Position numbers and translations under genes: made by a program
The notes under the pieces: model-generated
The model's database searches: none
What the model saw: only the letters and a program-made list of their open reading frames with translations
Told to the model about the DNA's origin: nothing
Shown here: positions 1 to 46,872 of the stretch, piece after piece
Position numbering within the stretch: the stretch's first letter is position 1
Layout of the letters: each line of letters begins with the position of its first letter
Assembly: GCA_000770645.1 (NCBI GenBank)
Contig: JQID01000203.1
Location: 1 to 46,872 of the forward strand
Reading direction: 5' to 3'
Origin: Desulfosporosinus sp. Tol-M
Lineage (GTDB): Bacteria; Bacillota; Desulfitobacteriia; Desulfitobacteriales; Desulfitobacteriaceae
Length of the DNA: 46,872 nt

Positions 1-325
1 ACTTTCTGATACGTTTAAAAATTTCAACTGTATCATTTTTATTAATCGTGAATAACGACGCGTGTTTATGCAATACAAGAAAACCTTTGCCTGCGTGCTC
101 AAGAGTCTTCTTTAGAATATCCCACTCACTGATTAGTTCATAGGTTTCATTTAGTAATCTCTTCGCCTTCTCAGGAGTAATCTTTTCAATAGCATTTCCA
201 ACTATGTTGACTACTTGTCCAATTACTCCGGGGCTAATAAATTTTTCATATTCTTTTGTGATTTTCTCTATCAGTTCTTTCTCTTTGGCATCTAAAATTG
301 GGGATGGGATCTCATATTCTCTCAT
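1..325 (-). CDS. EcsC-like protein, N-terminal part (cut by window edge)
   Basis: An open frame of 108 codons runs from an ATG at 325 off the left edge. The start is backed by an AAAGGAGAG ribosome binding site just upstream. The protein begins MREYEIPSPILDAKEKELIE and is charged and helical, with KITKEYEKFISPGVIGQV following and a region around residue 80 reading EHAGKGFLVLHKHAS. This resembles the start of EcsC-family proteins of Firmicutes, which are about 230-280 residues and of unclear biochemical role, but only the less conserved N-terminus is visible. Family assignment is therefore tentative; that it is a real gene is well supported by the start signals and codon pattern. Confidence 0.5.
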   Translation of the reverse strand, partial: MREYEIPSPILDAKEKELIEKITKEYEKFISPGVIGQVVNIVGNAIEKITPEKAKRLLNETYELISEWDILKKTLEHAGKGFLVLHKHASLFTINKNDTVEIFKRIRK

Positions 326-513
326 AGAATTGCTCTCCTTTCTTAACCCCGTATTTCGCAATGATATCGTCTTACTACGGAATTTGCGAATGTTTGTTCG
401 GGTATTCCTAGTAGATTATAAGTATACCCGAAGATAATTACGGAGATATTCCCTTTCTCTCAAAAAGATAATTACCTTAATTCAGGATACTCCATAATGT
501 CATCCCAGTTTGT

Positions 514-1030
514 CTATGCATTAACTAACCTCTTCTTATAATACTCCTCCAACTTCTCATCACACCGCCCAACAATCCACGCCTTCTCCTCCGCAGTCAG
601 CCTTTTCCACACATGCCTATTAAACACTCAATATCCCTGCACCGGCTCATAAAGCGCATATCCTCAAACCGCTTAATCGGATTCAGAAAGCTATTTCTCT
701 CAACATCCTTTTCCGTATACCCGTCCTTACAGTAAATACTCGATTTCTTCTCAACAACCAACCCCTGATCTTTTCTGGAGCCGTAATAATCCATAAAGTA
801 GTTAACAATATCCTCCACCAAAACTCTGAAGAAAAAGATATTCCGCTTGTTCCGGACCAAAGGTGTCACAAAACAGCTCGATAAAGAGATCTTCGGCGAC
901 ACTGCCCAGGCTTCCCTTCTGCTTGATCTTATCCGTCAATTCGCTCCAACCTCTCCGCCATCGAAAACAACTTTAAGCAACAATCTATCCTTGAAAGTAC
1001 TTTTCTACATATTCCGAATAAGTTTCTAGT
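514..1030 (-). pseudogene. Decayed gene, unrecognised (several frameshifts)
   Basis: Coding-like peptides appear in successive minus-strand frames: about 1029-1000 (ETYSEYVEKYFQ), 945-840 (DKIKQKGSLGSVAEDLFIEL and on), 830-630 (VLVEDIVNYFMDYYG ... NPIKRFEDMRFMSRCRDIE), and 630-514 (FNRHVWKRLTAEEKAWIVGR to a TAG at 514). Each is interrupted by a frame change or stop, so no intact protein can be made. The mix of a 'SVAEDLFIELF' segment and a 'SSIYCKDGYTEKDVERN' segment hints at a restriction-endonuclease-like or DNA-interacting protein, but I do not recognise the family firmly. It is most simply a relic gene in a degrading region. Confidence 0.45.
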
Positions 1031-1231
1031 AGATTTCTTTATTCACGATAATTTTTACAAATTAATTCACCATATCCTAAATTCGGCATTATTAAGTAAA
1101 ATCCTGCAAAAACTGTTTTGTTTTGCTTTATGGTTCATCTGCTCCGCGTCTCGTCCTTAGCCTTCTTCAGTAGCAGTAATCCAATGTTCTAGAAGTTAGA
1201 CGATGGAACAATGAGCTACTCAAACATAATC

Positions 1232-1918
1232 TTACTTATCATCCGTTGCTCTTCCGTCTCCAAATACAGGTATTTCGTCTCCTAAATATGTTGGTTCAGG
1301 TTTGATAATTTTGGCCCATATGAAATCTTTGTTTCTTGCGGCTATTTCTCTCACTTTATAAAATTTCATCGCTTGTCCATAATCGTGTTTGTCGGAGGCT
1401 ATCCCATACGCCTCGAGTCCCATCTCCCGAGCCAAGAAAACAGCCCGCATGAGATGGTATTCCTGAGTTACAATTATAACCCTTTGGACTTTGAAAATGT
1501 CCCGAGCCCTATATACGCTCTCATAAGTACTAAAACCCGCGTGGTCCATGAAGACGTCCTGGCTTGGTACACCCTTGTCCATCAAAAAGCTCTTCATAGC
1601 GTTAACTTCATCATAATCTTTCTGCCCATGGTCCCCGCTTACTAATATCTTTGGGGCCTTGCTTTCTTTGTAAAGTTCATTTCCTTCACTCAAACGATCA
1701 TTTAACATGGACGAAGTCGTTCCATCTGGAAAAACGTAAGCCCCTAAGACTAGGATAGCATCAGCAACCGGAACATCATTAATATTAAGTATATATTTTG
1801 TTCCGACTCGCTCGACATACCGGTCAACGGTAAGGGCAGCGCATCCCGATAAAATCATTATGACAGCCAAGAAAGCAAAAATATGCTTTAACCGTCCTCT
1901 TAATATAACTTTTTTCAT
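1232..1918 (-). CDS. DUF218/SanA-YdcF family lipoprotein
   Basis: 228 residues. The N-terminus (MKKVILRGRLKHIFAFLAV) is basic then hydrophobic and ends in a lipobox, ILSGC, so the protein is probably lipid-anchored outside the membrane. The body matches the DUF218 fold: a first strand VADAILVLGAYV, the segment RLSEGNELYKESKAPKILVS followed by GDHG, an acidic SxxTYESV-like stretch (FSTYESVYRARDIF), VIIVTQEYHLMRAVFLAREM and a late YKVREIAARNKDFI. SanA/YdcF relatives affect envelope integrity and exclusion of compounds such as vancomycin, but the reaction is not established. Start chosen for the lipoprotein signal and an AGGGATG-like site upstream. No partner gene is adjacent. Confidence 0.8.
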   Translation of the reverse strand: MKKVILRGRLKHIFAFLAVIMILSGCAALTVDRYVERVGTKYILNINDVPVADAILVLGAYVFPDGTTSSMLNDRLSEGNELYKESKAPKILVSGDHGQKDYDEVNAMKSFLMDKGVPSQDVFMDHAGFSTYESVYRARDIFKVQRVIIVTQEYHLMRAVFLAREMGLEAYGIASDKHDYGQAMKFYKVREIAARNKDFIWAKIIKPEPTYLGDEIPVFGDGRATDDK

Positions 1919-2242
1919 GTAACACCATCCCTTGTTTTCGTTCTGTCATATTCATGGTAGATGTGTCGGTTACCTGGCGCGCGCCCAAATATCCAGAGGC
2001 CGACAAGACGTCGGCCCCTCAAATTGCTCTAAGTGATGGGACGTAAGGTGCTCCCATTTGAAATATTCATTTCTGATTGGGGAAATGCTATCCTTGATTC
2101 TTGCAGACGATTCTCTATAATATTATATAATTCTGCATATTACTGCTAAGTCCTGCCAATAATGGTTTCTTTCTGCAAATTATTAAACATTTACTCTGTT
2201 TCTCCGGAAATTCTTGTGATAGCAGCAACATTACTCAAAATT
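1919..2242. other. Intergenic stretch without genes
   Basis: No frame here has a start, ribosome binding site and credible protein. It is AT-rich. The string TCCTGCCAATAA near 2148 recurs near 18589, and a related AATCCTGCAAAA lies near 1096; these may be pieces of a degenerate interspersed repeat. Confidence 0.4.
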
Positions 2243-2272
2243 AAAAATGCGCAGTGTCCACTGTGCATTTTT
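2243..2272 (-). terminator. Rho-independent terminator of the SEC-C gene
   Basis: AAAAATGCGCAGTG and CACTGTGCATTTTT form a hairpin with one mismatch and A/T tracts on both sides, so it could act both ways. It lies about 70 bases beyond the stop of the minus-strand SEC-C gene. Confidence 0.7.
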
Positions 2273-2339
2273 AGTCGAGTTCTTCTTTCTTGAACCATTT
2301 TGTAAGTTGTTTACCGTTCTCGCAAAAAGTTTTTATAGA

Positions 2340-2987
2340 CTATCTTACAGACCATCTAGTGTTAGAATACTTTTCTGTTAACCGTTTAACATCAATATTT
2401 AATGCGCACTCCTTGCCAATATCATCCACAATTCCCCATAATCCATTTTTATGCTCTTGAAATCCACTCATATAATTATTAAATGGAGTATTGACTATTA
2501 TCTCGACAGAGGAATCCATCCCTATCCCTGATCGTATTCCATAATTCCATTTTGGAATTTCCAATGTGTCAATATCGTATCCATTAATTACGGGAGAAAA
2601 AGCCATTCCGTTACCAAGGTTTTTATAAATAGCCGCATCAAAGATACTACCGTTTAACTCTATCCACGAATGGTCAAAAAAACCTCGCTCAGATTCAACT
2701 TCTCCCACCCAAAGGGATGGACTTAAACCTGCTTCGCTAAAAAGTACATAGAGAACCGCTGATACTGCACGAGATGCTCCTACCCAATTTCTTCTTTCAA
2801 TAAACTCCAATGTCTTAAAAAAGATTAAATTGATGGACTCATTATTGGTACTATCTGTAAGAATCTGTAAAGCATTGGTTTTCCACTTTTCCAATCTGTT
2901 TGAGCTAATGTTGTTATTAAGACAACAATTTTTGTACTTCGCGCCACTACCACAGGGGCAGGGGTCATTTCTTCCAATCTTACTCAT
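2340..2987 (-). CDS. SEC-C motif protein with papain-like C-terminal half
   Basis: 215 residues. Residues 1-25 are a SEC-C zinc-binding motif (IGRNDPCPCGSGAKYKNCC: the CxCx8CC-type cysteines are all present), the module found at the SecA C-terminus and on many accessory proteins. The C-terminal half has a strand-helix pattern like transglutaminase/NlpC folds: WVGASRAVSAVLYVLFSEAG, then GEVESERGFFDHSWIEL and IFDAA. The H and D of a C-H-D triad are visible, but where the cysteine would sit the sequence reads GASRA, so activity is doubtful (inference). Function unknown. A good AGGAG site precedes the ATG. It lies downstream of the MNT gene on the same strand. Confidence 0.75.
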   Translation of the reverse strand: MSKIGRNDPCPCGSGAKYKNCCLNNNISSNRLEKWKTNALQILTDSTNNESINLIFFKTLEFIERRNWVGASRAVSAVLYVLFSEAGLSPSLWVGEVESERGFFDHSWIELNGSIFDAAIYKNLGNGMAFSPVINGYDIDTLEIPKWNYGIRSGIGMDSSVEIIVNTPFNNYMSGFQEHKNGLWGIVDDIGKECALNIDVKRLTEKYSNTRWSVR

Positions 2988-3062
2988 TTCTTTCTCCTCA
3001 AAGCTAATTATTATTGGGTTGAACCAAACCGCAGCAGCATTAGCTGCTCAGTGCTTTATTAA

Positions 3063-3137
3063 TTACATTATTTCCTTAATCATATTCTTTAGTTGGGGTA
3101 GCTCGTTTTGTTGGAGAAAAACCTTGGCATCTTTCAT
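3063..3137 (-). CDS. 24-codon ORF coupled to the MNT gene (possible HEPN-partner remnant)
   Basis: The ATG overlaps the TGA stop of the MNT gene (ATGA), the usual arrangement of a translationally coupled second gene. It encodes MKDAKVFLQQNELPQLKNMI and four more residues, then TAA. MNT genes are normally paired with a HEPN-domain partner of about 110-140 residues that also starts with a charged helix. This ORF may be what is left of it after truncation. No HEPN catalytic RxxxxH motif is present. Whether the peptide is made is unknown. Confidence 0.35.
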   Translation of the reverse strand: MKDAKVFLQQNELPQLKNMIKEIM

Positions 3138-3424
3138 ATCGGCCTGGCCTCCAGAAGAATTTTATCCTTTAAGGTCCAGTGCAAAGAATCATATGTTACT
3201 ATATCGACATTTCTTCCTAAAAATTCTTCAAGGTCGTACTTCAAGGAAATGATATCAAAAAGCGAACAATCATCCTGGCATTCCACTAAGAAATCGATAT
3301 CACTCTCCCGAGTTTCCTCTTCTCTAAGGACAGAGCCGAATATTTTGACATTATGAGTTTTGTATTGTGTTGCTAAGCTAATAATTTGCTCTCGCTTACT
3401 TAAAACATCTTCAATTGCAGACAT
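3134..3424 (-). CDS. MNT-type nucleotidyltransferase (MntA-like antitoxin), orphan
   Basis: 96 residues of the minimal nucleotidyltransferase fold. The nucleotide-binding signature is complete: VKIFGSVLREEETRESDIDFLVE, i.e. GSxxR followed by SDIDFLV with the two metal-binding aspartates, and a third acidic position in NVDIVT. In HEPN/MNT toxin-antitoxin pairs such a protein adenylylates and silences the HEPN RNase. Start supported by GAGGTG six bases before the ATG. Only a 24-codon ORF, not a full HEPN gene, follows, so this copy seems to have lost its partner. Confidence 0.8.
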   Translation of the reverse strand: MSAIEDVLSKREQIISLATQYKTHNVKIFGSVLREEETRESDIDFLVECQDDCSLFDIISLKYDLEEFLGRNVDIVTYDSLHWTLKDKILLEARPI

Positions 3425-3479
3425 ATAATCACCTCAGATTAATTATACCTTATTTTACCACGAAGAAAAACTATTATTT

Positions 3480-3688
3480 GGGCTTTCAAACTACTCCAGG
3501 TTTTCCCGCGTCATTTCATATCCCCCTTTGGCTCCTCACGTTTTTCCGCCGCTTTCTCAACGGCGGGAAGAAATTCGGCCGGTTCCTCTCCCAGCATTCC
3601 TTCACCGTGTACTTCATTCACGTGCCGGTCATCGTTTTCCTGATGCTGGCGTTGCACGGTTTGCAGGCGCTACCGCAGCTAAAGTTCC
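3480..3688 (+). pseudogene. Fragment of an acyltransferase-3 (OafA-like) gene, C-terminal part
   Basis: One plus-strand frame reads FFRRFLNGGKKFGRFLSQHS, then FTVYFIHVPVIVFLMLALHG and LQALPQLKF. The pattern 'FLS..SFTVYFIHVPVIV' is characteristic of the last membrane helices of acyltransferase-3 family integral membrane proteins that O-acetylate surface polysaccharides. There is no upstream part and the frame stops being family-like at about 3685, exactly where the antisense response-regulator sequence begins. GC content is higher than in the neighbours. It is a gene scrap left by a rearrangement. Confidence 0.55.
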
Positions 3689-4351
3689 AATTCCCCACAC
3701 CACCTTCAAGTATTTCGGCTCTTTAGGGTTGATTTCAATCCGTTCTCTTATTTTTCGAATATGGACGGCGACTGTATTTTCCGGACAAAAAGCAGTTTCC
3801 TGCCATACTTTTTCATATATTTCATCGATGGAATATACCCTGCCCGCATTGGCTGTCAACAGCTTCAGGATCTTATATTGGACCGGCGTAAGTTTTACCT
3901 CCTCGCCATCAACCGTTACCTGCTTACCCTGATCATCAATCACCAGTCCGCCTGTTTAATAGACATTACTTTTACTTTCCAGGCTCCCTAAGCTGGTATT
4001 GCGTCTGAGCTGGGACTTCACCCTGGCCATTAATTCCAAAGCATTGAACGGCTTAGTAACATAATCGTCCGCCCACATATTTAAGCCAATTATTTTGTCC
4101 GTATCCTTAGCTTTTGCCGAGAGTATAATAACCGGTATATTCTTATCTTCTCTGAGCTTCATAGTTGCCCTGAGCCCATCCAGGTGCGGCATCATAGTAT
4201 CCATAATCCCCAAATGGACCTCATTTTCTTCAACTACTTTTAAAGCTTCCAGGCCATGCGCAGCTTTAAAAACTTGATAACCCTCGTATTCTAAGTAGAT
4301 GCTTATCGCTTCTAAAATATCTTTATCGTCATCGCAAACCAGGATATTCAT
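3686..4351 (-). pseudogene. Response regulator (OmpR/PhoB class), copy 1, nonsense mutation and lost C-terminus
   Basis: Start is the ATG at 4351 (GGGAGG eight bases upstream). The receiver domain reads MNILVCDDDKDILEAISIYL, with the phospho-aspartate in GIMDTMMP and the conserved lysine in YVTKPF. At codon 132 a TAA stands where copy 2 (14977-15579) has an AAA lysine (SNVY-stop versus SNVYK). Beyond it the frame stays open through a complete winged-helix domain (KLTPVQYKILKLLTANAGRV ... HIRKIRERIE ... YLKVVWGIG) and then runs, at about 3686, into foreign sequence before the last residues. Unless the stop is suppressed, only an isolated receiver domain is made. No sensor kinase is nearby. Confidence 0.75.
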
Positions 4352-4456
4352 GCCGTATCCCTCCCACCTCATGATCTATCCAATCATATCACACCCCCTG
4401 TTCTTTTCTTTAAGGTAATCATATCAACTAAATCTTACGATAAGCTTGCCCTAATT

Positions 4457-4473
4457 CTTAAGAACTTCTTAAA
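4457..4473. promoter_or_regulatory. Palindrome upstream of response regulator copy 1
   Basis: CTTAAGAACTTCTTAAA, an 8+1+8 inverted repeat with one changed end base. The same palindrome, perfect, stands at a matching distance before copy 2 (15685-15701), inside about 110 bases of upstream sequence shared by the two copies. It may be an autoregulatory binding site. Confidence 0.45.
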
Positions 4474-4532
4474 GATTAATTCATTAGGCCATAGCGCAGC
4501 AATGCTGCCGACAATAAGCTTCCCCCACCGAG

Positions 4533-4570
4533 AAAAAGCCCCACGATCCCGGACGGGATTGTGGGGCTTT
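4533..4570 (-). terminator. Strong terminator for the DMT transporter gene
   Basis: AAGCCCCACGATCCC and GGGATTGTGGGGCTT pair over about 15 bases with a short loop; on the minus strand the stem is followed by TTTTT. It lies 170 bases past the stop of the minus-strand transporter gene. Confidence 0.85.
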
Positions 4571-4742
4571 GCTCAGTAAATCTGCCTACTTAGGCTAAGT
4601 TCAAAAACTATAAGGTGAAATTGCCATAACGCTGGGTATAGGCCTGCTTTGGGTCATTCCCTACTTTGAGACTGCTAAGGCAAACTTTTACCAGGACTTG
4701 AAAAGTAATTTAAGTAATTTGGAGTGAGCAAATAAGACAAAC

Positions 4743-5666
4743 TCATGGTTCCGAATTCTCAGATGACTCCTGCTCACTTTTCATCCCCGTTTTCGATAAT
4801 TGAACTAAAAATACCCCGCCTAAAATAATGACCCCGGCAATGAACACTGCCGGTGAGATCGGCTCGTCTAGAATAAGAGCGCCTAAGATCACTCCGACAA
4901 CCGGATTAACGTAAGCATAGGTACCGGCCTTTGAGGCCGGCCACCTCTGCAGGATATAGATATATGAACTGTAACCAAGGATCGAACCAAACACGATCAA
5001 ATAGGCCAGAGCGCCAACCCCCTTGGCAGTTAGCTGAATTCCACCTGCCTCTCCCAGCAAGAGCCCAACTATGGTCAGGGCAACCCCTCCGGCCAATATT
5101 TGTATACTTATATTGGCCCCCATTGTTGCGGAGGATTTAAATGTCTTGGAATAGACTGAGCCCAGTGACCAGGAAAGAGCCGCCAGCAGCAGCAATATTC
5201 CCCCTGAAAGATCAATTATTTTAACATCAGAACCCGTCAATACCAAAAGGGCAACCCCGCTAAACCCTAAAAGTAAACCGAACCACCCCTGCGGGCCAAT
5301 CCTTGGACTATTGGACAGGAACCTTTCGAGAATCGCCGTGAATAAGGGGACAATCGCTAAGAGAAGTGCTGCGGCTCCCGAACAAACCCATTGTTCCGTC
5401 CAAACGACAAGCCCGTTGCCACCTAACAGTAAGAATAAACCAACTATGACCTGCCTCCGGAGGTCTATAAAATCTTCAGGAAATTTGTACCCTTTAAAAT
5501 AAGCATATGACAACACCAAAGACCCTGCCAGCAAGGACCTTATACCGGCAAATAAAAATGGCGGAAAGTCGCTGACTCCAATTCTAATCGCCAGATACGT
5601 TGACCCCCAAATAATACAAACGGCCAAGTAGGCCAAAATTACCGTTGTCTCTTCTCTCTTTGCCAT
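4743..5666 (-). CDS. EamA/DMT-superfamily transporter
   Basis: 307 residues with about ten hydrophobic helices, the usual size for the drug/metabolite transporter superfamily. Two EamA repeats are visible: the first opens with VILAYLAVCIIWGSTYLAIR (the WGS[TS]Y signature of the first helix), the second has GGILLLLAALSWSLGSVYSK. The first repeat ends near GFSGVALLVLTG and the second near LGALILDEPISPAVFIAGVI, where the ExP motif is conserved. Such proteins export amino acids, metabolites or drugs; the substrate cannot be read from the sequence. The charged tail (KSEQESSENSEP) is cytoplasmic. Single-gene transcript ending at the terminator near 4550. Confidence 0.9.
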   Translation of the reverse strand: MAKREETTVILAYLAVCIIWGSTYLAIRIGVSDFPPFLFAGIRSLLAGSLVLSYAYFKGYKFPEDFIDLRRQVIVGLFLLLGGNGLVVWTEQWVCSGAAALLLAIVPLFTAILERFLSNSPRIGPQGWFGLLLGFSGVALLVLTGSDVKIIDLSGGILLLLAALSWSLGSVYSKTFKSSATMGANISIQILAGGVALTIVGLLLGEAGGIQLTAKGVGALAYLIVFGSILGYSSYIYILQRWPASKAGTYAYVNPVVGVILGALILDEPISPAVFIAGVIILGGVFLVQLSKTGMKSEQESSENSEP

Positions 5667-5896
5667 TAGCTCATCTCTCTATTCCAACACACATTTGCCA
5701 TTCTATCCTTCGACGTGCGGGAAAAGGTTTTACTGCCGCATGGGAGATCGTCCTTCCTCTCCTATCAATCACTGCAGCACCCATAGCTAATTCCCTTCTG
5801 TGTACTGTTTTATCCGCAATTAACTTAAATTAAATTTTACCCCATATACTCTAAGAATGCTATGAACGACTACCAATTTGGAATTAAAATGTATAC

Positions 5897-7893
5897 TCAA
5901 TTAACCAATATGCGACAAAGTGGTTGCTTTAAAAGCGAAATGTTTGCATTTGCCCGCGGAAGCTGTTTGGTAGTTATATGGAAATTAAAGTTGTAGTCTT
6001 CAAAATACTCCCCCTGAAAGCGTCCGTTCGTTGAAGCTTTATTACTGAAACGAGCGGTGATCGTGAAAATTCCTTGAGTTCCGTCAAAGGTACCCGTCCA
6101 AGCACTTTCGCAGAAACTGTAACGCTGCGTTACGTGAAAACCATAAGCTTCTCCGTCCGCTGCACTATTGGACCTTCTTTCGAAATTGGAAGGCCAGATA
6201 TTCTGAGGGTAATCCTCGATTTTGATTTCATCGATTTGAAACACCCCTTCTTGCGTCGGTCCAACGGATATGTAGCTTTCTGTGACCGGTTCACCATAAT
6301 CAAAGGCAGCTACCTCAAGTACCTGACAACAGCCGCGAATTGAAACAGTCACCGGTAATGAAATCAGCCATATTTCCGCAAAACCCACTTCTCGCACCTT
6401 TTTGCGCAGTATAGATGCCGGTGCGGCTGTGATATTGATATTTGCCCCATGAAAGGCGTAATCTTTAAAGTTGAACGCCCCATTGCCGTATTGGGCCTGG
6501 ATAAACGGCAGATAAGCATAAATATTCATCTTGATTACCTGAGTCGTGGGTTTAACATTAACCTGAGCAGCGGTTTTCGCTTTGCCGGTAATAATAAGCT
6601 GCATATAAGCTGAAGCAAGCCTTTGCTCTTCCGGATTTTTTTCAACAAGCGGTTGCAGCTGATCTTTGGTTAACAGATGACTTGTCTTGCCGTTGGCTTT
6701 TAGCCTTCGTGCCTGGGCCTCTTCCCGGATATCAATATGGGTATAGGTCTTCCCATACGGCGAGGGTGGATTTCGTGCAGCCTGCTGATCGCAACAACAT
6801 TTTGGGCCACTAACTTTTCCGGCCTGCATGAAAAGATTTCGCTGATCTTGAAGTCCCCTGTGAGCTCCAATGAAACTGGGAATCGCAACAACCAAGAACT
6901 TGTATATTGGCCGGGAAAAATCTTGCGATATTTATACTCTGCCGGTATATCCTGCTCCCGCAGATAGGCATCACCGAGATAGCTATCACAATTTGCCGGA
7001 TTGGCAGGATCAACATCGTGATTAATCAGTTTAAGAAACGTATAAGCATAGGTATCGACTTTCTCTACCTTGGTCATGCCTTTCACTTCATTTGTGTCTA
7101 TCCTTAAGATGGTTGCAGCGAGAACCTTCTCCGCCAGCAAATCAGGCTTTAACTTGACGAGCTGATCTGCAGGTATAGTTTCCATGAGTTTGCCACGTTC
7201 ATCATACCGGCAGGCTCTTTTCCCCAAATCAAGATGGATGCCGGACTTCTTTTGCATCATCCCGCCGGGATGTGCTTTGGCTAAGGCATCGATCATATCC
7301 GTGTTAAAACCGTTAACCACATTATGTAAATTTATGTCAACTGCTTTACCGGCCCTATGGAAAAACTCCGGTGAGAGATCTTCTAATTTGCCGGCGCCTT
7401 TTCCATCCCACCATCCCTGCTCGATAGAGACAGAGTTATTGGCAAACAACGCATTCCGATAACTTTCCAAGAGTGTTGCTGTTTTTAGAATATTCTCCAG
7501 GATTTCTTGATGGGGAGGAACTTTACTGACGTTTTGGAAAAATGATAGCCAGGTAAAGCTTGGCGTAACATAGGCATCTTCAGGGATTGCCAGGGCTTTT
7601 TTTCCTTCAATCATTCTGTAAAGGTCTTCCGGAGAGAGGAGGTTCTTTTCCCCCGTCTGAACTTGTACTGTCAAGGTAATTTCAGACCCACAATCTACAT
7701 TTAAGTATCCATTTTCTGGAACCGAAAGACTGATATTTAATTTTTCCGCTTCATTATTCAGGGCAATGGCTTTAACAATCAAAAACTTTCTGTCACACAC
7801 CGTATGGAAAGTGCAATTTAGTTCAGTTCCTTGACCGATAGTTTCGTTGGAGTCACTATCCACCCAGATAATCTTATATGCAGGCTGTGTCAT
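5897..7893 (-). pseudogene. Large uncharacterised protein with M15-like domain, split by a frameshift
   Basis: Two minus-strand frames, 7893 to about 6750 and about 6760 to 5897, join into one protein of roughly 665 residues with a one-base frame change near 6750 (frame one reads VVAISRLHEIHPRR, frame two continues YGKTYTHIDIREEAQARRLK). The upstream part begins MTQPAYKIIWVDSDSNETIG and has a beta-rich N-terminus. At about residues 175-235 lies FFHRAGKAVDIN ... KKSGIHLDLGKR, matching the HxxGxAxDI and xHxDxG zinc-ligand motifs of peptidase M15 (D-Ala-D-Ala carboxypeptidase-like) domains. The C-terminal part is beta-rich and unrecognised. The split may be a true lesion, a programmed shift or a sequencing error. 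No partner gene is adjacent. Confidence 0.5.
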
Positions 7894-8033
7894 GCGTTAC
7901 TCTCACCTCCGCGTAATTGAATAGTTGCTACAGCGCCTCTCTTCCAAATCGAACAAGTATCGAGTGACTAACAATAGTGGTCGACTTTAGCCTTAGATTA
8001 TGGTATAATATGGACATATTTCTATTTGCTTCT

Positions 8034-8810
8034 TCACTGTACTTCTATTAATTCATTTATAGCCATTAATGTTTTTCCAATCGGTTTATGGATTGCTATG
8101 ACCTGACGCGAGTTGTCAAAACTGGTAGTGGTTTTGTTTATGATCACTATTTTGGAACGAGGAGGTGCATATTCAATCAAGTCGGCTACGGGATACACCG
8201 TAAGGGATGTTCCTAAAACAAAAACCAATTCCGCTTTTTGAATTATTTTGAAAGCATCTTCGTATCTGGGGACATTTTCTTCAAACAAAACTGTGTCCCG
8301 TTTAATCAGATTATCCGCATGTTTGTCCAGGCAATCACAATAGTAAAACTCTCCGCCTTTGGCAACAAGTTCGGCAAATACATATTGCCTCTTGCATCTT
8401 AGACATGTAGCAGTTTTACCGGTTCCATGGATTTCGATAACTTTTTTGCTCCCTGCATCAAAATGGAGGGAATCAACGTTTTGCGTAATAATCTGATGAA
8501 CTAACCCTTTTTCCTCCCACTCTGCGAGGATGATGTGGCCAATATTTGGCTGAAGATCTTTAATGTATAAGTACTTTAATACGGCATCGTAAAACTGACG
8601 GGGATACCGATAAAAGTAGGTCAGGGAGAAGACTTCTTCAGGGATTTCAGAATATACGCCTCTATTGGAACGAAAATCCGATATCCCGCTTTCAGTGGAC
8701 ATGCCTGCACCTGTCAATACTACTGTGTTATTGGATTTATGTAATAGTTCCGCTACCTCTTTTATTTCATCCATAATTTTCTTTAGTGAGCTCTCGTCCG
8801 GCAAGTACAA
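8034..8810 (-). CDS. cobB: Sir2-family NAD-dependent protein deacylase
   Basis: Up to 258 residues, the normal sirtuin length. Motifs in order: NAD-binding VVLTGAGMSTESGISDFRS, the QNVDSLH box, the catalytic histidine in IEIHGT, a four-cysteine zinc site (CLRC ... CDC, the last pair closely spaced) and the second NAD box LVFVLGTSLTVYPVADLI. It removes acyl groups from protein lysines while consuming NAD. The frame opens with a TTG at 8810; an ATG at 8774 is an alternative but neither has an ideal ribosome binding site. It stands alone, divergent from the cfa gene. Confidence 0.9.
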   Translation of the reverse strand: MYLPDESSLKKIMDEIKEVAELLHKSNNTVVLTGAGMSTESGISDFRSNRGVYSEIPEEVFSLTYFYRYPRQFYDAVLKYLYIKDLQPNIGHIILAEWEEKGLVHQIITQNVDSLHFDAGSKKVIEIHGTGKTATCLRCKRQYVFAELVAKGGEFYYCDCLDKHADNLIKRDTVLFEENVPRYEDAFKIIQKAELVFVLGTSLTVYPVADLIEYAPPRSKIVIINKTTTSFDNSRQVIAIHKPIGKTLMAINELIEVQ

Positions 8811-9142
8811 AACTCACTAAATATCCACTTCCTTTCCTTAAATACTATTTTTAAATACTATTTTTAAATACTACTCTTTGTGTGTAACCTGTTGATAAGT
8901 CTGTTGATAAAGTTCTTATCCTGCATGTTTGAAAACGTTTCCCAATCCCTTTGTTCGTCGCAAAAAATCTCTTTTAAAATGTTCTCTAGCGTGTTATAGC
9001 GCGGCTTGGAACGGACATACTACCTTTGGCTCTGTCCTCCCGGGTTCCCGTAAACATGCAAAGTCTTAGCATTCGCAAACCGTGATGTGGGGCTTGATAA
9101 ACCAGACGAACCTTATTATATTGAGATATAGGAGGAACAAAC
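8811..9142. other. Intergenic region between sir2 and cfa with short tandem repeats
   Basis: Divergent promoter region. At 8839-8877 the 13-base unit AAATACTATTTTT occurs about 2.7 times, and near 8891-8911 TGTTGATAAG is doubled. An AGGAGG site at 9131 serves cfa. No further gene seen. Confidence 0.5.
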
Positions 9143-10318
9143 ATGAAATTTGATAAAGTATTCTATCATAAATTCATGGAAAACCTTTTTGCCGATCCTT
9201 GTGAAGTAAAGTATTGGGATGGTGAGGTGGCAAATTATGGGGGTGGGCAGGCTCAGTTCCGGATCGGCTTCAATGAACCAATTGCCAAAACTGAAATTAT
9301 TAGTGACCTTTCCTTAGCCTTCGGAGAAGGGTATATGCAAAAGAAAATCGATATTGAAGGAAGTGTTCAAAAAGTCATAGAATCCATCTACAATAAACAG
9401 GGTAATCCCTTTTCCCAGAAAAATCCATATATCAAATTCTCTAAAATACTAACCAATAATATTCGTAAGAGCAAAGAGAATACTAAATTTCACTATGATA
9501 TAGGGAATAATTTTTACCGTTTATGGTTAGATGAGACCATGACTTACTCCTGTGCCTATTTCAAGTCGCCCGAAGATAGCTTGACTCAGGCTCAGCATAA
9601 CAAAGTCGATCATATCCTACGCAAACTCAAATTACAGCCTGGGCAAACCTTACTCGATATCGGCTGTGGGTGGGGAGAACTTATTCTGACTGCAGCGAAA
9701 ACTTATCAGGTTAAAGCTCTAGGTATCACACTTAGTTCTGAACAATATACCCGGGTCTTGGAGAGAATTCAAAATGAGGGCTTGCAGGACCTGGTTAAAG
9801 TCCAGATCCTGGACTACCGGGAATTAAGAGGCAGGACTTTTGACAGGGTGGTAAGCGTTGGGATGGTCGAGCACGTTGGAAAAGAACACTTGGCGGAATA
9901 TTTTTCGGCAGTTAAAAACCTCTTGAGTGAAGGCGGAGTATCTCTCTTACATTGTATAACAGGATATGAAGAATCGGCAATCAATAGCTGGGTCAATAAG
10001 TACATTTTCCCGGGCGGCTATATTCCTGCAGTACATGAACTGGTTTCGCTAATGGCCACCAACAAGTTTTACCTCATAGACATGGAAAGCCTTCGTGAAC
10101 ACTACACTCGAACCCTGGAGCACTGGGCCCAAAACTTTGAACAGGCTCTCCCATTAATCCGGCGGATAAAAGATGAAACCTTTATCCGGATGTGGCGTCT
10201 CTATCTCAACTCCAGCGCTGCTTCATTCCATTGCGGTAACATAGATCTTCATCAGTTCCTATTTACCAAAGGAGTAAACAATTCATTGCCTATGACCCGT
10301 GAATATATGAATTCTTAA
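9143..10318 (+). CDS. cfa: Cyclopropane-fatty-acyl-phospholipid synthase
   Basis: 391 residues. The enzyme transfers a methylene group from S-adenosylmethionine to the double bond of membrane phospholipid acyl chains. The N-terminal lipid-binding part ends near residue 110; the methyltransferase domain follows with KFHYDIGNNFYRLWLDETMTYSCAYF (the family's YDIGN..Y..wLd.tmtYScAyf signature), SAM motif LLDIGCGWGELI, and VSVGMVEHVG with the catalytic-loop EHVG. The conserved YIFPGGYIP is present near residue 290. A perfect AGGAGG lies before the ATG. The product usually helps stationary-phase and acid tolerance. Monocistronic, ended by the hairpin at 10383. Confidence 0.95.
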   Translation: MKFDKVFYHKFMENLFADPCEVKYWDGEVANYGGGQAQFRIGFNEPIAKTEIISDLSLAFGEGYMQKKIDIEGSVQKVIESIYNKQGNPFSQKNPYIKFSKILTNNIRKSKENTKFHYDIGNNFYRLWLDETMTYSCAYFKSPEDSLTQAQHNKVDHILRKLKLQPGQTLLDIGCGWGELILTAAKTYQVKALGITLSSEQYTRVLERIQNEGLQDLVKVQILDYRELRGRTFDRVVSVGMVEHVGKEHLAEYFSAVKNLLSEGGVSLLHCITGYEESAINSWVNKYIFPGGYIPAVHELVSLMATNKFYLIDMESLREHYTRTLEHWAQNFEQALPLIRRIKDETFIRMWRLYLNSSAASFHCGNIDLHQFLFTKGVNNSLPMTREYMNS

Positions 10319-10382
10319 TCATTAATTTCTCATAACTCAACCATATGCCGCACAAAATTAAGGGAAACCTGTTTCATAAAAA

Positions 10383-10430
10383 GGGTTGTAACAAAACCAG
10401 TTTTCCGGTTTGTTACAACCCTTTTTTATT
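10383..10430. terminator. Bidirectional terminator between cfa and rbr
   Basis: GGGTTGTAACAAAACC and GGTTTGTTACAACCC form a long stem with a one-base bulge, followed by TTTTTT on plus and preceded by AAAAA, so it can end both converging transcripts. Confidence 0.85.
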
Positions 10431-10480
10431 TGGAATTTTAATGTTTAAAAAAATTGCTCCACTTTGAAGGTTATACTAAC

Positions 10481-11017
10481 CTAATAATTTGTTTCGTGGA
10501 CCTCAAAATATGCTTGAGGGTGCATACAAACCGGACACACTTCAGGTGCTTCAATACCCATATGAATGTGACCGCAGTTCCTGCATTTCCAATATACTTT
10601 GCCGTCTTTTTTATAAACTTTGCCCTGTTCCAGGTTCTCTAAAAGTCGTTTATAGCGCTCTTCATGCTCTTTTTCTATTCTTGCTACACCTTCAAATAAC
10701 AGCGCAATATCTTCGAACCCTTCTTCCCGGGCTTCAGCAGCCATTTTGGGATACATTTCGGTCCACTCACTATTTTCTCCGGCAGCAGCCGCTTGCAAAT
10801 TTTCAAGAGTACCGGCGACTCCGCCAAGCTTTTTTAACCAAATTTTAGCGTGTTCCTTCTCATTTTCTGCAGTCTCCAGGAATAGAGCGGCAATTTGTTC
10901 ATACCCTTCTTTTTTGGCAGCGGACGCAAAATAGGTATATTTGTTACGGGCTTGAGATTCTCCCGCGAAAGCATCTCTTAAGTTCTTTTCGGTCTTAGTG
11001 CCCTTTAACTCTTTCAT
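10481..11017 (-). CDS. rbr: Rubrerythrin
   Basis: 178 residues. The N-terminal four-helix bundle carries the diiron ligands: E in DAFAGESQARNKY, ENEKEH (ExxxH type) and, in the second pair, EEGFEDIALLFEGVARIEKEHEERY. Residues about 140-170 form a rubredoxin-like FeS4 domain, CRNCGHIHMG ... CPVCMHPQAYF. Rubrerythrin reduces hydrogen peroxide in anaerobes. The gene starts 28 bases after hcp on the same strand with GGGAG before its ATG, so it is very likely the last gene of the ferredoxin-hcp-rbr operon. This places peroxide removal under the same control as nitrosative stress defence. Confidence 0.95.
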   Translation of the reverse strand: MKELKGTKTEKNLRDAFAGESQARNKYTYFASAAKKEGYEQIAALFLETAENEKEHAKIWLKKLGGVAGTLENLQAAAAGENSEWTEMYPKMAAEAREEGFEDIALLFEGVARIEKEHEERYKRLLENLEQGKVYKKDGKVYWKCRNCGHIHMGIEAPEVCPVCMHPQAYFEVHETNY

Positions 11018-11045
11018 CGTAGTACTCCCTTCACTTATTAATTTT

Positions 11046-12689
11046 TTAAGCCATAAATGTTTTTATATCTTCTTCAACATTGGTGATGCCTGCAATTCCA
11101 AAGTTCTCAACTAAGACGTTGACGACATTGGGGGACAAGAAGCCCGGTAGGGTTGGTCCTAAGTGAATATTTTTCACCCCCAGGTAGAGTAAGGCCAGTA
11201 AGACAATCACGGCTTTTTGCTCGTACCAGGCGATGTTATAGGAGATTGGCAGTTGATTAATGTCTTCCAGTCCAAATACTTCTTTTAGTTTTAAGGCAAT
11301 CACTGCCCAGGAATAGGAGTCATTGCATTGTCCGGCATCAAGCACTCTCGGAATGCCGTCAATATCTCCGAGGTCTAATTTATTGTACTTATACTTTGCG
11401 CACCCAGCTGTCAGGATCACCGTATCTTTGGGTAATGCTTGAGCGAACTCCGTATAATAGTTTCGACTCTTCATGCGTCCGTCACAGCCGGCCATGACAA
11501 AGAAACGCTTAATGGCTCCCGATTTGACAGCAGCGACAACTTTATCAGCCAAAGCCAATACTTGATTGTGGGCAAATCCTCCGACGATCTCTCCCGTTTC
11601 GATTTCCGTCGGTGCCGGACATTGCTTGGCCTGAGCGATAAGGGCAGAGAAGTCTTTGGGCTTTCCATCTGCGCGCTCAGCAATGTGTTTAACTCCTTCA
11701 AAACCGACAACTCCGGTGGTATAGACGCGATCTTTGTAGGAATCTTTTGGCGGAATGAGGCAGTTAGTGGTCAATAATATGGGGCCGTTAAAAGTATCAA
11801 ATTCCTTGTCTTGTTTATACCAGGCGTTTCCATAGTTGCCGACAAAGTGATCATACTTCTTAAAGGCAGGATAGTAGTGCGCCGGAAGCATTTCCCCATG
11901 AGTATAAACATCTACACCGCTGCCATTTGTTTGGATGAGTAACTCCTCGAGATCCTTCAGATCGTGACCACTGATTAGAATAGCCGGGTTGTTTCTCACT
12001 CCAATATTGACTTTGCTGAGTTCCGGGTTACCGTATGTGGCAGTGTTCGCTTTATCCAAAAGGGCCATCACTTCAACACCAAATTTCCCTGCTTCCAGGA
12101 CAAGACCAACAAGATCACTCCCTGCCAGCGTATCGTCAAGTGTCGCTGCCAAGGCCTTTTCCATAAAGGCGAAAATACCGGCTTCCTGATATTCAAGAAT
12201 ATAGGCATGTTCAGCATAAGCAGCCATCCCTTTTAACCCGTAAGTGAGCAATTGTCTGAGAGAGCGAATATCTTCATCTTCGGTCGCTAAAACGCCCACA
12301 GACGCGGCTTTGGTATCGAACTCCTCTGGGGCTGCCGTCCAGGTTGCCGCATCGGGTAAGTTCGTCGGAAGCAAGCCGCCCGCTTGAAGGATTGCTTGTT
12401 TTAGCTCTTCGCGGAGCTTGAGACCGTTCTGTATTCGTTCTACGAATTGACTGCGATCAAAGTTAACATTAGTAATCGTACTAAAGAGGCTTTCCATGAT
12501 GAACTTATCGACATCTTTGCTGTCGAGATTAAATTCACGGGCTTGAACTGCATAGAGGGCGAGCCCTTTTACGGTGTAAATCAGAAGGTCCTGCAATTTT
12601 GCAACATTTTCGGGTTTTCCACAAACCCCTTTAATTGTACAACCGGTTCCTTTTGCCGTTTCCTGACATTGATAACAAAACATACTCAT
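11046..12689 (-). CDS. hcp: Hydroxylamine reductase / hybrid cluster protein
   Basis: 547 residues from the ATG at 12689, preferred because GGAGGGGGAAG directly precedes it and the protein then begins [17 protein letters not shown] as Hcp proteins do; an ORF ATG 36 bases upstream is not supported. The N-terminal cubane ligands are C-x2-C-x7-C-x5-C ([19 protein letters not shown]). Hybrid-cluster ligands appear in [56 protein letters not shown] and [13 protein letters not shown]. The enzyme handles hydroxylamine and is now best seen as an NO reductase in nitrosative stress. It follows the ferredoxin gene by 25 bases. Confidence 0.96.
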
Positions 12690-12714
12690 TCTTCTTCCCC
12701 CTCCTTGTAACAAG

Positions 12715-13443
12715 TTACTCTTCACAGATACTACCGTCGATATTAATCGTCACAATCTGCCAAGGTATCATTTTGGCGCTCTTAATCAGGGCATTTTTTA
12801 CAGCCTCTGCTATCCCGGCGCAGCAGGGCACTTCCATTCTTAGGACCGTGATACTTTTTATCTCATGTTGCTGCAGGATTTGGGTCAGTTTTTCCGCATA
12901 GTCCTCATCATCCAGCTTCGGGCAGCCAATCAGCGTGATTTTGTTTTTCATATAAACATGATGGATATTTGCATAGGCATAAGCGGTACAATCAGCAGCA
13001 ATTAGTAAATGGACCTTCTCTAAATAAGGCGCATTCACCGGAACCAGCCTGATTTGACAGGGCCACTGACGAAGCTGCGATTCAGGGGCTACGCTTGTTG
13101 TCATTTGAATTCCGTGTTCATGAGGAGTTTCCGGTCTATCAATTGTCCTGGCCTGAGTTCCGGCACAACCGCATCCCAGATTCATAGGGAAAATTTCTGC
13201 CTTCTGCTTTTCGAGATGAGTTTTAACAGCCTCTTCATCAAAGGCGACCGCTTCTCTTTCTTCCAAAGTAATTGCCCCTTGAGGACATTCAGGCAGACAA
13301 GCGCCCAGTCCGTCACAATATGAATCTGTAATCAACTCTGCTTTGCCATTCACCAGCTGCAGCGCGCCCTCATGGCAAGCATGCACACAGAGTCCGCAGC
13401 CATTACACTTTTCTTGATCAATTTTAATAATATTCCTTTTCAT
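12715..13443 (-). CDS. 4Fe-4S ferredoxin-type electron donor to Hcp
   Basis: 242 residues from the ATG at 13443, chosen because AAAGGAG lies nine bases upstream; an ATG eight codons earlier lacks a site. The N-terminus holds two ferredoxin motifs, [15 protein letters not shown] and [18 protein letters not shown], i.e. two 4Fe-4S clusters, the second with altered spacing. A middle part has a cysteine cluster (GCGCAG) and a C-terminal domain with [26 protein letters not shown] and VPCCAGI, conserved in ferredoxins adjacent to hcp in clostridia. It probably delivers electrons to Hcp in place of the NADH-dependent Hcr of enterobacteria (inference from position and cysteines). Confidence 0.88.
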
Positions 13444-13504
13444 TTGCCAAAACTCCTTTCTTCTCAAACTCCCTTCTTCCCTTCGTAAATCCTCTTGCTT
13501 ATGT

Positions 13505-13555
13505 TGAAATCAGTATACTATAATAAAAATTAAAAATCGGTAGCTATAGCAACCG
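13505..13555 (-). promoter_or_regulatory. Predicted ferredoxin-hcp-rbr promoter with Crp/Fnr-type palindrome
   Basis: CGGTAGCTATAGCAACCG at 13538-13555 is an 18-base inverted repeat with one mismatch, of Crp/Fnr operator shape. Downstream toward the operon a TATACT hexamer at 13512-13517 (minus) would start transcription near 13505, putting the palindrome centre at about -41.5, the classic class II activator position. There is no good -35, as expected for an activated promoter. The same palindrome lies 20 bases before the regulator's start and could repress it. Confidence 0.5.
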
Positions 13556-13575
13556 AAAATAAAGGTGTGTAAATA

Positions 13576-14268
13576 TTGTTTAAAAAATATCTGCCGGTTT
13601 TAAGCAAAACGTCTTTGTTTCAAAACGTTGAGGCCAACGATCTAAATACGATGCTCGGCTGCCTCCAACCAAAACTTAGTGAATTTAAGAAAAACAGTTT
13701 CATCGCTATTGCCGGAAATCCCTTCGAAAGCATGGGTATCCTGCTGAAAGGGGAAGCTGCCCTGATTAAGGAAAACGCGGCAGGAAACCGGATGATTATG
13801 GCGATTCTAAAACCCGGGGAAATTTTTGGGGAAAGCGCGGTATTTTCCCGCAAATCCGTTTGGCCGACAACTGTTGTTGCCCAGGAAACCTGCACAGTTA
13901 TGTTTTTAGCGAAACAAAAAATCCTTGGCGAATGCGCCAATCTTTGCTCTTGGCACCGGAAAATCATCGAAAACATGTTAAAGGATATTTCCGACAAAAC
14001 CCTTATGCTCAATAAGAAACTGGAGTACTTGTCCATGAAAAGCATGCGCGGTAAACTGAGTTCCTTTTTGCTGGGGCAATATAAAATAAATGGCAGCCTT
14101 ACATTTATGCTGCCGATGAAACGCAACGAATTAGCCGATTATTTAAACGTCTCCCGACCCTCCATGTCCCGGGAAATGTGTCGTATGCGGGATGAAGGCG
14201 TAATTGATTTTCATTTGTCATCCATTCAGATAAAGGATATAGAATCATTAAAGGACATGGTTGAATGA
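13576..14268 (+). CDS. Crp/Fnr-family regulator of the hcp operon (HcpR-like)
   Basis: 230 residues starting with TTG at 13576 behind AAAGGTG. Residues about 15-125 are a cyclic-nucleotide-binding-like sensor domain with GKPGEIFGESAVF-type motif (LKPGEIFGESAVF). A dimer helix follows, and the C-terminal winged helix contains MKRNELADYLNVSRPSMSRE as recognition element. There is no Fnr-like N-terminal cysteine cluster; cysteines in the sensor domain are CTVMFLAK and CANLCSWH. Divergent from ferredoxin-hcp-rbr with a shared palindrome, it is probably the NO-responsive activator of that operon, as HcpR proteins are in other anaerobes. That role is inferred from position and family. Confidence 0.85.
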   Translation: MFKKYLPVLSKTSLFQNVEANDLNTMLGCLQPKLSEFKKNSFIAIAGNPFESMGILLKGEAALIKENAAGNRMIMAILKPGEIFGESAVFSRKSVWPTTVVAQETCTVMFLAKQKILGECANLCSWHRKIIENMLKDISDKTLMLNKKLEYLSMKSMRGKLSSFLLGQYKINGSLTFMLPMKRNELADYLNVSRPSMSREMCRMRDEGVIDFHLSSIQIKDIESLKDMVE

Positions 14269-14554
14269 TAGGATCACCTCGTTAGTTTCAAGTTATTGCC
14301 AAACTTATAGTATTTACGAATAATGCTTAAACAAATGTACAGGGAGGGATGGGTATATGCCGTTGATAGAGCGGAAATAGCCTGATATCAAGGGCTTCGG
14401 GCATATTGCTCCTTTTTATTTTTGGACTTTTTAAGTTTCCTTGGACAAGGTAAGGCAACACTTTTCCGACCCCCGGGGGTACACAATTACGCAAATAAGT
14501 ACCGGTTTTTAGTGGGGGCAATACATGTGGAATGTTAGATGTCCCACGTAACTA

Positions 14555-14593
14555 AGCCCTCAGCTGAGCCTATCGGCGTTACTGAGGGCTTTT
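14555..14593 (+). terminator. Rho-independent terminator
   Basis: AGCCCTCAG and CTGAGGGCT form a perfect nine-base stem followed by TTT. No gene ends just before it; the Crp/Fnr gene ends 290 bases upstream. Confidence 0.75.
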
Positions 14594-14766
14594 CATGTTT
14601 TTCTTCATCATGAATTAGAGAGTATACTATATGTTATTTTTGAGCAGCAAAAAGATGGGGCAAACAATCAGGAAGACTTTATAGACAAAATGTCAATCTT
14701 GAATCAAGCTAATTGCGTAAGATATAGCAAGCTTGATGAATCAATTCTTTTTCTCCCCCTTTTGGG

Positions 14767-14797
14767 AACCCCCAGGGCAAATGCCTTGGGGTTTTTT
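14767..14797 (+). terminator. Rho-independent terminator
   Basis: AACCCCCAGGGCA and TGCCTTGGGGTT pair with a bulge, followed by TTTTTT. It is the second orphan terminator in this stretch. Confidence 0.65.
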
Positions 14798-14935
14798 GTA
14801 TGTATTGTTTGCAATAATGGAAAGCATCCCTTTTGAACCTAAGAACCCCCAAGTTATTCAAAAATCTAATCATAGTGTCTGCCAACGCATAAAGTGGAAT
14901 AGAAAAAGATTCTTTTAGAAGTGAGGAATTTGTCG

Positions 14936-14977
14936 ATGCAGGTATATGTTTTCGGCCTCGGACACATTGGTTTAGCA
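14936..14977 (+). pseudogene. First 14 codons of a nucleotide-sugar dehydrogenase gene
   Basis: AAGTGAGG precedes an ATG and the codons read MQVYVFGLGHIGLA, the Rossmann-fold start (VFGLGHIGLP) of UDP-glucose / UDP-N-acetylmannosamine 6-dehydrogenases. At about 14977 the frame runs into the antisense of response-regulator copy 2. So the start of a surface-polysaccharide gene was joined to the broken 3' end of a regulator. Short, but the match with start signals is specific. Confidence 0.45.
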
Positions 14978-15579
14978 ATTTTTCTGATATGGACGGCGAC
15001 TGTATTTTCTGCACTAAAGGCCGTTTCCTGCCATACTTTTTCATAAATTTCATCGATGGAATATACCCTACCGGCATTGGCGGTCAACAGCTTCAATATC
15101 TTGTATTGGACCGGAGTCAGTTTTACTTCATCGCCATCAACCGTTACATTATTACTCTCATCATCGATCACAAGTCCGCCGGTTTTATAAACATTACTTT
15201 TAGTTTCCAGGCTTCCCAATATTGTATAGCGTCTTAGCTGGGATTTCACCCTGGCAATTAACTCCAAAGGGTTAAAGGGCTTGGTTATATAATCGTCCGC
15301 TCCCATATTTAAACCAATAATTTTGTCAGTATCCTCAGATTTGGCTGAGAGCATAATAACCGGGATATTCTTATCTTCTCTAATCTTCATAGTTGCCCGC
15401 AGACCATCCATTTGCGGCATCATAATATCCATAATAATCAGATGTATCTCATTTTCTTCTGCTACTTTTAAAGCTTCCAGCCCATGTGCCGCTTTAAATA
15501 CTTGATAGCCTTCGTTTCCCAAATAAATTGTGATCGCCTCTAAAATTTCTTTATCGTCATCGCAAACCAGAATATTCAC
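14977..15579 (-). pseudogene. Response regulator (OmpR/PhoB class), copy 2, truncated in the DNA-binding domain
   Basis: Open frame from ATG 15579 (GGGAGG upstream). The receiver domain is complete: MNILVCDDDKEILEAITIYL, phospho-aspartate in IIMDIMMP, lysine in YITKPF. The winged helix proceeds through KLTPVQYKILKLLTANAGRV to AVHIRKI, residue 201, where homology to copy 1 stops; 36 unrelated residues (AKPMCPRPKTYTCIDKF onward) follow to a stop at 14866. Loss of the recognition-helix end and wing should abolish normal DNA binding. It is over 80 percent alike to copy 1 by eye, including upstream DNA, so a duplication is clear. No histidine kinase is adjacent. Confidence 0.75.
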
Positions 15580-15684
15580 GATGTATCCCTCCCACCTATT
15601 GATTTATACAATCATATCACACCACCTATTTTTTTTATTAGGGTAATGATATCAGCTAAATCTTACGATAAACTTAATATATTT

Positions 15685-15701
15685 CTTAAGAACTTCTTAA
15701 G
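15685..15701. promoter_or_regulatory. Palindrome upstream of response regulator copy 2
   Basis: CTTAAGAACTTCTTAAG, a perfect 8+1+8 inverted repeat about 105 bases before the start codon, conserved in position with 4457-4473. Candidate operator. Confidence 0.5.
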
Positions 15702-15764
15702 GAATTATCTTTTATATGTAAGCCATAATTGCATGATCCCTTATCTGCACCGGTAAAAATGAAA

Positions 15765-15788
15765 AAGCAAGGGGCAGTTACCTTGCTT
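15765..15788 (-). terminator. Terminator of azlCD
   Basis: AAGCAAGG and CCTTGCTT form a perfect stem; on the minus strand it is followed by a T run (TTTTTC). It lies 65 bases after the azlD stop. Confidence 0.7.
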
Positions 15789-15853
15789 CTTCAGAGATAT
15801 AATAAAGTCGGGTTCTCCCCTTTGCAATACCGGAAGACGGCAAATGCTTTTCA

Positions 15854-16159
15854 TCATAGGAACAATTCTATAAAAAACACCATTAGACACGCATCAATCG
15901 ATACCCTAAATAGACTGGCACCACGATAAGCAAGTACAATTGCGGCCACAAATCCGACGAGGGCAGACCATATGCTTGCTGTTGCAGACAAAATTGCCGG
16001 AAAAGTCATAACTGCTAACGTTACATACGGAACATAATACAAAAATGAACGTATAGTAATATTTTTAATTTGCTTTCGAATTAAAGTAAGCGGCAGCACT
16101 CGAATCAGATAGGTTACCACAGCCATCACCAATATGTACAAATAAACATTATGATTCAT
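15854..16159 (-). CDS. azlD: AzlD-family branched-chain amino acid exporter subunit
   Basis: 101 residues from the ATG at 16159, which has AAAAGGAG seven bases upstream; an upstream ORF ATG lies inside azlC. Four hydrophobic segments are visible, beginning VYLYILVMAVVTYLIRVLPL, the typical AzlD start with the conserved T-x-x-x-R-x-x-P. AzlD is the small membrane partner of AzlC; together they export branched-chain amino acids and analogues such as azaleucine. The start overlaps the end of azlC by 11 bases, indicating translational coupling. Confidence 0.88.
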   Translation of the reverse strand: MNHNVYLYILVMAVVTYLIRVLPLTLIRKQIKNITIRSFLYYVPYVTLAVMTFPAILSATASIWSALVGFVAAIVLAYRGASLFRVSIDACLMVFFIELFL

Positions 16160-16880
16160 AGTACTCTCCTTTTGCATCTTCACCTTTTATCGGGAATAAA
16201 ACTGCAGCTATTCCTGCTATTATAACAGTCAGAATAATAATCCGAAAACCGGCAGAAATCTTGCTTATAAACGGAAGATAAGTAAACAAAAGACTTGCCA
16301 TCATAGATACCACAACCAACCCGGCAATAACTTTATCCTTTCTGGTCGGCGGAATTATTATGGCTATAAACATCCCATAGAGCGCAACACTCAACGCGCT
16401 GAGAATTCGGGCAGGCAGAATATTTCCCGATATCACACCTAATAAAGTTCCCAATATCCATCCCGGTGCTGCAATGCAGATAAGGCCGTATGTATAAAAG
16501 GGATTTAATTTTCCTGCAACATGCATGGATACACCAAATATTTCATCTGTTACCCCATATGCTACTAAAAGCCGGTGAAAAAATGGTGCTTCTGAATCCA
16601 GCTTTTGGGATAATGAACAGGACATCAGACAATATCTTAGGTTAATGATCAACTGCGCAATTGCCATTTCTATGTATGGAACGCCTAATGTAATTAAACC
16701 AAATGCTGCAAATTGGCCCGCAGAAGTTAAGTTGGTAATTGACATCCAAGTTGCTTGAAAACCGGTTAATCCTGCATTCTTAGCCGCAATACCCAAAGTA
16801 AATGACACAGCAAGATATCCTAATGAAATTGGAATGCCGTCACGAATTCCTTTTACAAACCATGTCCGATTATTCTCCAT
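16149..16880 (-). CDS. azlC: AzlC-family branched-chain amino acid exporter subunit
   Basis: 243 residues from the ATG at 16880 (MENNRTWFVKGIRDGIPISL), the usual AzlC start; the longer frame up to 16961 adds a basic stretch unlike the family. Characteristic segments: GIRDGIPISLGYLAVSFTLG, TSAGQFAAFGL, LIINLRYCLMSCSLSQKL (the NLRY motif) and YGVTDEIFGVS. About seven membrane helices. Forms the exporter with AzlD. No Lrp-type azlB regulator is adjacent, unlike in Bacillus. Confidence 0.9.
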   Translation of the reverse strand: MENNRTWFVKGIRDGIPISLGYLAVSFTLGIAAKNAGLTGFQATWMSITNLTSAGQFAAFGLITLGVPYIEMAIAQLIINLRYCLMSCSLSQKLDSEAPFFHRLLVAYGVTDEIFGVSMHVAGKLNPFYTYGLICIAAPGWILGTLLGVISGNILPARILSALSVALYGMFIAIIIPPTRKDKVIAGLVVVSMMASLLFTYLPFISKISAGFRIIILTVIIAGIAAVLFPIKGEDAKGEYYES

Positions 16881-16989
16881 CTCGCAAATCCTATCTTTCT
16901 CCTGCTTCGATACGCGACGGGTATGCTGTCGCGTTATTTTTATATTGCCCGCAGGGAGCATTTTGCGCTTTTAAAGGTGTAATATATTC

Positions 16990-17165
16990 TCAGAGCCGCA
17001 GTAAGACGGCATCAATATTCGCAGTAGCATCAGGGGTGTTACCAGCGAACGTGCTTCTGCTAATAGTGATTGTACCGGAACCAATACTTGCTATAGTCCC
17101 TCCGTTATTAGTAGCACGAAAAGATAAGGAACAAGTTGTTTCCATCAAGCATTCTCACATATTCA
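16990..17165 (-). pseudogene. Fragment resembling beta-helix (polymorphic membrane protein) repeats
   Basis: The minus strand reads METTCSLSFRATNNGGTIAS then IGSGTITISRSTFAGNTP. 'GGTI..SGTITISRSTFAGNT' resembles the GGAIY...GTLTISNSTFSGN repeats of right-handed beta-helix surface proteins. It ends at a stop after about 52 codons, lacks a signal peptide and is squeezed between azlC and the VOC gene. The hydrophobic plus-strand frame here is its shadow. A weak call. Confidence 0.25.
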
Positions 17166-17601
17166 ATTGATGCTGAGTTCGCTCTGCAGTTTCTTCAACC
17201 GATAACCCCTGGTCAATGAACCGTTTAATCACTGATGCCATACTTTCGCCAACTTCAATCATATGCATATCGGGGTCATAGAAGCGGATCACTCTTTGGC
17301 CCCAGGGATATTCGGTTACATCATGAACATACTGAATTTCAAAGGATTGCAGCCGTTCTACAAATTCATCAAACTGTTCTTCTTCAAAATACAGCTCAAA
17401 GTTATCCGGTTTAATCAAAATATCATTTTCTGTTTTATGTGTAAATTCTACCCATGTTTCCTTTGACTGCAGTGAGAAATCCCCTTCAAAGGTAATATTG
17501 GCTCCAAAGTCCAGAATTACCTTTTGATTCAATATGTCTTCATAAAATTTACGCGCTGCCACAATATCAGAAACAACAATTAGCGGTAATTTAAATTTCA
17601 T
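17155..17601 (-). CDS. VOC (glyoxalase/bleomycin-resistance fold) family protein
   Basis: 148 residues. Start at the second ATG (17601), which has GGAGG nine bases upstream; the first ATG is only three bases from it. The protein opens MKFKLPLIVVSDIVAARKFY and EDILNQKVILDFGANITFEG, the first beta-alpha-beta-beta-beta module of the vicinal-oxygen-chelate fold; the second module ends in PWGQRVIRFYDPDMHMIEVGE, with the conserved DPDxHxIEV and its metal-binding glutamate. The C-terminal tail after residue 125 is helical (ASVIKRFIDQGLSVEETAER). Members range from lyases to dioxygenases to resistance proteins; the substrate is unknown. Confidence 0.85.
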   Translation of the reverse strand: MKFKLPLIVVSDIVAARKFYEDILNQKVILDFGANITFEGDFSLQSKETWVEFTHKTENDILIKPDNFELYFEEEQFDEFVERLQSFEIQYVHDVTEYPWGQRVIRFYDPDMHMIEVGESMASVIKRFIDQGLSVEETAERTQHQLNM

Positions 17602-17657
17602 GCCCATTCTCCTCCAGAAAAAATCAAAAGTATAATTGCATATTGCTATTTACATTG

Positions 17658-18053
17658 CTATTTACTCAGCGCATCCTGTATTGCCAATAATATTACCTTA
17701 CTGCTGTAAGTAGCCCCGGTGATCGTATCCACCTTCAGGCTTTGTGTTTCAACAACCTTGGTTGGTAATGCTTCCGCTGCCTGACCTTTACCAGTATTAT
17801 GTTTGACTAGATCAATGTCGGTGATCTTTTGGTCAGCTACGACTACTTTAACTTCCACCTCTATCGGAAAAGCCTGATAAGTCCCGGTATACGTCCCGTT
17901 TTCAATTTTGCTCAGGTCAACCTCTTTTATCTCGACTGCTAAAAGCTTTTGGAGATCGGCATCAGCTCTGTCTGTTATAATTTTTAAGGTCATACCGCCG
18001 GCAACTGCGATGATAATGAATACGATCAGAACTCCAATTAATATTTTCTTCAC
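17658..18053 (-). CDS. FMN-binding domain protein, membrane-anchored
   Basis: 131 residues, GTG start with GGGGAGG eight bases upstream. Residues 4-26 are a membrane anchor (LIGVLIVFIIIAVAGG). The rest is an FMN_bind domain: NGTYTGTYQAFPIEVEVKVV, IVDIDLVKHNTG-like turn, and near the end DTITGATYSSKVI, matching the D(x)2TGA(S/T)xS(S/T) motif whose threonine takes a phosphodiester-bonded FMN in RnfG/NqrC relatives (attached by an ApbE-type transferase). It follows the flavodoxin gene by two bases, suggesting an extracytoplasmic electron-transfer pair. Confidence 0.88.
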   Translation of the reverse strand: MKKILIGVLIVFIIIAVAGGMTLKIITDRADADLQKLLAVEIKEVDLSKIENGTYTGTYQAFPIEVEVKVVVADQKITDIDLVKHNTGKGQAAEALPTKVVETQSLKVDTITGATYSSKVILLAIQDALSK

Positions 18054-18055
18054 AC

Positions 18056-18526
18056 TTATATCCTCCCCTTAACCCAGTTCGCTGCCCGTTCAAGCTCTCC
18101 CTCTTTTAGGGGGCCTTCAGTATCTTGAACGAAAAATCCTTCAGGCGGGGCTATTAAGTTTCCGCCTTTTTTCTGGATTTTTTCTCCTATCGGTTCAGCT
18201 GCGTAACCGAAGACTTTTATAAATACTTTTAGTACTTTGGAATTAGCGTCTTTGGCTGAAATCCTGGTATCAAAAGCCAATACATCGATACATTTCAATC
18301 CATTAGATGGGATGGAATTAAGAAATTTTTTGATCGCATCCGTTGGTTTAAAAGATCGGGTAGGGGACCCGACTATCAATAGGTTCACTCCCGACAACTG
18401 CTCTGGCTTGATAGAAGTAATCATACATACTGTTACATCGTTATTGGGAGCAATCGAATTACCTATAGTTTCTGCTATCTTTTGCGTATTTCCAAAGTAG
18501 GAGTCGTATACAATCAAAGCCTTCAT
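18056..18526 (-). CDS. Flavodoxin-family protein
   Basis: 156 residues. It begins MKALIVYDSYFGNTQKIAET, with the FMN phosphate-binding loop SYFGNTQK, and continues with a typical flavodoxin 50-loop (LLIVGSPTRSFKPTDAIKKF) and a third region VLAFDTRIS. The C-terminal half has GYAAEPIGEKIQKKGG and ends with a helix. Flavodoxin-like proteins carry electrons via FMN. A strong AAGGAG site precedes the ATG. It forms a two-gene operon with the downstream FMN-binding protein. Confidence 0.88.
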   Translation of the reverse strand: MKALIVYDSYFGNTQKIAETIGNSIAPNNDVTVCMITSIKPEQLSGVNLLIVGSPTRSFKPTDAIKKFLNSIPSNGLKCIDVLAFDTRISAKDANSKVLKVFIKVFGYAAEPIGEKIQKKGGNLIAPPEGFFVQDTEGPLKEGELERAANWVKGRI

Positions 18527-18599
18527 CGATCTGGTCTCCTTCCAAAATGCAAACGCGTAAATACCTAATTATTCGTAAATTCTACATAAAATCCTGCCA

Positions 18600-18680
18600 A
18601 TAATTTTTTTTATTCAGCAACATCCATAAAAAACTGTTTTTTCATTTTTAATATTAAAAGGAACTGTTTTTTAAGCTATT
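18600..18680. repeat. Intergenic hairpin repeat, copy 1
   Basis: CAACATCCATAAAAAACTG, TTTAATATTAAAAGGAACTG and TTTTTTAA, then CATTTGCAGA, recur in modified form at 19826-19895 on the other side of the amidohydrolase gene. The second copy folds into a stem around AACAGTTCC / GGAACCGTT. Likely an interspersed non-coding repeat. Confidence 0.45.
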
Positions 18681-18698
18681 ATCATTTGCAGAACCGAC

Positions 18699-18839
18699 AT
18701 GGATCCGATTTGTTTATCTTTAAATACGTTGTATCACACTAATAAGGCCATTGAAAATTACCGTTATTGTGAAAACTGCTATGACGATGTTCAGCTGCCG
18801 GCGGTTTTGATCAAGAATACTATGACTAAGGCTATATAG
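18699..18839 (+). CDS. Possible 46-residue protein with CxxC
   Basis: ATG to TAG, beginning MDPICLSLNTLYHTNKAIEN, then YRYCENCYDDVQLPAVLIKN. Composition and the YCENCY motif look protein-like, but no ribosome binding site precedes the ATG, so it may be a remnant or chance. It lies upstream of the amidohydrolase gene in the same direction. Confidence 0.25.
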   Translation: MDPICLSLNTLYHTNKAIENYRYCENCYDDVQLPAVLIKNTMTKAI

Positions 18840-18891
18840 TTGCCTGTAAGCTGATCAGGCTCAGCTGATTTCAGGGAAGGAGACAACGCTG

Positions 18892-19662
18892 ATGAAAAGT
18901 CCTGTTATTATTCACATCCCCCACTGTTCAACCTATATTCCGGCAGAGGAAAGAAGTAAATTGCCGCTTTCAGATACTGAGCTGGAGCATGAAATATTGG
19001 TGATGACCGACTGGTACATTGATGATTTGTTCGACTTTGGCGATTTCAACCGGCACATTAACCAATATAGCCGACTAGTTTTTGATCCGGAGAGATTTCG
19101 TGATGACAAAGATGAAGTTATGGCCTCAAAAGGTATGGGGGCCATTTATACAAAAACATCAACTGGAAAAGTTCTTAGAGAAATCAGTATGAAAGAGCGG
19201 GAAAAAATGCTCAATCAGTATTATGATTCCTATCATGAGGTGATCACACAAATGGTTGAAAATTGTCTGGAACAATATGGCCAATGTGTGATCCTTGATG
19301 CTCATTCCTTTTCTTCGAAACCGCTGCCTCACGAAATAGATCAAACCGAACCAAGGCCACCAATCTGCATTGGCACAGATACCTTTCATACGCAAGCGGG
19401 TATTTTTAGACTAGCCTATGAGTACTTATTCTGGGGGGAAGATGAACTTGCCGAAAGGAATACACCTTATGCGGGTACCTTTGTGCCCATGAAGTTTTAC
19501 CACTCGGATCCAAGAGTAAAATCCTTAATGGTAGAAATCAATAGATCAAGATATATGGATGAACAAAACGGGAAAAAGCTCGCTTCATTCGACGAGTTCA
19601 AAGGCAAGATAATACGTTTTGTACAGTATATTACTGAGAAGAGGGGCCCTGCTCAATCTTGA
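18892..19662 (+). CDS. N-formylglutamate amidohydrolase family protein
   Basis: 256 residues. ATG after GGAAGGAG. The family's motifs are present: VIIHIPHCSTYIPAEERSKL (the HxPHxS metal-binding start), TDWYIDDLFDFG, an arginine-rich core VFDPERFRDDKDE, and ILDAHSFSSKPLP with D-x-HSF. The C-terminal MVEINRSRYMDE carries the conserved glutamate. Relatives hydrolyse N-formylglutamate in histidine breakdown, but stand-alone clostridial members outside hut operons may act on other N-acyl amino acids; no hut gene is near. The last codons and stop lie within a perfect 18-base hairpin that probably ends transcription. Confidence 0.82.
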   Translation: MKSPVIIHIPHCSTYIPAEERSKLPLSDTELEHEILVMTDWYIDDLFDFGDFNRHINQYSRLVFDPERFRDDKDEVMASKGMGAIYTKTSTGKVLREISMKEREKMLNQYYDSYHEVITQMVENCLEQYGQCVILDAHSFSSKPLPHEIDQTEPRPPICIGTDTFHTQAGIFRLAYEYLFWGEDELAERNTPYAGTFVPMKFYHSDPRVKSLMVEINRSRYMDEQNGKKLASFDEFKGKIIRFVQYITEKRGPAQS

Positions 19663-19676
19663 GCAGGGCCCCTCTT
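19639..19676 (+). terminator. Perfect 18-base hairpin overlapping the amidohydrolase stop
   Basis: AAGAGGGGCCCTGCTCAA and TTGAGCAGGGCCCCTCTT are exact complements with a two-base loop; the TGA at 19660 is inside the right arm. T-rich sequence follows but no pure T run. It can act as terminator or protect the 3' end. Confidence 0.6.
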
Positions 19677-19679
19677 CCC

Positions 19680-20080
19680 TTTCGTGACCGACAAATGCCA
19701 ATACATACCCATTCCTTTTCGACTTGGACGTTAAGCCAACCGGAATGATAAGGGCCATGTTAAATTGGAGTGGGGTCAAAGGGAACCTTATCGGTAGAAT
19801 TCATAAATATTCATTTTATCGGGCAACATGCATAAAAACAGTTCCTTCATATTTAATATTGAAAGGAACCGTTTTTTAATCATATGCAGATCGGGGGATT
19901 AAATCCGTACCACAATTTGCTTCCATGTTTCTTTCGTCAAAAAGCTCTCAATTACTTGCTCTTTAAGCTCTAAAAAACGTTAACCCCCATTCCCCGCTAA
20001 TTATCCATTTCCTCAGCTATCATTTCTACTTCTTTTTAATATGATAAAGTCCTTTGCCTGGAGGGCATAATAAGCAAAGG
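19680..20080. repeat. Intergenic stretch with hairpin repeat copy 2 (19826-19895)
   Basis: No gene seen. At 19826-19895 lies a second copy of the element at 18600-18680, folding as AAAACAGTTCCTTCA / TGAAAGGAACCGTTTT, with a following CATATGCAGA. The remainder is AT-rich, with the promoter of the HsmA-like gene presumably near 20040-20090. Confidence 0.45.
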
Positions 20081-20112
20081 AATGCGAAGTATACTAAGGA
20101 GGATTTAGAAGT

Positions 20113-20487
20113 ATGAGTACCTATGGTCTGGTTGGGCTGGTATTTATCAACTTAGCCTTGATATTTTACACTGTTGGGGTGTGGAGTGAACGAATTCAAG
20201 GCCGACTCAAGTGGTGGCACGCGGGAATGTTTTATACGGGCTTAGTAAGCGATACTATCGGAACCGGGGCTATGGGTCTGATGGTAGGCAGCATGCTGCA
20301 ATTTAACTTTCATGGCATAACTGGTTTAGCTGCAATTATCATTATGCTCTTTCATGCTGTTTGGGCTACTCTGGTTTTAATTAAGAAGGATGAAGTTTTA
20401 ATTTTAAAGTTTCATAAGTTCAGCATTCTGGTTTGGATTATTTGGTTAATCCCGATGGTTACCGGTGCGATTTTTGGTACAACCTGA
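20113..20487 (+). CDS. HsmA/TIGR03987-family small membrane protein
   Basis: 124 residues, four predicted membrane helices. It starts MSTYGLVGLVFINLALIFYT and VGVWSERIQGRLKWWHAGMF, the family's GVWSE.iqGrLk.wH signature, and later has DTIGTGAMG and IIMLFHAVWATLVL. The conserved histidines (WWH, FHG, FHAVWA, KFHKFS) hint at metal or heme contact, but the biochemical role is not established. An AAGGAGG site lies nine bases before the ATG. Monocistronic. Confidence 0.8.
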   Translation: MSTYGLVGLVFINLALIFYTVGVWSERIQGRLKWWHAGMFYTGLVSDTIGTGAMGLMVGSMLQFNFHGITGLAAIIIMLFHAVWATLVLIKKDEVLILKFHKFSILVWIIWLIPMVTGAIFGTT

Positions 20488-20542
20488 TACATAGGGACCT
20501 CAATAAAAATTCGCAGGCATGATAACATTAATTCTTTCTGCA

Positions 20543-21136
20543 TTATTTTGCTTTCTTTAATTCTCTAACATCTTGTTCCAACCTGAATGTTTTGCCGGAT
20601 ATTAAATCAACACTGTTGAGGAGGGTATTTATATCAGTCTTTATAGACTCCTGACCAACCACTAACTTCTCTACCTGCCTGGCAACATTTTCAATATCAC
20701 TGCGGTCTAAAGCACCCAACTTAGAAATCTGTTCCTCCACACTGTCAAATCGTTGATCTATAGTATCAAATCGTTGATCTACACTCCCAAATCGTTGATC
20801 TACAAGGTCAAATCGTTGATCCATACTCTCAAATCGTTGATCCATACTCTCAAATCGTTGATCTATAGTATCAAATCGTTGATCTACACTCCCAAATCGT
20901 TGATCCACACTCTCAAATCGTTGATCCACACTGTCAAATCGTTGATCCATACTCTCAAATCGTTGATCCACACTATCAAATCGTTGATCCACACTATCAA
21001 ATTGTTGATCTACACGGTCAAATCGTTGATCCACATTCTCAAATCGTTGATCCATATTGTTTTTCAAACTCTCAAACTCTTTGAACAGATTAGAGAATTG
21101 TTCTACCATAAACTCTTGAAATTTTTCATTCTCCAT
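20543..21136 (-). CDS. Heptad-repeat coiled-coil protein, DQRFxxV repeats
   Basis: 197 residues. Residues about 26-132 are fifteen consecutive seven-residue units of the type VDQRFDS / MDQRFES, a continuous coiled coil with hydrophobic V/M/I and F at a and d positions. At DNA level this is a 21-base tandem repeat (about 20745-21060), with a higher-order 105-base duplication (GSVDQRFDTIDQRF occurs twice, five units apart). The N-terminus (MENEKFQEFMVEQFSNLFKE) and the tail (VARQVEKLVVGQESIKTDIN) are also helical. Similar repeat proteins occur in phages and bacteria; no function can be assigned. The unit number probably varies among strains. Confidence 0.75.
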   Translation of the reverse strand: MENEKFQEFMVEQFSNLFKEFESLKNNMDQRFENVDQRFDRVDQQFDSVDQRFDSVDQRFESMDQRFDSVDQRFESVDQRFGSVDQRFDTIDQRFESMDQRFESMDQRFDLVDQRFGSVDQRFDTIDQRFDSVEEQISKLGALDRSDIENVARQVEKLVVGQESIKTDINTLLNSVDLISGKTFRLEQDVRELKKAK

Positions 21137-21265
21137 AATTTTATGGCACTTCCTTTAATTAGCATTATCTCATAATATCATGAAACGGACCAAGATGGAT
21201 GAAATGCTATCAACTTGCCTAACATAGCTGAAGCGTACGAAATTGCAGCCTAATGAGAGGCCTAA

Positions 21266-21919
21266 TTATTTCCTGCCTCCGCGCTTCTTGAAATCTTCAT
21301 CAATACGGTCTTTCCATTTTTCTGATATAGGGTAGCTGGCACGCAAGTTACTTACGGTTTCACTGATAACCGCATAGTTGAGCAGAGTACCCTCACTATC
21401 TGCATTATAGTTCGTGGCCCGGTCTTTATCTATGCCGAAACGCTCTGCAGTAGCAATTGCATCGATATTTGCCCCGAGAAAAATGAATTCCCAGCGATAC
21501 TTCTTTTTTTGATGCTCGATCATGCGACGCACTTTCTCATAGCCGAATTCACGGCTGGCGTTTTCCATGCCGTCTGTGGTTATCACAAACATAACATGTT
21601 CTGCCCGTTCCTCTTCAGCAGTAGGCTTCAGAGCATTTCCTATTTTATTGATCGTTTTGCCCACTGCATCCAACAACGCGGTACTGCCACGCACATAATA
21701 CTCTTTGTCTGTGATAGGAACTATCCCACGCAGGTTTATACGATCATGCAATAACTCGTACCTGTCATCAAACAAAACTGTGGTTAGAACAGCCTCACCG
21801 GGTTCCTTTTTCTGTTTTTCCAGCATGGCATTATAGCCGCCAATCGTATCACTTTCCAGGCCGCTCATTGATCCGCTTCGGTCAAGGATAAATACCAGTT
21901 CAGTTAAACCTTTTTTCAT
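21266..21919 (-). CDS. VWA-domain (TerY-like) protein
   Basis: 217 residues from the ATG at 21919, eight bases after GGAGG. A von Willebrand factor A domain fills the protein: VFILDRSGSMSGLESDTIGG is the DxSxS MIDAS motif; the conserved threonine/aspartate loops are GSTALLDAVGKT and FVITTDGMENAS. The domain binds a metal and a partner protein rather than catalysing. It is downstream of a macro-domain gene on the same strand with 102 bases between, so probably the same transcript. TerY-type VWA proteins sit in tellurite/stress-response (Ter) systems with phosphatases and kinases; none of the other Ter genes is present. Confidence 0.85.
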   Translation of the reverse strand: MKKGLTELVFILDRSGSMSGLESDTIGGYNAMLEKQKKEPGEAVLTTVLFDDRYELLHDRINLRGIVPITDKEYYVRGSTALLDAVGKTINKIGNALKPTAEEERAEHVMFVITTDGMENASREFGYEKVRRMIEHQKKKYRWEFIFLGANIDAIATAERFGIDKDRATNYNADSEGTLLNYAVISETVSNLRASYPISEKWKDRIDEDFKKRGGRK

Positions 21920-22021
21920 AATCTCATCCTCCAAATCATTATTTATTATGATTTAAGGATAAAATTTCTTGACTTCCCTATGGTCGCATGGCAGGCGACA
22001 AATTACCAATCAATTTACTAA

Positions 22022-23047
22022 TCACACTCCCAGCAAATGCTGATCAAAGGCAAACAGGGCTTCATTGATCTCAAAAATATTGTAGTTGCCCTCATCTATA
22101 AAGTACTGAATAATAATATCGAATTTACTGCTGTTTGAAAGTGCAAAACCGGCTTTAAGCAGCAAGTCTTTGGTTTCATCAAGATTCAGCCTCAAGGCTA
22201 TGGCAAAGGCTATAGCTGTAGGCTTGCCCGGTTTATAATTTATGTCGTTTCGGATTTTAGAAAATAATTTCCTGTCGATATTGGCTTTATTATATGTTTC
22301 CGCATCGGTCATGCCTTTTTCGTCAATTAACCGCAGCAGCATCTGCGAGAAAGTTTCATCCATACGCTTTACAAGATCGTCTAGACTACGTTTTCCCTTT
22401 TTCATTGGCCCAGGTTCTTCTATAGCCGAAAGCATAGGTTCTTCCAGGTAATATTCTTTCGGTATATGCCGCTCCTTCAGAATATGCTGCACTTCCGGCC
22501 TATATCTACCGGGGTGCTCTTCTATGTACCTGTCATCAATGTATTGTTTGATAGATGAAAACAGCTTTTCTGAAAGTGTAACTGCCGCCTTATCAAAGAC
22601 CACCAGGAAAACCATCATATCATTGTTCAAAAGAAATTCACCGATTACAGAAATGGCGGTTTTCAATGCTTTATCCTTCGGATACCCATAAGCACCTGAT
22701 GAAATTAATGGAAATGCAATACTTTCAAGGTTATTTTCCTTAGCCAAGGCAAGTGAATTCTTATAACAATCGGCAAGCAGCTTATCCTCATTGTTATTGC
22801 CGCCATGCCAAACGGGGCCCACAGTATGGATTACATATTTTACGGGCAGCTTGTATCCCTTTGTAATCTTTGCTTGTCCGGTTTCACAGCCGCCAAGTGT
22901 CCGGCACTCAGCAAGCAGTTCCCTGCCGGCAGCCCTATGAATTGCTCCATCAACGCCCCCGCCTCCAAGCAGGGATGAGTTTGCAGCATTCACGATTGCA
23001 TCGGCATGGACTTTAGTTATATCATCGCGTATTAATTCAAGTGGCAT
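22022..23047 (-). CDS. Macro domain protein with C-terminal XRE-like helical domain
   Basis: 341 residues from ATG 23047 (the longer frame starts with TTG). Residues 1-170 are a macro domain: [41 protein letters not shown] (the NAAN and GGGGVDGAI motifs of ADP-ribose hydrolysing MacroD types) and [12 protein letters not shown]. Residues about 215-340 are all-helical; [20 protein letters not shown] and [18 protein letters not shown] resemble an XRE helix-turn-helix that reads as a protein- or DNA-binding module. It probably removes or recognises ADP-ribose and is coupled to the VWA partner downstream. This fused architecture occurs elsewhere in Firmicutes, but its job is unknown. Confidence 0.82.
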
Positions 23048-23307
23048 AATCCCGCCCCCCAACTTAATAGCTACCTCTATCCCCCGGTAAGGTTGCTTGA
23101 GCTGCTCCTGTGTTATGATGCCGTTTTTTTCCGTGTGCGAAATAGAAAATACGCGAAAGGGGCTATTGCTTTTAAGCCTGTGGGAGCCAGAGGGGTTGAA
23201 TTGATTCTCTCTCTATTTTATCTTTACATGGAACTTATACATCTTTGATTCTACAATAAGCTATAATAATAGTAAAACATTAGGGGACTTAAAGGAGAGT
23301 ATGTGTT

Positions 23308-23658
23308 ATGCGAAATGGGATTGGGATTATACTTGAACTAATAGTTGGTTGTCTCCTTGGCTTTTTTGGAGTTCTTGTATCAGTATTCTCTGATGGCGCT
23401 TTTGCCGAACGGCTTATTACAGTATTAGTAGTGTTAGTATTATATGGTTGCTTAAGTGCGCTTTTCGGGTTTCTTTTGCCAAAGTATAGTTGGAAATCGG
23501 GCCTTATTATTGCTGCTCCAGGCACGATTATGCTCTTTTTCTATATGCTAAACAACTCATACCCTTTCTTTAACCCGTTCTATGTGATATATATCCTGGT
23601 AATCTTAGGCTTGTCTTTACTTGGAGCTGCACTCGGAAGCACAATTAAAATCAGATGA
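23308..23658 (+). CDS. Small four-helix membrane protein, unknown
   Basis: 116 residues with four hydrophobic segments (IGIILELIVGCLLGFFGVLV, LITVLVVLVLYGCLSALFGF, GLIIAAPGTIMLFFYML, YVIYILVILGLSLLGAALGS). AAAGGAG lies ten bases before the ATG and a terminator follows at 23753, so it is a free-standing gene. No family recognised; no catalytic motif seen. Confidence 0.7.
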   Translation: MRNGIGIILELIVGCLLGFFGVLVSVFSDGAFAERLITVLVVLVLYGCLSALFGFLLPKYSWKSGLIIAAPGTIMLFFYMLNNSYPFFNPFYVIYILVILGLSLLGAALGSTIKIR

Positions 23659-23752
23659 CCAAACGGATGATTCAATTTGCAGAGGAACACCTTAAAAACG
23701 GAAGCAAAATATACTTATTTCGAATCACAATTAAGGTTCATATGGCAGATGC

Positions 23753-23785
23753 AAAACGAGGGTTAATCAAATAGCCCTCGTTTTT
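23753..23785 (+). terminator. Terminator of the small membrane protein gene
   Basis: AAAACGAGGG and CCCTCGTTTT pair perfectly around an 11-13 base loop, with TTTTT on the plus strand. Confidence 0.8.
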
Positions 23786-23788
23786 CTA

Positions 23789-23819
23789 TATAAACAGAGT
23801 TCTTAGCGTCAGATGGAGC
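23789..23819. repeat. Dispersed 29-base repeat, copy A
   Basis: ATAAACAGAGTTCTTAGCGT followed by CAGATGGAG. It recurs with three changes at 32694-32722 between the TPP riboswitch and thiE. See findings. Confidence 0.5.
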
Positions 23820-23832
23820 TTTTACTCCTGTT

Positions 23833-24153
23833 CTAACTTATCATTCCGCATTTCTTTTCAATAATTTCGACTCTTTTCTGAAGCCTATCCAGTCTCACGC
23901 CGTCAGCACTGAGTTCCGACACAGCCCGCCAGGTCAAATCCACTTTAGCGGAAAGTCCATCTAATCTTCTTTGAGTTTCCCTACTGTCTGCTCTGAGCGC
24001 CTTAATGTCGGATTCCATTTTCGCTTGACTATCTTTGAAGTCATGCATCTCATCTTTGAAGTCATGCATGTCCCCTTTGAGACCATGCATGTCCTCTTTG
24101 AGACCATGCATGTCCTCTTCGAGGCGATCAAGTTTTTTCAGAATCAGCTCCAA
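23833..24153 (-). CDS. Small heptad-repeat coiled-coil protein
   Basis: 106 residues, TTG start (GGGAGGGG lies 15 bases upstream, rather far). Residues 7-42 are five heptads of the type EDMHGLKE/DEMHDFKD, encoded by 21-base near-repeats at about 24025-24130; the rest (IKALRADSRETQRRLDGLSA, VRLDRLQKRVEIIEKKCGMI) continues as coiled coil. Similar in design, not in sequence, to the protein at 20543-21136. Function unknown. Confidence 0.65.
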   Translation of the reverse strand: MELILKKLDRLEEDMHGLKEDMHGLKGDMHDFKDEMHDFKDSQAKMESDIKALRADSRETQRRLDGLSAKVDLTWRAVSELSADGVRLDRLQKRVEIIEKKCGMIS

Positions 24154-24208
24154 GGTATCTATCGCTAACCCCTCCCTTATTAATCAGTAAAAATAGTGTA
24201 CCACATAA

Positions 24209-24236
24209 GTCCTTTCTTTTTCAATAAAGAAAGGAC
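24209..24236 (-). terminator. Hairpin downstream of the ATPase operon
   Basis: GTCCTTTCTTT and AAAGAAAGGAC are exact complements around a six-base loop. Next to it CCTGCT/AGCAGG (24235-24257) makes a second hairpin. They lie 60 bases past the last ATPase stop and probably end that transcript. Confidence 0.55.
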
Positions 24237-24294
24237 CTGCTGCAAACAGAAATAGCAGGCACAGAAGGTTTATTAGTGATGAACGTAAGGATCC

Positions 24295-25515
24295 TTAGGA
24301 ATGCACGTCGTCAATGCAGCCCTCCAGGGAAGGTAATTCCTCCTCTTGATAGTGTGGCTCTCCCAGGGCATTAATTTGAATATTTCCGGCCTGCCCGTAC
24401 TGATAAAGTTGATCGAGCACTTCTACGGCCGCACGAATTCTGGTTCTTAACAGGTAGCCGCGGTGTTCCGAGGCTTGAAGTATTTCCCTTACATCAATTT
24501 TTGGCTGCCAGTCATAGGCGCGGCCGTGAAAATCCTGGACCTGTTGAAGAACGGCTAAGATTTCATCCTGGTTCAAAGGTTGAAGTTGGGGGGCGGCAAT
24601 AATTGCGTTGAGTACCTTTTCAATAGGCTCCCGTTGGGCACGATCAACATAGGTTGTTGCGAGGTTTTCATACTCATGCTTGGATTCTATAACGTCCTCT
24701 TGATATGATGAACCTAAAGCAAACATGGTAAAGGTGGATTCGAGACTGGAATATTTCTCTGGAAACAAGAAAGCTGCCATATTATTATAGGCTTTGAGGC
24801 GGGCTTTTTTGCTCAGACGACCTACTAATTCAGTTTCATCAAAGAGGATAACCCAACCATTGTAATCCAGTAGTTTGAAGAGGCGACTTAAAAAGGCAAA
24901 GTAGTCCATGCTGTGACGTGTTTTACTAAAAGGTACGGAGTACTTGACCGTCTGGGCAAAAATCCGTTTATAAATCTTTCGCAAGAGAGCGTTATTAATG
25001 AAATCACCCTCGAGATCCGCCATAAGTAAGTATTTTTCATCTTGATCATCGACATGCAAAAAGGAGCGCAAAACGTAAAACAACTTGTCGGTCTCCAAGT
25101 GCTTACTGCTAAAGGAGAGCAAATCCAGAGCACTTGGATTATTCGGGGTAATATCTTGTACTACATGTTCAAATCCCGGTTGCAGACGTCCGGGCAGGTA
25201 CGTATTGCTAACCAGTTTCTGATAAGCGAGATAAAGTTTATCAAATGGTGTCTCCTTACTGAGGGATATCAGGCTGACCACCATATTATTACTATGGGCT
25301 AAGTTAAACACCGTATTCAAAAGGTGAGTTTTTCCCTCTCCGTACTTCCCGGAAACAACCATACCGCCGGATTCTCCGGTGTCCCTGACTTGGTCTAACC
25401 TACGTGAGATCTGCCCCATTAATTCCGGACGGGCAGAGGAGAAGTAATGTCCAACTGCCCGGGAAGACACTCCCGAACGCAAGGCCTCAATGACTCTCTG
25501 CGCTTCAAAATCCAT
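24295..25515 (-). CDS. P-loop ATPase, DUF2791/BrxD-like
   Basis: 406 residues. The N-terminus, FEAQRVIEALRSGVSSRAVG, is the hallmark of DUF2791 proteins, the family of BrxD in BREX phage-defence loci. Walker A is SGKYGEGKTHLL (about residue 55), Walker B with catalytic glutamate is GWVILFDETELVG (about residue 225), and a sensor-like strand FTMFALGSSY follows. The C-terminal part is helical and probably a winged-helix region. The start overlaps the stop of the upstream ATPase by one base (TAATG), so the two are made in step, perhaps as a hetero-complex. No PglX methylase or PglZ is near, so this is not a standard BREX locus. Confidence 0.78.
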   Translation of the reverse strand: MDFEAQRVIEALRSGVSSRAVGHYFSSARPELMGQISRRLDQVRDTGESGGMVVSGKYGEGKTHLLNTVFNLAHSNNMVVSLISLSKETPFDKLYLAYQKLVSNTYLPGRLQPGFEHVVQDITPNNPSALDLLSFSSKHLETDKLFYVLRSFLHVDDQDEKYLLMADLEGDFINNALLRKIYKRIFAQTVKYSVPFSKTRHSMDYFAFLSRLFKLLDYNGWVILFDETELVGRLSKKARLKAYNNMAAFLFPEKYSSLESTFTMFALGSSYQEDVIESKHEYENLATTYVDRAQREPIEKVLNAIIAAPQLQPLNQDEILAVLQQVQDFHGRAYDWQPKIDVREILQASEHRGYLLRTRIRAAVEVLDQLYQYGQAGNIQINALGEPHYQEEELPSLEGCIDDVHS

Positions 25516-26735
25516 TATTCTGCTCCTCCCTGTATGGTAGTCAGGACTACTTTCCTGGGCAACGAAACTTTACCGAAGCGGGACCGGGCATGAAGTTCTT
25601 CCGCCGTGTTCCGACTTATATGAGTAGCGCCTGCATTGAAGCGGTTTATGACCTGGCCCAGACGGGTGGACATTTTGAGAATATTTTCCGGAGTATAGAC
25701 TTCATCAATCAGACGGTCCAGATCCACAATGTCGGCAAAACGGTTAAAACGTTGACTTTCAATTTCATTTTGGATACGCATCCACAATGCCTGATATGAC
25801 TTCGGACCCTTAACGTCATCGTCCATCAAACTGCGATCAAAGGAAAAAACGAACATGGTATGTTTTAAGGTATCTATTTCATCGATTAATTCGCGAATAC
25901 TTTCATAAGCATCTTCCCGTTTCAAGCGGGTATAGCGAATGGTTTCTTCACTATTAGCACTCACCAATACTTCCATATTATCAATCGAGATCACCAGACC
26001 CTTAAATCCTGCCAGACAGCAAACCTCTACCAGCGAACGCAGCATGTGCCTAGCATTATATTTGGTGATTTTACTCGGAGACAAACCCAGGCGGCGCAGG
26101 GAGGATAATTTTGCTTCCCGACTTCCTTCCAGCCACAACATCAACAGCTTTCTGTTGGCCTCTTCCAACATGGGATGTCCCAAAATTCCGCCGGTCAACA
26201 AGGCGCAGGCCACGGCAAAATTATTATCAATCAGGGGATTAGCCAGAAAGAAGCTATCCAGCTGCTGCCTAATCTCCCGCTTGGTTAAAGGATCCAGCTG
26301 TCCCTGACTGGATAAATAATCCGCAAAGTTAATACCTTCCGGGATAATCTCAGGCTCATACCCCAACTGCCGGATAACCTCGTGACTGCAGAATTGCAAG
26401 CGTTCCAGCAGGCGAACCTGGTGCAAAATGGCTATATAGATTTCCTTAAAATCATGAAGCCAGATTTGCCGGGCTGAGAGACTAACCGAGATATAGCCCA
26501 TCTTTTCTGCTTCCATGGCCAATATTTCCAGGAAGTGGGTCTTTCCACTCCCGGTGCGGCCAGTCACGAACTTTATCTTACTGCCACCCCTGGCCAAGTA
26601 GTTTGCCAGATATTTTTCCTTCCAAAAATCCATGATAAACTCGCTGCCCACCGATATTTCCTGCAGAATTTCACGATTACCGGGAGGCTGACCCTTCATT
26701 AAGTTAGCTATGGCTGATTTGATGTCATTTTCCAA
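25515..26735 (-). CDS. P-loop ATPase, partner of the DUF2791 protein
   Basis: 406 residues, exactly as long as the next gene. Walker A is VTGRTGSGKTHFLEIL (about residue 60), Walker B GLVISIDNMEVLV (about residue 245, with asparagine-methionine-glutamate after the aspartate) and a sensor strand TMFVFSFDRSL. N-terminal FIMDFWKEKYLANYLARGG and the layout resemble AAA/STAND-like ATPases of BREX type rather than ABC proteins. Middle helices (about 105-230) are unrecognised. Equal size and motif order suggest that the two ATPases are ancient paralogs that diverged strongly. It follows the coiled-coil gene after a 184-base gap filled by a seven-base tandem repeat. Confidence 0.72.
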   Translation of the reverse strand: MENDIKSAIANLMKGQPPGNREILQEISVGSEFIMDFWKEKYLANYLARGGSKIKFVTGRTGSGKTHFLEILAMEAEKMGYISVSLSARQIWLHDFKEIYIAILHQVRLLERLQFCSHEVIRQLGYEPEIIPEGINFADYLSSQGQLDPLTKREIRQQLDSFFLANPLIDNNFAVACALLTGGILGHPMLEEANRKLLMLWLEGSREAKLSSLRRLGLSPSKITKYNARHMLRSLVEVCCLAGFKGLVISIDNMEVLVSANSEETIRYTRLKREDAYESIRELIDEIDTLKHTMFVFSFDRSLMDDDVKGPKSYQALWMRIQNEIESQRFNRFADIVDLDRLIDEVYTPENILKMSTRLGQVINRFNAGATHISRNTAEELHARSRFGKVSLPRKVVLTTIQGGAE

Positions 26736-26753
26736 AACGAGTACCCCCTAAAT

Positions 26754-26872
26754 TCAGAAGTCAGAAGTCAGAAGTCAGAAGTTGGATGTTGGATATTGGA
26801 TGTTGGGTGCCAGATATCAGATTTCGGATTTCGGATGTCGGATGTCGGATGTCAAAGATGTCAAAGATATAG
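26754..26872. repeat. Heptanucleotide tandem repeat (about 17 units)
   Basis: Seven-base units drift from CAGAAGT through TGGATGT and TCGGATT to CGGATGT along about 119 bases, between the coiled-coil gene and the first ATPase gene, inside the presumed operon. Such repeats expand and shrink by slippage. Confidence 0.85.
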
Positions 26873-26919
26873 ATTAGGACGCCATAGGTCAAAGGTTGCA
26901 TGGTATGCTAATGCTAATC

Positions 26920-27744
26920 TTAATCCAACTCAGGTGCTGCCGTCTCGAAAAAACGGATGGTTGCCAAATACTGCTCCCGCCCATCCTGATCCAAAATGCG
27001 GATAGATTTATTTATATTGCGACTGGGACCAAATTGAAACTGCCGTCCATCTTCACAGGTACGTAAGTCAGCAGCATAAAGACGTGCCAGGTCAAAAGCA
27101 AAACTCTGCAGATCATAATCTTTACGAAAGCGACGCATAGGGGTTAAAAGGGCATAAAGACTCTTTAAATAAATATCCCCTACTTTCGAAGTTGATGTTT
27201 TACCCTGGTTTTGTTTTATAAGCATCAGATCATAAGCTGCGGCAAGCTCTTTGACAAAGCCTTTGGGATCAAAATTAGCCTTCAGCAATTTATCCCTGCC
27301 GGCCTTAACGTCTTGCACAAAGGCCAGAGGGCGCAAGCATTGAACCCGTTTTCGATCCAGGTATAAGTCCAGATCCTCAATATCAATCCTAACCTTGAAC
27401 GGAAACATCTCATAAGTTGGATAGTCTCCTTTAACGTCCACTTCCAGGCGATCACAATGAGCAAGCAATTGTTCTGCAAAGTCGCCATTTTCGACATATT
27501 CGCGAATTCCGAATTCATCGACATGCTTCTGCATGTCTTCCAATAAGGTTTCCTGTTCCTTCAGATAAACCTGCAGAGCCGCCCGGTCCTTGGTCCAACT
27601 CTTAAGATCACCCTTCTCCATATTTTTACACAAGCTCTTAACCACTTTTTGCTGACTCTTGATCTTATCCTTTAGTTCTTTCTCAATGCTCAACATTTGT
27701 TTATATAAATTTTCATAATCTTTCATATCTTCATAATCTTTCAT
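26920..27744 (-). CDS. Coiled-coil protein of the helicase-ATPase cassette
   Basis: 274 residues. Residues 1-90 are a long coiled coil (MLSIEKELKDKIKSQQKVVK, KDRAALQVYLKEQETLLEDM). A mixed domain follows with FPFKVRIDIEDLDLYLDRKR and a helical part FVKELAAAYDLMLIKQNQ; near the end is FQFGPSRNINKSIRILDQDG. No catalytic motif is visible. The start codon region repeats MKDYED/MKDYEN; GAAAGGA lies about 13 bases upstream. It opens the minus-strand transcript shared with two ATPases and is divergent from the helicase, so it may be the structural or target-sensing part of a complex (inference). Confidence 0.65.
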   Translation of the reverse strand: MKDYEDMKDYENLYKQMLSIEKELKDKIKSQQKVVKSLCKNMEKGDLKSWTKDRAALQVYLKEQETLLEDMQKHVDEFGIREYVENGDFAEQLLAHCDRLEVDVKGDYPTYEMFPFKVRIDIEDLDLYLDRKRVQCLRPLAFVQDVKAGRDKLLKANFDPKGFVKELAAAYDLMLIKQNQGKTSTSKVGDIYLKSLYALLTPMRRFRKDYDLQSFAFDLARLYAADLRTCEDGRQFQFGPSRNINKSIRILDQDGREQYLATIRFFETAAPELD

Positions 27745-27972
27745 ACTTAATTAACATTCCTTTCTTGAGGCACAAAACGTCATGAAAGCATTTCTTTCAG
27801 ACTTTTCTTTCAGACTTCTGGACTCCTTCTTCTTATTTTAATCCGATTACTAAGGCAAGAATTCGACAAAAATTTAAATTTCCCTTCTCACTTGCCCCTT
27901 GCCTCCCTAATTAAGTAATGGCATACTGAGAATATAATATTGTGATTATGAGAGAAAACAGGGAGAGAACAT
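27745..27972. promoter_or_regulatory. Divergent promoter region of the cassette, with conserved leader
   Basis: A TATAAT at about 27933 and a GGGAGAG site serve the helicase. Toward the coiled-coil gene, CTTTCAGACTT is doubled (27800-27825) and 27756-27790 closely matches the thiD leader (31876-31907); the shared piece could encode a ten-codon leader peptide MTFCASRKEC ending just before the gene. Confidence 0.45.
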
Positions 27973-29622
27973 ATGCCTTTTTTCGATAAAACTTTTTCCG
28001 AGAGGGATAAATCTACCGCAAGGGTATATGGTCAACTGAAAAAAAAGTTATTTACTTGGCAGGAGGAATGTCTGGATATCTGGTTTGACAATCAGTGTAA
28101 AGGGGTTGTCAATGTTGTCACCGGGGCAGGCAAAACTATCCTTGCCTTGGGAGCAATTGCCAGGCTGGAATATATACATCAAAAGCCATCATCAGCCTTA
28201 AAGATCAAAATTATTGTTCCTAAGGTTTTTCTGGCAAATCAATGGGTTAAGAGTCTGCAAGATGACCTGGCTGTTTCCAGGGATGATATCGGAGTATACT
28301 CCGGGGTGCACAAAGACCCGCCTTCCCGCAAATATATGATTTATGTAGTGAACTCCGCGCGTGCTACTTTAGCGCAGCAAATACTTTCCGACTATCATCA
28401 GGGCAGCACAATATTGTTGATTGCGGATGAGTGTCATCACTATTGCAGTCCGGAAAATTCACGCATCTTCGATTTTATAGCCCAAATCCCCAGCCAGGGT
28501 CAGGCCACACGCTACTATGCCCTTGGATTATCCGCTACCCCGGAAACTGCAACCTTTAATGAAACTCTGCTTCCTGCCTTAGGACCAGAGATCTACAAAT
28601 ACAGCTTTGTCGAGGCCTTGAATGCTGATATAATAAGTCCCTTTGCAATTTTTAACATAAAGTTAAATTTCACACCGGATGAAAAGTACCAATATCTGGA
28701 CCTAAGTGAACTACTAACCCGCGCCCTGGAAAGACTTATGCATCGCTGTCCTTTCCTGAAAGGCTTAAACCGGGTACGGTATTTTGCCAACCTGGAGCAA
28801 TTGGCGCAAAGTTCTGAGGATACCTTCATAGCTGCTCTGGCCCGTTCGGTACTTATGCTTGCCAACAAGCGCAAAGATTTGGTCTACAGGGCCGAATCCC
28901 GGATAAGCTGTGTCAATAATCTGGTGACGCTGCTGCCGCGAAGTTCAAAGATCCTGATTTTTTGTGAAAGAATTGCTGTGGCGAACACAATTTATGAACA
29001 GTTACAGTACTTATTTCCGGAACAGGTGGGACGTTATCATTCCGAAATGGACGAATGGAGCCGCAAAGAAATCCTGCGTAAATATCACAACGCACATATT
29101 CGCATCCTGGTAAGCTGCCGCGCCCTGGACGAAGGTTTGAATGTACCTTCAACCGATATCGGGATCATCGCCTCCTCCACCAGCAGCACCCGGCAACGAA
29201 TCCAAAGGCTGGGCAGAATCCTGCGCCAGTCTGGTATAAAGCACACGGCCAAACTTTATTATCTGTACATCGGTGCTTCCAACGAGGAAAAAGACTTACT
29301 GGCCGAAATTTCTCGCGACCTGGCAGGAATAATTCCCATCCTGGACCTGGAATATGATCAAGATCGCCAGACCTTTTTTCATTCCTCCTACCAAGCCTTA
29401 GTTGATCAAGTCATAGCCTATACTCTGCATAAAGGCTGGAGCACGAAGATTATTGTGGAGATAACTAAAAACCTGGAGCGCGGTAAACTGGGGTGTGATT
29501 GGTGGCTCTCCGAGCAGAACTGCCGCTTGAAAATTCAGAATGCCCCCTCCCGTTCAGAACGGAATTACTGGGTGAGCATGTACTTACTAGTGCAGGCCAG
29601 TCTTGGTCGGTTAGCTGAGTAG
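27973..29622 (+). CDS. SF2 DECH-box helicase
   Basis: 549 residues. A Q-like motif FTWQEECLDIWF precedes motif I VVTGAGKTILAL; Ia is IIVPKVFLANQW, II is LLIADECHHYCS, III is LGLSATPE. The second RecA domain has ILIFCERIAVANTIYEQL (IV), ILVSCRALDEGLNVPSTDIG (V) and QRIQRLGRILRQS (VI). The overall order fits XPB/restriction-subunit-like DNA translocases. A C-terminal helical part (about 460-549) carries FHSSYQALVDQVIAYTLHKG and may bind a partner. Divergently transcribed from the coiled-coil/ATPase operon, with 228 bases between. In BREX type 2 loci a BrxHI helicase accompanies BrxD; the pairing here is suggestive but the helicase itself is not clearly BrxHI. Confidence 0.88.
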   Translation: MPFFDKTFSERDKSTARVYGQLKKKLFTWQEECLDIWFDNQCKGVVNVVTGAGKTILALGAIARLEYIHQKPSSALKIKIIVPKVFLANQWVKSLQDDLAVSRDDIGVYSGVHKDPPSRKYMIYVVNSARATLAQQILSDYHQGSTILLIADECHHYCSPENSRIFDFIAQIPSQGQATRYYALGLSATPETATFNETLLPALGPEIYKYSFVEALNADIISPFAIFNIKLNFTPDEKYQYLDLSELLTRALERLMHRCPFLKGLNRVRYFANLEQLAQSSEDTFIAALARSVLMLANKRKDLVYRAESRISCVNNLVTLLPRSSKILIFCERIAVANTIYEQLQYLFPEQVGRYHSEMDEWSRKEILRKYHNAHIRILVSCRALDEGLNVPSTDIGIIASSTSSTRQRIQRLGRILRQSGIKHTAKLYYLYIGASNEEKDLLAEISRDLAGIIPILDLEYDQDRQTFFHSSYQALVDQVIAYTLHKGWSTKIIVEITKNLERGKLGCDWWLSEQNCRLKIQNAPSRSERNYWVSMYLLVQASLGRLAE

Positions 29623-29686
29623 TTAGGTTTCGTGACGACCCTATATTGTCCGGCTCTTTTTATCTTTTCGTAATTTCAGTTCATTG

Positions 29687-30333
29687 TCAAACACAAAACG
29701 CGGCATAAAGCGGAACAGTTTTCTTCCCATCCTCAAGGCCAAAATTTTTGGTGGATAACTTGATTGCATATTCCGGCTTGTAGACATCTATATATACCTT
29801 CAAACTCTTGGCCTTGGTATTATCCGCCGACTTTACCTCAATGGGGATGATTTTGCCGTCCCGTTGAATGATAAAGTCTACCTCCGCGCCGCGCTCTGAA
29901 GTCCAATAATAGCTTTTGTACTCATTCGTGGTAAGTTGGCAGCAAACGTAATTTTCCACCATACCGCCTTTAAAATCGTCTAGTTCCCCAGGAAGGTACA
30001 GCACGTCCTCGGCGGCAATATCCTTTTTAGCGCAGAGTAGACCGACATCAGACACATACGTCTTAAATGAATCAATGTCCTTATAATTTTCCAATGGCTT
30101 TTTGGCTCATATCATTGAGATAGCTAACCAGCACCATATTCTGCGTATGCCGCACTAAAATAAGATCCTTCGTTTCAAGATATTTGCTCACGCATTCCGG
30201 CATGCCGCCCACCACAAGGTATTGGCGGTAATAGGACAGTGCTGCTTCATGCAGCGCTGCAGGCATGGGGATATCACTTTGAAAGCATACTTTGATTTGC
30301 GCAACAAGCTCACTTTTGCCGTTGGCGATAATC
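29687..30333 (-). pseudogene. Remnant of a DUF4143-type AAA ATPase
   Basis: Two frames joined near 30085 give the C-terminal half of the widespread ATPases with a DUF4143 (PD-(D/E)xK-like) domain: AALHEAALSYYRQYLVVGGM PECV, VSYLNDMSQ, then after a jump LENYKDIDSFKTYVSDVGLL, KGGMVENYVCCQL and YYWTSERGAEVDFIIQRDGK with IPIEVKSAD. The N-terminal Walker domain is missing and about 70-80 residues between NDMSQ and ENYKD are deleted, with a frame change at the joint. Hence a decayed gene. It abuts the RelE gene. Confidence 0.78.
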
Positions 30334-30662
30334 TAATATATGAATCTCTCCAGTAAAATTTCTTCAACATTTCTTCTTCCGTCGATTACTGCAAGCACCC
30401 ATACTTTATTCTTTTCGGTCTTATAAATTATTCGCCAAGGTGGACTAATTAGTTCTCTGTAAATAATGATATTATAGTATCTTAATTCGGGAACAATTCT
30501 TCCTTGTAGAGGCATCTGCCGTAAGTCATCAGCTTTTTGTTTAATGGCAAGATAAACTCGCCTTGCTTGAATGCTATTATCTAAGGCAATATATTCAATT
30601 ATTTTTCTTAAATCCCCCTGGGCAGTTTCTGCCCAGAAGACATGATGTTCGCTTATTGTCAT
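30333..30662 (-). CDS. RelE/ParE-family toxin
   Basis: 109 residues of the RelE/ParE fold: VFWAETAQGDLRKIIEYIAL at the start, a central LRQMPLQGRIVPELRYYNII and the conserved end strand WRIIYKTEKNKVWVLAVIDG with RR. ParE-type toxins poison gyrase and RelE types cut mRNA on ribosomes; the subtype cannot be decided. Its ATG overlaps the antitoxin stop (ATGA), the normal coupling of such modules. Confidence 0.85.
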   Translation of the reverse strand: MTISEHHVFWAETAQGDLRKIIEYIALDNSIQARRVYLAIKQKADDLRQMPLQGRIVPELRYYNIIIYRELISPPWRIIYKTEKNKVWVLAVIDGRRNVEEILLERFIY

Positions 30663-30949
30663 AATTTTACATGAACATTGTTGTCTAATTCTCTATCCAA
30701 GCTTGAAAAAAAGTCTTCCTGTGATAAAACTTTTCCATTAACGATATCACTTTCCCCTTGGGTCAGCAACTTTAACAACCCAATAGCCTTCTTCATGTTT
30801 TCATAGGATTCAGTATCTACTAAAACGGCCCTGGCCTCACCATTTTGCGTTACATAAACCGGTCTGCGGGTCTCATTCACCTGTTCCAGAATCTCAGCGG
30901 CATTGGCTTTAATATAAGAGATGGGTCTAATATCTTCTTTGCTATTCAT
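30659..30949 (-). CDS. Phd/YefM-family antitoxin
   Basis: 96 residues from the ATG at 30949, which follows AGGGGGG; the longer frame to 30982 runs into the promoter. RPISYIKANAAEILEQVNET and RRPVYVTQNGEARAVLVDTE is the Phd/YefM DNA-binding fold; the C-terminal acidic helix (LSQEDFFSSLDRELDNN) would embrace the toxin. It should bind its own promoter and neutralise the RelE-type toxin. Confidence 0.88.
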   Translation of the reverse strand: MNSKEDIRPISYIKANAAEILEQVNETRRPVYVTQNGEARAVLVDTESYENMKKAIGLLKLLTQGESDIVNGKVLSQEDFFSSLDRELDNNVHVKL

Positions 30950-30972
30950 TGCATTGCCCCCCCTGTATAAAT

Positions 30973-31001
30973 ATAGTACCAAATTAGGTCCGATTGGTCA
31001 A
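30973..31001 (-). promoter_or_regulatory. Promoter of the toxin-antitoxin operon
   Basis: TTGACC (31001-30996) and TACTAT (30978-30973) are spaced by 17 bases. The spacer with its flanks (GGTCCGATTGGTC) has operator-like repeats for antitoxin autoregulation. The leader would be about 17 bases. Confidence 0.65.
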
Positions 31002-31047
31002 TTGGGGTCGTTCATAAATTTTACGGGCAACAAGATAAGAATTCTTT

Positions 31048-31866
31048 TCAGCACCAACTGAAGTACGGGTTCCAGCGGGAATTACTGTTAATATCAAATG
31101 CGTGGTTCACGGGGCCGGAACCGCTGCCCAAGTCGAGCATGGCAGCCAGCGCCCCGGAAATATATGCCTTTGCCCGTTCTACGGATCTATCCAAATCATA
31201 GTCCTTTGCCAAATTGGCTGCAATGGCACTGGATAGTGTGCAACCGGTGCCGTGGGTATTGGGATTATCAATACGCTTGCCGTTAAACCAGTGATAATCA
31301 CCGTCGCGATATAGCAGATCGTTAGCATCATTGAGCTGATGTCCGCCTTTACACAGCACAGCACAATGATAAGTTTGGCTGATATGTTGTGCGGCTTTGA
31401 CCATATCCTCCGCCGTTTTTATCTGCATGCCTGACAGTACTTCCGCTTCCGGGATGTTGGGAGTAAGGACAGTTGCCAAGGGAAGCAGTTTATGTTTCAA
31501 GGTATCAATCGCCTCGTCGCTGATCAGTTTTGCACCGCTGGTAGCTACCATTACGGGATCTACCACAATGTTCAGCGCCTGATACTGGGTGAGCTTTTCC
31601 GAAATAACCGAGATCAGTTCGGAAGAAGAAACCATTCCGATTTTAACGGCATCAGGGCGGATGTCCGTAAATACGCTGTCTATTTGTTGAGCAAGGAATT
31701 CGGGGCTAACCTCAAAAGTCCCTTGGACACCGGTAGTATTTTGTGCGGTCAACGCCGTGAGCGCACTCATTGCGTAAACGCCGTGAGCGGTCATAGTCTT
31801 GATGTCGGCCTGAATGCCGGCACCTCCGCTGGAATCACTACCGGCAATTGTTAGTGCTGTTTTCAT
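31048..31866 (-). CDS. thiD: Hydroxymethylpyrimidine / phosphomethylpyrimidine kinase
   Basis: 272 residues from the ATG at 31866 (MKTALTIAGSDSSGGAGIQA), the invariant ThiD start; 12 more codons in frame upstream are leader. Ribokinase-fold motifs: GSDSSGGAGIQADIKT for substrate, VDPVMVATSGAKL, and NTHGTGCTLSSAIAANLAKD with the anion hole and catalytic aspartate region. It phosphorylates HMP twice to HMP-PP, the pyrimidine half of thiamine. Last gene after the TPP riboswitch and thiE. Confidence 0.95.
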   Translation of the reverse strand: MKTALTIAGSDSSGGAGIQADIKTMTAHGVYAMSALTALTAQNTTGVQGTFEVSPEFLAQQIDSVFTDIRPDAVKIGMVSSSELISVISEKLTQYQALNIVVDPVMVATSGAKLISDEAIDTLKHKLLPLATVLTPNIPEAEVLSGMQIKTAEDMVKAAQHISQTYHCAVLCKGGHQLNDANDLLYRDGDYHWFNGKRIDNPNTHGTGCTLSSAIAANLAKDYDLDRSVERAKAYISGALAAMLDLGSGSGPVNHAFDINSNSRWNPYFSWC

Positions 31867-31875
31867 AATGGTTCC

Positions 31876-31907
31876 ATTCCTTCCTGAGGCACAAAACGGC
31901 ATGACGG
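31876..31907 (-). promoter_or_regulatory. thiD leader element shared with the coiled-coil gene
   Basis: The minus strand reads GTTTTGTGCCTCAGGAAGGAAT-like sequence that matches 27756-27790 in about 27 of 31 positions, including the ribosome binding site. In both an ATG opens a frame starting M(T/P)FCAS. Confidence 0.4.
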
Positions 31908-31993
31908 TAACTTCTTACAGTTTCTTTCAACCTATTTCCTTCGTCTTGAATTTTTTGTTATTTTTCGTGGATGTCAGAGGTTTTCATGAGGCC

Positions 31994-32635
31994 TCATGCG
32001 CTTATTATCTTTTCCGAAAGCATACGCAGGGTACGACTCTCCATCTCAATATCTTCTGAGGCAAAAATAGTGGAAACCAACGCCACACCGGCGATTCCGA
32101 TGCCGGAAAGTTCTAAAATGTTCTGCCTGCTAATCCCGCCAATCGCCACCACCGGAATGGAAACCGCTTTGCAGATTTCTTTCACTATGTCATGGGAAAC
32201 CGAATGGGCATCCGGTTTTGTAGTGGTAGTAAAAACAGCCCCCACCCCAAGATAGTCGGCACCGGCTTTTTCTGCCTGTATTGCCCGCTCTACCGTCCGT
32301 GCCGAAACACCGATCATCATGTTTTCACCTACCAAGGCACGAACATTTTGTGGCGGCAGATCACCTGGTCCCAGATGGACTCCGTTAGCTTGGCATTTAA
32401 CGGCACTATCTGCATTATCGTTAACAATAAAGGGAACGCCGTACTCTTGGCAGAGTTTTTTCATCGCCATGGCTTCTGCCAGAAATGCACTGTCATCCAG
32501 TTGTTTTTCCCGCAGCTGAATACAGGTAGCCCCGCCTTTCAGCGCACTTTCTACTTGTTCCATCAGCGTCTGTTTTCCAACCCACGTTCTGTCAGTTATG
32601 GCATACAAACGCAGTGTTTTTCTATCGCACTTCAT
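31994..32635 (-). CDS. thiE: Thiamine phosphate synthase
   Basis: 213 residues from the ATG at 32635, with GAGGTG upstream; 26 further in-frame codons are untranslated leader. TIM-barrel motifs: LRLYAITDRTWVG, ATCIQLREKQLDD (the QLREK pyrophosphate-binding loop), VPFIVNDNADSA, GVHLGPGDLPPQNVR, MIGVSARTVERA, YLGVGAVFTTTTKPDA and PVVAIGGIS. It couples HMP-PP with the thiazole phosphate. Preceded by the TPP riboswitch; 127 bases before thiD. Confidence 0.95.
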   Translation of the reverse strand: MKCDRKTLRLYAITDRTWVGKQTLMEQVESALKGGATCIQLREKQLDDSAFLAEAMAMKKLCQEYGVPFIVNDNADSAVKCQANGVHLGPGDLPPQNVRALVGENMMIGVSARTVERAIQAEKAGADYLGVGAVFTTTTKPDAHSVSHDIVKEICKAVSIPVVAIGGISRQNILELSGIGIAGVALVSTIFASEDIEMESRTLRMLSEKIISA

Positions 32636-32693
32636 AAATTTGCACCTCTTTCGATAAACAAAACGGGGCGCCACCTGATTGGTAACTCTCCGC

Positions 32694-32739
32694 ATAAACA
32701 GAGTTCTTGGCATCAGGTGGAGTTGTTTCCATCTGATGC
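32694..32739. repeat. Dispersed repeat copy B with hairpin
   Basis: 32694-32722 matches 23789-23819. From 32710 GCATCAGGTGGA pairs with TCCATCTGATGC around GTTGTT, a 12-base stem with one wobble, located in the thiE leader just past the riboswitch. It might serve as expression platform, but the match at an unrelated locus argues for an inserted element. Confidence 0.45.
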
Positions 32740-32764
32740 TTAGAAATCGTTATCCAGGAGCTGT

Positions 32765-32810
32765 ACAGTTCTTATCTCCCTCTTTGAAGAAGGGGGAGTC
32801 TTAGAACTGT
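32765..32810 (-). terminator. Long imperfect hairpin after the TPP riboswitch
   Basis: ACAGTTCTTATCTCCCTCTT pairs with most of AGGGGGAGTCTTAGAACTGT. It sits directly downstream of the aptamer and may be the switching hairpin, though no T run follows on the minus strand. Confidence 0.4.
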
Positions 32811-32840
32811 TAGCTATCGGATAAAAGCAAGTATGGCTTA

Positions 32841-32921
32841 CTCCCTACGGCGGCATTATCCGCATCAGGTAAAGGGTCGAAGTTGATTGCTTCCTCTCAG
32901 CCTGCTAAAGCAAGCTCCCCT
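32841..32921 (-). promoter_or_regulatory. TPP riboswitch
   Basis: On the minus strand the conserved elements occur in order: GGGGAGC, GCAGGCTGAGAGGAAGC with the CUGAGA pyrimidine-sensing loop, GACCCTTTACCTGATGCGG and ATAATGCCGCCGTAGGGAG with the pyrophosphate-binding GGxUAAUxCC region. It controls thiE-thiD; thiamine pyrophosphate binding should switch the operon off. Confidence 0.95.
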
Positions 32922-33004
32922 GAAATATTTATATCATTGTTCCACGGTATCACGCCTGAACAACAAAGTCAATTATCAATGAAACCCATTTGATTACGGG
33001 AAAA

Positions 33005-33562
33005 TCAAGCTCTCATATAATCGGACATACGGCAGGCACCTTTAGCACCGCAGGCATAGGTGAGCGCTTCCTTTTCTCCTGTAATGCCACCCAAGGCATA
33101 AACCGGTACGGATACCGCTTCACAGACATCTTTGAGAAAGTCCAGACCTCGCGGTGGCAACCCCTTTTTGCTGTCGGTAGCGAATACATTACCTGCCATA
33201 AGATAAGTGGCCCCCAAACCCTGCGCTTTCCTGGCTTCGGCAACAGAATGGACCGAGGAACCAAGGACTGTAAAGTCGGAAAGATTTCCTGCGAATTGTT
33301 CAAACAAGGGCAGCGGCAGATGAATAGCCGGACAACCTAATCGCCGTGCTGCTTCCACATAAGTATGCAGTACGCAGGAAGTGCCGTGCCTCTGACACAA
33401 ACCCAGCACTCCTTTTGCCAGTTGCTCGTATTCTGATTCGGGCAAATCTTTTTCACGCAAGACCACCATATCTACTTGGCCAACAATTCGTTCCAGTTGC
33501 TCCAGGAATGGCCTGGCGCAGAGATTTCGGTTGGTGACGGCAATTCTCTTAAACGTATACAT
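33005..33562 (-). CDS. tenI: TenI-like thiazole tautomerase (ThiE paralog)
   Basis: 185 residues of the ThiE/TenI barrel: FKRIAVTNRNLCARPFLEQL, MVVLREKDLPESEYEQLAKG, AIHLPLPL and FTVLGSSVHSVAEARKAQG. The histidine in SSVHS corresponds to the catalytic His of Bacillus TenI, and the HLP (not HLGxxD) loop fits TenI rather than a true ThiE, which is encoded separately at 31994. TenI aromatises the thiazole phosphate tautomer made by ThiG. Its start overlaps the end of thiH by 14 bases, so it is the last gene of thiS-F-G-H-tenI. Confidence 0.85.
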   Translation of the reverse strand: MYTFKRIAVTNRNLCARPFLEQLERIVGQVDMVVLREKDLPESEYEQLAKGVLGLCQRHGTSCVLHTYVEAARRLGCPAIHLPLPLFEQFAGNLSDFTVLGSSVHSVAEARKAQGLGATYLMAGNVFATDSKKGLPPRGLDFLKDVCEAVSVPVYALGGITGEKEALTYACGAKGACRMSDYMRA

Positions 33563-34832
33563 AATCGTTCATAACCGGTTGCAAGCCATGTGCCCGGATA
33601 GCCGCAGCCACTTCCTCCACATTCCGATTATCGGCAATTTCAAACTGATCGTCGCCCAGCTCACCTGCCTCGCCATGACCGCCAATGCCTGTGCTTACTC
33701 CGGCGGAAATTTTCGTAGCCGCCAAACCGATGACATGATCCCTGAAGTCAGCACGCTCTCTGGTGGAAATCGTTATACCGGCAAAGGGCATAAACAGCCG
33801 ATAGGCAGTCATCACCTGCAAAAGCTGTCGCTCATGGACATCTTGAGGGTTGATTTTATCATTGTTGATAATCGGACGCAGTCTCGGGCAGGAAAAAGAA
33901 ATTTCGGCGTGGGGATACTTTCGTTGTAGCAGATAGGCGTGCATTCCCGTAGCAAGCGCATCCTTGCGGAAGTCAGCCAAACCGAGCAAGGCTGCAAAAG
34001 CTACCCCGCGCATACCACCTTTCAATGCTCGTTCCTGAGCATTCAGCCGATAGGGGAATATCCGTTTATGACCGGCCAGATGAAGGGTCGCGTATTTGTC
34101 CGAATTATAGGTTTCCTGAAATACAGTCACATAGTCCACACCGCAGGAATGCAGATAGGCATATTCATCCGAGTTCATAGGATACACCTCTACGCCCACC
34201 AGCTTGAAATATTTGTGGGCCAGCTTGCAAGCCTCGCCGATATAAGTAACATCAGACATTTTCCGGCTTTCACCGGTCAAAATCAGGATTTCCTCCAGAC
34301 CTGTTCTGGCGATTGCCTCCATCTCACGCTCCATACCGGCCGTATCCAATTTTGCTCTGCGAATCCTATTGCGGCAGTTAAAACCGCAGTAGATGCAGTA
34401 GTTTTCACAGTAATTAGAAATGTAAAGCGGGGTAAAAAGATAAATGCTGTTGCCAAAATGCTTTCTGGTTTCTGCCTGTGCTTGCCGTGCCATTTCTTCC
34501 AGAAAAGGCTCTGCCGCAGGAGAAAGCAACGCCTTGAATTCTTCCGGTCCCCGATTGACCTTGTCCAGAGCCCTTCTGACATCCGCCGCTGTGTAGGAAT
34601 TGTAATCATAGGTTTTCATTACCCCAAGGACTTTATCCATAACAGTGGAATCGGCAAGCACTTCCATACCCTCCATGTATGCCATGTGATTTGTCCTTTT
34701 TTCTTTAGAAATATCCGGCGTTATTATTCCTTTAGTTTCAGCGCTATTTTTCTCCGGCATATTTTTCTCCGGCATATTTTTCTCCGGCTTATTTGTCTCC
34801 GGCTTATTTGTCTCTGTATAATTTACATCCAT
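33549..34832 (-). CDS. thiH: 2-iminoacetate synthase (radical SAM, tyrosine lyase)
   Basis: 427 residues, about 50 longer than usual. The radical-SAM cluster motif is CENYCIYCGFNC (CxxxCxxC). SREAC-like helices, VEVYPMN and the C-terminal EISFSCPRLRPI agree with ThiH, which cleaves tyrosine to dehydroglycine for the thiazole ring. Residues 1-48 are an odd low-complexity tail of five-residue repeats (NKPET, NKPEK, NMPEK, NMPEK, NSAET). The ATG at 34832 has AGGAG eight bases upstream, but a second ATG at 34685 (MAYMEGMEVLADSTVMDKVL) also has AAGGAC and would give a normal-length enzyme. Confidence 0.93.
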   Translation of the reverse strand: MDVNYTETNKPETNKPEKNMPEKNMPEKNSAETKGIITPDISKEKRTNHMAYMEGMEVLADSTVMDKVLGVMKTYDYNSYTAADVRRALDKVNRGPEEFKALLSPAAEPFLEEMARQAQAETRKHFGNSIYLFTPLYISNYCENYCIYCGFNCRNRIRRAKLDTAGMEREMEAIARTGLEEILILTGESRKMSDVTYIGEACKLAHKYFKLVGVEVYPMNSDEYAYLHSCGVDYVTVFQETYNSDKYATLHLAGHKRIFPYRLNAQERALKGGMRGVAFAALLGLADFRKDALATGMHAYLLQRKYPHAEISFSCPRLRPIINNDKINPQDVHERQLLQVMTAYRLFMPFAGITISTRERADFRDHVIGLAATKISAGVSTGIGGHGEAGELGDDQFEIADNRNVEEVAAAIRAHGLQPVMNDYVYV

Positions 34833-34843
34833 GTCCTTTTCTC

Positions 34844-35617
34844 CTATTCTGCCAAAAAACCGGTCAGGGGCGAAGAAGCTACGCTGCCCCTATCCAACAC
34901 ACGGCCTAAGCCGGACAGATAAGCGCCTCTGCCGGCCTCAATCGCTTTTTTAAAAGCCGAGGCCATCGTGGGAATAACTCCGGCAGTAGCAATGGCAGTA
35001 TTGGCCATAATAGCAGCAACGCCCATTTCCATGGCTTCACAAGCCTGTGAAGGCCGCCCGATACCTGCATCGACAATAATAGGCAGATCGATTTCATCCA
35101 CCAAAATCCGAATAAACTCTTTGGTACAAAGTCCCTTATTAGAACCAATCGGCGCTCCAAGGGGCATAATTGCCGCCGCACCGGCATTCACTAAATCTCT
35201 GGCCACATTCAGATCAGGATACATATACGGCAGCACAACAAAGCCTTCCTTGGCAAGCTGTTCTGTCGCCTTGATGGTTTCTGCATTATCCGGCAGCAGA
35301 TATTTGGAATCACGAATCACTTCAATTTTTACGAAATCTCCGCAGCCGATTTCTCTGGCCAGCCGTGCAATGCGTACGGCCTCTTCGGCATTTCTTGCCC
35401 CGGAAGTATTCGGTAACAGCGTCACACCCAGGGGTATGTAATCCAGGATGTTTTCCTCACCGCCGGTATTGGCACGCCTCAAAGCCAAAGTAATAATCTG
35501 AGCGCCGGCTTGCTCAACTGCCGCCCGAATCAAATCCAGATTGAACTTTCCCGAACCTAAAATAAAGCGGGATGTAAAAGCATGTCCGCCAATTACAAGT
35601 TGATCATCTTTCTGCAT
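34844..35617 (-). CDS. thiG: Thiazole synthase
   Basis: 257 residues. ThiG builds the thiazole phosphate from deoxyxylulose 5-phosphate, dehydroglycine and ThiS thiocarboxylate. Barrel motifs: [80 protein letters not shown] (the Schiff-base lysine lies in VKIEVI), [10 protein letters not shown] and [20 protein letters not shown]. Eleven bases separate it from thiH; AAAGGAAAA precedes the ATG. Confidence 0.96.
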
Positions 35618-35713
35618 AATCTTTTTTCCTTTCGCTTTAGTAAGAAAATTACTTTGGAGTTATTTTCATGATTGACCGTGCCCCAACAAAGCCTCGGTGT
35701 TTGGTATTATTTT

Positions 35714-36343
35714 TTAATCCGCTTTTAAAATCAAACGGATGACCTGATTGGCTTGATGCCCGGCGCAAATACTGACCCTTGCTGCCATAAGTCCAATGCC
35801 GGCTTGGACATCCGTTTGTTCGTCGCCGCATAAATAAAATCTGCTGCCGGCTTTCCGCGTCCGAATAGTATTTGCATCGCCAAATCCGGCCATGCCATTG
35901 CCGGCAACAACTATCGTATTTGGGCATTGCGCGAGCAGTGTATTGATAAGCATGGCTTTCTGCTCCGGTACGTCAAAAGCCTCACAAACGATCCGCTGCC
36001 GTGAGAATAGAGCAGACACATTTTCCGGTATCACACGAACTGTATCCACACAAAGCTCCAGATAGGGATTGATTTCCCGAAGCCTCTCTGAAAGGGCCTC
36101 TGTTTTCAGTCTGCCTAAATGCCGGATATCATACTCTTGTCGATTTAAATTGCTTACATCAACTTTATCGAAGTCCACTAACTGCAATTTGCCAACACCG
36201 CTTCTGGCTAACATGACGGCAATATGGGAACCCAGTCCGCCAAGTCCGGCTATCGCCACCTCAGATACCTGCAATTTTTCGTAAAATTCCATAGGGAAAC
36301 GGCCATCCCAACCATTTTTCATGACTTCTTTTGTGGGAATCAT
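35714..36343 (-). CDS. thiF: ThiS adenylyltransferase ThiF (short form)
   Basis: 209 residues, shorter than the E. coli enzyme (about 250) as in other clostridia. The E1-like nucleotide fold shows VAIAGLGGLGSHIAVMLARS, LQLVDFDKVDVSNLNRQEYD (the D-x-D-x-V-x-x-SNLxRQ signature) and a crossover region near ICAGHQANQVIRLIL. The CxxC zinc pairs of long ThiF forms are absent. It activates the ThiS C-terminus with ATP. Starts two bases after the thiS stop. Confidence 0.92.
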   Translation of the reverse strand: MIPTKEVMKNGWDGRFPMEFYEKLQVSEVAIAGLGGLGSHIAVMLARSGVGKLQLVDFDKVDVSNLNRQEYDIRHLGRLKTEALSERLREINPYLELCVDTVRVIPENVSALFSRQRIVCEAFDVPEQKAMLINTLLAQCPNTIVVAGNGMAGFGDANTIRTRKAGSRFYLCGDEQTDVQAGIGLMAARVSICAGHQANQVIRLILKAD

Positions 36344-36345
36344 TC

Positions 36346-36540
36346 TTAACCGCCTCCTACAAACTGGACAATTTCCAAAGTGTCATCTTGCTGCAAAACC
36401 GTCTTATCATAATCGTTCTTGGACACGATACTGCCATTTCTCTCCACGGCTATTCGTTCCGGGTTATAGCCTGCTTGCTTCAAAAAATCCAAGAGCACCA
36501 TGCCAACGAAAACTGTTTCTTCCTGTCCGTTTACTTTCAT
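36346..36540 (-). CDS. thiS: Sulfur carrier protein ThiS
   Basis: 64 residues of the ubiquitin-like fold: MKVNGQEETVFVGMVLLDFL, YNPERIAVERNGSIVSKNDY, ending LEIVQFVGGG. The C-terminal diglycine that becomes the thiocarboxylate is present. AGGAGG precedes the ATG. First gene of the thiazole operon. Confidence 0.95.
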   Translation of the reverse strand: MKVNGQEETVFVGMVLLDFLKQAGYNPERIAVERNGSIVSKNDYDKTVLQQDDTLEIVQFVGGG

Positions 36541-36574
36541 CTTGCACCTCCTGATTCTGTATCATTAAGAGCCA

Positions 36575-36628
36575 TCTTGCACTTGCACTTGCATTTGCAT
36601 TTGCATTTTCACTTCATTTTGCATTTAG
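36575..36628. repeat. Hexanucleotide repeat in the thiS leader
   Basis: TTGCAC, TTGCAC, TTGCAT, TTGCAT, TTGCAT, TTTCAC, TTCATT, TTGCAT run in tandem, about nine slightly varied six-base units, between the attenuator and the thiS ribosome binding site. Confidence 0.75.
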
Positions 36629-36652
36629 TTATTATTCATGGTTTTAGAGTAA

Positions 36653-36758
36653 CAAAAAAGCACCGAAGAAAACTACACCCATGGTGGTGTACCCCTTCGT
36701 GTGCCTTTAACATCACACTCTAATTATATAATATATGTATTTGAGCATTATTTGTCAA
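36653..36758 (-). promoter_or_regulatory. thiS promoter and attenuator leader
   Basis: Promoter: TTGACA at 36758-36753, 17-base spacer, TATATT at 36735-36730, start near 36723. The leader then folds into a Rho-independent terminator: stem 36704-36660 (GCACACGAAG with CTTCGGTGC and an inner TACACC/GGGTGTA), followed by TTTTTT at 36659-36653. GTGTG (36718-36714) can pair instead with CACAC (36703-36699), the terminator's left base, giving an antiterminator. It is not a TPP aptamer (no CUGAGA). A 'thiS motif' candidate RNA upstream of thiS in Firmicutes is known to me; whether this is one must be tested. Confidence 0.65.
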
Positions 36759-36781
36759 GTATTTGCGGTAAATACCAGTAT

Positions 36782-37037
36782 TTATCTTGGCCCTTCTCGG
36801 ATTATTTCCACTTCATAACCATACCGTTTCGAAAAAATCGAAATCATTAAAAAGGATGATTCCGGTTTTCTAAGTCCGATCACTGTGTTTTGCGAAGTCC
36901 ATAATAGCGGATGTACTGCCGAAAGGAGACAGCCGCAATGAACCATGTTCGATTTCGTGAGGCAGGCCGAGTGCCGGCAAAACATGACTCGGATCAAGTG
37001 AGCCGGATGTGCATGCCGACCCTGAAGATACCACTAT
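36782..37037 (-). pseudogene. C-terminal scrap of a cysteine desulfurase (NifS/IscS-like)
   Basis: From 37037 to 36928 the minus strand reads [20 protein letters not shown] and [17 protein letters not shown], the persulfide-forming cysteine loop (SSGSACTSG) and following helix of NifS-type enzymes. It begins right at the cysK stop and diverges after LRLS; below 36900 another frame reads [18 protein letters not shown] and SKRYGYEVEIIREGPR, possibly the end of an unrelated helix-turn-helix protein. No upstream desulfurase part exists, so this is a relic. Confidence 0.6.
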
Positions 37038-37963
37038 TCCGAAAACATCGGTGTTGACAAATATCTCTCACCTGTGTCAGGAAGTAGAACGACAATCGTT
37101 TTGCCTTTGTTTTCGGGACGCTTGGCAAGCTCTGTAGCAGCCCAAACAGCAGCGCCGGAAGAAATGCCAACTAATACGCCTTCAGTTCTGGCAATATTTC
37201 TGCCCACCGCAAAAGCATCATCGTTTTCAACTGTAATTATTTCATCATAGATAGCGGTATTTAGCGTATCTGGAACAAAACCTGCTCCAATGCCTTGAAT
37301 TTTATGTGAGCCGGCTGTCCCTGTTGAAAGTAGCGGTGAATCAGCCGGCTCCACGGCAACAATTTTAACATTTGGATTCTGCGACTTTAAGAATTCACCA
37401 ACGCCGGTGATGGTACCGCCTGTACCAATACCTGCGACAAATATATCAACCGTTCCATTTGTATCCTGCCAAATTTCCGGTCCGGTTGTTGCTTTGTGAA
37501 CAGCAGGATTTACCGGATTGGTAAACTGGCTGGGAATATAACTGTTTGGAATAGCCATGGCAAGCTCTTCCGCTTTTGCGATGGCTCCCTTCATTCCTTT
37601 CGCACCTTCAGTGAGAACAAGTTCCGCACCAAATGCCTTCAGTAAATTTCTACGCTCGACACTCATTGTCTCAGGCATTGTAAGAATGATTTTGTATCCT
37701 CTGGCTGCTGCAACTGATGCAAGGCCTATACCCGTGTTGCCACTTGTAGGCTCAATAATAACAGAGTCAGGTTTTATTAACCCTTTCACTTCGGCATCAT
37801 CGATCATTGCCTTGGCGATTCTATCCTTGACGCTTCCCGCCGGATTAAAGTATTCGAGTTTGGCAAGAATTGTCGCTCCGAGATTGTTTGTTTCTTCATA
37901 GTTGGTTAGTTCCAGAAGCGGTGTTTTTCCGACAAGGTCTGTTATGGTCTTATATAATTTCAT
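37034..37963 (-). CDS. cysK: Cysteine synthase (O-acetylserine sulfhydrylase)
   Basis: 309 residues from the ATG at 37963 (AAGGGGTG seven bases upstream); 15 extra in-frame codons before it are not family-like. PLP enzyme motifs: [30 protein letters not shown] with the Schiff-base lysine, [20 protein letters not shown] for substrate and PLP phosphate, [16 protein letters not shown], and [11 protein letters not shown]. It makes cysteine from O-acetylserine and sulfide. It lies 28 bases after metY and surely shares its promoter. Confidence 0.96.
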
Positions 37964-37991
37964 AATAAAACACCCCTTATAATATTTTGTT

Positions 37992-39281
37992 TTATTTAAT
38001 TGACTCAAAACCGTGTTTCAAATCATCTATAATATCGTCGATATGCTCCGTACCAATTGACAGGCGAATTGTGTTCGGCTTTATTCCCGATTCGAGTAGT
38101 TCCTCTTCGCTCATCTGTGAATGTGTTGTGGATGCGGGATGGATAACCAACGATTTCACATCTGCGACATTTGCAAGAAGGGAAAATAATTCAAGATTTT
38201 CGCAGAATTTTTTCGCTGCCATGGAACCACCTTTTATTTCAAAGGTAAAAATAGAGCCTGCTCCGTTCGGAAAATATTTACTATAAAGTTCATGGCCACG
38301 ATGATCGGAAAGCAGGGGATGATTCACCTTTTCAACTTGCGGGTGGTTTTTTAGATACTCTACAACCTTAAGCGCATTCTCAACATGCCGTTCAACACGC
38401 AGTGAAAGAGTTTCCAGCCCCTGAAGCAACAGGAAGGAATTGAACGGAGAAACGATTGCGCCGGTATCTCTCATCAGGGTTGTACGGATTTTAATTATAT
38501 AGGCAAGATTTCCGACTGCTTCGGTGAAGACAATACCGTGATAACTGGAATTGGGCTTTGAGAGCCCAGGAAACTTATCGTTCTGCGCCCAATTGAATTT
38601 ACCGCTGTCGATAATGACACCACCCAGGACTGTACCGTGACCGCCAATAAATTTGGTTGCCGAATGAACAACTATATCTGCACCATGTTCAATGGGACGC
38701 AATAGATAAGGGGTCGCAAAGGTGTTGTCAATGATCAGGGGGATACCATTCTTATGAGCGACGTCTGCGACTGCATCAATGTCAATAATGTCGCAATTAG
38801 GATTCCCAAAACTTTCAATGAAGATTACCTTTGTGTTTGGTTTGATTGTATTCACAAAATTGCTTACATCACTGCCGTCAACAAAGGTAGTTTCAATTCC
38901 AGTGTCGGCCAGAGTATTAGCAAAAAAATTATATGTCCCGCCGTAAATTGTTTTGGCGGAAACAATATGGTCCCCTGATTTTGCAATATTCTGAATGGCA
39001 TAGGTTATTGCCGCAGCTCCGGAAGCGGTTGCCAATGCTGCAACGCCGCCTTCAAGTGCGGCCATTCTCTGTTCAAATACATCGGAAGTTGGGTTCATCA
39101 GTCTTGTATAAATATTGCCGCCCTCGGTTAAAGCAAATCTGCCTGCCGCCTGTGCACTGTCCTTAAATACATAAGAGGTTGTAGCATAAATCGGTACTGC
39201 CCTTGCATCGGTTGCACTATCAGGCTTCTCCTGTCCGACATGAAGTTGGAGTGTTTCAAATTTATAATTTGTATTTGCCAT
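37992..39281 (-). CDS. metY: O-acetylhomoserine sulfhydrylase
   Basis: 429 residues from the ATG at 39281 (GAGAAAGGG upstream; 20 in-frame codons before it dropped). Cys/Met-metabolism PLP family: [68 protein letters not shown], and the PLP lysine in [20 protein letters not shown]. It forms homocysteine directly from O-acetylhomoserine and sulfide. The MetA at 41161 appears to supply the acetylated substrate. Expression probably follows sulfur status through the Rrf2 protein. Confidence 0.95.
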
Positions 39282-39402
39282 TTTAAAAAACCCTTTCTCA
39301 AAATTATTTAATTCATCAGATGGTTTATTAAAACACATCATTGGCTTCCATATTTTGTAATGGTTTTATAATTGTTTTTATTTACATCAACCTCCTTCAA
39401 AG

Positions 39403-39486
39403 ATTATATTTCCTATCATTTTTGTAGGAATATAATATATAAAACTTTCACTGTCAATAGGATTATGGCGGTAAGATATCCTATTG
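39403..39486 (-). promoter_or_regulatory. metY-cysK promoter with two inverted repeats
   Basis: TTGACA (39457-39452), 17-base spacer, TATATT (39434-39429). Over the -10 and start lies ATTATATTTCCTA ... TAGGAATATAAT (39403-39436); over the -35 lies CAATAGGAT N14 ATCCTATTG (39455-39486). Both use a TAGGA/TCCTA half-site and are placed to block polymerase; the Rrf2 regulator next door is the likely binder. Confidence 0.6.
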
Positions 39487-39519
39487 CGTTTGTGAACAGA
39501 GCATAATGGATTTTATAAT

Positions 39520-39957
39520 TTAAATGTAATAATCGTTTCCGAGAAACTGATTTTGCTGAAGTAACAAATCCTCAATTGTAACGCTTTCAAGATAATCGTC
39601 AATCAATTTATCAAGCTTTTGCCACATTGGAAGCGTTATACAGTGGTTGGCTCTTTTACAAGTAATTATTTTATTATCGAGACAGGCAACAGGAGCAAGA
39701 CTTCCTTCTGCAAGTTTCAGCACAGAACCAACTGTATATTCATTTGCGGCTTTAGCAAGTTTATAACCACCGTCTTTTCCTCGATGACTCAATACGAATC
39801 CCGCTCTATGGAGAATCGCAATAATCATTTCAAGATACTTCATCGAAATTTCCTGACGCTCGGATATTAATTTGAGTGGAATATATTCATCTTTACCATG
39901 CTGCGCCAACTCAACCATAACGCGCAGCGCATATCTGCCTTTTGTTGAGAATTTCAT
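39520..39957 (-). CDS. Rrf2-family regulator (CymR/IscR-like)
   Basis: 145 residues: MKFSTKGRYALRVMVELAQH and IPLKLISERQEISMKYLEMI form the winged helix, HRGKDGGYKLAK the wing. Three cysteines, ACLDNKIITCKRANHC, sit where IscR-type proteins hold a 2Fe-2S cluster; CymR proteins act instead through CysK. Either way its position between metY-cysK and cysE and the TAGGA repeats nearby point to control of cysteine/methionine genes. GGAGG lies seven bases before the ATG. Confidence 0.88.
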   Translation of the reverse strand: MKFSTKGRYALRVMVELAQHGKDEYIPLKLISERQEISMKYLEMIIAILHRAGFVLSHRGKDGGYKLAKAANEYTVGSVLKLAEGSLAPVACLDNKIITCKRANHCITLPMWQKLDKLIDDYLESVTIEDLLLQQNQFLGNDYYI

Positions 39958-40073
39958 TTATATTCCTCCGAAAAAATATTAATCAAAATTATATTCTTTA
40001 GTAAGTCAATACAGCTTTTCCTTATGCTCAAAAATATACAACCTCGACTGGTCGCCCTCCATGAAGGATAATC

Positions 40074-41015
40074 CTAAATATCAAGGACCATATATTCGGG
40101 GTCAGATTCCTTATTAATGCGACCTTTATACATCAGCTCCGGGATTTTAACACTAACTTTTGTTTTGGCAGGTACTGATTTTGTTAAAAAAACATTACTG
40201 CCGATCACCGCACCTTTACCTATAACTGTTTCACCGCCCAAGATGGAAGTACCGGAATATATAGTAACGTCATCCTCAATAGTAGGATGGCGTTTTACCC
40301 CCCGTAGTTTCTGCCCCTCACGGGTTGATAACGCCCCCAGCGTAACCCCCTGATAGATTTTAACATTATTGCCGATAGTAGTCGTTTCACCGATAACCAC
40401 TCCAGTGCCGTGATCTATAAAGAAGTACTTGCCAATGGTAGCGCCAGGGTGAATGTCAATTCCTGTAACGCTGTGGGCATATTCAGTCATAATCCTTGGA
40501 ATTAAGGGGAGCGAAAGCAACTGCAATTCATGAGCCAACCGATATATACTAACAGCAAAAACCCCTGGGTAAGAATATATTATTTCATTCTTATCTGTTG
40601 CAGCGGGATCACCGTTAAAAGCAGCTTGTATATCCAGTTCAATCATACATCTCAGTTCGGGAATTTTGCTTAAAAACAAAAAAATAATTTCATTTACCTT
40701 TTCATTGATATTATCTAAAGGACTATTCTTCTCAATGGCCTGATACGTCAAAGCCAAAACCATTTGTTCATGCAGTATCTTATGAACGTTAATCAGCAGA
40801 TCGCCTATATGGTATTTAATCGTCGTACTAATCAGTTGCCGTTGCCCAAAATATTCCAGAAACAATAGTTCCCGCAAAATAAAGATTACCTTGATAATTA
40901 ATTCTCGTTTTGGTTGTGAAACAAATTCCAAAGGAATTGCCAGCTGATTTTTTGGGTAGCTTGCTTCAATAGCTTCAACCAGAAAATGGATTTGCTGCTC
41001 AGAAATTTTACTCAT
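40074..41015 (-). CDS. cysE: Serine O-acetyltransferase (EpsC/CysE type)
   Basis: 313 residues: a helical N-terminal domain of about 170 residues and a left-handed beta-helix of hexapeptides. The active region reads VTGIDIHPGATIGKYFFIDH, GTGVVIGETTTIGNNVKIYQ and GVTLGALSTREGQKLRGVKR; the catalytic HPGA and DHGTG histidines are present. It makes O-acetylserine for CysK. GGGAG precedes the ATG. The long form is the EpsC-type enzyme common in anaerobes. No feedback-specific C-terminal SDI-type tail can be told with certainty. Confidence 0.93.
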   Translation of the reverse strand: MSKISEQQIHFLVEAIEASYPKNQLAIPLEFVSQPKRELIIKVIFILRELLFLEYFGQRQLISTTIKYHIGDLLINVHKILHEQMVLALTYQAIEKNSPLDNINEKVNEIIFLFLSKIPELRCMIELDIQAAFNGDPAATDKNEIIYSYPGVFAVSIYRLAHELQLLSLPLIPRIMTEYAHSVTGIDIHPGATIGKYFFIDHGTGVVIGETTTIGNNVKIYQGVTLGALSTREGQKLRGVKRHPTIEDDVTIYSGTSILGGETVIGKGAVIGSNVFLTKSVPAKTKVSVKIPELMYKGRINKESDPEYMVLDI

Positions 41016-41041
41016 TATTATCTCCCTATTTATCCAAATCT

Positions 41042-41136
41042 CCCACTTCTACAAGTGGGGGTGGTATACCTTATTCTGCTTCGGTGGGGGTAGAGTCCCC
41101 ACCGAAGACTCGATATTCAACTTTAGTTGAACGAGT
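41042..41136. repeat. Three strong hairpins upstream of cysE
   Basis: CCCACTT/AAGTGGG (41042-41059), CTTCGGTGGGG/CCCCACCGAAG (41079-41107, perfect) and ACTCG..TTCAACT/AGTTGAA.CGAGT (41108-41136) stand in series between metA and cysE. The style resembles the ends of IS200/IS605-type elements or their RNAs; no transposase is left. Alternatively they are a cysE leader. Confidence 0.55.
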
Positions 41137-41160
41137 TTACTTCACATACTTGAATCAATT

Positions 41161-42084
41161 TCATAAAAAGAATTTTTCATTCAGATCATAGGGGGTTTCC
41201 TGGTAGACATGGTAGTTCAACCAGTTGGAAAAAAGTAGGTTGGCATGTCCTCGCCACCGCACAATCGGAGGCTGGTTGGGATCATCGCCGGGAAAATAAT
41301 TTTTTGGTACGTCAATTTCCAGACCTCTATTTAAATCGCGTTTATATTCACTTTTTAAACTAAGTGGATCATATTCCGAGTGCCCGGTTACAAATATCTG
41401 TCTTCCATCCCGGGTGGCTACGATATAAACACCGGCTTCTTTAGACTCAGACAATATTTCCAGTTCAGGGATCTGTTCAATATCATCTCTTTTCACTTCT
41501 GTATAGCGAGAATGTGGCACAAAAAACTCATCGTCAAAACCACACAAAAGTTGGACATTTTTTTTGTTTATAGTATGAGGAAAGACACCAAACATCTTTT
41601 TGTCCAACGTATATTTTGGTATGCCAAAATGATAGTATAATCCTGCCTGAGCAGCCATGCAGATATAAAAGGTGGAAAATACATGGCTAAGGCTCCAATC
41701 CATTATTTCCTGTAATTCTTCCCAAAAATCGATTTCTTCAAAGCCCAGTAACTCTAACGGAGCTCCCGTTATTATCATGCCGTCAAATTTTTCTTCAATA
41801 ATCTCATTAAAAGTATTGTAAAACTTGAACAGATGCTCTTCCGAAGTATTCTTAGAACTATGGGTTCGAGGATGCAAAAGTATAATATCCACCTGTAAAG
41901 CTGAGTTCCCAAGCAAACGCAATATTTGAATTTCCGTAATAATTTTTTCCGGCATTAGATTCAAAATCACGATTTTTAAGGGACGAATATCCTGCCTGTT
42001 AGCCCGGTTTTCGTGTATAATAAATATATTTTCATTACTTAATACTTCAGTTGCAGGTAGATCATCGGGTATTTTGATGGGCAT
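41161..42084 (-). CDS. metA: Homoserine O-acetyltransferase of the MetA family
   Basis: 307 residues from the ATG at 42084 (GAGGTG six bases upstream). MetA motifs: [40 protein letters not shown], the nucleophilic cysteine in [20 protein letters not shown] and the H-x-E of [12 protein letters not shown]. In [20 protein letters not shown] a glutamate follows GAPL; E. coli has glycine there and uses succinyl-CoA, while acetyl-CoA-specific relatives have glutamate. So the product is probably O-acetylhomoserine, matching MetY. Confidence 0.92.
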
Positions 42085-42138
42085 TAGATACACCTCGTTG
42101 TCTATATTATTCTGCAAATAAATGAAATCCACATACTA

Positions 42139-42168
42139 AATATATACTATTCCTATAGGTATTGTCAA
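42139..42168 (-). promoter_or_regulatory. metA promoter with CCTATAGG operator
   Basis: TTGACA at 42168-42163, 18-base spacer, TATATT at 42144-42139. The spacer holds ATTCCTATAGGTAT (42149-42162), with CCTATAGG a perfect palindrome sharing the half-sites seen at the metY promoter. Confidence 0.6.
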
Positions 42169-42320
42169 GATGCCTTCTTTAAACTCCCATTTACACGCAG
42201 CAACGCAGGTAGAAATAACCACCAAGTGTTCGGTATGAATGGCTGCTATAAGGAAAATAAGCCGCAAGAGCAACAACCTGCTTAACCGCAGTATGACAAC
42301 TTAACATCCTTTAGATTACG

Positions 42321-42357
42321 AAGGGGGACGTGTGCCGAATTGGACACATCCCCCTTT
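42321..42357 (+). terminator. Hairpin with T run between metA and the rhodanese gene
   Basis: AAGGGGGACGTGTGCC and GGACACATCCCCCTT pair with one mismatch; TTTT follows on plus. It lies 16 bases past the rhodanese TAA, so it may terminate that minus-strand gene too, though its T run there is weak. Confidence 0.6.
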
Positions 42358-42372
42358 TGTTCCGTTATGATT

Positions 42373-43341
42373 TTATTCCATGGGCATATTTGGATCTGCT
42401 GACCACTCGTAAATAGATGCTTCGTAGTTTCTAACTTTATCAAAGCCAACGGCTCTGAGGGCCAGACTAAAATAGCCTGATCTTATTCCCATAGTTCAGT
42501 AAACTACAAAATCGTCTTGAGGACTTACTCCCAAATCCGCCATCATCTTCGCTATTACTTCAGGGGATTTTGGAGTTGCATTTTCATTAAGTATTGATGA
42601 CCATAAGAGGTGCTTTGCTCCCTGAATATGCCCTCCTCTGGCTTCTCCCGAGTCCTGGCTTCCTTTATATTCCTTATCTGATCTAACATCTATAATTACT
42701 GTTTTGCCAAGGTTTGCAGCCACATAAGCCTTGTCTGCTGAGTAGCTTTTATCAAATTCTTTAAGAGTAAGCCCTGCAACTGGAGTGGGCTTTGGTGAGG
42801 ATTCTTTGTTCATTTCATAGCCCAGTTCTTTCCAATAGGGATTCCCTCCGTATAAAAGCTTAACATTGTCAAGCCCAGCCATTCTGAGTTGCCAGACATT
42901 TCTTCCATCAGAACCCGGCCCAGGAAGCACATTTGACGTAAATACCACAAGTGTGTTGTTAGTCACGCCGTATGACTCAAGTTTTTTAGTAAGTTCTTCT
43001 TTGTCCAAAGTAGTTCCCCAAAGAGGATCTCCTGGTTTACCGACTATTTTTGAAAGTCCATGAAAGCCGATTCCAATTGCTCCCGGTATATGTCCCTTTT
43101 CATAAACATCCGGCTTGCTTGTATCAAACAATATTACAGACTTCTCTCCCAGCTTCTTTTTAAGTTGCTGGGGAGTAATAAATATATCGCCATTTTTGTA
43201 GACCGAAAGATCAGCTTCAAGTACAGTTTGACTTGTGTCTGCAGAATTCGGAGGTTTCTGCGACAAGGTTCCACATGCGCTTATTATTAACATTAAAGCT
43301 AATAAAAGCGTCCCTATACAGATGAACTTTTTTTTAAGCAC
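42373..43341 (-). CDS. Tandem rhodanese lipoprotein, probable selenoprotein (TGA at codon 282)
   Basis: 322 residues if TGA at 42498-42496 is read as selenocysteine. GTG start, GAGGAGG nine bases upstream, overlapping the previous gene by eight bases. A lipobox (LIISAC) anchors it outside the membrane. The first rhodanese domain (VILFDTSKPDVYEKGHIPGA) lacks an active-site cysteine (VVFTSNVLPGPG). The second (VIIDVRSDKEYKG ... GGHIQGAKHLLW) reaches DDFVVY, then TGA, then TMGIRSGYFSLALRAVGFDK and VRNYEASIYEWS to a TAA at 42373. The TGA sits exactly where the catalytic cysteine of CxxGxR stands. Hairpins follow it (42463-42479 and 42440-42458). Probably a sulfurtransferase or polysulfide-handling protein. 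Confidence 0.82.
42440..42479 (-). promoter_or_regulatory. Candidate bacterial SECIS hairpins
   Basis: Downstream of the TGA the mRNA can form CAGGCT-AUUUU-AGUCUG (42479-42463, starting 17 bases after UGA) and a stronger TCAGAGCC-GUU-GGCUUUGA (42458-42440) whose loop begins with G, a feature of bacterial SECIS elements. The second loop is 45 bases from UGA, farther than the usual range, so which one acts is open. Confidence 0.4.
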
Positions 43342-44068
43342 TTTTTTTAACCTCCTCGTTCTTATCTTTCCAAAGTTGCTTAATTAGCACAATAAATACG
43401 CTAACAGCAAATAATATTAATAACCCAAATACAAACGTCTTAGTAGTACCGGTTAACATACCTCCAATATAGGAATAAACAATAGTTGCCGGCAGTTGTC
43501 CAATACCTGTAGCGATAAAGAATGGCCAAAATCCCATAGAGGTTAAACCTGCTGCATAACTTACAATGTCAAAAGAGATAAATGGAAGTAATCGGGCTAT
43601 TATGATCGCGTATTTTCCATATTGCTTGAAAAATTGATCGACATTTTCCAAAGCTGTACGGGAGGTCAGTTTCTCTACTGCTCCTCTTCCAAAAAACCTT
43701 GCAATATAAAAACACAACCCTGCCCCTACCATAGCACTCGACCACGAAAGAATCGCACCGTAAACCCAACCAAACAAACCGGCGTTTGCAAAAGTGATAA
43801 GAAAAGCGGGCAATGGTGCTATAACAGATTGAAAAATCATCAGCAGAAAAGACACTATCGGGGCCCAAATACCAAAGCCCAAAATATAACCCCTGACTAA
43901 ATCTACATCCATATTGCTGAGGATGAAAAAACCTTGGTTGACATTAATTTTAATTACCGGAACAAAAAAATATAATGCCGACACTGCTAACAATACCAGT
44001 ATTTTCACTATGTAACTACTCAGTAAGCTTTTTACTACACTCACCCTCCTTTTTACCAGTATAAGCAT
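43334..44068 (-). CDS. TVP38/TMEM64-family membrane protein
   Basis: 244 residues, about six membrane segments. SNARE-associated (DedA-like) domain: PIVSFLLMIFQSVIAPLPAF, LITFANAGLFGWVYGAILSW and AIIIARLLPFISFDIVSYAA, with the conserved GxxxG and R-x-x-P elements (ARLLPF). These proteins are thought to move or scramble lipids or transport small molecules. An AAAAGGAGGGTGAGTG string lies at codon 7-10 of the frame without a well-spaced start after it, so the exact start is uncertain. Its end overlaps the rhodanese start, so both are co-translated; selenium- or sulfur-linked loci often pair these two families. Confidence 0.85.
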   Translation of the reverse strand: MLILVKRRVSVVKSLLSSYIVKILVLLAVSALYFFVPVIKINVNQGFFILSNMDVDLVRGYILGFGIWAPIVSFLLMIFQSVIAPLPAFLITFANAGLFGWVYGAILSWSSAMVGAGLCFYIARFFGRGAVEKLTSRTALENVDQFFKQYGKYAIIIARLLPFISFDIVSYAAGLTSMGFWPFFIATGIGQLPATIVYSYIGGMLTGTTKTFVFGLLILFAVSVFIVLIKQLWKDKNEEVKKSA

Positions 44069-44079
44069 GGGGCTAATAG

Positions 44080-44285
44080 ACCTGTCAGCAGGTCACGCCA
44101 TTCTCCTTCACATCACCTCTTTTTCAAAACTGTCGAAGTTGGGCCATCGGCAACCCTCCAATTACCTTCCCTCAGGATTGTTTGGCAGCCCTCCACCGAA
44201 TCACCTTGACGGTTTGTTAGCGAATTCAACACACCATCTCGCTTTCTCTCCTGTTTTTAAATCAGTTTCCTTCTAAATGCTTTAA
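44080..44285 (-). ncRNA. Candidate structured 5' leader of the TVP38-rhodanese operon
   Basis: Between the promoter near 44360 and the gene lie about 280 untranslated bases. The GC-rich core has GGAGGGCTGCC and GGAGGGTTGCC as direct repeats around CCTGAGGGAAGGTAATTGG, an ACCG/CGGT and a GCGA/TTCGC pair, and a perfect GACCTG-CTGA-CAGGTC hairpin (44079-44094). No protein frame is credible. It matches none of the riboswitch consensus motifs I checked from memory (TPP, SAM, cobalamin, lysine, glycine, M-box, Moco, fluoride, c-di-GMP). Confidence 0.4.
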
Positions 44286-44354
44286 TATGTAATGCCATGA
44301 CCAAGTTCTAAAACGTATCATTAAATAACTAATACCTTTTGATTATGTATAATT

Positions 44355-44383
44355 ATTATATTATATAAACAAAATTAATGCAA
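44355..44383 (-). promoter_or_regulatory. Promoter of the TVP38-rhodanese operon
   Basis: TTGCAT (44383-44378), 17-base spacer, TATAAT (44360-44355) on the minus strand. Start near 44348, which makes the long leader described above. Confidence 0.6.
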
Positions 44384-44693
44384 TATCCTAGCAGATGCTG
44401 TTTTATCATGTTCATCGGTACTTCCTGTCAATAATTGTTTAAGATTCAAAGAAGAAAGCAAATCAATCAGATAAGTTAAGTAATCACATAATTATAATTT
44501 AATGAATTATTATCACTCCTTTTGAATAACTTATAGACAAATTACCGAATCAAATGTATATTAGAGGTGGATGGGCTGGAAATGCTTCTCTACCACTCGG
44601 GAAATAAGCTTGACCCATAGTCCCGCCTCATACTTGACGATTTCTTGCCTTTGTGCAGTTACAAGTATTTTAAGTGGCAAGGTTTAGAATGCA
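44384..44693. other. Intergenic stretch before the flippase-like gene
   Basis: AT-rich at first, then moderately GC-rich from 44560. A 17-codon frame at 44551 (MYIRGGWAGNASLPLGK) lacks a clear ribosome binding site and is not called. Nothing else recognised. Confidence 0.4.
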
Positions 44694-45731
44694 ATGAAGG
44701 TTGGCATGAAGATGTGGATTGGAAAGGTCATACACAGATTAAACTGGAAGACTGTAGCCCGGACGATTATTTCAGCCGGGCTACTGGCATGGCTTTTTTT
44801 CCTGACAGACTGGAAAGATTTGGCCCAGGTCTGGAGCCGGCTCGAACCGGAATGGATTCTGGCAGCGGTAGCCGCGATTGTTATTTCCATGATTATCAGT
44901 GTAAGGAAATGGCAACTGGTGCTGGATGCGCAAAATATCCGCCTGGCATGGAATGAACTCTGGAAGGCTTATTGGGCAGGATTATTTTTTAACAATTTTT
45001 TACCTTCCAGTATCGGTGGCGATGGGCTGAGAATTTGGTGGGTCGGTAAAGTTGCCCGGGATAATTCCGGCGCTGCTACCTCGGTTATTGTGGAAAGGAT
45101 TTTAGCCACGACCGGTTTGGCCTTAACCGGTCTGGTGGCCGCGGCCTTTGTCAACAGGCCGGATAACCGGATTGTAATATCAGCAATTATATTATTCATA
45201 AGCTTAATTGTCGTGAGTTTGGGGTTGCTGGGCTTAATCTGTCTGGGGATATTCCCCCGTTGGGCAGAAAACAGGAAGGGTAAAATAACCTCTTTTTTAA
45301 GGAAAATGGCAAGACATGGTCAAAAACTCAAACATCAACCGGGCAGATTGGTCAGGGTAGGAATCCTGTCTGTGGCGTTCCAATTGGCGGTAGTATTGGT
45401 TAACTACTGTATTTTTCGGGCTCTGGAATTGACTGCTCTAGCCTGGTGGGATCTACTGTATGTAATCCCGGTAATATCTGTAGCAGCGATGTTACCATTG
45501 GGAATAAACGGTTATGGGTTAAGGGAAGGTGCCTATGTGGCAATGCTGGGCATGTATCAGGTTCCGGCAAGCACAGCTATCTCAGCATCCTTGTTGTTTG
45601 TTTTTCTGGTAAGTCTGTGTAGTCTTTATGGAGGAAGTGCCTGGTTACACTATCGAGTTAAAGGAGAATTAGCCGATGTCAAAGTCCAAAGCAACACAAA
45701 TAGTTCAGGAAGAGATGAAGTCTGGGAATAA
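44694..45731 (+). CDS. Lysylphosphatidylglycerol-synthase-like (UPF0104) membrane protein
   Basis: 345 residues, about eight membrane helices. The LPG_synthase_TM family signature is clear: AYWAGLFFNNFLPSSIGGDG and LRIWWVGKVARDNSGAATSV with IVERILATTG (the N.fLP...GGD..R and ERi.g elements), and late SVAAMLPLGINGYGLREGAY. These are flippase-like domains without the aminoacyl-transfer part; relatives are involved in lipid or glycan handling. Starts at 44694, 44706 or 44712 are possible; GAAGG favours 44706. The end overlaps the next gene by 56 bases. Confidence 0.87.
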   Translation: MKVGMKMWIGKVIHRLNWKTVARTIISAGLLAWLFFLTDWKDLAQVWSRLEPEWILAAVAAIVISMIISVRKWQLVLDAQNIRLAWNELWKAYWAGLFFNNFLPSSIGGDGLRIWWVGKVARDNSGAATSVIVERILATTGLALTGLVAAAFVNRPDNRIVISAIILFISLIVVSLGLLGLICLGIFPRWAENRKGKITSFLRKMARHGQKLKHQPGRLVRVGILSVAFQLAVVLVNYCIFRALELTALAWWDLLYVIPVISVAAMLPLGINGYGLREGAYVAMLGMYQVPASTAISASLLFVFLVSLCSLYGGSAWLHYRVKGELADVKVQSNTNSSGRDEVWE

Positions 45732-46086
45732 CTGTTGTCAGGCCGTACTGGTGGCCGCAAGCAAAATTTGGGATATCTCTCTCGACCCCGATATTTTGGC
45801 TGCTGCCGGTCTGTTCGGTGGTGGAATCGGCAGTGGCTGTACCTGTGGTGCCCTCACGGGAATGGTAATGGCCGCTGGGATTATGAATCGATATCATCCT
45901 CATCCGGCCGGTTCTAAATTACCTCAGCAGCTCCACGACCAGTTTAAAATGGCATTTGGCGCAACCTGTTGCCGGGTTATCAGAAAAAAGCGCCCCCTCA
46001 TCCAAAGTATTGGCAATGGGGCCTGCATAGATTTAACCTCTAAAACAGCAGAGATTTTGCTGGCTGAATGGGAGGGATTTCATTAA
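45676..46086 (+). CDS. C_GCAxxG_C_C family protein
   Basis: 136 residues; AAAGGAG nine bases before the ATG. MKSGNNCCQAVLVAASKIWD, AAGLFGGGIGSGCTCGALTG and FGATCCRVIRKKRPLI show the family's cysteines (N-C-C-Q, G-C-x-C-GA, C-C); NGACIDLTSKTAEIL closes it. The family, found in anaerobes, is thought to handle redox or metal centres, with some members carrying a signal for selenium or sulfur metabolism; no activity is proven. Overlaps the end of the upstream gene, so translation is coupled. Confidence 0.88.
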   Translation: MSKSKATQIVQEEMKSGNNCCQAVLVAASKIWDISLDPDILAAAGLFGGGIGSGCTCGALTGMVMAAGIMNRYHPHPAGSKLPQQLHDQFKMAFGATCCRVIRKKRPLIQSIGNGACIDLTSKTAEILLAEWEGFH

Positions 46087-46251
46087 GCTTCTTTCTTTTC
46101 CATAACCTAATCCGAGCTTTTACCTGTTCTATCTTAAGCCATACTATTTTTCATAAGCTTAATATCTTTGATCAAGATTATGCTACTTATCTTCTTTCAA
46201 TATTAATGCGTGACAGGATGTGCCTGTCACTTTGTTTTTAGCTCAAAAAAA

Positions 46252-46809
46252 TCACGCGAGGTTCCCCTTTTCAAAGCCTGCTCTAAATAAATCGATGTAG
46301 ACTCTTTTGCCGCTTATTATCCTACTCTCAAATAAAACGAGCTCTGCAACCATGTACTCACCTAATGCCTTATTGCGGACAACAGAAAAATCAATCTTGT
46401 CCAGTTTCGGACGAGAGGCCAGGGTTATATGGGGCTTAAACTGTCGTTCATCCAGTTCAAAGCCTTTAGTTTTGAGTTCATGATGGAGTTTATCCCTTAA
46501 TCGATTCAGTTCAGTTAAACTTCCGCTTACCGCCGTCCATAAGGTATGAGGCCTTTTCAGTGAGGGAAATGCCCCCATTCCTCCAATGATTAAGCCAAAC
46601 GGTCTGGAGTTGCCGGCTGCTTTCGTCAGGGTTTCTGACAGAACCGAAAGCTTATCGGGTTCTAATTCCCCCAGGAATTCTAAGGTTATATGAAAATTAT
46701 TCATTGATTTCCAGGACCCCTTAACGCCACGATCTCTTAATTCGGACTGGAATTTAAGTAGCGTCTGTTTGATCTCAGCAGGTAGATCAACCCCAATGAA
46801 TAATCGCAT
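46252..46809 (-). CDS. thpR: RNA 2',3'-cyclic phosphodiesterase
   Basis: 185 residues of the 2H phosphoesterase fold with both HxTx motifs: MNNFHITLEFLGELEPDKLS and QFKPHITLASRPK. Starts MRLFIGVDLPAEIKQTLLKF as ThpR/LigT does, and ends YIDLFRAGFEK-like. It opens 2',3'-cyclic phosphates of RNA and can join tRNA halves in vitro. GGGAGAGGAG lies before the ATG. It follows the glycine-rich gene at the right edge by 30 bases, possibly one transcript. Confidence 0.93.
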   Translation of the reverse strand: MRLFIGVDLPAEIKQTLLKFQSELRDRGVKGSWKSMNNFHITLEFLGELEPDKLSVLSETLTKAAGNSRPFGLIIGGMGAFPSLKRPHTLWTAVSGSLTELNRLRDKLHHELKTKGFELDERQFKPHITLASRPKLDKIDFSVVRNKALGEYMVAELVLFESRIISGKRVYIDLFRAGFEKGNLA

Positions 46810-46839
46810 ATACTCCTCTCCCCTTTAATAACAATAAAA

Positions 46840-46872
46840 TTACCAACGTCTGGAGCTGCCGCCGCCACCGCC
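46840..46872 (-). CDS. C-terminus of a glycine-rich protein (TPM/YgcG-like?), cut by window edge
   Basis: The last ten codons, GGGGGSSRRW, then TAA. A glycine-rich tail ending SSRRW or SGRW is common in TPM-domain (YgcG-like) membrane proteins, but only this tail is visible. Confidence 0.45.
   Translation of the reverse strand, partial: GGGGGSSRRW

Follow-up and report, generated by a model that had tools for sequence, protein, structure and literature searches.

A minus-strand gene of Desulfosporosinus sp. Tol-M almost certainly encodes a selenocysteine (Sec)-containing rhodanese, in which an in-frame TGA would be decoded as Sec at residue 282, the catalytic position of the second of two rhodanese domains. 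The gene lies in a stretch of 46,872 nucleotides (contig JQID01000203.1, positions 1 to 46,872; hereafter the window), and its reading as a selenoprotein gene rests on the sequence evidence for its reading frame, the conservation of the TGA, the presence of Sec machinery in the genome, constraint at the RNA level and a conserved gene pair. An earlier note made from the letters of the window had proposed a Sec-active second domain; each of its proposed checks that was run favoured the Sec reading, from which we infer Sec insertion itself.

An in-frame TGA in a two-domain rhodanese

The earlier note had placed a TGA at the catalytic Cys of a rhodanese, and both the coordinates and the translation proved exact (Table 1). 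Translation table 11 gives a product of only 281 aa; past the TGA, the same frame runs for 40 more codons (TMGIRSGYFSLALRAVGFDKVRNYEASIYEWSADPNMPME) up to a TAA. The read-through product aligns with A. vinelandii RhdA over both domains (E 7.6e-25), and in alignment with solved rhodaneses the TGA stands opposite the catalytic Cys (U-TMGIRSG vs C-QTHHRSG). Pfam Rhodanese PF00581 matches the 322-residue product in two stretches (101.5 bits), and Pfam, alignment and Foldseek agree on two rhodanese domains with the catalytic residue in the second, which is the COG2897/TST layout. An AlphaFold2 model built on six sequences (pLDDT 78.9) matches the thiosulfate sulfurtransferases CysA2/CysA3 in Foldseek (TM 0.72 by query). 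The first domain, described as dead in the earlier note, does lack the catalytic Cys, but there is nothing special in this, as an inactive N-terminal domain is the normal state in two-domain rhodaneses. Most homologs with an intact N-terminus have a lipobox-like motif by pattern matching. These motifs across the family support the earlier suggestion of a surface lipoprotein, which would be anchored on the outer side of the cytoplasmic membrane; the enzyme is presumed to be extracytoplasmic. The terminator scan did not call the GC-rich inverted repeat 3' of the gene.

Table 1. Features of the Sec-rhodanese locus, in coordinates of the window.
Feature	Position	Strand	Remarks
TVP38/DedA (VTT domain) membrane protein	43334..44068	-	8-nt overlap between its stop and the start of the Sec-rhodanese gene
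Strong Shine-Dalgarno GAGGAGG and spacer (9 nt) ahead of GTG start	43342..43357	-	
Sec-rhodanese lipoprotein CDS (predicted)	42376..43341	-	322 aa with UGA as Sec; start GTG 43341-43339; stop TAA 42375-42373; n=26 full-length TGA homologs
Lipoprotein signal peptide, lipobox I-S-A-C ending at Cys23	43273..43341	-	pattern only
N-terminal rhodanese domain without catalytic Cys	42802..43185	-	Pfam, alignments, structure model; bounds approximate
C-terminal catalytic rhodanese domain with predicted Sec, residues 206-315	42397..42726	-	Pfam, Foldseek
In-frame TGA, residue 282, catalytic-Cys position of C-terminal domain; motif U-T-M-G-I-R-S-G	42496..42498	-	column TGA in 26/26
Hairpin 1, between UGA and hairpin 2; GAUC..GAUC-type stem	42460..42482	-	weaker than hairpin 2
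Hairpin 2, proposed SelB-binding SECIS hairpin: UCAGAGCC-GUU-GGCUUUGA, 8 bp, loop 42450-42448	42440..42458	-	
GC-rich inverted repeat 3' of the gene, possible transcript end	42323..42354	-	no strong T-run

Homologs were sought at the level of the order and of the phylum, as well as in the Peptoclostridium order and in Fusobacteriota, and the TGA form was found in 27 genomes: three of Desulfosporosinus, one further genome of the same phylum (G184), 17 of the Peptoclostridium order (that of G318) and six of Fusobacteriota. TGA occupies the site in all 29 clade copies that cover it (26 full-length and three partial), and the TGA homologs all end 40–41 codons beyond it. Because the same codon is TGA and the end is shared in 26 independent genomes from two phyla, the arrangement is neither chance nor an assembly error, the latter being ruled out by the homologs in independent genomes. 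Codon identity between the window gene and that of D. metallidurans is 31/40 after the TGA and 139/251 before it, and with BRH_c37 it is 26/40 and 164/251, respectively; conservation behind the TGA about equals that ahead of it or exceeds it. Close homologs that stop at the TGA or decay behind it, which the earlier note had named as grounds for rejecting a Sec reading, were looked for and neither was seen.

The 26 full-length TGA proteins form one clade (support 100/99) apart from eight Cys proteins (28–39% identity). Replacement of the TGA by Cys, a further check named in the earlier note, was found in more distant homologs: five outer homologs have a Cys codon (TGT/TGC) at this position, and one genome (G657) carries the gene in both forms, with TGA in one copy and TGT in the other. 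The Enterococcus gilvus and Ilyobacter genes examined encode Cys at the site, not Sec. Plasmid and phage records yielded distant matches only, the best at 33% identity among the matches listed. Within the genus, the Sec-rhodanese gene was present in 4 of 30 genomes, one of them with a truncated copy, and is therefore dispensable; selB was present in 28 of the 30. The truncated copy, in Desulfosporosinus sp. BG (L024/L031), is cut at residue 252 by unrelated sequence. D. metallidurans, whose gene is 80% identical to that of the window, also has a decayed extra copy, a C-terminal fragment (L027), and a Peptoclostridium MAG has a partial second copy (L062).

Constraint and structure in the RNA downstream of the UGA

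At residues that are themselves the same, codon identity was 0.50 ahead of the UGA, against an expected 0.44, and 0.72 over the 20 codons after it, against an expected 0.42. All twelve of the most constrained 8-codon windows, out of 300, begin 5–16 codons past the UGA, those at the very top 8–13 codons past it, and the strongest synonymous constraint in the gene falls 8–18 codons past it, over hairpin 2. Among 20 distinct sequences no other conserved helix exceeds 4 bp, and this hairpin is kept in all of them: seven of its eight pairs are present in 20/20 and the eighth in 17/20, with a compensatory change from A-U to G-C (columns 43/57) in the most divergent member. Its stability was reached by 61 of 11,500 synonymous shuffles, and the 63-nt region after the UGA, with a minimum free energy (MFE) of -16 to -22 kcal/mol, has a median z of -3.1 against synonymous shuffles. 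The Cys homologs examined (L025, L026, L037, L038 and L063) are without hairpin 2. No Rfam family matched at this locus.

The bacterial SECIS (bSECIS) model has 16–37 nt between the UGA and the apical loop, an upper stem of 4–16 bp, an apical loop of 3–9 nt, an MFE <= -7.5 kcal/mol and a G in either of the first two loop positions, often with G or U next, in the pattern N1-G[G/U]-N-N2 (PMC13188914). Hairpin 2 lies within the ranges for stem (7–8 bp) and loop (3–5 nt). In 20/20 sequences a G occupies one of the first two positions of its loop, which is mostly G-U-U or G-G-N, with GU in Bacillota-type and GG in Fusobacteriota sequences. In most sequences its energy is also within the limit of the model (-8.9 to -9.3 kcal/mol in most, -7.0 to -7.1 in four). 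Its distance from the UGA to the loop falls outside the model, at 45 nt, or 44 nt if the closing C-G pair is taken as loop. With its loop 45 nt off and another hairpin intervening, hairpin 2 would probably be missed by bSECISearch at the standard 16–37 nt. The intervening hairpin 1 has an inner stem that covaries (A-U/U-A/C-G at columns 24/31) and is slipped by one base in Desulfosporosinus; folding out its 23 nt would leave a spacing of ~22 nt for hairpin 2. The SECIS for which the earlier note had proposed a search at 42400-42500 has a counterpart here, in that hairpins with SECIS features are present, the best of them hairpin 2.

An alternative that leaves the Sec protein as it is would make hairpin 1 the SelB element, in an extended form (columns 8–11 with 40–43) and at ordinary spacing, with hairpin 2 serving some other end, e.g. 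to slow the ribosome. Hairpin 1 loops do begin 17–22 nt past the UGA, inside the published range, and its stems are mostly kept and covary, but not one of 20 sequences has a G in the first two positions of the inner loop, the alternative loop of 15 nt is above the 3–9 nt of the model, and synonymous constraint falls on hairpin 2, whose loop also fits the N1-G[G/U]-N-N2 pattern. We regard this alternative as unlikely; hairpin 1 as the sole SECIS, with no such G in its inner loop, was set aside and is kept as a rival. In the arrangement that we favour, centred on hairpin 2, the UGA would be decoded by SelB with Sec-tRNA-Sec, aided by an RNA element immediately downstream; hairpin 2, with its G-U-U loop, would be the likely SelB site, and hairpin 1 would shorten the path so as to bring hairpin 2 to a working distance.

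Sec machinery and other readings of the UGA

The host genome is a 3.0 Mb draft in 206 contigs (98.9% complete, 8.3% contamination), and its closest named relatives are Desulfosporosinus. The earlier note had proposed a search for selA, selB, selC and selD in the same genome, and all four are present: tRNA-Sec (selC) scores 64.9 bits, with anticodon tca in ARAGORN, and selA (554 bits), selB (363 bits) and selD (398 bits) are all above curated cut-offs. On one contig selB adjoins tRNA-Sec, and the 88% identity of its product to the SelB of a second genome in the genus rules out contamination as the origin of this selB/tRNA-Sec contig. Among the TGA genomes tested, tRNA-Sec was above cut-off in all but one, a TGA-form Psychrilyobacter MAG of 1.9 Mb that is probably incomplete (G319), in which none reached the cut-off. 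The host genome also encodes a formate dehydrogenase (FDH) alpha subunit (G000:C10:22310-24334, L064) with an in-frame TGA at L064:1894 and, at the usual distance behind this TGA, a hairpin whose loop is GGUCU. An in-frame TGA is also present in another FDH-like gene (C71, L066).

Reading of the UGA by a near-cognate tRNA (Trp or Cys), or under a reassigned code, would require no SECIS, and downstream structure can stimulate readthrough. We nevertheless consider it highly improbable. The genome has a complete Sec pathway together with an FDH of Sec type, and outer homologs align a Cys, the usual partner of Sec, with the UGA. TGA is also a working stop in the window, where it ends 10 of the 32 ORFs that reach 200 aa (not all of these ORFs being genes). 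Equally remote is a UGA acting as a true stop, either in a pseudogene or in a functional protein of 281 residues that ends ahead of the active site: table 11 does give an intact frame of this length, and degraded copies exist (L024 and the partial L027 and L062), but the 40–41 codons after the TGA are conserved to a fixed end point in 26 genomes of two phyla, and a truncated protein would be without the active-site loop.

Gene neighbourhood and relation to known rhodaneses

In nearly all full-length loci, across phyla, a TVP38/DedA gene lies directly upstream of the Sec-rhodanese gene, its product mostly 63–77% identical outside the genus. Downstream in the window lie metA (by Pfam) and, by our reading, cysE-, Rrf2-, metY- and cysK-like genes; these genes are a sulfur-assimilation neighbourhood. 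Divergent from the DedA gene, the window encodes a flippase-like TIGR00374 protein and a C-GCAxxG-C-C family protein (44694-46086, plus strand), and genes of both families are neighbours of the pair in other genomes too. The pair in G184 has on one side a YedF selenium-metabolism gene and a PhnC/PhnE-like ABC transporter, and on the other two glycosyltransferases of the TIGR04282/TIGR04283 type (by similarity to annotated BRH_c37 genes), of the ‘arsenosugar’ type, and a three-domain rhodanese. This dense cluster (L074, 4792-15818), in which a flippase-like protein, a C-GCAxxG-C-C-like protein and a radical SAM protein are also encoded, looks like a selenium or arsenic module. Several loci encode a relative of the ‘dicluster-binding protein near Sec’ (NF045663) that scores under the cut-off of this model. 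In one Fusobacteriota genome, a gene directly upstream of the DedA/Sec-rhodanese pair encodes two rhodanese domains fused to VTT (DedA) (L078:9959-11488, minus strand).

Elsewhere in the window, two BrxD/SngB-like ATPases, an unmatched protein and a PbeA-like helicase lie side by side (24295-29622), a possible anti-phage defence locus. A TPP riboswitch (65.4 bits) stands upstream of thiamine genes (32825-32931, minus strand). Two similar response regulators (3629-4372 and 14866-15579), the first split over two frames and the second with an odd C-terminal end, suggest probable decay of one or both, and a protein of many (V/M)DQRF-type repeats is encoded at 20543-21136 (minus strand), where the other strand also has a long open frame.

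From its family, the Sec-rhodanese would probably carry out sulfur transfer. Any particular substrate, physiological role or partner role would be a guess and, taken singly, a doubtful one; neighbours linked to selenium, sulfur and arsenic do not favour one over another. In the most likely course of events, the product would be exported, lipidated and anchored in the membrane. There Sec282 would accept a sulfane sulfur (or selenium) atom from a donor on the outer side, forming a selenosulfide (E-Se-S), and this intermediate would hand the atom to a membrane-located acceptor; the upstream-encoded TVP38/DedA protein would be the partner. Taken as a whole, the proposal that a two-part SECIS (a spacer hairpin folded out and a SelB hairpin 45 nt away) and an exported Sec-rhodanese/TVP38/DedA pair make up a dedicated extracytoplasmic sulfur or selenium relay is tentative, and we hold it to be possible rather than probable.

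The classical rhodaneses RhdA (A. vinelandii), CysA2/CysA3 (M. tuberculosis) and bovine rhodanese share with the window protein the fold, the two-domain layout, the inactive N-terminal domain and the position of the active site, but have Cys in place of Sec and are only 22–28% identical to it; to our knowledge, they are not lipoproteins. ExtH (NF040901), the rhodanese of a selenite/tellurite reduction operon, is also distinct, the window protein scoring 35.9 bits against a cut-off of 200 on its 430-position profile. TsoB rhodanese/DsbD-like (NF045694), NF041203 and COG0607 forms are likewise predicted Sec rhodaneses with other Sec motifs (UxxxxU, CxU), and the window protein is below the cut-offs of NF045694 and NF041203; indeed, no model of NCBIfam 20.0 reaches its cut-off on it. 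A TVP38/TMEM64 and Cys rhodanese pair lies beside arsB/arsC on Enterococcus gilvus plasmid pCR1C, in reversed gene order, and COG0586 DedA-rhodanese fusions have been described (PMC10127716).

Sec-rhodaneses as a kind are already known, as Sec-containing COG2897 rhodaneses were predicted from Sargasso Sea metagenomes in 2005 (three sequences, none in genomes sequenced by then; PMC1088965). The GOS metagenome yielded 8 plus 1 (PMC2398784), and a rhodanese-related sulfurtransferase selenoprotein (COG2897/cd01449) is listed as ‘form 4’, with a UxxG motif (PMC13188914). Marine form 4 and the window protein are alike in being of COG2897 type, with predicted Sec, a UxxG motif and a bacterial SECIS predicted downstream. 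In contrast to form 4 from marine metagenomes (Sec sequences such as AACY01016424, MQG53192 and MCY3690685), here compared by description, the window clade is made up of predicted lipoproteins, occurs in Bacillota-type and Fusobacteriota genomes, is paired with TVP38/DedA and has a far-placed SECIS hairpin. None of the papers in the library searched names Desulfosporosinus, rhodanese and selenoprotein together. As far as we searched, the lipoprotein clade, the TVP38/DedA pairing and the far-placed SECIS hairpin are new, and the use of Sec in an extracytoplasmic sulfur or selenium relay was found described for no rhodanese.

The standard code ends this gene just ahead of its active site, and annotation that stops there hides the enzyme. 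The family ties a Sec-rhodanese to the genome of a named strain, D. metallidurans OL, and would connect Sec with an extracytoplasmic sulfurtransferase as well as with the TVP38/DedA proteins, which are themselves poorly understood. It also offers a test of the maximal distance from the UGA at which the loop of a bacterial SECIS may lie.
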